A DNA stretch of 42,892 nucleotides, taken from IMG/VR virus record IMGVR_UViG_3300009506_000070, positions 1 to 42,892 of that record. One strand, 5' to 3'. The position numbers and the translations under genes were made by a program. Source of the DNA: a virus. Positions 1-42,892 of the stretch are shown here, piece after piece (position 1 is the first letter of the stretch; every line of letters begins with the position of its first letter). Under the pieces are notes generated by a model. That model searched no databases. It had not been told where the DNA came from and saw only the letters and a list, made by a program, of their open reading frames with translations.

Positions 1-60
1 CCCATTTGGACAAAAAATTTCGGTGGGGCAATTTGAGGTTCGTGTCAAATTTGTCAGTAG

Positions 61-74
61 TGACAAAAATGTCA
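61..74. promoter_or_regulatory. operator-like palindrome TGAC-N6-GTCA (left end)
   Basis: The 14 bases TGACAAAAATGTCA form an inverted repeat. The preceding bases 50-56 (TTTGTCA) pair with 61-67 (TGACAAA) in a second, overlapping inverted repeat. The TGAC/GTCA half-sites have the same spacing as sites at 24960, 28364, 30845 and 42782, so this is probably a binding site of the same regulator. It sits beside the terminator of the leftmost minus-strand operon. No convincing promoter hexamers were seen at this copy. Confidence 0.5.
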
Positions 75-77
75 GAC

Positions 78-102
78 AAAAAAAAAGCCCGCGCGAGGCG
101 GG
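78..102 (-). terminator. rho-independent terminator of the left minus-strand operon
   Basis: Read on the minus strand, CCCGC and GCGGG form a GC-rich hairpin with a 5-base loop. It is followed by nine T residues. It lies about 27 bases downstream of the stop codon of the 105-residue HTH gene, as expected for the end of that operon. Confidence 0.8.
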
Positions 103-128
103 ACAAATGGTCGGTTCGAGCGGGTTGG

Positions 129-446
129 TTACTTGACGGAATACCGCTCGCGCAACTCCTCAAACTGGACTTCAAGCATAATAATGCGGGCGCATCCTGC
201 CGCCACGCCGATCCTCTTTCCGAGTTCTGCCGGTTTGAGCGTTTCGTCCTCGCGCAAGATGTTCCGAGCCTGTTGAACCAAAGCGCCCATCTGCCGAGTG
301 AATGCGCGCGCCCCCTCGGCTCTACGCAAGGCAACGCCAATTTCTGAAACGGTGACGCCAAACAAATGTGCGGCCTCCTTTTTGGTTCTTGCCGCATCAA
401 CCATTACCCACGCCGCAGCGTGCGCGTGATTCCCGGGGTTTCTCAT
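129..446 (-). CDS. small helix-turn-helix protein, paralogue of its upstream neighbour
   Basis: A 105-residue protein. The ATG at 446 overlaps the stop codon of the upstream gene (ATGA), which fixes the start better than the longer open frame does. Residues ~10-45 (AAWVMVDAARTKKEAAHLFG, then VTVSEIGVAL) read as a helix-turn-helix and align closely with the same region of the neighbouring 149-residue protein (AVAWMLADPNRTQVDAANMF). The two therefore probably arose by tandem duplication. The C-terminal half is helical with no recognised catalytic motif. A DNA-binding regulator or a terminase-small-subunit-like protein are both possible; no family assignment is certain. Transcription should end at the hairpin at 78-102. 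Confidence 0.7.
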   Translation of the reverse strand: MRNPGNHAHAAAWVMVDAARTKKEAAHLFGVTVSEIGVALRRAEGARAFTRQMGALVQQARNILREDETLKPAELGKRIGVAAGCARIIMLEVQFEELRERYSVK

Positions 447-892
447 TGCAGCCCCCTGATTGCAACCGCCATCGCGGCCCCATGTTCGCCCCCAATCATC
501 TCGACCAACGCGGCACACTTCTCGCGCATCTCTGCCGCTTTGTCTAACCCCGGCGCGACGCCAAGCCTGGCTTCGTTGCGGGCGGACTTCGCGCGCAGAC
601 CAAGCATGATGAGGCGGATTTCAGAGGCTTTTATGCCGACCGCATGGGACAGCCCGCTCGCAGACCTCGTGGGGTCAGCTTCGAGCAATTGGTACACTTT
701 CTCCACCGCGTCTGGCACGGTTTCGCAGTAGTGAATGGCAAAATCTTCCCGTGCCTTCATGCTGCTGATGCCGCTTTGGCTGATCCCGAACATATTTGCC
801 GCGTCAACTTGTGTCCGATTCGGATCGGCTAACATCCACGCAACAGCTTTTGCAGTATCGCTAATTTGTTTCGCTTTTCTTGGTGTTCCCAT
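443..892 (-). CDS. helix-turn-helix DNA-binding protein
   Basis: A 149-residue protein. Two ATG codons are adjacent. The second (892) sits six bases after GGAG and is preferred; upstream extensions to 1039 lack a ribosome site. Residues ~9-45 contain a clear HTH: TQVDAANMFGISQSGISSMK, with the pattern helix-GIS-recognition helix. The C-terminal part (residues ~60-149) is mostly helical and carries no enzyme motif. It is first in a two-gene minus-strand operon, divergent from the packaging genes, a position typical for a phage regulator. The palindrome at 962-975 in its upstream region is a candidate operator. It shares its N-terminal half with the next gene. The function is inferred from the HTH only. 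Confidence 0.75.
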   Translation of the reverse strand: MGTPRKAKQISDTAKAVAWMLADPNRTQVDAANMFGISQSGISSMKAREDFAIHYCETVPDAVEKVYQLLEADPTRSASGLSHAVGIKASEIRLIMLGLRAKSARNEARLGVAPGLDKAAEMREKCAALVEMIGGEHGAAMAVAIRGLQ

Positions 893-1265
893 CATATTCT
901 CCGTTAGTTTGAGGTAACGCATGATATACGCAAAAAACAGTTCCCGCAAGCACAATTTGCGGCCTGAATTCAGGCATTGGAATGTTATTGAATTTACTAT
1001 GAAAAATCGTATTTTGGCCTGAGAAACAAAAAGCCGCAATGTAAAAATCCATTTACCATCCCCACTTAGTAGTTATGTCTAGTTATACATACTCATACCA
1101 CTTACTACTACTACATATATTTATCTTTTTAATTTAAGAAGAAATAAAGGAATAAAGGAAGCAGATTGATTTTAAACGATTTTTCTTGTCCCGAACCCTG
1201 CGGAATACCTCAGGAATACCGGCATCCCTTGTGTTTGTCACGACAGCGTCGTAAACTCCCCCCGC
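893..1265. other. divergent intergenic region with a 14-base palindrome and AT-rich tract
   Basis: This 373-base gap separates the minus-strand HTH operon from the plus-strand packaging genes, so both promoters should lie here or nearby. Bases 962-975 are a perfect palindrome, GCCTGAATTCAGGC, suitable as an operator of a dimeric repressor. Bases 1065-1165 are strongly AT-rich with short ACTTACTACTAC-like repeats and a purine-rich run. Open frames crossing it lack ribosome sites, and I see no convincing gene. Confidence 0.5.
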
Positions 1266-1619
1266 ATGAAGCTCACTTGCCTACGTCCACGACTGCTCAA
1301 ACGCTCCGTGCCAGCCAGTATCGGCTGGCGGCCCGACGCCGAGCGCGGCACAGCGCACCAGCGCGGCTACGGCTATGCGTGGTCAAAGTTGCGGCTGGTC
1401 ATCCTGAAACGCGATCACGGCCTTTGCCAATGCCCCGAGTGCCAGGGCGGGCGGCTGCGGCTCACGCCGGCCGATCAGGTCCATCACATCGTCGGTAAGG
1501 CCGAGGCCCGTATGCGCGGCTGGACATCGGAAGAGATCGACCATCCGAGCAACTTGCAGGCGGTAAACCGTGACTGCCACGCCCGGATCACGCAAAAACA
1601 GTCACGCCACGGGGGCTAG
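1266..1619 (+). CDS. HNH endonuclease next to the terminase genes
   Basis: A 117-residue protein with an HNH fold signature. It has a treble-clef type Cys pair (CQCPEC, residues ~54-59), the central His pair DQVHHIVGKAEA (~69-80), and NLQAVNRDCHARITQKQ (~97-113), which supplies the Asn and the final Cys/His. Small HNH proteins next to the terminase are common in HK97-type phages, where they assist the terminase in cutting DNA during packaging. The start is uncertain: the ATG at 1266 has no good ribosome site. A gap of about 190 bases with its own promoter-like sequence separates it from the small terminase. Confidence 0.8.
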   Translation: MKLTCLRPRLLKRSVPASIGWRPDAERGTAHQRGYGYAWSKLRLVILKRDHGLCQCPECQGGRLRLTPADQVHHIVGKAEARMRGWTSEEIDHPSNLQAVNRDCHARITQKQSRHGG

Positions 1620-1751
1620 GCGGGGCTACAGCGCGTTGTAAGTGTGTTGGTGATATCTACACCGCATAAACACACAAAAACGTCTCAAAACGCCGCAGAT
1701 TTGATCGGTGGTTTGTAAGTGTTCACTAACATGCTCGCCGTGCGAGGCATG

Positions 1752-1780
1752 TTGCAACTCGTACAAAAATGCGCTAAAGT
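1752..1780 (+). promoter_or_regulatory. possible sigma-70 promoter before the small terminase
   Basis: TTGCAA (1752-1757), a 17-base spacer and TAAAGT (1775-1780) fit a moderate sigma-70 promoter. It lies 33 bases before the small terminase start and would drive the packaging/head operon. The assignment rests on hexamer similarity and position only. Confidence 0.35.
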
Positions 1781-1812
1781 AACCGTACTTATTGACGAAC
1801 GAGGGGGTACGA

Positions 1813-2340
1813 ATGGCTAACCTGGACGCAATCGAGCGGGATTGGAAAGCGGAAAAACTGAGCAACGTGGCTATTGGCAAAAAGCACGGTGTCAGCGAAG
1901 CCTACGTGCGCAAAATGGCGAAGAAACTCGGTTGGACACGCGGCGCTCCCGTCACCCCGCCCCGCCCCGAGCCGCCCCCCCGCGAGTATCTGCGCCGCCC
2001 ATCCGCCGACACGTCTGGCATGACCAATGCGGAACTCACGCAAGACCTGACGCGCCGGATGCTCGATGAACTCGACACCATCACGGCGTACATTGGCGAG
2101 TTGGAGGCGTTGATTGAGTGTGAGACGGCCAACGACCGCGACGACCGCCGCCGCGCCGCCATGATGAAGGCGGTCAGCCTGCCGGTACGCTCCAACACGC
2201 TTAAATTGCTGCTGGCGGCCCAGGCCGAGGCGGATGGGGAGGGCAAGAAGGGCAAGAAAGAGAAGCAGTTGGAGGCGGCAAAGGCGGCTGGATCGGGCAA
2301 ATTCAAGGCGAGTGCGCCGCCGCTCAAGGTGGTGGGCTAA
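1813..2340 (+). CDS. terS: phage terminase small subunit
   Basis: A 175-residue protein. ATG 1813 follows GAGGGGG at a good distance and is chosen over an upstream in-frame TTG at 1792. The N-terminus (residues ~1-40, ending in SEAYVRKMAKKLGWTRG) is a helix-turn-helix used by small terminases to recognise the packaging site. It is followed by a Pro/Arg-rich linker, a helical oligomerisation segment and a basic Lys/Ala-rich C-terminus (~145-165). It lies two genes before the large terminase. It would bind phage DNA and load the large subunit for genome packaging. The family assignment rests on domain layout and context. Confidence 0.8.
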   Translation: MANLDAIERDWKAEKLSNVAIGKKHGVSEAYVRKMAKKLGWTRGAPVTPPRPEPPPREYLRRPSADTSGMTNAELTQDLTRRMLDELDTITAYIGELEALIECETANDRDDRRRAAMMKAVSLPVRSNTLKLLLAAQAEADGEGKKGKKEKQLEAAKAAGSGKFKASAPPLKVVG

Positions 2341-2516
2341 TGTGGCGCATGCGGTACTCAGTGCGTGATAACGCTACGCGAGACGACGGGGTGAGAATGT
2401 TCCGTATCGGTTTTTGCTTTGGGTATTGGCCGTGCCTGAAAGCTCCGTTTGTCCAAATTGGACTTGGAATGAAGACACTTGATTTGTGGGTTGGTCTTCC
2501 GTCATACAAGATATGA
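2340..2516 (+). CDS. small conserved-type protein between the terminase genes
   Basis: A 58-residue frame that begins with an ATG overlapping the small terminase stop (TAATG). It ends in a TGA overlapping the large terminase ATG (ATGA). This perfect tiling on both sides strongly supports a translated gene and also fixes the large terminase start at 2513. The protein is rich in aromatic residues (for example FCFGYWPCLKAPFVQIG) and has no recognised domain. Its function is unknown. Confidence 0.7.
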   Translation: MWRMRYSVRDNATRDDGVRMFRIGFCFGYWPCLKAPFVQIGLGMKTLDLWVGLPSYKI

Positions 2517-4195
2517 CCGCCCGCCCCGTCTGGACAACTTCATGTATGGATTGGGCCGACCGCATCCGGCGCGGCGACTCGATCATTCCGCCGCCGATAT
2601 TTCCCGAGCAAGCGGAAGAGGCTCTCGCAATCTTCAAGGCGCTTCGCATTGTGGACGCTCCTGGTAGCCCAACAATGGGAGAAGCGTGCGCCGAGTGGGT
2701 GTTTGACATCGTGCGCAGTGTGTTTGGCTCCTACGACGCGGAGACCGGTCGCCGGCTCATCCAGGAATGGTTCATCTGCATACCCAAAAAATCGAGCAAA
2801 AGTACCATCGCGGCGGGCGTTATGATGACCGCGCTGATCTTGAATTGGCGTGAATCTGCTGAATTTGCCGTGCTGGCCCCCACTGTGGAGGTCGCCAACA
2901 ACGCATACGCCCCGGCGCGGGATATGGTGCGTAAGGACGATGACCTCGATGCCATAATGCTCGTCCAGACGCACGAGAAAAAGATCACCCACCGCGAGAA
3001 AAATGCCATACTCAAGGTTTTGGCGGCAGACAGCAACACGGTGGGCGGCAAAAAGAGCGTCGGCACGTTGATCGACGAGTTGCATCTGTTCGGCAAGATA
3101 ATCAGCGCGGAAAACATGTTCCGTGAAGCCCTTGGCGGCCTTGCCGCGCGCCCAGAGGGGTTCGTCATATACCTGACAACGCAGAGTGATGAGCCACCTG
3201 CCGGCGTATTCCGGCAAAAGTTGCAATACGCTCGCGACGTGCGCGACGGCATTGTGCTCGACAACGGATTTCAGCCGATAATTTACGAACACCCGCCCGA
3301 GATGGTCAAGAGTGGCGAGCACTTGCTGCTTGAGAACATGTGGATGACCAACCCAAATCTCGGGTATTCAGTGGATCAGGCATTTTTGGAACGGGAATAC
3401 CGCAAAGCCGAGAATGCCGGGCCTGAGTCGTTGCGGGGATTTTTAGCCAAACATGCCAACTGCGAGATTGGACTCAATCTCCGTTCTGATCGCTGGGCGG
3501 GGGCCGACTATTGGGAACAAGCCGCCCTGCCCGACCTCACGCTTGAGGCTCTGCTAGACCGCTGCGAAGTTGTGGACGTAGGCATCGACGGCGGTGGCTT
3601 GGACGACTTACTCGGTTTGGCTCTGGTTGGGCGTGATCGCGTAAGTGGGCGCAAACTTCATTGGGGTCACGCATGGGCGCACCCGTCGGTTTTGGAGCGC
3701 CGTAAGGGCGAAGCCCCGCGCTTCCGCGATTTTGCCAAGCAAGGAGACCTGACGCTGGTGGGGCAAATCGGTGATGACGTAGCGGAAGTTGTCGAGATTG
3801 TCCGTCGCGTCGATGCGGCAGGCGTGCTCGACAAAATTGGCGTTGACCCATACGGCATCGGGGCGATACTTGATGCGCTCATGGGGGTCGGCATCACCGA
3901 GGATAAGATTGTTGGCATCTCCCAGGGCTGGAAGATGGCGGGGGCCATCAAAACTGCCGAACGGTGGCTTGCCGAGGGTCAATTCTGCCACGGTGGAAGC
4001 GAGATGATGGCCTGGTGCGTCGGTAACGCCAAGGTCGAGCCGAAGGGCAATGCGGTCAGCATCACCAAACAAGCCAGTGGCTTCGCCAAGATCGACCCGC
4101 TGATGGCGCTGTTGAACGCAGTGTCGCTGATGGCGCTCAATCCTGCCTCTGAAAAATCATTTTGGGATAAGGAACTTGACGCGGCAACTGCGTAA
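2513..4195 (+). CDS. terL: phage terminase large subunit (HK97 type)
   Basis: A 560-residue packaging motor. The N-terminal ATPase has a Walker A-type loop PKKSSKST (residues ~91-98) and a Walker B LIDELHLF (~186-193; the Asp-Glu pair binds Mg-ATP). The C-terminal RNase H-like nuclease begins with VGIDGGGLDD (Asp ~359), with a further acidic residue in GVDPYGIG (Asp ~445). The length is normal for this family. ATG 2513 is chosen because it overlaps the stop of the preceding small gene; an upstream in-frame GTG (2486) is the alternative. It would cut concatemeric DNA and drive it into the prohead through the portal. Confidence 0.95.
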   Translation: MTARPVWTTSCMDWADRIRRGDSIIPPPIFPEQAEEALAIFKALRIVDAPGSPTMGEACAEWVFDIVRSVFGSYDAETGRRLIQEWFICIPKKSSKSTIAAGVMMTALILNWRESAEFAVLAPTVEVANNAYAPARDMVRKDDDLDAIMLVQTHEKKITHREKNAILKVLAADSNTVGGKKSVGTLIDELHLFGKIISAENMFREALGGLAARPEGFVIYLTTQSDEPPAGVFRQKLQYARDVRDGIVLDNGFQPIIYEHPPEMVKSGEHLLLENMWMTNPNLGYSVDQAFLEREYRKAENAGPESLRGFLAKHANCEIGLNLRSDRWAGADYWEQAALPDLTLEALLDRCEVVDVGIDGGGLDDLLGLALVGRDRVSGRKLHWGHAWAHPSVLERRKGEAPRFRDFAKQGDLTLVGQIGDDVAEVVEIVRRVDAAGVLDKIGVDPYGIGAILDALMGVGITEDKIVGISQGWKMAGAIKTAERWLAEGQFCHGGSEMMAWCVGNAKVEPKGNAVSITKQASGFAKIDPLMALLNAVSLMALNPASEKSFWDKELDAATA

Positions 4196-4237
4196 TGCTA
4201 ACCTTCCGCGCATTATAATCTGCCCGAGGTTTGGACA

Positions 4238-4384
4238 ATGCGCCATTTGCCTGACGTTTTAGCCGTTATTGGCGCAGCAATTATCGTGTACGGGGTAGCG
4301 ATGATACACGTTCCAACTGCGGTCATCTTGGCGGGCGGGTTCGTCATATTTGCGGCCTACACCATCCACAGGGCGCGTCAATGA
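4238..4384 (+). CDS. small two-segment membrane protein before the portal
   Basis: A 48-residue protein whose stop TGA overlaps the portal ATG (ATGA). Two hydrophobic stretches (residues ~6-24 and ~27-43, for example VLAVIGAAIIVYGVAMI) are joined by a short HVPT turn and followed by a basic tail (HRARQ). Small membrane proteins between the large terminase and the portal are common in HK97-type phages, but their role is unknown. A TATAAT hexamer at 4214-4219 precedes it without a good -35 box. Confidence 0.75.
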   Translation: MRHLPDVLAVIGAAIIVYGVAMIHVPTAVILAGGFVIFAAYTIHRARQ

Positions 4385-5643
4385 GTCTATTTTTCCCATC
4401 TTTGTCGCAAAAATCCGGCTCAACGATGGATTTGTTGCGTGAAGCACTCTACGGTTACAAATCTGCTACCGGAAAGGCGGTAAACACCTCAACCGCCGTG
4501 CAAGTTGCCGCTGTTTTTGCCGTTTGTCGGGTGCTTGGGGAAGGTGTTGCGCAAGTCCCGCTCAAGTTGATGCGAGAGGAAAGAGACGCCAAAGGTCGTA
4601 TTTCGCGCAACCAGGAACGCGTAAACCCCCTATATTACCTGATGGGTTCGTCCCCAAATGATTTTCAGACCTCGTTTGAGTATCGGGAAATGGTGGTCTG
4701 GCACGCGGTTTTGGCCGGAAATCACTTCTCGTTCATAAATCGTGGCCCGCGCGGTCGGATTTTGGAACTTTTGCCATTCCAACCACACCAGGTCACGGTA
4801 AAACGCGATAAAAATTGGCAACTCACGTACGAGGTCAAATCGGACGACGACGGCTCTACGCAGGTATTCCCGGCCGAGGCCATTTGGCACGTTCGAGGCC
4901 CGTCGTGGGACGGGTGGCAAGGTTTGGAGTGCGTTCGACTTGCCCGTGACGCAATCGGCCTCGCTATGGCGACCGAAGAGGCGGCGGCCAAGTTGCACAA
5001 GAACGGCGTATCCCCTTCCGGCGTGTATTCTGTTGAGGGAACACTCAACGACGATCAATACAAAGTATTGTCGAAGTGGGTGCATGCTCACTTGGCGGGC
5101 TCGGACAATGCTGGCAAACCGTTAATCATGGATCGTGCGGCGAAGTGGGTGCAAACAGCCATGACCGGCGTAGATGCACAATCGCTTGAGACGCGCCGGT
5201 TCCAGATTGAGGAGATTTGCCGGTTCGCTAGAGTATCCCCGATCATGGTGTATGGCAGCGACAAGGCCAGCACATATGCCGGATCGAGCGCCAATTTTCT
5301 CGCCCATCTCATCCACACTCTCAGCCCCTGGTACCAGCGGCTTGAGCAGTCGATGGATAAGAATTTGTTGACAGATCGAGAACGCGCGGACGGCTTGTAC
5401 TTCAATTTTGTTGAAGAGGGGCTGTTGCGAGCCAACATGGTTGAAACTAAAGACATCTTGCTTGGATACGTGAATGGTGGTTTAATGACGCCCAATGAAG
5501 GGCGAGCTAAACTCGACCTCAATCCGATCGACGATGACGATGCGGACGAATTACGCATTCCGGTCAATGTGGTGCAGGATGTTGAAGATCAAGCCGATGA
5601 TGCGGCGGAAAGCGAGATAGATAATGGAACACAAACACCTTGA
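4381..5643 (+). CDS. phage portal protein (HK97 family)
   Basis: A 420-residue protein of the usual length for HK97-type portals. Recognisable segments are AVFAVCRVLGEGVAQVPLKL near the N-terminus (residues ~38-57) and the central SLETRRFQIEEICRFARVSP (~266-285). The acidic C-terminus follows LLGYVNGGLMTPNEGRAKLDL. Twelve copies would form the ring at one capsid vertex through which DNA passes. Its 3' end overlaps the protease gene by 20 bases, implying coupled translation. Confidence 0.93.
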   Translation: MSLFFPSLSQKSGSTMDLLREALYGYKSATGKAVNTSTAVQVAAVFAVCRVLGEGVAQVPLKLMREERDAKGRISRNQERVNPLYYLMGSSPNDFQTSFEYREMVVWHAVLAGNHFSFINRGPRGRILELLPFQPHQVTVKRDKNWQLTYEVKSDDDGSTQVFPAEAIWHVRGPSWDGWQGLECVRLARDAIGLAMATEEAAAKLHKNGVSPSGVYSVEGTLNDDQYKVLSKWVHAHLAGSDNAGKPLIMDRAAKWVQTAMTGVDAQSLETRRFQIEEICRFARVSPIMVYGSDKASTYAGSSANFLAHLIHTLSPWYQRLEQSMDKNLLTDRERADGLYFNFVEEGLLRANMVETKDILLGYVNGGLMTPNEGRAKLDLNPIDDDDADELRIPVNVVQDVEDQADDAAESEIDNGTQTP

Positions 5644-6265
5644 TGTGGCGTTTAGCATCAAAGCAGTGTCCGACGACGGGGCGTTTGAAGGGTATGGCTC
5701 GGTGTTCGATGTCAAGGACAGCTACGGGGATATCGTTGTTAAGGGTGCATTCTCAGAGTCGTTGCTTGCCCATGTAACCAAAGGCTCGATGCCTGCGCTC
5801 CTGTGGCAGCATGACTCGGACGAGCCGATTGGCGTCTATACGGAGATGCGTGAGGATGACACCGGCCTGTACGTCAAGGGGCAACTGGCGTTGAAAACGC
5901 AGCGTGGTGCTGAAGCCTACGAATTGCTCAAGATGAAGGCCATCTCGGGCATGAGCATCGGCTATGTCACGCGAGAAGACAGCTACGACAGAGCAACGGG
6001 CGTTAATACACTCAAAAAACTCGATCTGTGGGAAGTGTCCCTTGTGACCTTCCCTGCTAACACCGAGGCCCGGGTGTCCAACGTGAAGTCGATCGATGAT
6101 TTGAAATCTGCGGAGCAATACCTGCGTGATGCTGGTTTGAGCCGCAAAGAGTCCACGGCATTTGTGTCGCGGGTGAAGGGCTTGTTGCTGCGTGATGCTG
6201 ACAACGGCGAAATGAAGGCTATCGCAGACGCATTGAAAGAGCGTGCGAAAGCAATTCCGTTGTAA
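5624..6265 (+). CDS. HK97-family prohead maturation protease
   Basis: A 213-residue serine protease of the U35 type. The expected catalytic pieces are visible: His 63 in LLWQHD, and the serine segment AISGMSIGY (Ser 111), followed by the strand LDLWEVSLVTFPANTEARV (~144-162). It cleaves the scaffold-like N-terminal delta domain of the capsid protein after prohead assembly. It lies between portal and capsid, the classic order. The delta domain it would remove is visible as the charged helical N-terminus of the next protein. Confidence 0.92.
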   Translation: MEHKHLDVAFSIKAVSDDGAFEGYGSVFDVKDSYGDIVVKGAFSESLLAHVTKGSMPALLWQHDSDEPIGVYTEMREDDTGLYVKGQLALKTQRGAEAYELLKMKAISGMSIGYVTREDSYDRATGVNTLKKLDLWEVSLVTFPANTEARVSNVKSIDDLKSAEQYLRDAGLSRKESTAFVSRVKGLLLRDADNGEMKAIADALKERAKAIPL

Positions 6266-6284
6266 CAACATCAAGGAGGTAATT

Positions 6285-7502
6285 ATGTCTGACATGGACG
6301 AAGTAAAAAATTTGATCGAATCTCAGGGTAAAGCCTGGGAGGAGTTCAAAAAGACCAACGACGCGATGATCAAAGCCAAAGCCGACGGCAAATCTGTCTC
6401 GGATTTGCAAGTCAAGTTGGACAAGATCAACGCCGACATGGAAGAACAGCGCAAGGCTATGGACGAGATTGCCAAAAAGGCCAATCGCCCCGACGCAAGC
6501 GATAAGGATGCGCTTACCGCCGACCAGATCGAGCATCGCAAGGCGTTCGAGCGTATGTTGCGCACCGGCAAAGACGCCGGTCTGTCCGAATTGCAACAAA
6601 AGGCCATGAATACCGGCTCCGACCCGGACGGCGGTTACCTGGTGCTGCCTGAGATGGACCGTACCATTGACCGTATTGCGCCGACCATCAGCGCCATGTT
6701 CCGTCTGGCGAATGTTGTCACCATCGGCACTGCTCAGTATCAGAAGATGGTTAAGAAGTCCGGCATGTCCATGCGTCGTGTTGACGACGGTTCCACTGGT
6801 GGCGAAACGACCGAACCGACGTACGCCAAACTGCTGATTGACGTGTTTACCGCTGAAGTCGAACCGTGGGTCAACAACGAAACGTTGGAGGATTCCTTCG
6901 TTGATCTGGCCGGCGATCTGGCGAACGAAGCGGCCATCGGTTTTGCCGAGGGTGCGGGTTCTGAGTTCATCACTGGCAATGGCGTCGGCAAGGCTCGCGG
7001 CATCGCTGCCTACACGAACGTCGCCAATTCGTCCTATGCGTGGGGCAGCGTCGGGTATGTCGTGTCCGGCAAATCTGCCGCGTTCGCATCGGTTGCACCG
7101 GCGGATAAGGTCATTGATCTGCAACACTCGTTGAAGGCGCAGTATCGCCCCGGCGCTGTGTGGCTGACCAACGACACGACTCTCGGTGTGATGCGCCAGA
7201 TGAAGGATGGCTCCGGCAGCTACTACCTGTGGCAGCCCGATCCCCTGGGCGCGTTCGGCGGCAAGTTCCTCGGTCACACGGTTGAAGTGGACGACAACGT
7301 AGCCGATATTGGTGCTGGTTCGTATTCGTTGGCGTTCGGCAATTTCCGTCGCGGCTACACCATCGTCAACCGTACAGGCACCACGCTGATTCGTGACAAT
7401 ATCACCAGTAAGGGCGTGACGAAGTTTAATTTCCGTCGTCGCTTTGGTGGAGGCATAACAAATTTCGAGGCAATTAAGCTGATGAAATTTGCGACGAGTT
7501 AG
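6285..7502 (+). CDS. major capsid protein (HK97 fold)
   Basis: A 405-residue protein. ATG 6285 follows a perfect AGGAGG (6274-6279), so the longer frame from 6243 is rejected. Residues ~1-105 are charged and helical (MSDMDEVKNLIESQGKAWEE), typical of the delta/scaffold domain. After NTGSDPDGGYLVLPEMDRTI (~107-126) the HK97 capsid core begins, with the E-loop region and a C-terminal TKFNFRRRFGGGITNFEAI segment. The exact protease cleavage point is probably just before the GGYLVLP segment; this is inferred from family pattern. Confidence 0.93.
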   Translation: MSDMDEVKNLIESQGKAWEEFKKTNDAMIKAKADGKSVSDLQVKLDKINADMEEQRKAMDEIAKKANRPDASDKDALTADQIEHRKAFERMLRTGKDAGLSELQQKAMNTGSDPDGGYLVLPEMDRTIDRIAPTISAMFRLANVVTIGTAQYQKMVKKSGMSMRRVDDGSTGGETTEPTYAKLLIDVFTAEVEPWVNNETLEDSFVDLAGDLANEAAIGFAEGAGSEFITGNGVGKARGIAAYTNVANSSYAWGSVGYVVSGKSAAFASVAPADKVIDLQHSLKAQYRPGAVWLTNDTTLGVMRQMKDGSGSYYLWQPDPLGAFGGKFLGHTVEVDDNVADIGAGSYSLAFGNFRRGYTIVNRTGTTLIRDNITSKGVTKFNFRRRFGGGITNFEAIKLMKFATS

Positions 7503-7532
7503 TAGTTGCGTAATTTGCCACCAAGTAGTATC

Positions 7533-7562
7533 ATGCCGCATCTTTTAACGGAGGTGCGGCAT
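7533..7562 (+). promoter_or_regulatory. hairpin that masks the ribosome site of the HNH gene
   Basis: ATGCCGCA (7533-7540) and TGCGGCAT (7555-7562) are a perfect 8-base inverted repeat with a 14-base loop. The Shine-Dalgarno GGAGG is in the loop, and the first two bases of the start codon (7561-7563) are in the stem. In mRNA this would restrict ribosome access, so translation of the inserted nuclease may be kept low when read through from the strongly expressed capsid gene. Confidence 0.6.
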
Positions 7563-8106
7563 GTCTATTTGTAAAGTTGAGAATTGCGGACGGGATTCAC
7601 GAAAGCTAGGTTTGTGTGAGCGGCATTACAACCGTCAACGCAGAAACGGAAGTCCTACCGCTGGCGGCCCAATGAAGGCATCCCCAAATACACTGGGAGC
7701 GTGCAAAGTCGATGGGTGCGGCAACAAGGCAATATCTCTCGGATACTGTAGAAAACATCACGCCAAATTCAAAAAGTACGGTGACGCATCTGGCGGATAT
7801 GAACAGGACGGTCGATCTAAAGATTGGCGCGTCAACAAGCTCGGGTACGTCGAAAAATTTGACCGGGCCAGCCCACACGCAGCCAAAAACGGCTTCGTAT
7901 TCCAACACCGCCAAGTCATGGCTGAACACATAGGTCGCCCGCTCCGAAAGGATGAGAATGTCCATCATAAAAACGGCGACCGCGCCGACAACAGGCTCGA
8001 AAACCTAGAATTATGGACGAAATCGCAACCTGCCGGGCAACGTGTGGCGGATAAAGTCAAATGGGCCAAGGAGATACTTGCAGAGTATGGCAATCTTGAC
8101 GTATAG
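7561..8106 (+). CDS. HNH homing-type endonuclease inserted after the capsid gene
   Basis: A 181-residue protein. The N-terminus has two copies of a Cys/His zinc motif: CKVENCGRDSRKLGLCERHY (residues ~4-23) and CKVDGCGNKAISLGYCRKHH (~48-67). The C-terminal HNH_3-type nuclease contains FQHRQVMAEHIGRPL and VHHKNGDRADNRLENLELW (~138-156), which supplies the catalytic His-His and the Asn residues. Such nucleases are free-standing homing endonucleases that spread into related phages. The position between capsid and the next structural gene, without 4-base overlaps, suggests insertion. GGAGGT precedes the ATG but lies in a hairpin. Confidence 0.88.
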   Translation: MSICKVENCGRDSRKLGLCERHYNRQRRNGSPTAGGPMKASPNTLGACKVDGCGNKAISLGYCRKHHAKFKKYGDASGGYEQDGRSKDWRVNKLGYVEKFDRASPHAAKNGFVFQHRQVMAEHIGRPLRKDENVHHKNGDRADNRLENLELWTKSQPAGQRVADKVKWAKEILAEYGNLDV

Positions 8107-8128
8107 TGCCGCCTGTAGCACAACTTGC

Positions 8129-8149
8129 GCCGGGGCAAGCTTCCCCGGC
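8129..8149 (+). promoter_or_regulatory. strong intercistronic hairpin
   Basis: GCCGGGG and CCCCGGC form a perfect 7-base stem with a 7-base loop, just after the HNH gene and 22 bases before the next start. There is no T-run, so it is more likely an mRNA-stabilising or processing hairpin (or a weak attenuator) than a terminator. Confidence 0.5.
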
Positions 8150-8171
8150 AACTTGAAACAAGGAGATAATC

Positions 8172-8600
8172 ATGCGTGATCTGCATAACAACTGCCGTAC
8201 CAAAGTGACCATCGCAGCAGTGGCGATTGGCGCGAACGCAACCAAGACCGGCATCGTGATCGACCGCCAGGGTTACGGCGGCGTCGAATTCATCGCCAGT
8301 TACGGCTCTGTCACCACTACCGGTACTGTCGTCACTCTGGTTGCCAAGGAGGGCGACGTGACTGGCACGATGACCAGCATTGCGGACGCTGATCTGCTGG
8401 GTACTGAGGCACTGGCGTCTCTGCTGGCTGGCGCTCGCGTTGCTGGTACTGGCAAAGAGGTGTCCAAGCGCCTCGGCTACAAGGGCAACAAGCGTTACGT
8501 CTCCGTCGATGCCGTGCAAACCGGCACCACTTCGGTAGGCGTGGTCGGCGTGAACGTGCTGCTGTTTGAGCCGAACAACGCGCCTACTACCAACCCGTAA
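8172..8600 (+). CDS. putative capsid-associated (decoration-like) protein
   Basis: A 142-residue protein with a good ribosome site (AAGGAG). It is rich in Gly, Val, Thr and Ala with alternating beta-strand-like stretches (GTVVTLVAKEGDVTG, RYVSVDAVQTGTTSVGVVGV) and has no cysteine-based or catalytic motif beyond a lone early Cys. It follows the capsid gene (interrupted by the HNH insertion), where decoration or stabilising proteins usually lie. The virion role is inferred from context and composition. It has its own strong hairpins on both sides, consistent with high expression. Confidence 0.65.
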   Translation: MRDLHNNCRTKVTIAAVAIGANATKTGIVIDRQGYGGVEFIASYGSVTTTGTVVTLVAKEGDVTGTMTSIADADLLGTEALASLLAGARVAGTGKEVSKRLGYKGNKRYVSVDAVQTGTTSVGVVGVNVLLFEPNNAPTTNP

Positions 8601-8684
8601 GGGGTATTGAACACGGTCTGATGCTCACTCATCTGACGCCGGACAACGTAACCGGCAATTTATCCTAGTGAGAGGTGAGTCAAA

Positions 8685-10025
8685 ATGAGTTTAAATTCTG
8701 GCGAACGCCAAGTAACACCCGATATCTCTGAAATCCGGCGCGACCACGTTGCGCGCTACGAGTGGGTGCGCGACAATTACGCGCATCGCGGCGATGTCGT
8801 GCTTGATTTTGCCTGCGGCATTGGCTATGGAGCGCTCATCATGTCTGAGCATTCAGCCGTCTATGGCTACGATGTTGACGACGAAACGTTGAATTATGCC
8901 CGCGAGCATTACGCCAAAGATGGCGATATTGTGTATCAAAAGGCCGACGGCAACTGCCCGCCCGAATTACCCGAAGCCGACCTCGCCGTGTCCTTCGAGA
9001 CAATTGAACATATCCAAGACCCGCGCCCACTACTCAAGGCGCTGCGAAGCGCCCCGCGTCTGATCGCAAGCGTGCCGAACGAATCGGTCATGCCCTGGCA
9101 ACGCGAGGACGGGTCGGTTACAGCGTTCCATTTCCGCCACTACACCAAGACTGAGTTCGCGGATTTGCTGCTCGAATGTGGCTGGCATCCGGTCGAATGG
9201 TACGGACAACTCGGCCCGGAGTCCGAAGTCGAGCGCGACGTGCATGGGCGCACGCTGATCGCGGTGTGCGAGCGTGTCGCAATCCCCGAGCCGCGCGGCA
9301 AAAACGAGCGCCACATCGCCATTCTCGGCCTTGGTCCTTCACTTGATCAATATCTTGACATCACGAAGCGTCTCGGCGGGCGGGCGGCATTTTGTGATGA
9401 GGTATGGGCCATCAATGCCCTCGGCAATGTGGTTGATTGCGACCTCGTGTTCCACATGGACGACATCCGCATCCAGTTGATCCGCGCGGAAGCCCGCCCG
9501 GCATCCAATATTGCAGAGATGACCAAGTGGATCAAAACCAGTAAAGTGCCGGTCGTAACCAGCCGCACACATCCAGACTACCCGGCTCTCGTCGAGTTCC
9601 CGTTGGAAGATGTGCTGAATCACCTCGGCCACGACTATTTCAACAACACGGCGGCGTATGCGGTGGCGCTGGCAATTCACACTGGCGCAACGAAGATCAG
9701 TTGCTTCGGCATGGACTACACGTATGCCAATACGCACGATGCCGAGAAGGGCCGCGCCTGCGTGGAATTCTGGCTCGGCGCGGCGCACGCACGGGGTATC
9801 GAGATCAAGTTGCCAAAGACCACGACGCTGATGGACTCCGTGTGCGGACGCGAGGCTAGGCTGTATGGTTACGACACTGTGGACATCGAGTTCAACATGC
9901 AGGCTGACGGGCATCTTGCACTTGATTTCAAAGAACGTGATACACTACCGACTGCGGCAGAGATCGAGGCGAATTATGACCATAGCGCCCCCATTTCCAA
10001 ACAGCATCAATCGACCAAGGACTAA
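8685..10025 (+). CDS. fusion of SAM methyltransferase and MptE/DUF115-like domain
   Basis: A 446-residue two-domain protein. Residues ~1-200 are a class I SAM-dependent methyltransferase: VVLDFACGIGYGALIMS (motif I, ~37-53), the acidic VYGYDVDD (~58-65), and PEADLAVSFETIEHI (motif IV region). Residues ~207-430 begin with a second Rossmann-like start, IAILGLGPSLDQYLDI, and contain DEVWAINALGNVVDCDLVFH and ISCFGMDYTY, the pattern of MptE/DUF115-like phage proteins. The substrate is unknown; glycan, nucleotide or virion modification are possible. It sits unexpectedly within the head module. The ribosome site AGAGGTGAG precedes ATG 8685. Confidence 0.75.
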   Translation: MSLNSGERQVTPDISEIRRDHVARYEWVRDNYAHRGDVVLDFACGIGYGALIMSEHSAVYGYDVDDETLNYAREHYAKDGDIVYQKADGNCPPELPEADLAVSFETIEHIQDPRPLLKALRSAPRLIASVPNESVMPWQREDGSVTAFHFRHYTKTEFADLLLECGWHPVEWYGQLGPESEVERDVHGRTLIAVCERVAIPEPRGKNERHIAILGLGPSLDQYLDITKRLGGRAAFCDEVWAINALGNVVDCDLVFHMDDIRIQLIRAEARPASNIAEMTKWIKTSKVPVVTSRTHPDYPALVEFPLEDVLNHLGHDYFNNTAAYAVALAIHTGATKISCFGMDYTYANTHDAEKGRACVEFWLGAAHARGIEIKLPKTTTLMDSVCGREARLYGYDTVDIEFNMQADGHLALDFKERDTLPTAAEIEANYDHSAPISKQHQSTKD

Positions 10026-10028
10026 ATC

Positions 10029-10235
10029 ATGGCGAAATGTTTGATTTTACAGACGTTCAAGGGCTCGCAGGATGGGCGATTTACCACCGAGTTCAAAGAG
10101 GGCGAGGTGTATGAGTTGAGTGATTACCTGATGGATTGCGCTCCAAAAGGGTCGTTCCAACGCATCGACGCGCCGGCCCCCGTCATTGAGAACAAGGCGA
10201 CGATCACTACTACGTCCCGGAGCAAGCGCAAATGA
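10029..10235 (+). CDS. small hypothetical protein in the head module
   Basis: A 68-residue protein, beginning MAKCLILQTFKGSQDGRF, with a basic C-terminal tail (SRSKRK). Its stop overlaps the start of the connector gene (ATGA), and it begins three bases after the upstream stop, so it is part of the operon. The short beta-rich core (residues ~3-32) resembles small head-module proteins found before head-tail connectors. No function can be assigned. Confidence 0.7.
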   Translation: MAKCLILQTFKGSQDGRFTTEFKEGEVYELSDYLMDCAPKGSFQRIDAPAPVIENKATITTTSRSKRK

Positions 10236-11176
10236 TCGTTGTCGTCACACCACCAGCAACGGAGCCGTTGACTCTCGCGGAAGTTCAGGCCCACTGCCGC
10301 ATTGACGATACGAATCAGGAACCCGCCCCGTCCGCGCCGACCGCAGCGTTGGTCAGCCCGGCAGCCGCCGGCAATGTGGACAATGGAGCGCATCGGTATC
10401 TCGTAACCTACGTTACTGCTGACGGCGAAACTCAGGCGGGTGTGGCGTCTGCTGCAGTAACTGTGGCGGATAAGACGGTGAACGGCAAGGTGTTGGTGTC
10501 GGGTATCCCGCTCGGTGGCGCACTCGTCACGTCGCGTAAAGTGTACCGTACCGCTGCGGGCGGCTCGACGTATCTACTGTTGGCGACCATTGCCGACAAC
10601 ACCACGACGACCTACACGGACAACATTGCGGACGCTTCACTCGGCGCGGGGGCTCCGACGACCAACACGACAGGCGATCCGTTGCTCAACATGCTCATCA
10701 TTGCTGCCAGACAACACGCCGAGCAAGAGTTGAAGCGATACCTCGTCACGCAAACGCTCGATGCGTATTTCCACGAATTCCCCGACGCGGATGATGACGA
10801 GGACTTGCGCTTCAATCTACCCCCGCTGCAATCCGTCACCAACATCACCTACACGGATATTGATGGCGTCGAGCAGACCCTGGCCGCATCGCAGTACCTC
10901 GTGGATAGCGTATCGAGGCCGGCGCGCATCGAGCCTGCGTATGGCGTTGTATGGCCTTCCTGCCGCGAGCAGATGAACGCGGTCAAGATTCGCTTCGTTG
11001 CCGGGTATGGCAGCGCGTCAGACGTCCCGGCGTGCATCAAAAACTGGATGCTGGTTCGCATTAAGACCCTTTGGGACCAGCGCGATCAACTTGTCAAACA
11101 ACTCGGCTTGCCGACGTTTGAGCCAGCTTTTGTAGACGGCCTGCTTGACCCTGAGCGCGTTGCCGGGAGAGTGTAA
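10232..11176 (+). CDS. head-tail connector with an inserted Ig/Fn3-like domain
   Basis: A 314-residue protein. The outer parts match gp6/phiE125 gp8-type head-tail connectors: PLTLAEVQAHCRIDD at the N-terminus, LIIAARQHAEQELKRYLVTQ (~154-173), and the segment VKIRFVAGYGSASDVPACIK with the following helix. Between residues ~31 and ~148 lies a Thr/Ala/Val-rich domain (HRYLVTYVTADGETQAGVAS, RKVYRTAAGGSTYLLLATIA) that looks like an Ig/fibronectin-III-like phage module. Normal connectors of this family lack it, which explains the extra length. It would form the ring under the portal; the extra domain probably projects outwards. Confidence 0.82.
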   Translation: MIVVVTPPATEPLTLAEVQAHCRIDDTNQEPAPSAPTAALVSPAAAGNVDNGAHRYLVTYVTADGETQAGVASAAVTVADKTVNGKVLVSGIPLGGALVTSRKVYRTAAGGSTYLLLATIADNTTTTYTDNIADASLGAGAPTTNTTGDPLLNMLIIAARQHAEQELKRYLVTQTLDAYFHEFPDADDDEDLRFNLPPLQSVTNITYTDIDGVEQTLAASQYLVDSVSRPARIEPAYGVVWPSCREQMNAVKIRFVAGYGSASDVPACIKNWMLVRIKTLWDQRDQLVKQLGLPTFEPAFVDGLLDPERVAGRV

Positions 11177-11517
11177 TGCCCATTCAAGTCGGCCCACTCG
11201 ACACGCGCATCCGTATTGAGTACAAGAGCGTAACTCAGGATTCCGTATACGGCACTGAGGTCATCTCGTGGCTCCCAAAGGCGACGGCATGGGCTGAAGT
11301 GCTTGACGTGCTTCCGACCAGGCAACAAGCGGAACAGATGCGCAACGATGTGCAGGTGTCCGTGCGGCGCACCCGTGTTAGAATGCGGTATCGCTCCGAT
11401 ATTGATGCTTCGATGCGTTGTGTGATCGGTGGCGTCGTGTACCAGATCGTTGGCGGCCCGGCTGAGATTGGCCGACACGAATGGCTGGAGCTGTTGATCG
11501 AGAGGACGAGCACATGA
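11176..11517 (+). CDS. phage head closure / head-tail adaptor protein
   Basis: A 113-residue protein of the SPP1 gp16-like adaptor family. It begins with LDTRIRIEYKSVTQDSVYG and continues through WAEVLDVLPTRQQAEQ and VRMRYRSDIDASMRCVIGG. The length, the beta-barrel pattern and the place directly after the connector fit. It seals the portal channel and receives the tail. The start overlaps the connector stop, and its own stop overlaps the next ATG. Confidence 0.85.
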   Translation: MPIQVGPLDTRIRIEYKSVTQDSVYGTEVISWLPKATAWAEVLDVLPTRQQAEQMRNDVQVSVRRTRVRMRYRSDIDASMRCVIGGVVYQIVGGPAEIGRHEWLELLIERTST

Positions 11518-12026
11518 ATAGACTGCCCGATTTGACCGGAAAGACAGTACTCGTCGTCGGCGGGGCGCCTTGCGATGTTTCCGCCGTTGTCGCGGATTAC
11601 ACCATTGCGGCTTCTGGTGGCATCAAACACGTTCCCGACGCCGATATGCTCATTGCCATCGACAATAAGATGCCTCCGCATGCGATCGGCGCGGACGCGG
11701 GGTTTGCTGGAGTGCGCGTAACTGGCGTTCCGAGTGATCACTTGTACCTTCCTTTTCCGTATGAATCCGTCACACTCAAGCCGGGGCATACTGTTCACAT
11801 TCGCAACAACGGGCTGTCGGCCATTCGGACTGCTGCTGAGTGTGGCGCAAAGTATATCTTGCTGGCTGGGTTCGATGCTGCGCCATACGACACGGAGAAC
11901 GCGCATCTTGGGTATGACGCGGGCATTCTGGCGACCGCACTCCCGGCGCTTATTGCGGAGTTGTCGGGGCGCGGTGTTGCCGTAGAGCACTACGCGCCCC
12001 CGGTAAAGCGAGGCAAACGTGGCTGA
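11514..12026 (+). CDS. Rossmann-like protein of unknown function within the head-tail module
   Basis: A 170-residue protein starting at ATG 11514 (ATGA overlap); the longer frame from 11481 is rejected. It opens with KTVLVVGGAPCDVSAVVADY, a Rossmann-type nucleotide-binding start. Later segments, CGAKYILLAGFDAAPYD and IRNNGLSAIRTAAE, resemble the MptE/DUF115-like domain fused to the methyltransferase at 8685. The two may act on the same substrate. It is unusual to find it inserted between head closure and tail completion genes. No enzyme activity can be named. Confidence 0.6.
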   Translation: MNRLPDLTGKTVLVVGGAPCDVSAVVADYTIAASGGIKHVPDADMLIAIDNKMPPHAIGADAGFAGVRVTGVPSDHLYLPFPYESVTLKPGHTVHIRNNGLSAIRTAAECGAKYILLAGFDAAPYDTENAHLGYDAGILATALPALIAELSGRGVAVEHYAPPVKRGKRG

Positions 12027-12531
12027 CGTGCACATTAAAGGGCTCAGGGAGCTGAACGCCTTGCTGCAAACCCTGCCCGTTAAGATTGAACGCAACATCC
12101 TGCGCACGGCCATGCGGCGCGGGGCAAACGTCATCCGAGACCAGGCCAAGCTCAACGTGCCGATATCGCCTCCATCTGACCGCAATCGTAAGAAGTATGG
12201 CGGATACGCGGGGGCGTTGCGTGATAGCATCAAAACAAGCAATCCGCGTTCTAACAAAGGTCGCGTCACCGTGTATGTCCGGGCTGGCGGCACAAAGACC
12301 AAAAAGGGCGCAGACGTGTACTATGCCAAGTGGGTTGAGTACGGGACGAAACCACACGACAACGGGCGGCGCGGCATGCACCCCGGCGCTCGGCCCCGAC
12401 CATTCTTGCGTCCTGCCGCTGACACAGAGCAGGCGCGGGCTGTTATCGCGGTCGGTAACTGGGTCAAACATCGACTCGATCAACGCGGCGGTTTGGATAC
12501 GGCGGACATTTCGGTTGAGGAGGAACAATGA
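12019..12531 (+). CDS. HK97 gp10-like tail completion protein
   Basis: A 170-residue protein. The family pattern is clear: DVHIKGLRELNALLQTLPVK, then AMRRGANVIRDQAKLNVPIS, then YYAKWVEYGTKPH and the ARPRPFLRPA segment. It joins head and tail at the end of assembly. It overlaps the preceding gene by 8 bases and the next by 4. Confidence 0.87.
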   Translation: MADVHIKGLRELNALLQTLPVKIERNILRTAMRRGANVIRDQAKLNVPISPPSDRNRKKYGGYAGALRDSIKTSNPRSNKGRVTVYVRAGGTKTKKGADVYYAKWVEYGTKPHDNGRRGMHPGARPRPFLRPAADTEQARAVIAVGNWVKHRLDQRGGLDTADISVEEEQ

Positions 12532-12929
12532 GCGGCGTCGCCATCGTCCGTAGCAAATTGGTCAACAATGCTGCACTTGTTGCGGCCATCCCCGCCGCCA
12601 GTATATTTTCTGGCGCAGTGCCAGAGAACACCGCAGCGCCTTGTATCGGAATCATGTCCGTCAGCACGACACAGCGTAACACCGTAGCAATGACTGAGGC
12701 TCAGAAACAAGCGACGGAGCGCGTCCAGGTTACGGTCTATGCCGGCACGTACCCTTTGCAAAAGTCGTATATGGCGCTCGTTCGCGCGGCTTGTCCTAAC
12801 TCCAAAGGCACGATCAATGGTTTTTTATGCGATTCGATTCTGCCTGCCGGAGACGGCCCCGACTTCTTTGACGATGTGCTTATGATTTATGAGCAGTCTC
12901 AGGACTTTATGGTGAAATACGCCAGGTAG
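12528..12929 (+). CDS. tail completion / terminator protein (DUF3168-like)
   Basis: A 133-residue protein starting in an ATGA overlap. Its sequence, with VRSKLVNNAALVAAIPAASI near the start and ERVQVTVYAGTYPLQKSYMA in the middle, fits the DUF3168 tail-terminator family. These proteins cap the tail tube and form the head-proximal end. The position between gp10-like protein and the major tail protein is the standard one. It is the last gene before a change of transcription or processing signals at 12937-13033. Confidence 0.8.
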   Translation: MSGVAIVRSKLVNNAALVAAIPAASIFSGAVPENTAAPCIGIMSVSTTQRNTVAMTEAQKQATERVQVTVYAGTYPLQKSYMALVRAACPNSKGTINGFLCDSILPAGDGPDFFDDVLMIYEQSQDFMVKYAR

Positions 12930-12936
12930 TAAGTGC

Positions 12937-12965
12937 TTGCATATCCGCGCGTAATGATGTAGCAT
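12937..12965 (+). promoter_or_regulatory. possible promoter for the tail genes
   Basis: TTGCAT, a 17-base spacer and TAGCAT match a weak sigma-70 promoter in the 123-base gap before the major tail protein. Only hexamer similarity supports it. Confidence 0.3.
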
Positions 12966-13009
12966 TCCGCGCATAGTTTTATAACCGCTCATGCCGTGAG
13001 GCAGAAGCA

Positions 13010-13033
13010 ACCCCCGCCGAGCATCGCGGGGGT
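13010..13033 (+). promoter_or_regulatory. strong hairpin before the major tail protein
   Basis: ACCCCCGC and GCGGGGGT form a perfect 8-base stem with an 8-base loop, ending 20 bases before the start codon and just before the ribosome site GAAGGAG. No T-run follows, so it could stabilise the major tail protein mRNA by blocking 5' decay, or act as a weak attenuator. Confidence 0.5.
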
Positions 13034-13052
13034 CCCTTTGAAGGAGTCCATC

Positions 13053-13517
13053 ATGGCAGAACGTACAGTAATCGAATCGATGGCGGGTGCTACGCTTGCC
13101 ATTTCCGCAACTCTCCCCGCAACTTATGACGCAGCCGGATATGGCGCGACAACGATCACTTACACCGCCGTTGGCGAGGTGGAAAGCATTGGCGCGAATG
13201 GGGTTACGGCGGCAGTCACCGAGTTTACTCCGATCAACACGATGGTCACGACCAAGATCAAGGGGTCGAAGAACTACGGCAACATGGCAATTGTCCTCGG
13301 CGCGTTGCCGAGCGATGCGGGGCAGGATGTTATTGAATTGGCTGCCGAATCGTCTGCGCATTACAGTATCAAGCTGACCTATCCTGATACATCCATTCAC
13401 TACATGGATGTGCTGGTGACCAAATTCGAGCAAGCTGGCGGCGCTGTGAACGACGTACACAAGATCAATGTTGAAATGGCGATTTGCCGCAAACCAGTTA
13501 TCGTTGCACAGGTGTAA
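13053..13517 (+). CDS. major tail protein (tail tube)
   Basis: A 154-residue protein. ATG 13053 lies eight bases after GAAGGAG, so the longer frame from 12996 is rejected. The sequence is rich in Thr, Val, Ala and Ile with beta-strand alternation (TTITYTAVGEVESIG, TPINTMVTTKIKGSKNYGN), as in short lambda-gpV/HK97-like tube proteins. It ends NKVDVHKIN-like as DVHKINVEMAICRKPVIVAQ. It sits between the tail terminator and the tail assembly chaperone. Its own ribosome site and flanking hairpins suggest strong expression. It would form the tail tube as stacked hexamers. Confidence 0.82.
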   Translation: MAERTVIESMAGATLAISATLPATYDAAGYGATTITYTAVGEVESIGANGVTAAVTEFTPINTMVTTKIKGSKNYGNMAIVLGALPSDAGQDVIELAAESSAHYSIKLTYPDTSIHYMDVLVTKFEQAGGAVNDVHKINVEMAICRKPVIVAQV

Positions 13518-13607
13518 CGATGTGGAGTACCTGCCTGGCGGTGTCTCTCCTTCGCTGGGAGCGCCGTCCAGGTAAGGGCAGTTTAAAACCAAGCGAAGGG
13601 AAACAAA

Positions 13608-14012
13608 ATGGACATTCGTACAAAGGCAGTATCCACGGCGGGCCGATTGCATCTGCGTGATGCAAACGATGAGCTGCTTTACGCAGAAGATGGCAAGGAA
13701 GTCGCCGTCAATGTGTTTGGCCCAGGCTCGAAGCAGTACGCCAAGGCGCAAGCCACGCAGCAAAACCGCATGCTGGACATGCTGAAGCGCAAGGGCAAGT
13801 CGGATCAGACGGCTGACCAGAAGCGTTCCGAAAATGCTGAGTTTTTGGCCGACATTACCGAGTCGTTCGAGAACCTGGAATATGACGGTTTGACCGGACA
13901 CGCCTTGGCATTCGCGGTGTATTCCGATCAGACCATTGGTTTTGTGGCTGACCAGGTGGCAAAATTCGTCGGTGAATGGTCAAATTTTACGACGAACTCT
14001 ACGACGAACTGA
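13608..14012 (+). CDS. tail assembly chaperone, short (G-like) product
   Basis: A 134-residue protein with GAAGGG before the ATG. It is charged, helical and lies between tube and tape measure, the position of lambda gpG-like chaperones. The last codons include AAT TTT (13983-13988), which with the preceding A forms a slippery heptamer. After it the zero frame adds only seven codons (TTNSTTN) before the stop. A -1 slip joins it to the frame ending at 14401. The short product binds the tape measure protein during tail assembly. Confidence 0.82.
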   Translation: MDIRTKAVSTAGRLHLRDANDELLYAEDGKEVAVNVFGPGSKQYAKAQATQQNRMLDMLKRKGKSDQTADQKRSENAEFLADITESFENLEYDGLTGHALAFAVYSDQTIGFVADQVAKFVGEWSNFTTNSTTN

Positions 14013-14401
14013 GCATTTACGTCCGGCATTCCGCGTGGCTTAACGCCGTGCCGGACGCTCCAGAGGGCAACAAGAAGGCGCGTAGAGAGAGTCTGAAAGA
14101 GCCGATTGAAATGCCTCAAGTGGGCGCAGATCACATCATAACGTATCTGTTCGAGATCGGCCCGACGTTGGGGGAGGCATCGGTAAGCCACGCGGAGATT
14201 GAAGCGTGGCAACGCAACACTGGCATCAAACTTGACGCATGGGAGACGCGATTCGTGAAACGGTTATCAGTAGAATATCTTGCCGAATCGCGTACTGCGC
14301 GCAAGCTTGCCGCCCCCGCACCTTGGGAGGACGGCCCGCATGCCAAGATGATCGCCGCCGCCAATCTCGCGGCCGCCGTGCATAGGATGACGGAGTTATG
14401 A
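13976..14401 (+). CDS. T-like extension of the tail chaperone, reached by -1 frameshift
   Basis: An open frame offset by -1 from the preceding gene and overlapping it by 37 bases. The ATG at 13976 has no spaced ribosome site, so independent initiation is unlikely. Slippage at 13982-13988 would produce a ~264-residue fusion: 127 residues of the G-like part plus 137 of this frame. The segment ITYLFEIGPTLGEASVSHAE and the C-terminal helices are as in T-like chaperone domains, which recruit tube subunits to the tape measure. Its stop overlaps the tape measure ATG. Confidence 0.8.
   Translation: MVKFYDELYDELSIYVRHSAWLNAVPDAPEGNKKARRESLKEPIEMPQVGADHIITYLFEIGPTLGEASVSHAEIEAWQRNTGIKLDAWETRFVKRLSVEYLAESRTARKLAAPAPWEDGPHAKMIAAANLAAAVHRMTEL
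13982..13988 (+). promoter_or_regulatory. predicted -1 ribosomal frameshift site A AAT TTT
   Basis: In the zero frame the codons are AAT TTT, preceded by A. After a -1 shift both tRNAs re-pair as AAA TTT, so it matches the X XXY YYZ rule. It lies exactly where the two chaperone frames overlap. A perfect 8-base stem (GTCCGGCA/TGCCGGAC, 14021-14056) lies 32 bases downstream, further than usual for a stimulator. Confidence 0.7.
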
Positions 14402-17400
14402 TCGCCGGCGTCCTTGAGATTCAGCTCATGGCAAACATGGCGCGTTTGTCGGATGACATGCGTCGTGCTGAGCGGGTCGTGACCGGCCATATGAGCAAGG
14501 TCGAGAGTTCTGTTGCTTCCGCCAAACGCGCCATGTCACAACTCGGCATGGGCCTGTCCGTTGGCATATTGGCCGACACTCTACGCCGCACTGTGGACTC
14601 CTACACCAAATTGGACGCCCAATTGCGGCTCAGCACGAAGTCTCAAGAGCAGTACAACAAAGCTCTATCTGACATCCGCAGCATATCTTCGGTCGCGCAA
14701 TCCGACATAACCGCGACGACCATGCTATACACCCGGCTGTTGAATGTGATGGATGGAACGGGCGTCTCGCAAGAGAAGCTTAATCTCGTCACTCAGACCG
14801 TATCGTTTGGCCTCAAAGCGTATGGCGCGACAGCACAGGAAGCTGCGAGCGCGTCACTCCAACTATCGCAGGCGATGGGCGCGAACCGGCTGGGGGGAGA
14901 AGAATTCCGCGCCGTCATGGAGGCCATGCCAAACATCATGAAGGTGCTGGCAAATAGCATGGGTGTTCCGCTGGGAGAATTGCGCGCGCTATCCATCGCC
15001 GGCAAGATCACGGCGGAGGAAATGGTTAAGGCTTGGGGCAATCCTGAGATCGCGGCGCAATTCCGTAAATTGGCAGAGAACGCACAAACTATCACGGGGG
15101 CCTGGACGGTGGCGCGCAACGAGTTGACGTTGCTGGTTGGTGAGTTCGCAAAATCGTCGGGGGCCACCGGAAGTATGATTGCGGGGTTTAAGGGGTTGGC
15201 GGAGATTATCAAATTTTTAGCCGACAACATGGGCGTTCTGCTTAATGCGCTATACGCCTACATCACTGTGGTTGGCGGGAAGTTCATAATCGGATTGATT
15301 GCTGCGCGTGCGGCACAAGCGAATCTCAACGCCGCGCATGCCGAGGCGTTGGCGATGAATGTAGCGGAGGAGCAGGCGAAACAGAAAGCCCTCGTATCCA
15401 CAATGGCGGCAAATCGAGCCAGCATAGCTGCCGCTACAGCGAAATTAGCGGAAGCCGACGCAGTAGGCGCGCTCACTGTGGCGCATTACAACGAAACCCG
15501 CGCCGCAGAGTCGAACATTGCTGTAAAGCAAGCGGAGCGCGCTTTGAGTATCCAAAATTTAGCGGCTATCGGGAAAGAGTCCGCAGCAGTAAATGCCGTC
15601 ATAGCGTCTAAGGGCGCGGCGGTATCGAACGCACTAAAAGCGGAGCGCGCTGCGATATTGGAACGTCGTGCGCTCGCAAAAATCGAACTTGCACAGATTG
15701 ACGCGAGCATCGCGGCGTATAAAGCGCAAGCTGCAGCTAACGTGCAAGCAGAACAGGCCATGACGGCAGCAATGGCGCAGCGTACTGCGATGCAGACTAA
15801 ACTGTTGGCGTTGGAGGAAGCTCAGATAATCGCTGAGAAGCAATTGGCGGCCTCTACTGCTGGGGTTGCCGCTGCTCAAAAATTGCACGCCGCAGGGACT
15901 GTGTCTGTCATCGGGCGCATCAAAGGGTTGGTTGGCCGCGCTGGTTGGATAGGCATGGCGTTGTTTGGCGTGTGGACTGTCGTTGATTTTTTGACCGGAA
16001 TGCAGTCCGTTGCCGATGGCGCGAAAAAGACCGTGGACGAGATGTCAAATATGACGCTCGCCCAAATGCAACTTTTGCGTAACGCAAAGGCACTTGAAAT
16101 TGCGTTGATGAAGCAAAGCATGTTCAGTGGTTTTAATGAAAATGAAATTCGCATAGCGGAACAAGCTTTACGTGCGATAGACCAGCAAATAACCAAAACT
16201 TTGGAGGGAATGAAAAAAGGCGATGAGGAGTCTACTAAATTCCTCGGGAATATGGATAACGACTCGAGATATGTGCTTAAGCAATACGAGAAATTGCAGA
16301 AGCAACTTAAAGATAATGATATAACTCAAGCTGATTTTAACGCAAAAGTGCGCGATCTTTACGCCCATGTGTACCCGAATTTAATTTCTTCATCCAAGGA
16401 ATTGGCGAAAGCACGCAAAGATGAGTTTGCTGTTTGGAAAGACATGTCGGGGATAGCGGATCGACTCGAAGCGGAGGTGCTGTCTGATAATCTGCGTTTG
16501 ACCGAGACGCAAAAAGTAGAGCAAAAATGGAAGCAATTAATTAAAGGCCGCACTGTTACACTAAAAGAGGAACTGGAGTATCAGCGAGCCCTTGAGGCCG
16601 CCCGCGCTGCCGACCAGATCAAACGTGCCGCAGATACCGAGAAAGCCATCATTAAGCAGCGCAAGGCCCTTCAGGCGCAGCAAGCCGAACTTGCTGGCAC
16701 TCAAAGAGAGACGGCAGGTATTGTTGGGCAAAACGCGCTGTTTGGCTTGACCGGCGAAGCGCGCCTTGCTGCTGAATTGGAACAAGCCAAAAAAGCCGAG
16801 GATATGCGTTACGCCGCACAACTCGAAGCCCAAGCCCGTCGTATCCAGACGATGATTGATGAAAACACGTGGGAACAGGATACGGCGACCGAGCAGGCTG
16901 CGATCATGGAGGAAATGGAACGTCAACACCAAGAGCGCCTGACCCAGATAGAACAAGAGGGCATCACCAAGCGCCAGGCGCAACAGACGGGGTTGCTCAA
17001 ATTTGCAACATTGATCCGTCAGATCGATTTCAAGGCATCCAAAGAAAAGCTGGCGGATGACGTAAATAACGCGTTGAAGGCGGGGGCAGAGATAACGGCA
17101 GAATTCGCTCAACGCAGCCGCACCATGTTCGAGTTGAACAAGGCGTTTTCCATATCGTCTGCCATTATCGACACCCTCGTGGCTATCGGCAAGATACAAC
17201 GCGAATTCCCAGGCCCCGTGGGATGGGCGATGGGTGCGGTGCAGGCCGGTTTGGGCGCGCTCCGCGTGGCACAGATTGCCAATACTAAATTCGGCGGGGG
17301 CGGCGTAGGGGCGGTTTCTGCCGGGGTAAGCGCTGCGGCGGGCGCTGGTGTGCCGAGCATGGCGACCAGCGCCCCAATTGCAGCCCCGGTCACCCCCGCT

Positions 17401-17553
17401 TTGCCAACCCCAGCTGCAGCGCCAGTGCGCAGGATTGACTTATACCTGCGCGGAGACGACATATACAGTGCGAAATCTGTGCGTGAACAACTCGTGCCGG
17501 CGCTGAATGACGCGCTGGATGACGGCGTAATTATTAATGTGAGGCCACTGTGA
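14398..17553 (+). CDS. tail tape measure protein
   Basis: A 1051-residue protein, the longest structural gene. The N-terminus (residues ~1-240) is the tape-measure domain: SVGILADTLRRTVDSYTKLD, QLRLSTKSQEQYNKALSDIR and GANRLGGEEFRAVMEAMPNI. Hydrophobic segments occur near residues ~280-305 and ~515-533 (GWIGMALFGVWTVVDFLTG). Long Ala/Gln/Glu-rich coiled coils fill the rest, and the C-terminus is Ala/Pro/Gly-rich. At about 0.15 nm per residue it predicts a tail near 155-160 nm. Bases ~16050-16550 are noticeably AT-richer than the surroundings, suggesting a segment of different origin. The ATGA overlap couples it to the chaperone. Confidence 0.92.
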   Translation: MIAGVLEIQLMANMARLSDDMRRAERVVTGHMSKVESSVASAKRAMSQLGMGLSVGILADTLRRTVDSYTKLDAQLRLSTKSQEQYNKALSDIRSISSVAQSDITATTMLYTRLLNVMDGTGVSQEKLNLVTQTVSFGLKAYGATAQEAASASLQLSQAMGANRLGGEEFRAVMEAMPNIMKVLANSMGVPLGELRALSIAGKITAEEMVKAWGNPEIAAQFRKLAENAQTITGAWTVARNELTLLVGEFAKSSGATGSMIAGFKGLAEIIKFLADNMGVLLNALYAYITVVGGKFIIGLIAARAAQANLNAAHAEALAMNVAEEQAKQKALVSTMAANRASIAAATAKLAEADAVGALTVAHYNETRAAESNIAVKQAERALSIQNLAAIGKESAAVNAVIASKGAAVSNALKAERAAILERRALAKIELAQIDASIAAYKAQAAANVQAEQAMTAAMAQRTAMQTKLLALEEAQIIAEKQLAASTAGVAAAQKLHAAGTVSVIGRIKGLVGRAGWIGMALFGVWTVVDFLTGMQSVADGAKKTVDEMSNMTLAQMQLLRNAKALEIALMKQSMFSGFNENEIRIAEQALRAIDQQITKTLEGMKKGDEESTKFLGNMDNDSRYVLKQYEKLQKQLKDNDITQADFNAKVRDLYAHVYPNLISSSKELAKARKDEFAVWKDMSGIADRLEAEVLSDNLRLTETQKVEQKWKQLIKGRTVTLKEELEYQRALEAARAADQIKRAADTEKAIIKQRKALQAQQAELAGTQRETAGIVGQNALFGLTGEARLAAELEQAKKAEDMRYAAQLEAQARRIQTMIDENTWEQDTATEQAAIMEEMERQHQERLTQIEQEGITKRQAQQTGLLKFATLIRQIDFKASKEKLADDVNNALKAGAEITAEFAQRSRTMFELNKAFSISSAIIDTLVAIGKIQREFPGPVGWAMGAVQAGLGALRVAQIANTKFGGGGVGAVSAGVSAAAGAGVPSMATSAPIAAPVTPALPTPAAAPVRRIDLYLRGDDIYSAKSVREQLVPALNDALDDGVIINVRPL

Positions 17554-18998
17554 CAACAATCGTTTGGGATAACCGGCTCGCAGACGGCACACCGGTAGCC
17601 AGCACCACCGCATCAGGTGCGGTGATTAATCTGGCTGATTTCCGCCCGTATACGAGTTGGGCTCCGACGACTCTCCCAGCCACTGTTACTATCGATTGTG
17701 GGACGCCGCAAAGCGCCGATACGCTTGGCATTTTTAATCACGATTTGTTTGATGGGCGCTACGGTATTGAAGTCCACGGATCGGTTGACAATTTTGTGGC
17801 GCATGACGCTTTGGTAAAGACATACACGCCCGCCGGCAACGACCCAATCATAACGACGTTTACTAGCGCGTCGTACCGCTACTGGCGATTGCATGTTGTC
17901 GATTGGGTATCTCTTGGACAGATTTCCCGTAATTGGCGCGGAATGACAACGCTCGGGTCTGATGTATATGCTTGCGTACATGGTGGGGATATATACAAAC
18001 AGACAGGAGGCGTAGGAGTTTTCGCGGCTCTTGGAGAGACCTCACGTAATTGGCGCGGAATGACAACGCTCGGGTCTGATGTATATGCTTGCGTATACGG
18101 AGGCGACATATACAAACAGACCGGAGGCACAGGTGCTTTTGCCGCTCTTGGAGAGACAACTCGTAGTTGGATTGGAATGACAACGCTCGGGTCCGACGTG
18201 TATGCTTGCGTATATGGTGGGGATATATACAAACAGACAGGAGGCGTAGGAGTTTTCGCGGCTCTTGGAGAGACCTCACGTAATTGGTTCAGCATGACGA
18301 CGCTCGGGTCTGACGTATATGCTTGCGTAGACGGAGGCGACATATACAAACAGACAGGTGGCACAGGTGCTTTTGCCGCTCTTGGAGAGACCTCACGTAG
18401 ATGGATCGGTATGACAACGCTCGGATCCGACGTATATGCTTGCGTATATAGTGGGGGTGATATATACAAGCAGACCGGAGGCACAGGTGCTTTTGCCGCT
18501 CTTGGAGAGGCCTCACGTAATTGGGCCGGCATGACAACGCTCGGGTCCGACGTATACGCTTGTGTGTACGGGGGTGACATATACAGAAGTGAGACGGCTC
18601 CATCTATAACAACAGACGCCCCAACCCTCACCGTTGTAGCACTCGGCGTTGGTCTGCCATTTGAAATAGGTGTCGGCGTCGGCTTTGACCCGTTGGCGCG
18701 CACCGTCCACGGGCAGACCAATATCTCGGAACAAGGTCTGCCACTTGGCAAATCCATCCTGTTTGAACAGTGGTCGCAGAGCATTAGTGTCCCGGTGAGT
18801 AATACCTGGTTGCGCAACACTTTCCTCCCCGCATGGAAGTCTCATCTGCGCGGCAATCCGTTTTTGTTCGCCTTTGACCCAACAACGTATCCTGATGAAA
18901 TTTATTTGGTGGAAGCAGACGGCAGTATCACTACTGCGCCAATTTCAGGCGAATACTCAACTCTCAATATGACGATAAGAGGGGTCGCGTTACCATGA
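17550..18998 (+). CDS. tail protein with discoidin-like domain and inserted beta-propeller
   Basis: A 482-residue protein with a GTG start in a GTGA overlap. Residues ~1-120 have a jelly-roll/discoidin-like pattern (TVTIDCGTPQSADTLGIFNH, ending YRYWRLHVV). Residues ~129-347 are six blades of a ~39-residue repeat (W-x2-MTTLGSDVYACV, then GGDIYKQTGG). The C-terminal ~130 residues return to tail-protein-like sequence (SILFEQWSQSISVPVSNTWL, FLFAFDPTTYPDEIYLV). Its place after the tape measure suggests a distal tail or tail-tip component. Without the propeller it would be about 260 residues. The propeller could bind a host surface sugar or protein; this is inference. Confidence 0.75.
   Translation: MTTIVWDNRLADGTPVASTTASGAVINLADFRPYTSWAPTTLPATVTIDCGTPQSADTLGIFNHDLFDGRYGIEVHGSVDNFVAHDALVKTYTPAGNDPIITTFTSASYRYWRLHVVDWVSLGQISRNWRGMTTLGSDVYACVHGGDIYKQTGGVGVFAALGETSRNWRGMTTLGSDVYACVYGGDIYKQTGGTGAFAALGETTRSWIGMTTLGSDVYACVYGGDIYKQTGGVGVFAALGETSRNWFSMTTLGSDVYACVDGGDIYKQTGGTGAFAALGETSRRWIGMTTLGSDVYACVYSGGDIYKQTGGTGAFAALGEASRNWAGMTTLGSDVYACVYGGDIYRSETAPSITTDAPTLTVVALGVGLPFEIGVGVGFDPLARTVHGQTNISEQGLPLGKSILFEQWSQSISVPVSNTWLRNTFLPAWKSHLRGNPFLFAFDPTTYPDEIYLVEADGSITTAPISGEYSTLNMTIRGVALP
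17934..18591 (+). repeat. 117-base tandem repeats encoding six propeller blades
   Basis: Five full copies and one partial copy, spaced 117 bases (39 codons); the fifth carries a 3-base insertion (SGGD). Blades 1 and 3 share GGVGVF, while blades 2, 4 and 5 share GGTGAF. This suggests that a two-blade unit was duplicated. The sequence WVSLGQISRN before blade 1 matches the end of each repeat (FAALGETSRN), so it can complete blade 6 and close the ring. Near-identity of the DNA implies recent amplification or gene conversion. Confidence 0.9.
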
Positions 18999-20968
18999 GC
19001 GCTCTGCCGACAACTGCCGCTCGCACCGCCGCCTTGCAGGCCCAAGAGCGGCTACCGTGCGTTGTGTTTGAGCCGACGTTTGACAAATGCTCACTCACCT
19101 ACGGCGTCGCACCCTGTACCGCTGCCGGCGCAGTCGGGTCCGAGTGTTACAACACCCGCACCACTTGTCAGGATACAGCGAATTACGCGCGCACCACAGT
19201 CACAAAAAAATACGTTTCTCGCGGAGTCATGTCGCCTCCGGGAACCAATCTGCGCCCTTATGTGCTCGACAGCGTGGACGCACCGACCGCGCTTGATTTT
19301 GAGGCAGGATTGGCGGCACGCAACAGCATAACGCTTATGCTGGCCGACGAGACGGATAATGATGGCGATCAAGACCCCTATTATGCGACGCGCACTACTG
19401 CGCCGCAAGGCACGTATTGGATGCGGTGGTTGGCTCGCAATCAGCACTACGTCGGGCGTCCTGCTAAAATACGACGGGGGTTCGCTGCATCGCCGTGGGA
19501 TTGGGATTTATTCATCGATGAGCTGTATATCATCGATCAGATCGTCGTCGACAACAACGGGCAGGTCAAAATCACACTTAAAGACCCGCTTAAACTGGCC
19601 GACAACACAACCATTCCGCTGCCCACTTCCGGGGCGATACAGGAGGCGCTTGCCAACATAGAGGACACCGGGGACGCCCAAGCCGGGGGCGCGTCTACTA
19701 TCACGCTTGCGTCCGGCGCGTCGGCCTTGGACGATTACTATAACGGCATGGAGGTGTACATCTATGCCAATACGGGGGCGGGGCAGCGGCGCATCGTGCA
19801 AAGCTACGTGGGGGCGACTCGCGTTGCTACGGTTACGGTTGCGTGGTCGGTCGTGCCGGATACGACCAGCTCTTACGAGGTAAGCGCCCTCTCCGTGACC
19901 TTTGACACCGGCAAGGGCGCGCAATACGCTGACCCCGCCACCTCGGGAAAGGCTGAGTACATCCGCATCAATTCGGAGATCATCCGGTATACGGCCAAGT
20001 CGTCTGACACACTGTCCTGGACGGATTCGACAAATCGCGCGCAATTTGGCACAACACGTGCCGATCATGCGGTTGGAGATACGGCACAATTGTGCCGTGC
20101 GTTCCTGGATCAGACGATGGAGAATACAGTGACCGCGCTGCTGACCGAGGGCGGCATCGACCCGGCGTACATATCCTCCGACATTGCCACTGAGGCAACC
20201 ATCTGGTACGGCTCAACCTTCAACGTAACGGCCTGTATTTCCTCTCCGGAGAAAGCCAGCGATTTGCTTGCCGACTTGATGAAACAGATCAATGCGGTAA
20301 TGTGGTGGTCACCACAGGTGCAAAAGGTCGAGATGAAAGCAGTCATGCCGTCCTCCGAGACTTACCAGACGTATGATGACGAGTCCGCTATTGTGAGCAA
20401 GAGCATGTCAGTTAAAAACCTGGACACTGTGCGCATTACGCAAATGGCGGTCCGTTTCGCTCAATCTGATGCGACCAGCAATTTGACCGAGCCGCGCAAT
20501 TTCCAGCGCACCACTGTGGTAGTGGACGCTAACGCGCAATCGGCAGACGAGTATGGGGACGTGCGCCCGAAGGTAGTCACCTCTCGCTGGTTCGGCACAG
20601 CAAATAGCTCGGCCATGCTGGCAACTTGCACGCGACAGGTAAATCGGCTCCACGACTCTCCCAAGTTATTCTCGTTCAAATTGGACCCGAAGGACTATAC
20701 GCGGCCTATCGGCTCTCTAGTGGTTGTCGAGAGCCACAAACACGTTGATTTTACGGGAGCGCCAAAGCCGGAAGTGTGCATGCTCACCCAAAGCAAGGAT
20801 GCCGGAACGCACATTGAGGTGCAGGCGCGAGCTTTGAATTTTACCGTTCGATATGGATTCATTGCCCCGAACGGAACGGCGGATTACCCAACGGATACAG
20901 TTTATGCACATATCTGTCAGAATACGGGTAAAATGACGAACGGTGACATCCCGTTTAACATAATATGA
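18995..20968 (+). CDS. tail tip / baseplate hub-like protein with an inserted beta module
   Basis: A 657-residue protein starting in an ATGA overlap. The N-terminal part is cysteine-bearing (VVFEPTFDKCSLTYGVAPC, ECYNTRTTCQDTANY), followed by hub-like beta structure (DLFIDELYIIDQIVVDNNGQ). Residues ~228-298 look like a separable module common in phage tail proteins (SGASALDDYYNGMEVYIYAN, TGAGQRRIVQSYVGATRVAT). The rest includes ASDLLADLMKQINAVMWWSP. It lies between a distal tail protein and the fibre gene, so it probably forms the tail tip core. No lytic domain was seen. The exact family is not assigned. Confidence 0.72.
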   Translation: MSALPTTAARTAALQAQERLPCVVFEPTFDKCSLTYGVAPCTAAGAVGSECYNTRTTCQDTANYARTTVTKKYVSRGVMSPPGTNLRPYVLDSVDAPTALDFEAGLAARNSITLMLADETDNDGDQDPYYATRTTAPQGTYWMRWLARNQHYVGRPAKIRRGFAASPWDWDLFIDELYIIDQIVVDNNGQVKITLKDPLKLADNTTIPLPTSGAIQEALANIEDTGDAQAGGASTITLASGASALDDYYNGMEVYIYANTGAGQRRIVQSYVGATRVATVTVAWSVVPDTTSSYEVSALSVTFDTGKGAQYADPATSGKAEYIRINSEIIRYTAKSSDTLSWTDSTNRAQFGTTRADHAVGDTAQLCRAFLDQTMENTVTALLTEGGIDPAYISSDIATEATIWYGSTFNVTACISSPEKASDLLADLMKQINAVMWWSPQVQKVEMKAVMPSSETYQTYDDESAIVSKSMSVKNLDTVRITQMAVRFAQSDATSNLTEPRNFQRTTVVVDANAQSADEYGDVRPKVVTSRWFGTANSSAMLATCTRQVNRLHDSPKLFSFKLDPKDYTRPIGSLVVVESHKHVDFTGAPKPEVCMLTQSKDAGTHIEVQARALNFTVRYGFIAPNGTADYPTDTVYAHICQNTGKMTNGDIPFNII

Positions 20969-22338
20969 CAGCCATATCAAAATCTTGGGTAGCAATCGCG
21001 GACAGCCAGGTTGACCCGGACAGTCCGCTTGACGCGGCGTTGATGACCGCTCTTCGTGACGATTTAGTGCACCTGCGCGAATGGCTCGGAGCGAGCTATA
21101 CTGCCGGCGCAGTGCAGAACCACGACCATGACGGGGTGAACTCCGCACTCGTTCCAATTGGGGCGAATGCTCTGCGGAACGGGTCGTTTGAATCCGATAC
21201 GGGCGGATGGACGACCGCAACGTTTACCGGTGGTACTGTTGCAATCAATACGGCGAATGCCATGGACGGGGTAAATTGCCTCGCATTCACCAGCACGGTG
21301 CTTGCGAATGGTGGCGGCACAGCAACCAGTAATGAGTTCATTCCTGCGGCGGCGGGCATGACGTACAGCATCCGGGGGATCGTCAAGGCCAGTGTCGCAA
21401 ACGTCTCGTCGCGGATTGAGGTGGTGTGGTACAACAGCGCGCAAGCTCAAATATCAACGTCCCAGGCATACAACACCGCCGCCACCCCGACCACTCAAAC
21501 AGAAGTCGGGGCGGGATTGACCGCCCCCGCTAATACCCGGTTCTATAAGGTCAAGATAACAGGCGGCGTCCCTGCGCTCGGATCGGCTACAGGGACAATC
21601 TATTTCGACCAAATGTTTGCGCAAAAGCCGCTAGCCGGCTTGCTGAGAATTAGCCGCGTAACCGCTACTGATGCAGCGTGGGTTCCGTTGGCCGCGACCA
21701 AAACATTGTTGTTTAAGTTGGTTGGCGGGGGCGGCGGCGGGGCGGGCGGGGCAAATGCTGGCGGGGCGAATGCTGGCGGAGGGGGTGGCGGGGGTCAAGC
21801 CGGAGAATGCGTATATTTTTACGACGGTAGCCCAGATGCAAGTTATAACATAACAATCGGGGCTGGAGGCGCTGGCGGGGCTGCGGCGACAAACGGGGCT
21901 GTCGGGGGTTCAACGTCGGTGTCTGGATACTACACCGCAATAGGAGGCTCCGGAGGGAAAATCGCCTCTACATATTCTATAGTTGGGGGGGCGGGCGGCA
22001 GCGGGGCGGGGTCGATCTATAGCGGGGCCACTGGAGGCGCTGGCGGGGTAACGAACGGGGCGGCTGGTTATAACGGCGGGGATGGGGTTGCGACTTCTGG
22101 AACGGGGGGCGGGGGCGGTGGTTCTGGGGGCTCCGCCGCTTTCGGAATTGGGGCTGGCGCGGGGGGCGCAGGCGGCACACATGGTGGCGCGTATTATGGG
22201 GTTGCGGGGTCCGCAGCGACGGCGAATTCTGGAGGTGGCGGAGGGGGCGGCGGAGGTTCTGCGGGCTTTGTGGGGTACACTGGCGGCGCTGGTGGGGCCG
22301 GGGGGTCTGGGGTTGTTTATGTTCTGGAGTTTTCATAA
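20965..22338 (+). CDS. tail fibre with glycine-rich receptor-binding domain
   Basis: A 457-residue protein. The N-terminus (TAISKSWVAIADSQVDPDSP, with a HDHDGVNSALV motif near residue 55) is typical of a fibre attachment segment. Residues ~75-215 form a carbohydrate-binding-module-like jelly roll (GSFESDTGGWTTATFTGGTV). From residue ~253 to the end the protein is built of Gly-rich runs (GGGGGGAGG, GAGGAGG) and ends VVYVLEFS, as in polyglycine-sandwich adhesins of tailed phages. It is the probable host-recognition protein. The Gly-rich DNA is repetitive and prone to recombination, which suits host-range variation. Confidence 0.8.
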   Translation: MTAISKSWVAIADSQVDPDSPLDAALMTALRDDLVHLREWLGASYTAGAVQNHDHDGVNSALVPIGANALRNGSFESDTGGWTTATFTGGTVAINTANAMDGVNCLAFTSTVLANGGGTATSNEFIPAAAGMTYSIRGIVKASVANVSSRIEVVWYNSAQAQISTSQAYNTAATPTTQTEVGAGLTAPANTRFYKVKITGGVPALGSATGTIYFDQMFAQKPLAGLLRISRVTATDAAWVPLAATKTLLFKLVGGGGGGAGGANAGGANAGGGGGGGQAGECVYFYDGSPDASYNITIGAGGAGGAAATNGAVGGSTSVSGYYTAIGGSGGKIASTYSIVGGAGGSGAGSIYSGATGGAGGVTNGAAGYNGGDGVATSGTGGGGGGSGGSAAFGIGAGAGGAGGTHGGAYYGVAGSAATANSGGGGGGGGGSAGFVGYTGGAGGAGGSGVVYVLEFS

Positions 22339-22829
22339 TGGACGCTGCGGTATTAGACATTGATGGAAAAGTGGTAAACATCATCGCAGTTTCCGGCGAA
22401 TCTCCGGACTGGATTGTAATCCCCACGGGGCAATCGGTTAATATCGGCGATATCTATGACGGCACAACATTCTCCCCGCCTGCCAAGGATATTGAGACAA
22501 TACGCTTGGAGCGCTTGGCACTGATGGACAGTACCTACGAGACACTGGAACATGAGCCGATCGCGTATATGGGCACGGTGTTCCAGGCGGACGACTATTC
22601 GCAAGACCTGATCGCCAAGACCCTTGTGGCGCTCGGGGGAGTGACTCCTGCCGATCTGGGCTGGTGGGATGTGACCAACACACGGGTGCTGATGACGAAC
22701 GCGCAATTGCAGGGGTTGGGCCAAGCCATATTCGCGCGCAATCAACCATTGTACATCAACAAGCAAGCCAGGAAAGCCGCCATACGGGCCGCTATAACGG
22801 TTGCGGAAATCGAGGCAGTGGTATGGTAA
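22338..22829 (+). CDS. tail fibre-associated protein (DUF4376-like)
   Basis: A 163-residue protein whose ATG overlaps the fibre stop (TAATG). The start, VLDIDGKVVNIIAVSGESPD, followed by a short beta region and GDIYDGTTFSPP, is the usual beginning of fibre-assembly or short fibre proteins. The C-terminal helical part resembles the DUF4376 domain found in phage tail proteins (AYMGTVFQADDYSQDLIAKT). It may chaperone fibre trimerisation or be a minor tail component. Confidence 0.65.
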   Translation: MDAAVLDIDGKVVNIIAVSGESPDWIVIPTGQSVNIGDIYDGTTFSPPAKDIETIRLERLALMDSTYETLEHEPIAYMGTVFQADDYSQDLIAKTLVALGGVTPADLGWWDVTNTRVLMTNAQLQGLGQAIFARNQPLYINKQARKAAIRAAITVAEIEAVVW

Positions 22830-22872
22830 CTCTGATGAGGGTTTAGGTTTCTGAAAAACATGGCAAGGGCAA

Positions 22873-23193
22873 ATGCAAAATTATTTCGAGACGCTATTTG
22901 GAGTGAAAAGCTACGCAACACTGGTCATGGCGTTTTTCGGTGCGGCCATCAGTCTGAGTTATGTGCAAGAGCTATCCAGATTGAGGTTGTTTTTTAGTCT
23001 GTGTGGCGGGACTGCAGCGGCCATAAACGCAGCACCGTTACTGGTGTATTACTTTCAGATTCCAGAGGCTCTTGAGCATGCGGTAGCATTCTTTGCGGGT
23101 CTTTTGGCGATGAGGGCGTTTCCTGTACTGTTGGCTATGGTAGATAGGCTTCGAGGCATACCACTGCCAGGACTTCCGGAGAAAAAGGAATGA
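22873..23193 (+). CDS. putative holin
   Basis: A 106-residue protein with about three hydrophobic segments (residues ~13-31, ~39-60 and ~69-90, for example AVAFFAGLLAMRAFPVLLAM) and a charged C-terminus (LPEKKE). This topology and the place right after the fibre genes fit a class I holin. It is followed by another small membrane gene in ATGA overlap. The ribosome site is weak (AAGGGC). The assignment rests on topology and context only. Confidence 0.6.
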   Translation: MQNYFETLFGVKSYATLVMAFFGAAISLSYVQELSRLRLFFSLCGGTAAAINAAPLLVYYFQIPEALEHAVAFFAGLLAMRAFPVLLAMVDRLRGIPLPGLPEKKE

Positions 23194-23510
23194 AAATATC
23201 TTTAGCAATTGATATTATCCAGACATTGGCGTGCTTGTACATATTGAAGGTCGGGCTTCACAGCCTAAATAGGATGACTTGCGCGACATCACATCGTATC
23301 CGGTTCACGTTTGTGTTACTGTCAGTCGGTGCGCTATGTTATATCCTGTGGATATGGCAGCCGTGTGGCCCAATATCGGAATATGTTGATGGGCTGGATA
23401 TGTATGATCTGTTCAACACACTATGGATATTGAGCGTTACAGTATACGTTGCCGTAACCCAGTGTCAGAGGCGCAAAAGCACCTTCCATGGCTGCGAGAG
23501 GCGGGGTTAG
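23190..23510 (+). CDS. small membrane protein, possible second holin or antiholin
   Basis: A 106-residue protein translationally coupled to the putative holin (ATGA). Hydrophobic stretches occur at residues ~4-22, ~38-58 and ~73-91 (FTFVLLSVGALCYILWIW, LFNTLWILSVTVYVAVTQ), with a basic, cysteine-containing C-terminus. The pair could act as holin and antiholin. No endolysin follows. The next signal is a terminator-like hairpin, and the next gene is on the other strand. Confidence 0.5.
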   Translation: MKISLAIDIIQTLACLYILKVGLHSLNRMTCATSHRIRFTFVLLSVGALCYILWIWQPCGPISEYVDGLDMYDLFNTLWILSVTVYVAVTQCQRRKSTFHGCERRG

Positions 23511-23512
23511 AT

Positions 23513-23531
23513 AGGGAGCCACGCGCTCCCT
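23513..23531. terminator. hairpin between convergent operons
   Basis: AGGGAGC and GCTCCCT form a perfect 7-base stem with a 5-base loop; TTT follows on the plus strand and A/T-rich bases lie on the other side. It is exactly between the last plus-strand structural gene and the end of the minus-strand early operon, so it may terminate transcription in one or both directions. The T-run is short. Confidence 0.5.
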
Positions 23532-23551
23532 TTAGATGTTGCTCAATAGTT

Positions 23552-23914
23552 CTATGGCCTGACTCTAATGGTCATTATGCCGAAATTTTGCAATGTCGTC
23601 GCCATGTCCACGACTACTCCTGCGCACTCTTTGTGCAGCGTTGCCCGTAATCTTTCCGTAGTGATGCGGGACAGCCGTTGTTGTTCAAGCAGAGTGAGCG
23701 CACCTTGCGGCTGACCTTCCGGAAACGCCGGAGCACTATTGACGATGGCCGCGATCGCTGTGTAGCAAACCACGGCTTCAGTATCGCCTCCGGCTTCCGC
23801 CAAGATTAGCGCATCCTTTGCGTCCGCCTGCGCGGTTTGCTTGAGTTGATTGGAAACAGTAGAGCACCCTGTAAGGAGGATGGCTGCGAAAATAATTGCT
23901 GCTAGTTGGTGCAT
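23552..23914 (-). CDS. phage lipoprotein
   Basis: A 120-residue protein with an N-terminal signal peptide and lipobox (IIFAAILLTGC), so the mature protein would be lipid-anchored at Cys 17. AAGGAGAA precedes the ATG. The mature part is helical with two further Cys residues and no recognised domain. A lipoprotein near holin genes could be an outer-membrane spanin subunit, but it is longer than typical Rz1 proteins and on the opposite strand, so superinfection exclusion or another envelope role is equally possible. It is the last gene of the minus-strand operon starting at 24909. Confidence 0.65.
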   Translation of the reverse strand: MHQLAAIIFAAILLTGCSTVSNQLKQTAQADAKDALILAEAGGDTEAVVCYTAIAAIVNSAPAFPEGQPQGALTLLEQQRLSRITTERLRATLHKECAGVVVDMATTLQNFGIMTIRVRP

Positions 23915-23954
23915 GATGTTCTCCTTTTTAGTTGATAGGCATTTAAGGCACTAT

Positions 23955-24170
23955 TCATCCTTTCACCCGAGCAATCAGCCGCTCGGCCCATTTGTTTGCA
24001 TTGCCGGATAGCATCAATTGCTCAACACGGGTAAGCGCCAGGCACATGTGTTCTTTCTCCCCCACACTTAGCGCGCTCAGTAAAATATAAATTTCATCTT
24101 CATCTCCGATCTCAGAGACGCCGCGTTTCAACGCATCCGCCATGCTGGCATACCTGATGTTCAGTTCCAT
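23955..24170 (-). CDS. small acidic hypothetical protein
   Basis: A 71-residue protein, start chosen at the ATG preceded by GGAG (start codon from 24170), rejecting the longer frame to 24278. It begins MELNIRYASMADALKRGVSE and is mostly helical, without recognised motifs. It overlaps the upstream gene by 59 bases, which is long for this genome and lowers confidence slightly. Confidence 0.6.
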   Translation of the reverse strand: MELNIRYASMADALKRGVSEIGDEDEIYILLSALSVGEKEHMCLALTRVEQLMLSGNANKWAERLIARVKG

Positions 24171-24327
24171 GTTTGATCTCCGGGTTGACGCAGTTGAGGA
24201 TATGCTGCGCAGTTCTGCGCCGCGCAGCTTTATTCCAGTAGGTGTAAGGCACAACAGCCTGCGGTGTGTCCGAACCATCCACTAAGGCAAATTCCGAATC
24301 GTTGTCTACCAGCCTCCACGTGTCCAT
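24112..24327 (-). CDS. small hypothetical protein
   Basis: A 71-residue protein with a strong GGGAGG seven bases before its ATG (24327). It begins MDTWRLVDNDSEFALVDGSD. The C-terminal part has two Cys and three His residues (HQVCQHGGC), which could bind a metal. It starts one base after the upstream stop and overlaps the next gene. No function is recognised. Confidence 0.55.
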   Translation of the reverse strand: MDTWRLVDNDSEFALVDGSDTPQAVVPYTYWNKAARRRTAQHILNCVNPEIKHGTEHQVCQHGGCVETRRL

Positions 24328-24328
24328 T

Positions 24329-24547
24329 TCAAATCCTCCCAGCCCAGCGGGCCTTTTCAGCAACGCGAGCAAGGCAACTTGCTGTTCTATGCTGCGGGGT
24401 ATGATGCAAGTTGTCTTGCGGGCGATACGCCGAGTGTAGCACCCAACGATTTCCAAGGAACTCTTTTGCTGCTGCCAATTTGCAACGATGCCGCTGTTCG
24501 AATTGGCCTTGTTCGTCGTTAATGTTTGCTGCGTGATCTGTATTCAT
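24329..24547 (-). CDS. small hypothetical protein
   Basis: A 72-residue protein coupled to the upstream gene by a TGATG overlap and preceded by AGGAG. The central segment KLAAAKEFLGNRWVLHSAYR resembles short conserved stretches in other phage early proteins, but no domain is recognised. It is part of the five-gene minus-strand unit driven from the promoter at 24946-24974. Confidence 0.6.
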   Translation of the reverse strand: MNTDHAANINDEQGQFEQRHRCKLAAAKEFLGNRWVLHSAYRPQDNLHHTPQHRTASCLARVAEKARWAGRI

Positions 24548-24909
24548 CACAAGTCTCCTCTGCGTTTTCCTTCAAGTTTCGGATCGATGAACAAAAAGGG
24601 ATAAGCTTCCCGCCATCCCGGCAACTCGGCCCCTTTTTGATCTTTTTCTCTTTTCGATCTGTATTCTTTTACGTCATAATTCAATTCAAGTTCTTGCCAC
24701 ACATCTACCCAAGATTTAAACCGGCGGGCCCGCCCTAAGTGGGCGATTTCTTTAGTCTCTGCCATAGTCTTGAGCGCCGCGGTAAGTCCAGGCATATTGC
24801 AAATGTTGCGCAAGTCCGTCGTCGAAAAAGACCTGCGGCTAAATTTTGATATCGCGTACCGGATTCTGTCATTCACGCTAATACGCTCCACCAATGTGCT
24901 CGACTTCAT
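24547..24909 (-). CDS. hypothetical early protein, possible winged-helix fold
   Basis: A 120-residue basic protein, first in its operon. Residues ~10-60 (VNDRIRYAISKFSRRSFSTT, DLRNICNMPGLTAALKTMAE) read like a helix-turn-helix/winged-helix that could bind DNA. The C-terminal part is charged with an Asp/Glu/Lys-rich tail. GACTGAGGAG precedes it by 11 bases. This is the same ribosome-site sequence as in the right-end leader repeats. The DNA-binding role is inferred. Confidence 0.55.
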   Translation of the reverse strand: MKSSTLVERISVNDRIRYAISKFSRRSFSTTDLRNICNMPGLTAALKTMAETKEIAHLGRARRFKSWVDVWQELELNYDVKEYRSKREKDQKGAELPGWREAYPFLFIDPKLEGKRRGDL

Positions 24910-24945
24910 TCATTTTGATACTCCTCAGTCGGTTAATGATGGCTT

Positions 24946-24974
24946 ATGGTAGGACAAGTTGACGGTCGTGTCAA
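24946..24974 (-). promoter_or_regulatory. early promoter with overlapping TGAC-N6-GTCA operator
   Basis: On the minus strand TTGACA (24974-24969), a 17-base spacer and TACCAT (24951-24946) form a good sigma-70 promoter for the genes from 24909 to 23552. The palindrome TTGACGGTCGTGTCAA (24959-24974) covers the -35 box, so a bound regulator would block polymerase. It also overlaps the stop codon of the DNA polymerase gene. Two other promoters share the layout (28350, 30831). Confidence 0.7.
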
Positions 24975-27220
24975 CCCTTTCTGTAGCGTTTCCCGCGCCA
25001 CCCGCCATTTGCCTTGATGGGCCAGCCAGCGGCCCATTCCGGCATCGTGGACATGATGCGCTCAAATTCCTCTACGCTGCCGAAGCCCCCCGGCACTTCC
25101 GCAACATCTTCGTCGTACACGTGAAGCACGATGGGGTAGCCCGCCGCTTCGAGCGCCTGGATACCGTACCATTGAATGTCGCGCGCCGTGGCCTGCACGA
25201 TGTTCTCCACCAGCCGGCCGCCCCATGTTTCCATACGAATCCAACCTATCGGCCCGTTCTTTGGGTTGGTGTTGTTGCCCTCATAGCTGATCGAGTATGT
25301 TCCAGAACGCCGCGTGGAAGGGGAAAGCACGGGTTGGTGGTAGGTCAATTCGCGTCCCGACAGTAGACGGACGTACACGGCATCTCCTGTGGCTGACTCA
25401 CGGCGCTGTACGCGCATTCCCCGCACCCATGCCTCCACGCCGGGGTTCAAACAGGCGTACACGAAAGCCCCTTCAATGCCATACAGCTCCGGCTTCCAGT
25501 TGCGTTCCTGCCCGCCCCATAGTTCCACGATTGACGGGCTGGCCGCACGCCACGCCAGGATCGCTTCCCGCATTTCATCCTCAGTCATAAACTCATCCGC
25601 ACCAAACGCTTGCATTGAGCCGATCCAGCCTTGGTATCCAAGGGCGAGTTCTGCCACTTTGCCAATTGTCTTGCGAAGCGGATGATGCGACCCCTTGTTG
25701 GCGGGTTTTTCCGTCCACCACTCAGACTTTGCCAATTGCTCGTCAGTGTAGCCAGCATGCTTCATAAAGTCCTCGAACGGCACGCCGGAAATGCGTGCGG
25801 CGGATTGTTCATAGATTTTCCCGTGCGTCCGAAACACCTCACGTCGCCACTCCTCGCCCGCCAATTCCGCCACGACAACAGCCTCAATGGCACTATAGTC
25901 GGAGCACAGTAGGTCATGTCCTGGCGCAGCAACAAACAGGCCGCGCAGACAGCCAGAAACGGCCTGCATCGCGTCGCCCCACATATGCTCGACATATCCC
26001 AAGCTGCATGTTGCGATAGTGCGTAACGCATCTTCTACGGCCTCAGAGCACCACTCGACCTTGTGGGCCAATTGAACCGATGCCCCACAGTGGGGGCAGT
26101 CGGAACGATGTAGGCCGTAATGCTTCTCGCACGATTCACATTGCATGACGTGGACACCCGCCGAGTTAGGAAGGTTGGTCGGTTGCGGGCCGCTGCCAGT
26201 TATGCGCCCCGTGCGTGCCGCATGATAGAGGAATAGGTCGTGTAGGCGTCCAGCAGGCGTTACCATGTTGCTCATGGCAAATACTTTCTTCACGCTGGCA
26301 CTGCCAACCAGTTGTCGGATTTCGAGCGCGCGGCGCACGTCCTTCGGCAGCTCCTGTTCCAGCAACTTACCCAAATGCTCCTCATCCAATGAATGAGTAT
26401 GAATGCCTCGCCCGCCGCACCACGTGATCAGCTTCTGCAATTCGCTCGCTTTGGACACCGTTCCTTCTGTCAGCTCGCATAATTCCGCGTTATATTGCTC
26501 GTGCGCCTGTTCGATGACTGCGATGCAGCTCTCCACGCCAGCCACGTCGATCTGTACCCCCCGGTCGTTGATGCGCCGGTCCGTCATCCAGACGGACAAT
26601 TCTTGTTCGGAAAGCGCGGGGATGCGCGCGGCAATGTCGGCTTCGGCGCGCACGTCTTGGTCACAATAGGCGTACAGGTTCTCGGCATCGGCGGGGTCGT
26701 CCTCCGGTAGGATGCGCAGTGCCTGGTTCGCTTTGGTCGGATTGCGGGGGATCGAGAATTTATCAAGGAGGCGCTTGCCGTCCTTGTTTTTAAGGTTGGC
26801 GACTTGCAACACCTCGCCACATTCGTCCAGTGAGCCGGGTAAAGCGTGCGCTCGGGCATCTGCCATTGTGTCGCGCAATTGTTCAAGACGTAACACAGGC
26901 CAGTCGAAGCGCGGAACAAGATGCCAGTTCCATATCTTAAACTCGAAGCCGCCGCTGTTCCAACCCGATACGAGCCGACCGGATGCGACAGCGTGCAGTA
27001 GCGGGACGGGGGAGGGGTCGCCAGGTTTCCAGCGTTGCACTCCAAAGCCGAGGTCATAAGACAGGATGAGCACTTCAAAAGTCGGATGCAGTACGTATGC
27101 TGCCGAACCAACCCGCAGTCCTTTCTTTTTCGGGACCCCCTTGAGTAGTCTCCATTTCCGCGTGTCAGCGTCCCAAACAAAGCCAGCCTCGGAGTATGTT
27201 TCAAAGTCCAGGCGGATCAT
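24971..27220 (-). CDS. family A DNA polymerase with 3'-5' exonuclease
   Basis: A 749-residue replicative polymerase. Its ATG overlaps the upstream stop (ATGA), so the GTG six bases upstream is rejected. The N-terminal exonuclease begins with RLDFETYSE (the Asp/Glu metal ligands). The polymerase part shows LLCSDYSAIEAVVVAEL (motif A, ~437-453), RKTIGKVAELALGYQG (motif B, ~516-531) and LHVYDEDVAEV (motif C, ~699-709). In motif C the usual VHDE is VYDE. A four-Cys zinc ribbon (CESCEKHYGLHRSDCPHC, ~371-388) is inserted after the TGSGPQPTNLP segment. It acts with the primase-helicase and ssDNA-binding protein to copy the phage genome. Confidence 0.92.
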   Translation of the reverse strand: MIRLDFETYSEAGFVWDADTRKWRLLKGVPKKKGLRVGSAAYVLHPTFEVLILSYDLGFGVQRWKPGDPSPVPLLHAVASGRLVSGWNSGGFEFKIWNWHLVPRFDWPVLRLEQLRDTMADARAHALPGSLDECGEVLQVANLKNKDGKRLLDKFSIPRNPTKANQALRILPEDDPADAENLYAYCDQDVRAEADIAARIPALSEQELSVWMTDRRINDRGVQIDVAGVESCIAVIEQAHEQYNAELCELTEGTVSKASELQKLITWCGGRGIHTHSLDEEHLGKLLEQELPKDVRRALEIRQLVGSASVKKVFAMSNMVTPAGRLHDLFLYHAARTGRITGSGPQPTNLPNSAGVHVMQCESCEKHYGLHRSDCPHCGASVQLAHKVEWCSEAVEDALRTIATCSLGYVEHMWGDAMQAVSGCLRGLFVAAPGHDLLCSDYSAIEAVVVAELAGEEWRREVFRTHGKIYEQSAARISGVPFEDFMKHAGYTDEQLAKSEWWTEKPANKGSHHPLRKTIGKVAELALGYQGWIGSMQAFGADEFMTEDEMREAILAWRAASPSIVELWGGQERNWKPELYGIEGAFVYACLNPGVEAWVRGMRVQRRESATGDAVYVRLLSGRELTYHQPVLSPSTRRSGTYSISYEGNNTNPKNGPIGWIRMETWGGRLVENIVQATARDIQWYGIQALEAAGYPIVLHVYDEDVAEVPGGFGSVEEFERIMSTMPEWAAGWPIKANGGWRGKRYRKG

Positions 27221-27438
27221 TTGCACGGTTCCAGTGGTGGCGGAATAAGCCGCTCAAAACGGATCGGAACAAATTTGCTCATTCCGTTGCGCAAATAGAA
27301 CTCTACGACCTCGCCAGTATCGGGGTCGCGGTATTTGCGCAACACGTGTTCCACGCCATTGATTGATACGCGGTTGCCGATCCAATCCATAAATTGACCG
27401 TCTCGTTCGCCTCCAACTATGAGTATTTTATTTGCCAT
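27217..27438 (-). CDS. small hypothetical protein in the replication operon
   Basis: A 73-residue protein preceded by GGAG and overlapping the polymerase start. It begins MANKILIVGGERDGQFMDWI, which reads as a small beta-rich fold, and ends with a Pro-rich tail (LIPPPLEP). Small proteins of this kind occur next to phage polymerases, but the function is unknown. Confidence 0.65.
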   Translation of the reverse strand: MANKILIVGGERDGQFMDWIGNRVSINGVEHVLRKYRDPDTGEVVEFYLRNGMSKFVPIRFERLIPPPLEPCK

Positions 27439-27495
27439 GCCTGTCTCCTCACGTTGTCACAGAAGCAGCCGCCCGTACTGGCGCAGCCGCTTGAA

Positions 27496-28308
27496 TTACA
27501 GCATGTAGCCGTGCTCGCGCAACAGAGCATCCGTCCACTGCCCAGTCGCCATGAACTGCTCATACGTCACACCGGCACACTTGGCCGTCATCTGGCGTGC
27601 CGGAGCAGGCGCTGACACTTGCAGGATGGCGGGGTTAGGCACGACGGGCGGAGCAGGTGGCGCGGCTGGTGTCGGAGCAGGTGCTGCAAACTGCGGAGCC
27701 GCCGCGGCCACGGGTTTTGCACCAGCCGGCAATGCCGCGCTGCCAAAGCCCATCTTTGTCGTGTCTACGTCCGTTGCGATGCGCTCGCCCTCGCCTACAA
27801 GTGCGACGGCAATCGGATTGAGGTACACGCCGGGGGTACCGTTCGGGACGAGTTTATTGCCCACCACGCTGCCGAATACTTGGATATAGAAGCCGGGAAC
27901 GATTGCGCCGTCCGGCAACTCAACCTCACCTGTGGCATTGACGCGCTTGGGCAACCAGCCCTGCGAGAACCAGATAACCCAATGGCCCGCATAGCCCGTC
28001 ATGTCGCACGGTTTCTTGCCCTTCTTATTTGGCAACTGACTATCTCCATCTGTGATCTTCCATGAGAAGGACGGAGATGCGACAAGGTTGGGGTGCGCCG
28101 TTGCTCCGGTTTCGTAGATAGTTTTACCCCAATCGGTTTGGTTCCAGTGCGTTTCGCCGGTTTTGGGGATAGCGTAGCCAAACGAGCAGTGTATTTCCGG
28201 CTGACCATTACGGTCGAGCTTGGGCGTGCCGTTCGTCTCGGTGCGGGGAAACAGTTTGTCGAGATTACCGCCGACCATACGACCGGCTGGAAATAAAATG
28301 TCAGGCAT
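27496..28308 (-). CDS. putative single-stranded DNA-binding protein (DUF2815/gp2.5-like)
   Basis: A 270-residue protein. The N-terminal ~190 residues form an OB-fold-like region with family segments GRMVGGNLDKLFPRTE, FYIQVFGSVVGNK and PGVYLNPIAVALVGEGERI, as in the T7 gp2.5-like/DUF2815 group. It is followed by an Ala/Pro-rich linker (AAPQFAAPAPTPAAPPAPPV) and a conserved C-terminal tail TYEQFMATGQWTDALLREHG. Such proteins coat ssDNA at the fork and recruit the polymerase. It is first in the unit with the polymerase, downstream of the promoter at 28350-28378. Confidence 0.75.
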   Translation of the reverse strand: MPDILFPAGRMVGGNLDKLFPRTETNGTPKLDRNGQPEIHCSFGYAIPKTGETHWNQTDWGKTIYETGATAHPNLVASPSFSWKITDGDSQLPNKKGKKPCDMTGYAGHWVIWFSQGWLPKRVNATGEVELPDGAIVPGFYIQVFGSVVGNKLVPNGTPGVYLNPIAVALVGEGERIATDVDTTKMGFGSAALPAGAKPVAAAAPQFAAPAPTPAAPPAPPVVPNPAILQVSAPAPARQMTAKCAGVTYEQFMATGQWTDALLREHGYML

Positions 28309-28349
28309 TTGTGTTGCTCCTATGAAGTGGTAAAAGTGATGCAGGTGCT

Positions 28350-28378
28350 ACGATAATACAAATTGACGGTTGCGTCAA
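28350..28378 (-). promoter_or_regulatory. early promoter with overlapping TGAC-N6-GTCA operator
   Basis: On the minus strand TTGACG (28378-28373), a 17-base spacer and TATCGT (28355-28350) would drive the ssDNA-binding protein, the 73-residue protein and DNA polymerase. TTGACGGTTGCGTCAA (28363-28378) overlaps the -35 box and the end of the upstream nuclease gene. The layout is the same as at 24946 and 30831. Confidence 0.7.
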
Positions 28379-29493
28379 GCATTGCGTGCAAACACCGACG
28401 CAACGCGCGTCATATCGTCCTCAACCAGCGACACCGATCCAGTCTGCCGCTCGCTGTACCCCGCTACGATGTCAGGCGACAGCCCGGCCTTGCGCGCCTG
28501 ATTTGGTGTGACGCATCCTGGCTTGCTCAAGTCGATACCAAGCGCCATGCCGAGTGCGACGACCTCTTGCACATCCGCCGTCCACTTCTCACGCCCCGCA
28601 CTGGCCTTCAGTGTGAAGCCCGGCACATTAACTCCGCTGCGCACCGTGGCCGTCAAGTCCTCGACCAGCCCGCCCTCCATTTGCTTGAGGTGATCAGCGG
28701 CGCGGCGTATCTGGCGCAGACGCACCGCTTTGGCCTCCACCGACGCATCGAGCGGAATGGTGCTGCCGGACAAATATAGCGCGGATTGCTCCATGTGCAG
28801 CGCGGCCTCGCAGACGTGACGCGCGGGGCACTCGTAGCATTGCGGGCCGGTTTCGCATTGTGCATCCTTGCGCTCAGCATCCGCGCATGCTGCCATGAGC
28901 GTCATAGCGTACTCGCGCAACCTGTGGCCGTCGATGATCCACTCACGCACCGGCCCGTCGCGGTGGTATGACCGGGGCTGAACGATTTGCAAGATGACCT
29001 TGACAGTCGGCAGATAGCTCGGCATCCGTCCGATAGCGTAGGCAATGAGCTGCCAATTCATCACAGGTGATACGTAGCGATGGCCGAATTTGTAATCAGA
29101 CACGAAGAGCACTCCGTCGGTCGGGCCATATGCGAGGTCTGGCGTACCCCAGCATTTGTTGTGAATGTACAGGCACTCGATACGCTTCTCAATGTCAGCC
29201 CCGTCCAGATACGGCGCGACGGCTTCGGCGTATATCTGCGCGCCTTCGACCATTTCTTCCGTAACGGCCACGCCATTACTAGTGAGCGACCCGACCGGCA
29301 TCAACTCACCGTGCTGCACGAGCCGAGCCGCAACTTCGTGCGCAGCCGTACCCTCGCGTGACTCATCAGTGTCGTCCTCGTTCAGCGTCAGACCTGCGGA
29401 TCGCGCCGCACGGATAAGCTGGTAACTGCCGGGGCAGGCAACCACACGGTTTAGGCCGGACGGGGCGAAGGGGGCGTGATCAGAGTGGCTCAT
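28375..29493 (-). CDS. Cas4/RecB-like PD-(D/E)XK exonuclease (DUF2800-like)
   Basis: A 372-residue protein starting in an ATGA overlap. It opens with FAPSGLNRVVACPGSYQLIR, typical of DUF2800. The nuclease core shows EGTAAHEVAARLV (His), WGTPDLAYGPTDGVLFVSDY (Asp) and DYKFGHRYV (D-x-K). A Cys cluster CETGPQCYECPARHVC (~215-230), together with the early Cys, could hold an iron-sulphur cluster as in Cas4 and AddB. It probably takes part in phage recombination or DNA-end processing near the polymerase. It is the last gene of the unit starting at 30784. Confidence 0.83.
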   Translation of the reverse strand: MSHSDHAPFAPSGLNRVVACPGSYQLIRAARSAGLTLNEDDTDESREGTAAHEVAARLVQHGELMPVGSLTSNGVAVTEEMVEGAQIYAEAVAPYLDGADIEKRIECLYIHNKCWGTPDLAYGPTDGVLFVSDYKFGHRYVSPVMNWQLIAYAIGRMPSYLPTVKVILQIVQPRSYHRDGPVREWIIDGHRLREYAMTLMAACADAERKDAQCETGPQCYECPARHVCEAALHMEQSALYLSGSTIPLDASVEAKAVRLRQIRRAADHLKQMEGGLVEDLTATVRSGVNVPGFTLKASAGREKWTADVQEVVALGMALGIDLSKPGCVTPNQARKAGLSPDIVAGYSERQTGSVSLVEDDMTRVASVFARNA

Positions 29494-29975
29494 TCGCGGC
29501 CTCCTTTAGGCCATCCTGCCGCTTTCAATTTGTCTTTCAAGTCTGTTGCGACCGGTAGACTTTTCTTCGGCGTATTGATCGGAATATATTTTTCCAACTC
29601 CGGAGCAACCGAAATGAGCATATCCGAAGTCGTGCAACCGGCCAGCAATGATTCGAGCGCGCGACGTGCTTCTTTCCGAGAATGCTTTTGCGCAGAATGT
29701 TGCTTGAGAAGCGGCGTAACGTCCGGCGCGTAGGACGCGATTTCATATGCACCATCGAACAGTGACGGATAATTGATGTACGCGCCGTCACGGTAAGTTG
29801 ATGAGTGAATGAACACCGAAGGATTGTGTGCGTAGGCATCGCGGATTATTTTCGGAGCAGCGGCGGTAACAAGATTCTTTATCAAGTCATTCGCCTGCCC
29901 CAAGTAATCGACGGTCTTTGTGTCGGCCATCACGCTGTTGACAATTTGCTTCTTTAACTCAACAGTGAGTCTCAT
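29490..29975 (-). CDS. hypothetical early protein, possibly Nmad5-like
   Basis: A 161-residue protein starting at the ATG that overlaps the upstream stop (29975). It begins MRLTVELKKQIVNSVMADTK, which resembles the start of phage proteins grouped as Nmad5 (proposed nucleotide-modification associated domain). I cannot confirm this without a profile search. The middle part is aromatic-rich (TYRDGAYINYPSLFDGAYEI). It lies between the linker-rich early protein and the Cas4-like nuclease. The function is unknown. Confidence 0.6.
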   Translation of the reverse strand: MRLTVELKKQIVNSVMADTKTVDYLGQANDLIKNLVTAAAPKIIRDAYAHNPSVFIHSSTYRDGAYINYPSLFDGAYEIASYAPDVTPLLKQHSAQKHSRKEARRALESLLAGCTTSDMLISVAPELEKYIPINTPKKSLPVATDLKDKLKAAGWPKGGRE

Positions 29976-30784
29976 TTGCACACCTCGTCAATCCGCGCCT
30001 TCACCGCTTCAACCAAATCGGGGCGTGCGCCGAGTGCGGCCAGGTGCGGTAGGCCAAACTCTGCGGTAATTTCCAGCAACTTGTCTTGTTGGAGCTTGCC
30101 GGACACCAGCATCGGCGTGACATGCTTCATCAGGTCAGCAAAGGTGAGGGGGGCGGCGGGGGCTGGAGCGGGCGGCACGGGCGGCTCGACGGCATCCAGT
30201 TTGGCCTGCATCTCGGCAAGTGTGGCGGTCGGTGCGGACGGAACAGGTGGTACGGGCGCAGGGGCAGCGTCCACATCGGCAAGAGTCGGCCCAACCGCGC
30301 CAGCGCCTGCCATCGCTTCCAACTTTGCCGCATCAGCGTCAAGCTCGGGCGAACCGTGCGTCTGAGGCACAGGTATCGTCTGCACCGCACGTAACTCGGC
30401 TTCAACCTCTTCAATCAACGCCGGATCGACCCCGCGCAGGTACCGCCATCTACCATCGGCAACCTTGGCCCGGCTGGACGAGTGGATGCGTTTGTCCCAC
30501 GGCAGCCCGTTCGCGTCGAGTTCGGCGCTGACTGGTGCTGGTGCTGGTGCCGGTGCCGGTGCTGGTGCTGGTGCTGGTGCTGGTGCTACGAGGGCGGCGG
30601 CATTAGCGATTATTTCGCGCGGCTCGTTCGGGCTTGGTGCCGGAGAAATACCTCTGCGATACCCCGCGTCAATCGGCGTCCATCCCACGGGTTTCGACTC
30701 CCATTGTTTCAACACGACACGCAGCACAGCACGTTCCGCGTCGGTCAAGTCGTTGATGTTATTGATAGTGATACTCAAACTCAT
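29972..30784 (-). CDS. early protein with Ala-Pro linker, conserved-type phage hypothetical
   Basis: A 270-residue protein. ATG 30784 follows AAAGGAGA; the longer frame to 30859 crosses the promoter and is rejected. After an N-terminal helical segment comes an uninterrupted Ala-Pro repeat of about 20 residues (~65-85). Then follows LDANGLPWDKRIHSSSRAKV with ADGRWRYLRGVDPALIEEVE, a motif frequent in phage early proteins. Further Ala/Pro-rich linkers join a C-terminal helical domain (LTFADLMKHVTPMLVSGKLQ). The function is unknown. It is first in its operon, directly under the operator-promoter at 30831-30859. Confidence 0.7.
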   Translation of the reverse strand: MSLSITINNINDLTDAERAVLRVVLKQWESKPVGWTPIDAGYRRGISPAPSPNEPREIIANAAALVAPAPAPAPAPAPAPAPAPVSAELDANGLPWDKRIHSSSRAKVADGRWRYLRGVDPALIEEVEAELRAVQTIPVPQTHGSPELDADAAKLEAMAGAGAVGPTLADVDAAPAPVPPVPSAPTATLAEMQAKLDAVEPPVPPAPAPAAPLTFADLMKHVTPMLVSGKLQQDKLLEITAEFGLPHLAALGARPDLVEAVKARIDEVCK

Positions 30785-30816
30785 GGTAATTCTCCTTTGC
30801 TGGTTAAAAAATATTG

Positions 30817-30859
30817 TTGACGCGGAACGAAGCGTAGAGTAAATTGACGGCCTTGTCAA
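30817..30859. promoter_or_regulatory. divergent early promoters sharing one operator
   Basis: Plus strand: TTGACG (30817-30822), a 17-base spacer and TAAATT (30840-30845). Minus strand: TTGACA (30859-30854), a 17-base spacer and TACGCT (30836-30831). The palindrome TTGACGGCCTTGTCAA (30844-30859) covers the minus -35 box and lies at or just after the plus -10 box, so one protein could control both directions. The plus unit is the helicase-primase operon; the minus unit starts at 30784. Confidence 0.7.
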
Positions 30860-30881
30860 TAACTTTACGAGGAGGTGTGAG

Positions 30882-31148
30882 ATGCGTCAATCTGGTAGAA
30901 CAACCAAGCAGATGTTGGATGCCCCGTGTAATGCCGTTTTCATATGGTGCAATAACGAGACTTTTTACGCAAAATGTTTGGCGAGCGACATAGGGCGTGG
31001 CGACTTGGAAATCGTGCAGCCGAACTGGCTGAGAGATGGTTGGAGGGGCCGCACTTTTTCTGGGATCATCGTTGACCACGCGGTATGTTTGAGTATTGAT
31101 GAAAACGACGCATTGGACAAAGCGATGGCGAGGGTGCGTAATGTGTAA
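30882..31148 (+). CDS. small hypothetical protein, first of the plus early operon
   Basis: An 88-residue protein with a strong GAGGAGGTG ribosome site. It begins MRQSGRTTKQMLDAPCNAVF. It is beta-rich with three Cys residues but no clear zinc pattern. Phage proteins that begin with a similar GRTTKQM segment exist, but their role is unknown. It overlaps the next small gene. Confidence 0.7.
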   Translation: MRQSGRTTKQMLDAPCNAVFIWCNNETFYAKCLASDIGRGDLEIVQPNWLRDGWRGRTFSGIIVDHAVCLSIDENDALDKAMARVRNV

Positions 31149-31236
31149 CCACTATTTCATCCCGGCCAAGTGCGCCAAGACAGGCAAGCGATACCGCAAA
31201 TGTGTCAAATGTGGGTTTATAACTGAGGAGGTGTGA
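31141..31236 (+). CDS. 31-residue zinc-ribbon-like microprotein
   Basis: The ATG lies within the end of the preceding gene, and the stop ends one base before the next ATG. The protein has CNH near the start, a Cys at residue 11 and CVKC at 21-24, a spacing that could bind zinc. It is lysine/arginine-rich. The gene also contains the GAGGAGGTG ribosome site of the next gene. It is too short for domain assignment; the tiling supports translation. Confidence 0.55.
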   Translation: MCNHYFIPAKCAKTGKRYRKCVKCGFITEEV

Positions 31237-31237
31237 G

Positions 31238-31435
31238 ATGTTGGAGCAAGTGATAGTCGTGACCAAAATAAAAGAGGCAGAGGGGTTGAGTAGCGATTGT
31301 GGCGGGCACGGCATGGAATGGACGTGTCCTGACTGCAACGAAACAATCCGGTACGCGCCGATGATGTGGTGGAGATTGGAGTGTTCATGCCGTGAATGGG
31401 ATTTGAAAATCGAAGCAATTGGCACACGTAAATGA
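31238..31435 (+). CDS. small zinc-binding protein
   Basis: A 65-residue protein with GAGGAGGTG before the ATG. Residues WTCPDCNETIRYAPMMWWRL followed by ECSC form a C-x2-C plus C-x-C pattern typical of a zinc ribbon; a further Cys-Gly-Gly-His lies upstream. It may bind nucleic acid or protein. Its stop overlaps the helicase ATG (ATGA), so it is co-translated with the helicase. Confidence 0.65.
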   Translation: MLEQVIVVTKIKEAEGLSSDCGGHGMEWTCPDCNETIRYAPMMWWRLECSCREWDLKIEAIGTRK

Positions 31436-34056
31436 CCATTCAACTCCGCCCCTTCCAATCCGACCTATCCGCCCGTATCTCCGAAGCGTGGCGTGACGGC
31501 GCGCGTGATGTGCTCGGTGTGCTGCCCTGCGGTGCCGGTAAATCCGTGGTCGCCGCGCACTTTCTCGCGCATGAGCCGCACACTGCCGTCTTTGTCGCGC
31601 ATCGCTCAGAACTTGTGTCCGGCGAGAGCTTGGCGCTTGCACGTAACGGTGTGCGCCATCGTGTCATTGGTCAACCGGCATTGCGGCGCGAGTGCTCCAG
31701 GCGTCACGTTGCCGAGGGGCTGTACGATCACGTTGACCACCGAGCGCGAGTGGCGATAGCGAGTGTTGACACGTTGGTCGGTTTGCCCGACAACGACCCA
31801 TTGCGCGCCGAGTGTCGATTAGTCGTAACCGACGAGTGCTTCCCGGCAGGCACACTTGTCGATGGCGCTTCGATTGAAACGCTGCGGATCGGCGACACGG
31901 TTACGGCGTTCGATGAGACGACCGGCGAGTTCGCAAAGCGTCGTATTACCGCGCTACACCGCAATCCAATGCCTAAACACATGATGCGTATTGAAACGGC
32001 AGCGCATCATGTGTTACACTGCACACCAGGGCATCCGTTCTGGACGAAGCGCGGGTGGAAACTGGCTCACGAGCTAGACATTGACGACGAGGTGTACTGT
32101 GGCGAAAATAGTTCGACAAGTAGTGGCGTGCATAGAGTGCGGGAATCCTGCGACATTGGAGAAAAAATATCAACGCGACATGTACGCAGAGGATGGGCGG
32201 GCATTTTGTGGCAAAAAGTGTTCGGGGGCATATCGCGGGCGAATTTCGTCGGTGACGATGGCAAGAACAAATCGAAAGTACGCTTCGGAACGAATGAAAA
32301 AGAACAATCCGATGCGCGACGAAGCTGCGCGGAAAAAGATGTCAGAGACATTGCGTGCGATCAAACATGCTCCGAAAATACGAGGAGGGAATGGGAAAGA
32401 ACCTGCCGTGGCCGAACAAGTTTTAGCATTACTGTTCTCGGAGCACGGATTCATTCCGCAGTACGCGGTGAAAACTGGCGCGAAGCGTGGAAACGGTGTT
32501 TATCCCCAGTGCTACAAACCGGACTCGGCGAATCCAGAACTGAAGATCGCGCTGGAAGCCGACGGGCCGAGCCACTATTCTCTTACTCGTCGCGCGCAGG
32601 ACGCGAAGAAGGACGCCTTTTTAGTTGGTGCAGGTTGGACAGTGTTGAGATTTACCAACGAGCAGATATTGAACAACCCGACAAGTGTGTTGGAGACGGT
32701 TTTGTTTACAATATCGAAGTTGAAGAGTTGCACACCTATGTCGCAAACGGCGTAGTTGTTCACAACTGCCATCACCTCCTGCGCGAAAATAAGTGGGGCC
32801 GCGCGCTCGATATGTTCCCCAATGCACGCGGCCTTGGCCTATCCGCCACACCGTATCGTGCGGACGGCAAGGGGCTTGGTCGGCATGCGGATGGGGTGTT
32901 TGACGTGATGGTTGAAGGCCCGAATGCCCGCGAGATCGAGCTAATGGGGTTCCTCGCCCCGCATGTCATCTATGCCCCGCCATCCGACCTCGACCTGTCG
33001 CATGTGCCAGTTGCAGCATCCGGGGACTACTCCCCAAAGCCCCTTGCCGAAGCAACGCGCAAATCTCACATCCTGGGCGACGTGGTAGACCATTATCGCA
33101 GGCTGGCCGACGGATTGCTCGGCATGACGTTCTGCGTTGACGTGGAGAGTTGCGTCGCGGTCGCCGCAGCGTTCCGTGCCGCTGGCGTGCCTGCCGAGGT
33201 GGTCACAGGTAAGACACCGCCCGACGCGAGGAATGCCATATTCCGCAAATTCCGCAGCCGCCAGATCCTGCAACTCGTATCGTGCGAAATCGCTGGCGAA
33301 GGCTTCGACCTGCCCGACGTGGAGGTCATCTCGCTGGCCCGCGCGTCGGAGTCGTTCACACTGGCAACCCAGCAAATCGGTCGGGTAAAGCGCACGTTGC
33401 CCGGTAAGACCAAGGGCATCGTCATCGACCACGTTGGCAATACGACGCGCCATTGTCAAGCCAAGCGATGCCCGCAGACTGGCGAGTGGTACATTGCGGT
33501 CGGTGAACGCGAATGGACGCTTGACCGGCGTGAGCGACGCAGCGCCAGCAACAAGCCAACCGTAGCTATCACGACATGCCCGTCGTGTCTGAGAAGCTAC
33601 GAGCGCGTCATAGGGCGCAAATGCCCGTATTGTGCACATGAGGCACAACCGGCCGGGCGCAGCGCACCGGAGCAAGTGGATGGAGTGTTGGCAGAGCTTG
33701 ACCCCGCGGCACTCGCGGCGATGCAGCAGGCTATCGCGCATGTAGACGGTGCGCCGGCAATACCGTGGGGCGCGACTGCGGCTGTCCAGGGCGCAGTGAT
33801 GAAACGGCATCGGGAGCGACAAGAGGCGCAGGCTGCGTTGCGGCAGGCTATAGCGGTGTGGGCGGGCGGTCGGGCGCAGGGGCAGGACGCTGAGACGGTA
33901 GCGCGGTTGCAGCGGGAATTTTGGCTGTCATACGGGGTGGATGTAGCGACGGCGCAGGCGTTGGGGCGAACTGAGGCACTGGCACTGTTGGAACGTATTG
34001 ACAACACGGTCAACTTGCCTCACAATGTGTCACATCATACGACTGAGAGGAAATGA
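31432..34056 (+). CDS. SF2 DEAD/DEAH-type helicase interrupted by an intein
   Basis: An 874-residue precursor. The helicase (extein) parts are residues 1-135 and 446-874, giving about 564 residues after splicing. Motifs: FQSDLSARI, Walker A LPCGAGKS (~31-38), the DE of the DECH box at 134-135 with CHH at 446-448, motif III LGLSATPYR, and motif VI TQQIGRVKR. A C-terminal zinc finger, CPSCLRSYERVIGRKCPYC, follows. It resembles phage UvsW/RecG-like SF2 helicases. It would unwind DNA or remodel branched intermediates in replication and repair. Without splicing the ATP-hydrolysis motif is split, so activity should depend on removal of the intein. Confidence 0.9.
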   Translation: MTIQLRPFQSDLSARISEAWRDGARDVLGVLPCGAGKSVVAAHFLAHEPHTAVFVAHRSELVSGESLALARNGVRHRVIGQPALRRECSRRHVAEGLYDHVDHRARVAIASVDTLVGLPDNDPLRAECRLVVTDECFPAGTLVDGASIETLRIGDTVTAFDETTGEFAKRRITALHRNPMPKHMMRIETAAHHVLHCTPGHPFWTKRGWKLAHELDIDDEVYCGENSSTSSGVHRVRESCDIGEKISTRHVRRGWAGILWQKVFGGISRANFVGDDGKNKSKVRFGTNEKEQSDARRSCAEKDVRDIACDQTCSENTRREWERTCRGRTSFSITVLGARIHSAVRGENWREAWKRCLSPVLQTGLGESRTEDRAGSRRAEPLFSYSSRAGREEGRLFSWCRLDSVEIYQRADIEQPDKCVGDGFVYNIEVEELHTYVANGVVVHNCHHLLRENKWGRALDMFPNARGLGLSATPYRADGKGLGRHADGVFDVMVEGPNAREIELMGFLAPHVIYAPPSDLDLSHVPVAASGDYSPKPLAEATRKSHILGDVVDHYRRLADGLLGMTFCVDVESCVAVAAAFRAAGVPAEVVTGKTPPDARNAIFRKFRSRQILQLVSCEIAGEGFDLPDVEVISLARASESFTLATQQIGRVKRTLPGKTKGIVIDHVGNTTRHCQAKRCPQTGEWYIAVGEREWTLDRRERRSASNKPTVAITTCPSCLRSYERVIGRKCPYCAHEAQPAGRSAPEQVDGVLAELDPAALAAMQQAIAHVDGAPAIPWGATAAVQGAVMKRHRERQEAQAALRQAIAVWAGGRAQGQDAETVARLQREFWLSYGVDVATAQALGRTEALALLERIDNTVNLPHNVSHHTTERK
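31837..32766 (+). other. intein in the helicase DECH motif (310 residues)
   Basis: The intein starts with CFPAGTLVDG (block A, Cys 1), continues to HHVLHCTPGHPFWTKRG (block B with T-x2-H), and ends with VYNIEVEELHTYVANGVVVH then Asn (blocks F and G). It is followed by Cys as the +1 residue. All catalytic residues for class 1 splicing are present. Insertion between DE and CH of the Walker B box is a typical conserved site. The middle part of this frame (about residues 90-300 of the intein) matches no known fold; it overlaps a homing endonuclease read in another frame (32099-32755). Confidence 0.88.
32099..32755 (+). CDS. EDxHD (Vsr/DUF559-like) homing endonuclease nested out of frame in the intein
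   Basis: A 218-residue protein in the +1 frame relative to the helicase. GTG 32099 with GAGGT upstream is a plausible start; the frame opens at TTG 32081. Domains: a zinc ribbon (CIECGNPATLEKKY then FCGKKC), a NUMOD3-like motif (ASERMKKNNPMRDEAARKKM), and a Vsr/DUF559-type nuclease (LKIALEADGPSHYSLTRRAQ, DAKKDAFLVGAGWTVLRFTN) with the Glu, Asp, His and Asp of the EDxHD family. It lies wholly inside the intein, stops 11 bases before its end, and shares bases with intein block F. It would cut intein-less alleles and promote homing. It could be expressed from its own start or by frameshifting. Confidence 0.78.
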   Translation: MAKIVRQVVACIECGNPATLEKKYQRDMYAEDGRAFCGKKCSGAYRGRISSVTMARTNRKYASERMKKNNPMRDEAARKKMSETLRAIKHAPKIRGGNGKEPAVAEQVLALLFSEHGFIPQYAVKTGAKRGNGVYPQCYKPDSANPELKIALEADGPSHYSLTRRAQDAKKDAFLVGAGWTVLRFTNEQILNNPTSVLETVLFTISKLKSCTPMSQTA

Positions 34057-34057
34057 A

Positions 34058-34443
<386 letters not shown>

Positions 34444-34447
<4 letters not shown>

Positions 34448-34926
34448 CCAACCGCATGCTACACGACTGGTCAATCCACCATCACGTCTCGCTCGAAGCG
34501 TTGCAGGAATTGCACGTATTGCTCACGAGTACCGTGCCGTTGCCAAACCCAGGCGCGGGGCAGTCGGAGAGCGATGTGCAAGCCCGCGTCCGTCTAGCTG
34601 CGTCACAAGCGGGCAACGTGCTGTGGCGCAACAATACTGGCGTGTTGCCAGATGCCAGAGGCGTGCCGGTACGGTTCGGATTGTGCAATGAGTCGCCCGC
34701 TGTAAATGCGAGTTGCAAGTCCTCGGACTTAATTGGAATCAAACGTGTGCTCATCGCTCAGGCGCATGTCGGGCACACCATCGGACAGTTTTATGCACGC
34801 GAGGTCAAGCGTGCGGGATGGCGCTACACTGGCACGCCGCGCGAGACCGCACAGTTGCGTTTCATCGAGGCGGTTGTGGCGATGGGTGGGGATGCGGGCT
34901 TCGCTACGTCAGAGGGAGATTTATGA
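34444..34926 (+). CDS. VRR-NUC domain nuclease
   Basis: A 160-residue protein starting in an ATGA overlap. Residues ~38-155 show the VRR-NUC pattern: ESDVQARVRLAASQAGNVLW, RNNTGVLPDARG, SSDLIGIKRVLI (Asp) and YAREVKRAGWRYTGTPRETA (E-x-K), ending with AQLRFIEAVVAMGGDAGFAT. It is a PD-(D/E)XK-type nuclease thought to act on branched or single-strand DNA. It belongs to the replication/repair operon between helicase and methyltransferase. Confidence 0.87.
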
Positions 34927-35123
34927 CCCGCGCCGCCTACCAACGCTCCACCCTCCCCCGCCTCGGCTACACTTACGAGCGCGCGATGAGTGCGCCTCAC
35001 TTGGCGATATGCTTGCGGCACTTGGAGCGACACCGCAAAACACGCAGCAACGATACGATTTATTGCTCATGCGGCAAGGCATGGGATGTGAAGGACACAA
35101 TACCGGAGAGTTGCACAAAATGA
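34923..35123 (+). CDS. small zinc-binding-like protein
   Basis: A 66-residue protein whose ATG overlaps the VRR-NUC stop (ATGA); the longer frame from 34713 is rejected. It begins MTRAAYQRSTLPRLGYTYER and contains HLAICLRHLERHRKT and IYCSCGKAWDV, so one Cys/His and one C-x-C group could bind zinc. It ends in an ATGA overlap. The function is unknown. Confidence 0.65.
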   Translation: MTRAAYQRSTLPRLGYTYERAMSAPHLAICLRHLERHRKTRSNDTIYCSCGKAWDVKDTIPESCTK

Positions 35124-35365
35124 GTGAAATGTTTGAAGGTAATTCAAATCTTAATGAACGCATCGTAATGGGGAGATTACGTGTCTTGCGGTGGCCGCGT
35201 CCTGTGACTTGGGCTGATGTGGCACAATCACGCAGGCGATACTCCAATTTCAACATGCGCCATCTCGAAGTGACGTGTGCTTTTGTCAAGAAAGACATCG
35301 CGCGGAAAGCCAAAAAATGGTGGGATGATTTTTACAAGAACAACGGAGGGGGTGGCAAACCATGA
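35120..35365 (+). CDS. small basic hypothetical protein
   Basis: An 81-residue protein fixed by ATGA overlaps at both ends (the longer frame from 34733 is rejected). It contains RLRVLRWPRPVTWADVAQSR, which could be a short helix-turn-helix-like segment, and ends with a Gly/Lys-rich tail. The basic composition suggests nucleic-acid binding, but this is inference. Confidence 0.6.
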   Translation: MSEMFEGNSNLNERIVMGRLRVLRWPRPVTWADVAQSRRRYSNFNMRHLEVTCAFVKKDIARKAKKWWDDFYKNNGGGGKP

Positions 35366-35562
35366 GCGGCGCACAATACACTTTAGTAATTACCGGAAGG
35401 CCGATAAATGATGTGTTGGCCGAGGTTGCATTTCAAACATACCTGCGCACGGGAGTTAGAGTGCAACACGTTGAGTTTAACTGGACAAAAAACGCAGCGC
35501 CAGCCAATCATGAGTTAATGATAGCTAGTGTGTCCGTAACCAGTATCGGGGGCCCACTGTGA
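35362..35562 (+). CDS. small hypothetical protein
   Basis: A 66-residue protein in an ATGA-GTGA tiled run. It begins MSGAQYTLVITGRPINDVLA and is predicted as alternating beta and alpha without Cys or acidic clusters. No family is recognised. Confidence 0.6.
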   Translation: MSGAQYTLVITGRPINDVLAEVAFQTYLRTGVRVQHVEFNWTKNAAPANHELMIASVSVTSIGGPL

Positions 35563-35852
35563 AAGATAAACGCAAGCAACAAATCCTCACCGCCGCCGTG
35601 ACCGAAGCGCGACAACACGGCTACCGGAACGTAACGCGCGAGGCGATTGCCCAGCGTGCCGGATGTGCCGCCGGTCTGGTATCACATTATTTTGGCACGA
35701 TGGTTGACCTCAAGCGCGCGATCATGTCCGAGGCGATACGAACTCGGGAGTTGCGCATCGTGGCGCAAGGTATTGCGGACGGGCATCCGAAGGCGAAGCG
35801 TGCGCCGGATGATTTGAAGTTGGAGGCATTGAAGTATTTGATGGGGGTGTGA
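35559..35852 (+). CDS. TetR-type DNA-binding domain protein without ligand domain
   Basis: A 97-residue protein with a GTG start in a GTGA overlap. Residues ~1-50 match the TetR N-terminal HTH: KQQILTAAVTEARQHGYRNV, TREAIAQRAGCAAGLVSHYF, then GTMVDLKRAIM. TetR proteins are usually ~190-220 residues with a ligand-binding dimer domain, which is missing here; the rest is a short helical tail. It could be a compact repressor, an antagonist, or an ssDNA/dsDNA-binding protein. It directly precedes the methyltransferase. It is a candidate for recognising the TGAC-N6-GTCA sites, without direct evidence. Confidence 0.78.
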   Translation: MKDKRKQQILTAAVTEARQHGYRNVTREAIAQRAGCAAGLVSHYFGTMVDLKRAIMSEAIRTRELRIVAQGIADGHPKAKRAPDDLKLEALKYLMGV

Positions 35853-36805
35853 CTGTGATCCTATTTGGAGATTGCCGCGAATCCATGCGCGCCATGAGTA
35901 TGGTGGGTTTCAAAGCTCAGATGTGCGTGACAAGCCCACCATATTTTGGTCTGCGCGACTATGGACACGAGGGGCAGTTGGGATTGGAACAAACGCCCGA
36001 GCAATACGTTGCAAATATGGTTGAGGTGTTCAGGCTAGTGCGCGAATTGCTGCATGACGATGGAACCCTGTGGTTGAACATCGGGGATAGTTACAGCAAC
36101 ATCGGAAAAAGCGGAGGCTACACCGGAGGAATTTGCGCCAAGGGGGTGCAGGGGGAAGCAAGCAGGGGGTGTGGCAATCGTAGCCTTGAGCGCAGCAAGC
36201 AACTTGCCGATACAGGATTAAAGCCTAAAGACCTGATCGGCATACCTTGGATGTTGGCCTTCGCGCTCCGTGCCGATGGGTGGTATTTGCGGCAAGACAT
36301 CATCTGGAATAAACCGAACCCGATGCCGGAGAGTGTGCGTGATCGTTGCACTAAAGCGCATGAGTATGTTTTCCTGTTGAGTAAGTCGGGTAAGTATTAC
36401 TTTGACAACGAAGCAATTAAAGAACCGGCGATATGGGCGGGCGACGCGAGAAAAGGAAAAGGTCGTTTGACTTACGACGGTAAGCGGCAGGGTGGTGAGG
36501 GCGAGGGGCGGGAGGCATTCGTGAGCATATTAGAAACTCGTAATCGCCGTTCCGTTTGGTCTGTTGCGACACGCCCGTACAAAGGCGCGCATTTTGCGAC
36601 ATTCCCGCCAGCATTGATCGAGCCGTGCATCCTCGCGGGAAGTCGCCCGAATGACGTGGTATTTGACCCGTTCATGGGTAGCGGAACGACCGCCGAGGTT
36701 GCGATCAAACACGGGCGTCAATATCTCGGATGCGAATTGAACGAAGCGTACAAACCGTTGCAGGATGAACGTATCCGTAACGCATCTAAACCGACTGAGG
36801 GTTAA
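35849..36805 (+). CDS. DNA methyltransferase (beta class, N4-C or N6-A)
   Basis: A 318-residue protein. The catalytic motif IV TSPPY comes first (~28-32) and the SAM-binding motif I DPFMGSGTT is near the C-terminus (~273-281), which is the beta-class order. DIIWNKPNPMPESVRDR and HEYVFLLSKSGKYYFDNEAI are typical companion segments. SPPY is seen in both m4C and some m6A enzymes. No matching restriction enzyme is nearby, so it is probably an orphan that shields phage DNA or regulates it. GTG 35849 overlaps the previous stop; a second GTG six bases later is possible. Confidence 0.9.
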   Translation: MTVILFGDCRESMRAMSMVGFKAQMCVTSPPYFGLRDYGHEGQLGLEQTPEQYVANMVEVFRLVRELLHDDGTLWLNIGDSYSNIGKSGGYTGGICAKGVQGEASRGCGNRSLERSKQLADTGLKPKDLIGIPWMLAFALRADGWYLRQDIIWNKPNPMPESVRDRCTKAHEYVFLLSKSGKYYFDNEAIKEPAIWAGDARKGKGRLTYDGKRQGGEGEGREAFVSILETRNRRSVWSVATRPYKGAHFATFPPALIEPCILAGSRPNDVVFDPFMGSGTTAEVAIKHGRQYLGCELNEAYKPLQDERIRNASKPTEG

Positions 36806-36807
36806 AT

Positions 36808-39213
36808 ATGTCACTCACCACACTACCCGCAGCACTTGCTGCGATGGCGCAGTACCCTCAGTTTGTTCTGTATCGCCTGCAACCGTCGAGCAAGCCGGGC
36901 AAGATGGATAAGTTGCCGGTCGATTGGATGACGGGGCAGTTGCCGGAGAAGGGCAAAGGGGGCAGCCAGATATGGACAACCTTTGCCAACGTTGCGGCGC
37001 TCGCCCCATTGTACGGGCCGGAGTACGGGGTTGGCTTCTCATTCTCCGATGCGGATAAATTCTGGTTCCTCGACATCGACAATTGCCTGATCGACGCACC
37101 GACGCCGCGCTGGTCCGATGTCGCAATGGAGATATGCGCCGCGCTGCCAGGATGCGCGATCGAGATTAGCCAGTCCGGGCGCGGCCTGCATCTGTTCGGC
37201 ACTGGCACTATGCCAGACCATGCATGCAAGAATGTGCCGCTCGGTCTTGAACTGTACCACCGAGACCGTTTTGTGGCACTTACCGGCACCGGTGCGGTAG
37301 GAGACTGCACAACCGACCATACCGCTGCACTTGCCAACGTGGTGCAACGCTACTTCCCGCCCACTCCCCCCACCAGCGCCACCCCCGCCGACTGGGCAAC
37401 TGGACCATGCGCCGAATGGCGCGGCCCCGCCGACGATGCCGAACTCATCCGGCGCATGATGGCGTCCCACAGTAACCCGTTCTCAGGCAAGGCCAACGTG
37501 CAAGACCTGTGGACGCGCAACGTCGAGGTGCTGGCGCGTACCTACCCATCGCAGAGCGGCGACCCATACGACGGATCGAGCGCAGACATGGCGCTCGCCT
37601 CCCACCTCGCCTTCTGGACCGGCAAAGACTGCGAGCGTATCGAGCGCCTGATGCACATGTCCGGCCTCAAGCGCGACAAATACGACCGCGAGGACTATCT
37701 GCGCATGCGCACCATACCGACCGCCGTGGCTGGATGTACCAACGTGTACAAGGAGCGCGAGATTGAGACAGTGCCCGAGGCTGCGGCGTCACAAGCACCG
37801 ACGGCGCAATTGATACAGGGCAGCACGTTTGCCGATTTGGACGATCAATTGCGTCTGTTCCAAGGTTGCGTGTATGTCGTGTCGCGTCATCAGGTGCTTG
37901 TGCCGGGTGGCCATTTGGTTGATGCTGGGCGGTTCAACGCAATGGCACCGTGGAACAAATACACGTACATGCTCGACGCGGCCAATGAAAAGACGACCCG
38001 CAAGGCTTTTGAGGCGCTGACCCAATCGCAGGCGCTGGCATGGCCGCAGGCGCATGATGTGTGCTTCAGGCCAGAGTTGCCGCCGGGCCACATCACACCG
38101 GACGGGTTGGTCAATACGTGGTGGCCGGTTGAGACGCCGTGTATTGAGGGTGACGTGACGCCATTCATGCGCCACTTGGAGAAGCTGCTGCCGGTAAAGC
38201 GCGACCGCGACATCCTGCTCAATTATGCTGCCGCCCTTGTGCAATATCCTGGCGACAAGTTCCAGTGGTGGCCGTTGATACAAGGTGTGGAGGGTAACGG
38301 CAAGACGATGTTGCTTGAGGTGTTGGAGTATTGCGTGGGCGAGCGGTACTGTCACAGGCCAAACGCATCCGAGATTGCCGGGAGTGGGGGGAAGTTTACC
38401 GGATGGCTGGAGGGTAAGGTATTGGTCGGGTTTGAGGAGGTCAGGACGAGCCACAAGACCGAGGTGCTGGAAATTTTGAAGCCGATGGTGACGAACAATC
38501 GGCTTGAATTTCAGAGCAAGGGGGTTGACCAAACTACGGGGGACAATCGAGCGAACGGCATTTTGCATAGCAATCACAAGGATGCGATAGCAATTGCCAT
38601 GAAGAACCGCAGATACGCGCCGTTCTTTACGGCTCAGCAATCCGAGGGGGATTTGGAACGCGATGGCATGACTGGATCGTATTTTCCCAATTTGTATCGA
38701 TGGTTGCGGCACGAAGGGGGGTTGGCTCATTTGAACCATTTTCTTCACAATATGCCGTTGGAGCGCGAGTTGAATCCGGCGCTCAACAACGGTGGGGAAG
38801 CGCATCGTCGCCCGGTAACGTCGAGTCTGGATGAGGCTGTTGCGGTGAGCATGGGCCGCGTGGAGCAAGAGGTGATGGAGGCCGTCCAAGAGTGCAAGTT
38901 GGGTTTTGCAGGGGGGTGGATCAGCAGCATCGAGCTTGACCGGCTGTTGCAGGAACGGCGTATCGATGGGCTCATCCCGCGCGTCAAGAGGCCTGAAATG
39001 CTGCGCAGTCTGGGATATGTGCATCATCCAGGATTACACGGAGGCCGGGCATCGTCGCCCACATCGGACGGGCGCAAGCCGGTGCTCTACGTCAAGGAAG
39101 GACATATCGCGTCACAAGTGCAAGGAGGCGCTGCTATCACACGGGCATATGAAGCGGCGCAATTGCCGCAAGTGTTCCAAAAGGGGCTTGACTCAAATGT
39201 GCAAGTTGGTTAA
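36808..39213 (+). CDS. primase-polymerase/helicase fusion
   Basis: An 801-residue replication protein. The N-terminal primase-polymerase part has FWFLDIDNCL (metal-binding D-x-D, ~86-95) and ISQSGRGLHLFG (~120-131, the S-x-H motif). The C-terminal SF3/D5-type helicase has Walker A QGVEGNGKTMLLEVLEYCVG (~492-511), a Walker B-like VLVGFEEVRTSHK (Glu-Glu), and a sensor region with ILHSNHKDAIAI. It would prime and unwind the phage replication fork, working with the family A polymerase. The start overlaps nothing; it lies two bases after the methyltransferase stop. It ends shortly before a terminator. Confidence 0.9.
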   Translation: MSLTTLPAALAAMAQYPQFVLYRLQPSSKPGKMDKLPVDWMTGQLPEKGKGGSQIWTTFANVAALAPLYGPEYGVGFSFSDADKFWFLDIDNCLIDAPTPRWSDVAMEICAALPGCAIEISQSGRGLHLFGTGTMPDHACKNVPLGLELYHRDRFVALTGTGAVGDCTTDHTAALANVVQRYFPPTPPTSATPADWATGPCAEWRGPADDAELIRRMMASHSNPFSGKANVQDLWTRNVEVLARTYPSQSGDPYDGSSADMALASHLAFWTGKDCERIERLMHMSGLKRDKYDREDYLRMRTIPTAVAGCTNVYKEREIETVPEAAASQAPTAQLIQGSTFADLDDQLRLFQGCVYVVSRHQVLVPGGHLVDAGRFNAMAPWNKYTYMLDAANEKTTRKAFEALTQSQALAWPQAHDVCFRPELPPGHITPDGLVNTWWPVETPCIEGDVTPFMRHLEKLLPVKRDRDILLNYAAALVQYPGDKFQWWPLIQGVEGNGKTMLLEVLEYCVGERYCHRPNASEIAGSGGKFTGWLEGKVLVGFEEVRTSHKTEVLEILKPMVTNNRLEFQSKGVDQTTGDNRANGILHSNHKDAIAIAMKNRRYAPFFTAQQSEGDLERDGMTGSYFPNLYRWLRHEGGLAHLNHFLHNMPLERELNPALNNGGEAHRRPVTSSLDEAVAVSMGRVEQEVMEAVQECKLGFAGGWISSIELDRLLQERRIDGLIPRVKRPEMLRSLGYVHHPGLHGGRASSPTSDGRKPVLYVKEGHIASQVQGGAAITRAYEAAQLPQVFQKGLDSNVQVG

Positions 39214-39249
39214 TATGAGCGCATACCCTCTCCTCAGTCGGTATCCCCC

Positions 39250-39292
39250 AAACCGCCACGCCTCTCAACGATGCGCACCAGGCGGTTTTTCT
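39250..39292 (+). terminator. rho-independent terminator of the plus early operon
   Basis: AAACCGCC (39250-39257) and GGCGGTTT (39281-39288) form an 8-base stem with a 23-base loop, followed by TTTCTAT. It lies 37 bases after the primase-helicase stop. AAGGAG for the next gene follows, so downstream genes may be reached by read-through or need their own promoter. Confidence 0.7.
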
Positions 39293-39308
39293 ATAAGGAG
39301 CAATTGAC

Positions 39309-39662
39309 ATGAAGAAATTGGCTTTGGCAGTTTTGGCAGTATCCATGACGGCTTGTGCGAGTTACCGTCCAGTAGTTGACACGAAGGGGGTTGATCAAAT
39401 CGCCTTTGAGCAAGATATGGCGGAATGTCAGAAGTTGGCGGAAGAGGTCAACCCAGCAAAGAATGTGGTTGGCGGGGCGCTCATTGGCGCGGTGCTGGGC
39501 GCTGCAATTGGCTCGATTGGCGGCAATGGTGATATCGCCGGTTTGGTTGCGTCACAAGGGGCTGTGACGGGTGCTGCAGTAGGCGGCGGCACTGCGGCCG
39601 GCTCTCAAATGGATATCGTCAGCAAGTGCATGGCCGGGCGTGGGTACAAGGTGCTTAACTGA
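39309..39662 (+). CDS. glycine-zipper lipoprotein
   Basis: A 117-residue protein with a signal peptide and lipobox (LAVLAVSMTAC, Cys 17). The middle is a Gly/Ala-rich zipper (GGALIGAVLGAAIGSIGG, then VTGAAVGGGTAAGSQ), similar to bacterial glycine-zipper outer-membrane lipoproteins. Two conserved-looking Cys residues (AECQ, SKCMAGRGY) may form a disulphide. Ribosome site AAGGAG. In a phage it could alter the envelope against superinfection or aid lysis; the role is inferred. It may have been taken from a host gene. Confidence 0.8.
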   Translation: MKKLALAVLAVSMTACASYRPVVDTKGVDQIAFEQDMAECQKLAEEVNPAKNVVGGALIGAVLGAAIGSIGGNGDIAGLVASQGAVTGAAVGGGTAAGSQMDIVSKCMAGRGYKVLN

Positions 39663-39847
39663 TGGATGCGTTCGACCGAGCAACAGAACTTGAAATGAAG
39701 GATCGGGAGTTGTGCATCGCAAACGCCAGGAAAGCACAACCAGTGTTGGCTTCCGGCGTTTGCCACAATTGCGGAGAAAAAGTGCAAGGTCATTTTTGCG
39801 ATTCCGACTGCCGGGACGATTGGGAGAAGCGGCGCAGGTTGCAATAA
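39662..39847 (+). CDS. small zinc-finger protein (DksA/TraR-like?)
   Basis: A 61-residue protein coupled by TGATG to the lipoprotein. A helical N-terminus (MDAFDRATELEMKDRELCIA) is followed by CHNCGEKVQGHFCDSDC, a four-Cys zinc finger. This layout recalls short phage DksA/TraR-type or DUF2116-like proteins. DksA-like proteins act on RNA polymerase, which would fit a phage regulator, but the acidic DksA tip is not evident. The stop codon lies in the first copy of a 35-base tandem repeat. Confidence 0.65.
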   Translation: MDAFDRATELEMKDRELCIANARKAQPVLASGVCHNCGEKVQGHFCDSDCRDDWEKRRRLQ

Positions 39848-39907
39848 AAAGTGCGAACGGGTTTTTGTGCGAGTTGCAATAAAAAGTGCGAACGGGTTTT
39901 TGTGCGA
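39838..39907 (+). repeat. perfect 35-base tandem duplication with a partial third copy
   Basis: Two exact copies (39838-39872 and 39873-39907) contain GTTGCAATAAAAAGTGCGAA and an ACGGGTTTTTG element. A partial third copy (ACGGGTTTTTGCGCGAGTTG) follows. The first copy includes the end of the zinc-finger gene. It looks like recent slippage or unequal recombination. It fills the gap before the repeat-rich HNH gene. Confidence 0.9.
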
Positions 39908-39960
39908 ACGGGTTTTTGCGCGAGTTGAAAAAAAAATGCGAGTTGGAAAAAAGTGCGAGC

Positions 39961-40764
39961 ATGAAACCTTGCAGAAAATGCGGATCAACAGAACGCTACC
40001 CAAGTGGAAGGTGCAAGCAGTGCGCACTATCAGCAAACCGCGAGCGGGCAAAAGAAAAACCGGATGCGGTAAAAGCCACGCGGGATGCTTGGCGCAAAAA
40101 GAACGCCGCGCGCATTTACCAATTGAACAGGGCGTGGATTGAGCGAACTGGATGGGTTGCGCCGAAGCCGCCGAAGCCACCGAAGCCGCCGAAGCCGCCG
40201 AAGCCGCCGAAGCCACCGAAGCCGCCGAAGCCGCCGAAGCCGCCGAAGCCGCCGAAGCCACCGAAGCCACCGAAGCCGCCGAAGCCGCCGATAACGGAGC
40301 GCCCATGCAGAAAATGCGGGGCTATTGATAGATACACCAATGGCTTATGCAAACCGTGCTCAATCGCTGCACACCGTGAATACAACGAAAAGAACGCCGA
40401 TAAGGTAAAAGCGAACCGCGATAGGTACATGGCGGAAAACGCCGATAAAATCCGCAGGCAGCGTCAGAACAGGCGCGCAAGGCTTGCGGGTGCTGGTGTA
40501 TTGTCGGAAGGTATATGCGAGGCGCTGCATGTCATACAGGCGGGCCGTTGCGCCTGTTGCGGTAAGCCGCTAGGAACTGATTACGATTTAGACCACATCA
40601 TGCCGCTTGCCCTGGGCGGGCTTAACGTGGATGAAAATATGCAGCTATTAACAGCGCGCTGCAATGGGCGCAAGCTGGCGAAACATCCCGAGGATTACGC
40701 AAAAGCGCAGGGATTCTGCTATTGGCCGCCGCGCGATTGGGCAAGTGTTACACGCGCACGATAA
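39961..40764 (+). CDS. HNH endonuclease with duplicated zinc ribbons and a PKP linker
   Basis: A 267-residue protein. ATG 39961 is preferred because it directly precedes the first zinc ribbon; the 25 extra residues from 39886 come from repeat DNA. Ribbon 1 is PCRKCGSTERYPSGRCKQC and ribbon 2 PCRKCGAIDRYTNGLCKPC, each followed by similar basic helices, so one unit was duplicated. Between them is a Pro-Lys-Pro tract of 43 residues. The HNH domain follows: CACCGKPLGTDYDLDHIMPL, ALGGLNVDENMQLLTARCNG. It is probably a homing-type nuclease. The ribosome site is weak. Confidence 0.82.
   Translation: MKPCRKCGSTERYPSGRCKQCALSANRERAKEKPDAVKATRDAWRKKNAARIYQLNRAWIERTGWVAPKPPKPPKPPKPPKPPKPPKPPKPPKPPKPPKPPKPPKPPKPPITERPCRKCGAIDRYTNGLCKPCSIAAHREYNEKNADKVKANRDRYMAENADKIRRQRQNRRARLAGAGVLSEGICEALHVIQAGRCACCGKPLGTDYDLDHIMPLALGGLNVDENMQLLTARCNGRKLAKHPEDYAKAQGFCYWPPRDWASVTRAR
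40162..40290 (+). repeat. 9-base repeat encoding (PKP)14-P
   Basis: Fourteen copies of a CCGAAGCCG-type unit with occasional CCA for CCG, all in frame. The encoded Pro-Lys-Pro chain should be an extended, positively charged polyproline-type linker. Such microsatellites change length by slippage. The other-frame reading gives Gly/Phe repeats and is a shadow. Confidence 0.92.
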
Positions 40765-40790
40765 AAAAAAACCCGGCGTGTTGGGCCGGG
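40763..40790 (-). terminator. rho-independent terminator of the right-end minus-strand array
   Basis: On the minus strand CCCGGC and GCCGGG form a 6-base stem with a 7-base loop, followed by nine T residues. It is 10 bases past the stop codon of the 20-residue peptide gene and lies between the convergent HNH gene and the microgene array. Confidence 0.85.
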
Positions 40791-40800
40791 CTGAGTTGGG

Positions 40801-40863
40801 TCAATCCCCCGGCGGCGGGCCGCGCAGGATCAGCACAAAAAAAGCAATAACGGCGTAGATCAT
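40801..40863 (-). CDS. 20-residue membrane micropeptide
   Basis: The ATG overlaps the stop of the 73-residue gene (ATGA). The peptide is MIYAVIAFFVLILRGPPPGD: one short hydrophobic helix followed by Arg and a Pro/Gly tail. The tiling and the terminator ten bases later suggest that it is translated. It could insert in the inner membrane; the function is unknown. Confidence 0.45.
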   Translation of the reverse strand: MIYAVIAFFVLILRGPPPGD

Positions 40864-41081
40864 GCTTTTACCCCCATCCATGCGGCATATTCTTCGCCGG
40901 TCAGATAGATTATCGATTCGCCGCGGCTCCAGAACGGTAGCGCTACCCACCCACCACCACAAGGGGACGGCTCCCTGCAGTTTCCGTAAATTTGCGCGCG
41001 CCGGTGTGTCGTGTAAATTTTCTCGCGCGGATGGATGACGCGGGCGGTCCCTCTGCCGTATTTTACAATTGTGTATTGCAT
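40860..41081 (-). CDS. small hypothetical protein of the right-end array
   Basis: A 73-residue protein with GACTGAGGAG and an 8-base spacer before the ATG, supplied by leader repeat copy a. It begins MQYTIVKYGRGTARVIHPRE and is basic and beta-rich. The C-terminal segment (LTGEEYAAWMGVKA) is helical. No domain is recognised. Confidence 0.65.
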   Translation of the reverse strand: MQYTIVKYGRGTARVIHPREKIYTTHRRAQIYGNCREPSPCGGGWVALPFWSRGESIIYLTGEEYAAWMGVKA

Positions 41082-41230
41082 GATTGTGACTCCTCAGTCT
41101 GTTGTGCCCTGGTCGGCGGTGCGCTGACCGCAATGGCGCGCCTTGTTCCTTTCTTGCGGTTGCCGGCGCATACGTCAACACGCCACATTGCGCCGCCTTG
41201 CAAGACTGGCTCTAGTCTGATTGTTTGCAT
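41063..41230 (-). CDS. 55-residue hypothetical protein containing a leader repeat
   Basis: The ATG lies two bases after the upstream stop, and the frame overlaps the next gene by 19 bases. It begins MQTIRLEPVLQGGAMWRVDV. Its C-terminal part (AVSAPPTRAQQTEE) is encoded by leader repeat copy a, so here the repeat is translated. A GGGGG stretch upstream is a weak ribosome site. It may be a genuine gene whose end was formed by the repeat, or simply an open leader frame. Confidence 0.45.
   Translation of the reverse strand: MQTIRLEPVLQGGAMWRVDVCAGNRKKGTRRAIAVSAPPTRAQQTEESQSCNTQL
41090..41126 (-). repeat. leader repeat copy a (divergent)
   Basis: Plus-strand core CTCCTCAGTCTG, then TTGTGCCCTGGTCGGCGGTG and CGCTG. 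It differs from the other copies by one base (GTTGTG for GTTGCG) and diverges after CGCTG. Read on the minus strand it ends with the ribosome site GACTGAGGAG of the gene at 41081. Confidence 0.85.
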
Positions 41231-41232
41231 GA

Positions 41233-41490
41233 TTATCTACCCCCTTTAGGGACCATCACAAATGCGTAACCCGTATCAAGTCCGCCTTGTACCAAGTCGC
41301 TGTATTTGTCCCATCCCATCTTGGTCATGAGCGCATCCGCAGCACACTTGTGGTTCTGTTCGCCGCTGAGCGCGTCATCCCATTCGATGGTGATGTACAG
41401 CCCACTTCCTGATGTAGCTTTAACACGCGATCCGCGATAGTTAGTCGGGCCAATATATTTGGTGATGATTGCTTGTCTGATGTAACTCAT
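41233..41490 (-). CDS. small hypothetical protein of the right-end array
   Basis: An 85-residue protein with the GACTGAGGAG ribosome site of leader repeat copy b. It begins MSYIRQAIITKYIGPTNYRG and contains SRVKATSGSGLYITIEWDDA, a beta-rich pattern seen in short phage accessory proteins, with the C-terminal half helical. The function is unknown. Confidence 0.7.
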   Translation of the reverse strand: MSYIRQAIITKYIGPTNYRGSRVKATSGSGLYITIEWDDALSGEQNHKCAADALMTKMGWDKYSDLVQGGLDTGYAFVMVPKGGR

Positions 41491-41500
41491 TTTTAATAGA

Positions 41501-41548
41501 CTCCTCAGTCTGTTGCGCCCTGGTCGGCGGTGCGCTGTGCCGTGATGC
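41501..41548 (-). repeat. leader repeat copy b
   Basis: Plus-strand CTCCTCAGTCTGTTGCGCCC, then TGGTCGGCGGTGCGCTGTGC and CGTG. It is identical to copies d and e over about 48 bases. It lies just upstream of the start codon at 41490 on the minus strand and abuts the stop of the 37-residue frame. Confidence 0.9.
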
Positions 41549-41662
41549 TCAAATGCCCCAGATGTTGCGCCCGCGACAGCGCTTTACTACCGACTGCCGG
41601 GGATTCAGAGCGTTGTGTACACAATAGGCAAACAACTCTGCATACGATTCAAAGTATCTCAT
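41549..41662 (-). CDS. 37-residue hypothetical microprotein
   Basis: Found only as a short frame: the ATG at 41662 lies eight bases after GAGGAG of leader repeat copy c. It begins MRYFESYAELFAYCVHNALN and ends with a basic stretch (VVKRCRGRNIWGI). No domain is recognised. The leader and the spacing are the same as for its neighbours, which is the main support. Confidence 0.5.
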   Translation of the reverse strand: MRYFESYAELFAYCVHNALNPRQSVVKRCRGRNIWGI

Positions 41663-41670
41663 GTTGTAGG

Positions 41671-41728
41671 CTCCTCAGTCTGTTGCGCCCTGGTCGGCGG
41701 GGCGCTGTGCCGTGCTGCTGTTATGCTG
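41671..41728 (-). repeat. leader repeat copy c
   Basis: As in copies b, d and e but with GGCGGGGCGC for GGCGGTGCGC. It extends further, through CGTGCTGCTGTTATGCT, matching copy d over about 57 bases. It lies upstream of the start codon at 41662. Confidence 0.9.
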
Positions 41729-41761
41729 CCACGCTGGCGTATTGACCAAGCCGGAGATCGG

Positions 41762-42331
<570 letters not shown>

Positions 42332-42338
42332 TGTTTGT

Positions 42339-42396
42339 CTCCTCAGTCTGTTGCGCCCTGGTCGGCGGTGCGCTGTGCCGTGCTGCTGTTATGCTT
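42339..42396 (-). repeat. leader repeat copy d
   Basis: A full copy including CTGCTGTTATGCT at its far end; the stop codon of the 56-residue gene (42389) lies in that end. Read on the minus strand it supplies the ribosome site of the gene at 42331. Confidence 0.9.
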
Positions 42397-42559
42397 GCGT
42401 GAACCCGGCCAGCATCAATTCTCCCGCTACTCTGTCCGCGTGTTGTTGATCCAGACAATAAATCCTGATCATGTCATCCCCTTGATATAGGACTACATCA
42501 TAAACGCAGGAGTCATCACTAAGCCGCTCTTCCAGCACCTTGAATATTTGTTTCCCCAT
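42389..42559 (-). CDS. 56-residue hypothetical protein, first of the right-end array
   Basis: The ATG at 42559 lies nine bases after GAGGAG of leader repeat copy e. It begins MGKQIFKVLEERLSDDSCVY and is acidic, with a beta-alpha pattern (DVVLYQGDDMIRIYCLDQQ). The stop falls in leader repeat copy d. It is the first gene of the array after the upstream AT-rich region. No domain is recognised. Confidence 0.6.
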   Translation of the reverse strand: MGKQIFKVLEERLSDDSCVYDVVLYQGDDMIRIYCLDQQHADRVAGELMLAGFTQA

Positions 42560-42568
42560 GATTTTTTA

Positions 42569-42621
42569 CTCCTCAGTCTGTTGCGCCCTGGTCGGCGGTG
42601 CGCTGTGCCGTGCTGCTATGG
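42569..42621 (-). repeat. leader repeat copy e
   Basis: Identical to copies b and d over about 48 bases, ending in CGTGCTGCTATG. Its bases 42602-42613 (GCTGTGCCGTGC) are also the left arm of a 12-base inverted repeat with 42719-42730. Confidence 0.9.
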
Positions 42622-42730
42622 GTAGGTATATTATAGATATTATATGATATTAGATAATAAGTTATATCAATACTTATTATGCGTAAGTATTAGCACTCGC
42701 TCACCAGGTAACAACACCGCACGGCACAGC
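42602..42730. repeat. 12-base inverted repeats flanking an AT-rich core
   Basis: GCTGTGCCGTGC (42602-42613) and GCACGGCACAGC (42719-42730) are perfect inverted repeats. Between them is an AT-rich segment of about 105 bases that holds its own 8-base inverted repeat, AATACTTA/TAAGTATT (42669-42691). The array promoter probably lies here on the minus strand; an origin of replication is also possible. Confidence 0.6.
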
Positions 42731-42754
42731 ACAGCACAGCACAGCACAACACAG
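42725..42754 (+). repeat. CACAG pentanucleotide repeat
   Basis: Six units, CACAG x4, CACAA and CACAG. The repeat continues the right arm of the 12-base inverted repeat and probably arose by slippage from it. Short directly repeated units beside an AT-rich core are also seen at replication origins; no function is shown. Confidence 0.75.
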
Positions 42755-42892
42755 CCACTATGCGCGGCGCATCTATAGCTGTGACAAATATGTCAGTAAG
42801 CACTCACTAATATTAGTAACTACTCACTATCGCGCCGCGCCGCGCGCCTGGCGGGGGCGGGTAAATTCTTCAAGCTAATCAACGGACAAGAC
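42731..42892. other. right-end intergenic region
   Basis: Together with 42560-42730 this makes a stretch of over 300 bases without a gene. It holds the CACAG repeat, the operator-like TGACAAATATGTCA (42782-42795), the perfect palindrome ACTAATATTAGT (42806-42817), and a GC-rich stretch (42831-42860, CGCGCCGCGCCGCGCGCCTG). If the genome is circular this region continues into bases 1-77. No open frame with a ribosome site was found. Confidence 0.5.
42782..42795. promoter_or_regulatory. operator-like palindrome TGAC-N6-GTCA (right end)
   Basis: TGACAAATATGTCA differs from the left-end site at 61-74 by two bases in the spacer. The TGAC/GTCA half-sites and spacing equal those at 24960, 28364 and 30845. 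A TATAGA hexamer lies close by on the minus strand (CAGCTATAGATG), but no good -35 box is at the right distance. Confidence 0.5.

Follow-up and report, generated by a model that had tools for sequence, protein, structure and literature searches.

A phage helicase intein overlapped in the +1 reading frame by the gene of a probable Vsr-like homing endonuclease

Introduction

How can one stretch of phage DNA serve both as the interior of an intein and, one reading frame away, as the gene for a homing endonuclease? This question is raised by a helicase gene in the window analyzed here, a whole virus record of 42,892 bases. In a preliminary description of this DNA, a 310-residue class 1 intein was placed in the DECH box of the helicase, a nuclease was described within it in the +1 frame, true dual coding was proposed, and two compensating sequence errors were named as an alternative. 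The results presented below favor, with a probability of roughly 0.86, a mobile class 1 intein whose homing-endonuclease gene is an independent +1 overlapping gene.

Results

The helicase open reading frame contains no stop along its whole length and is composed of the following parts.

31432-34056, plus strand: host open reading frame, an SF2 (ResIII/DEXH) phage helicase with an intein, 874 residues (Pfam ResIII and Helicase_C; PHROG 16, DNA helicase, 4e-69)
31432-31836, plus strand: N-extein, ending in ...VVTDE (Walker B), where intein-less homologues read on ...DEAHHVL/DECHHVL
31837-32766, plus strand: class 1 intein of 310 residues (C1 ... TxxH ... HN, +1 Cys), from splicing residues, Pfam and alignment
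31837-32109, plus strand: N-terminal part of the Hint domain, intein residues 1-91 (predicted fold, pLDDT >90)
32110-32610, plus strand: filler, intein residues 92-258, stop-free, unconstrained and predicted to be disordered (pLDDT ~35)
32611-32755, plus strand: dual-coded stretch, C-terminal Hint strands and blocks F-G together with the C-terminal third of the nuclease (host-frame conservation z 4.5-12, against 0-1.6 upstream; both folds predicted)
32767-34056, plus strand: C-extein, first residues CHHLLREN (splice junction)

The intein cuts the Walker B motif of the helicase as DE/CHH. It begins with Cys1, contains block B (CTPGHPFW) and block F/G (GFVYNIEV...VVVHN), and is followed by Cys+1. 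The class 1 splicing residues C1, T63, H66, H309 and N310 are invariant in the intein alignment, again with a Cys at +1, and the intein alone matches Pfam Intein_splicing (PF14890) with 39.8 bits (cut-off 35.8). Judged by these residues, by the Hint domain and by the exact empty sites described below, 31837-32766 is a class 1 intein, in agreement with the preliminary description. A self-splicing RNA intron was considered and rejected, as no Rfam match was found at E<=1 in 31000-34100 and the host frame keeps the residues used in protein splicing. The fractured layout of split inteins is absent from the window helicase, which is continuous from 31432 to 34056. The canonical layout, with the nuclease in the same frame and part of the excised polypeptide, is also not found in the window, where the nuclease lies at +1 and comprises the following features.

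32099-32755, plus strand: overlapping nuclease gene in the +1 frame, 218 residues and a stop codon at 32753-32755 (DUF559 match; AlphaFold2 pLDDT 90)
32089-32094, plus strand: Shine-Dalgarno-like GAGGTG, 4 nt before GTG 32099, doubling as the codons for intein Glu85-Val86 (sequence)
32129-32221, plus strand: zinc ribbon, nuclease Cys 11, 14, 37 and 41 ((nearly) invariant in nuclease alignments)
32513-32659, plus strand: DUF559/Vsr-like catalytic core with D142, E153, D155, H159 and D168 invariant (profile and alignment)

The nuclease product matches DUF559 with an E value of 7e-12 (45.7 bits, cut-off 20.6), as do 23/23 members of one nuclease alignment, and its AlphaFold2 model has a mean pLDDT of 90. 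All catalytic and zinc residues are intact in the window nuclease. These results bear out the zinc ribbon and the Vsr-like core of the preliminary description, and its placement of the nuclease in the +1 frame at 32099-32755 is upheld by the open reading frame, the domain match and the frame relation repeated in relatives. The NUMOD3-like motif did not hold up: no Pfam NUMOD3 match was found in the nuclease at E<=1, and the segment is a conserved, unnamed RMKKNNPM. Searches of PHROGs with the nuclease gave weak matches to unknown families only. Stop to stop, the nuclease frame is open from 32078, and TTG 32081 and GTG 32099 are the start candidates; GTG 32099 appears better supported than TTG 32081, by virtue of its Shine-Dalgarno sequence.

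Several other features were observed elsewhere in the window. Two similar genes (MKLTTTLALLRQN...) lie in opposite orientation at 34060-34447 (plus strand) and 41762-42331 (minus strand), near the phage genome end. HNH-like open reading frames are located at 7561-8106 and, with a long KPP tandem repeat, at 39886-40764, and a structural-region open reading frame at 17550-18998 contains repeated ALGETSRNWxGMTTLGSDVYACVYGGDIYKQTGG units.

To collect relatives, the nuclease sequence was used as a query against viral contigs, genomes and phage records, and each locus was classified by profiles of both Hint ends and of the nuclease. After removal of redundancy at 90% nuclease identity, 127 loci were retained; counts among them are samples from best-80 lists and not a census. 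In 98 of the 127, the nuclease is shifted by +1 relative to the Hint ends, and the host frame reads through without a stop. An in-frame nuclease is present in three (the DUF559 inteins L044, L047 and L048), the remaining frame is used in none (0/127), and four have Hint ends at +1 (one end at least) but with stops. No Hint is seen in the rest, most of which are short or free-standing matches. When a Hint-N-only query was used, without the nuclease, a +1 nuclease was found in 65 of the 80 best loci, the contigs of which are partly shared with the first set. The same arrangement occurs in isolates of Pseudomonas (MR14), Vibrio (CP-T1, 1.194.O, K391, 159E43-1b and 103E44.1) and Corynebacterium (phi673), and more than 20 near-identical isolates share it with Vibrio 1.194.O. 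In every one of the isolate records, the helicase-frame open reading frame is annotated alone, and the hundreds of phage genomes in which the overlapping arrangement was found carry it as plain helicases. As sampled here, the arrangement is a widespread class and no one-off. Among the actinophages searched, the +1 family is nearly absent, with a strong match in phi673 only. Separately, weak nuclease-like stretches were seen in Mycobacterium cluster P beside or partly overlapping methylase genes, outside inteins as annotated.

A tree of 107 nucleases was built by a quick method and has many weak forks. In it, a 98-supported branch sets the in-frame forms apart, and the fractured L019 and L021 and the free-standing L073, L122 and L151 nest within the +1 clade. 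The fractured helicases (L019, 3424-5361; L021, 3295-5514) have the split-intein layout, in which the N-half open reading frame, that of the nuclease and a C-half one that starts at an ATG of its own overlap one another in the register of the intact +1 inteins. This overlap and shared register would be expected from an accumulation of stops in the filler, and the fractured forms look derived from the intact +1 state. In L073 (2989-5048) and L122 (3358-5626), a nuclease relative lies directly upstream of an intein-less helicase and overlaps its start.

Selection on the two frames was assessed by shuffling synonymous codons within each nuclease sequence. For the window, 7.0 intein-frame stops are expected from the nuclease protein and codon usage and 0 are seen (0/1000 shuffles); the open intein frame therefore exceeds chance. 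Across the loci, 3-14 host-frame stops are expected per locus by the same shuffling, and none is seen except for one in L034. Stops in the third frame are as frequent as expected, and no stop avoidance is observed in the in-frame and fractured controls. Amino-acid constraint in the host frame was compared with a null conditioned on the nuclease protein and on the absence of stops. In the middle of the intein, the host-frame similarity is at this null (mean z 0.1-0.2 at 30-50% nuclease identity; columns z 0-1.6). The conservation reaches z 4.5-12 at intein residues ~255-293, the part in which the C-terminal third of the nuclease is overlapped by Hint strands and block F. In close pairs, a comparison that pools some short alignments, substitutions that are silent in the nuclease and change the host frame number 707 (389 expected), and those that are silent in the host frame and change the nuclease number 239 (424 expected). 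By these measures, the nuclease protein is under strong purifying selection.

In the AlphaFold2 model of the intein, the Hint ends have pLDDT >90 and residues 92-258 have ~35. This low value and the null constraint together identify the middle as stop-free filler. A second functional domain in the host-frame middle was considered and rejected on the same two observations and the absence of a Pfam match there, which also agrees with the earlier remark that the intein frame stays open over the overlap without a known domain. The proposal of true dual coding thus stands for the last ~48 codons, where both frames are constrained and two folded products are predicted to share coding, and there only; over the rest of the overlap, the intein frame is merely stop-free. 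The comparison of constraint in both frames that had been suggested gave selection on the nuclease protein, and on the intein frame at its end, not in its middle.

Evidence for mobility comes from the insertion site and from empty alleles. The insertion follows the DE of Walker B/DEXH in 83/98 loci, and a Cys directly follows the intein in 96/97; among the hosts are helicases of the SF2 and SNF2 types and clamp-loader-type AAA+ ATPases. The empty allele of VchM-138 (1923 bp) is exactly 1059 bp shorter than that of CP-T1 (2982 bp), and that of 1.024.O (1635 bp) is exactly 1068 bp shorter than that of 1.194.O (2703 bp), differences that equal the intein lengths exactly. Empty sites read mostly DEAHH and in some cases DECHH. 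Between 1.194.O and K391, identity is 97.4% in the intein, 93.4% in the N-extein and 82.2% in the C-extein, declining away from the insert. Homing is therefore indicated, both by the exactness of the empty alleles and by the higher identity of the intein than of its flanks; the gradient has the pattern left by homing with co-conversion and indicates a probable recent transfer in Vibrio phages. Mini-inteins without a nuclease occupy the same Walker B site in L063 and L184, and L127 has one stop in the nuclease frame with the intein frame open. These three loci fit nuclease loss, with L127 as a putative decaying nuclease in a kept intein. The Walker B mini-intein of L063 (Vibrio phage 13VV501A helicase, 1771-4272) is accompanied by a second mini-intein in the P-loop of the same gene.

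With regard to expression, a Shine-Dalgarno sequence of at least 5 nt is present 4-10 nt before a start codon in 36% of loci, versus 6.9% of control windows, and one of at least 6 nt in 14% versus 2%. An ATG before the zinc ribbon is likewise enriched (67% versus 37%). These enrichments favor separate translation of the nuclease by internal initiation; as translation in the host frame meets no stop, reinitiation after termination is excluded. A Shine-Dalgarno sequence of at least 4 nt was detected in only about half of the loci, and the nuclease may therefore be initiated weakly, from other signals or with the help of frameshifting.

Further inteins with nucleases in other frames came from the Hint query. 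In the phage intein of L260 (3501-4493), the +2 frame encodes zinc ribbons and an HNH_3 nuclease (E 4e-14), a relation kept in 9 related HNH loci. DUF559/MTES_1575/Vsr-like nucleases lie antisense and in register inside open inteins (L243 3612-4301, L252 3732-4568 and L265 3103-4152, minus strand), and HTH plus MTES_1575-like proteins, also antisense in register, span nearly the whole intein (L251 3531-4559 and L264 1083-1835, minus strand). The antisense register is found in 43/43 HTH-type relatives and in 6 zinc-ribbon-type loci. Apart from marginal matches, the sense frames of these inteins match Hint/intein families only. The antisense genes are without TTA, CTA and TCA codons (joint P ~1e-11 under local codon usage). 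In each family, the nuclease third positions are most variable in the middle; for the HTH-type antisense loci, the ends show the host-frame pattern.

Discussion

Each alternative to an independent overlapping gene agrees with part of these results. Two compensating indels, as assembly errors or recent mutations, that displaced an ordinary in-frame nuclease could account for a single contig, and in-frame DUF559 inteins exist (L044, L047 and L048). However, 98 non-redundant loci, together with isolates sequenced independently in different laboratories, have exactly the same +1 relation, which excludes the sequencing-error alternative; as host-frame stops are avoided and the in-frame forms lie across a 98-supported branch, displacement by indels in any form has a negligible probability, and the conserved frame relation already refutes it. 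The nuclease of L127, with its stop in an open host frame, and the mini-inteins L063 and L184 would suit an unused, decaying passenger in an intein that persists as a neutral spliced element. This explanation is very unlikely in view of the intact catalytic and zinc residues in the window, the strong purifying selection on the nuclease frame and the recent transfer among Vibrio phages.

Programmed +1 frameshifting at the N-terminal Hint end, stimulated by the Shine-Dalgarno-like site, would instead yield an intein-N/nuclease fusion. The nuclease frame is exactly +1 and GAGGTG lies just upstream of the overlap, but the enrichment of Shine-Dalgarno sequences at start-codon spacing and of ATG codons speaks against such a shift, and antisense versions of the same design are impossible by frameshift; it is regarded as unlikely. 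Long in-register antisense open reading frames can arise passively in GC-rich DNA, although this origin is disfavored here by the codon-position pattern and by independent domain matches. It is fairly likely that phage inteins repeatedly hide a nuclease as an overlapping gene (+1 Vsr-like, +2 HNH, or antisense in-register Vsr-like with zinc ribbons or HTH) over a stop-free middle that is spliced away. This general and largely unannotated architecture would uncouple nuclease expression from host-protein synthesis and, once stops arise, give fractured split-intein genes.

For the window element, the independent overlapping gene suggests the following mechanism. Ribosomes that translate the helicase would pass through the nuclease gene without meeting a stop and make from it an unstructured filler loop, located where inteins usually carry their nuclease; the Hint domain would fold around this filler and splice the intein out. 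Other ribosomes would start at the internal Shine-Dalgarno/GTG 32099 and produce a free 218-residue zinc-ribbon Vsr/EDxHD-like nuclease. This enzyme would cut intein-less Walker B (DEXH) sites, into which repair would copy the intein.

Such an arrangement would break the textbook picture of the intein nuclease as a fused domain. It would represent long overlapping genes with divided labor, one frame selected for function and the other for the absence of stops alone. Annotation pipelines miss the overlapping nucleases because the host open reading frame is called instead. The class may be a source of naturally split inteins and Walker B-targeting nucleases, and it offers a possible intermediate on the way to fractured genes. 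The balance of a homing element between nuclease dose and host-gene expression also becomes directly testable.

The window intein shares with canonical large inteins (in-frame LAGLIDADG/HNH) the Hint fold, the class 1 residues, a nuclease between blocks B and F, a conserved ATPase motif as the insertion point and the homing pattern. It differs in that the nuclease is a separate +1 gene, and the intein polypeptide carries meaningless filler in its place. Dassa et al. in 2009 reportedly described fractured genes with split inteins and a Vsr/EDxHD-type nuclease gene between the intein halves. That nuclease type and position are shared, and the register matches L019 and L021; in the window, in contrast, host and intein form one continuous open reading frame that the nuclease overlaps. 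The passage citing that work in PMC3229294 credits it with reporting split inteins in fractured genes and a new family of endonucleases. The Vsr-like EDxHD enzyme I-Bth0305I (PDB ID: 3R3P) may resemble the window nuclease in catalytic-core fold and sequence (profile E 0.011, fold E 8e-3); E153 and D168 align, and D155 and H159 are without an identical partner. The window nuclease differs by its zinc ribbon and NNPM helices and by being encoded inside an intein. Foldseek similarity to solved EDxHD/Vsr enzymes is modest, with best E values of 2.4e-3 to 8e-3 among mixed matches.

The nested layout had been called unfamiliar in the preliminary description. For true inteins this holds in the literature searched, which contained no out-of-frame nuclease in one; a preprint on non-canonical actinobacteriophage inteins (10.1101/2025.01.02.630785) lay outside the search and may hold a prior mention. 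Beyond true inteins there is a close precedent without a splicing domain, the nearest in that literature: ShiLan, an out-of-frame HNH endonuclease in a mycobacteriophage DNA methylase, which its authors class as neither intein nor intron (PMC11855218). The two have in common a stop-free insertion, a nuclease in another frame and a GTG start (PMC11855218). While ShiLan has an HNH nuclease and no detectable splicing domain (PMC11855218), the window combines a DUF559 nuclease with a complete intein that is predicted to remove the filler.
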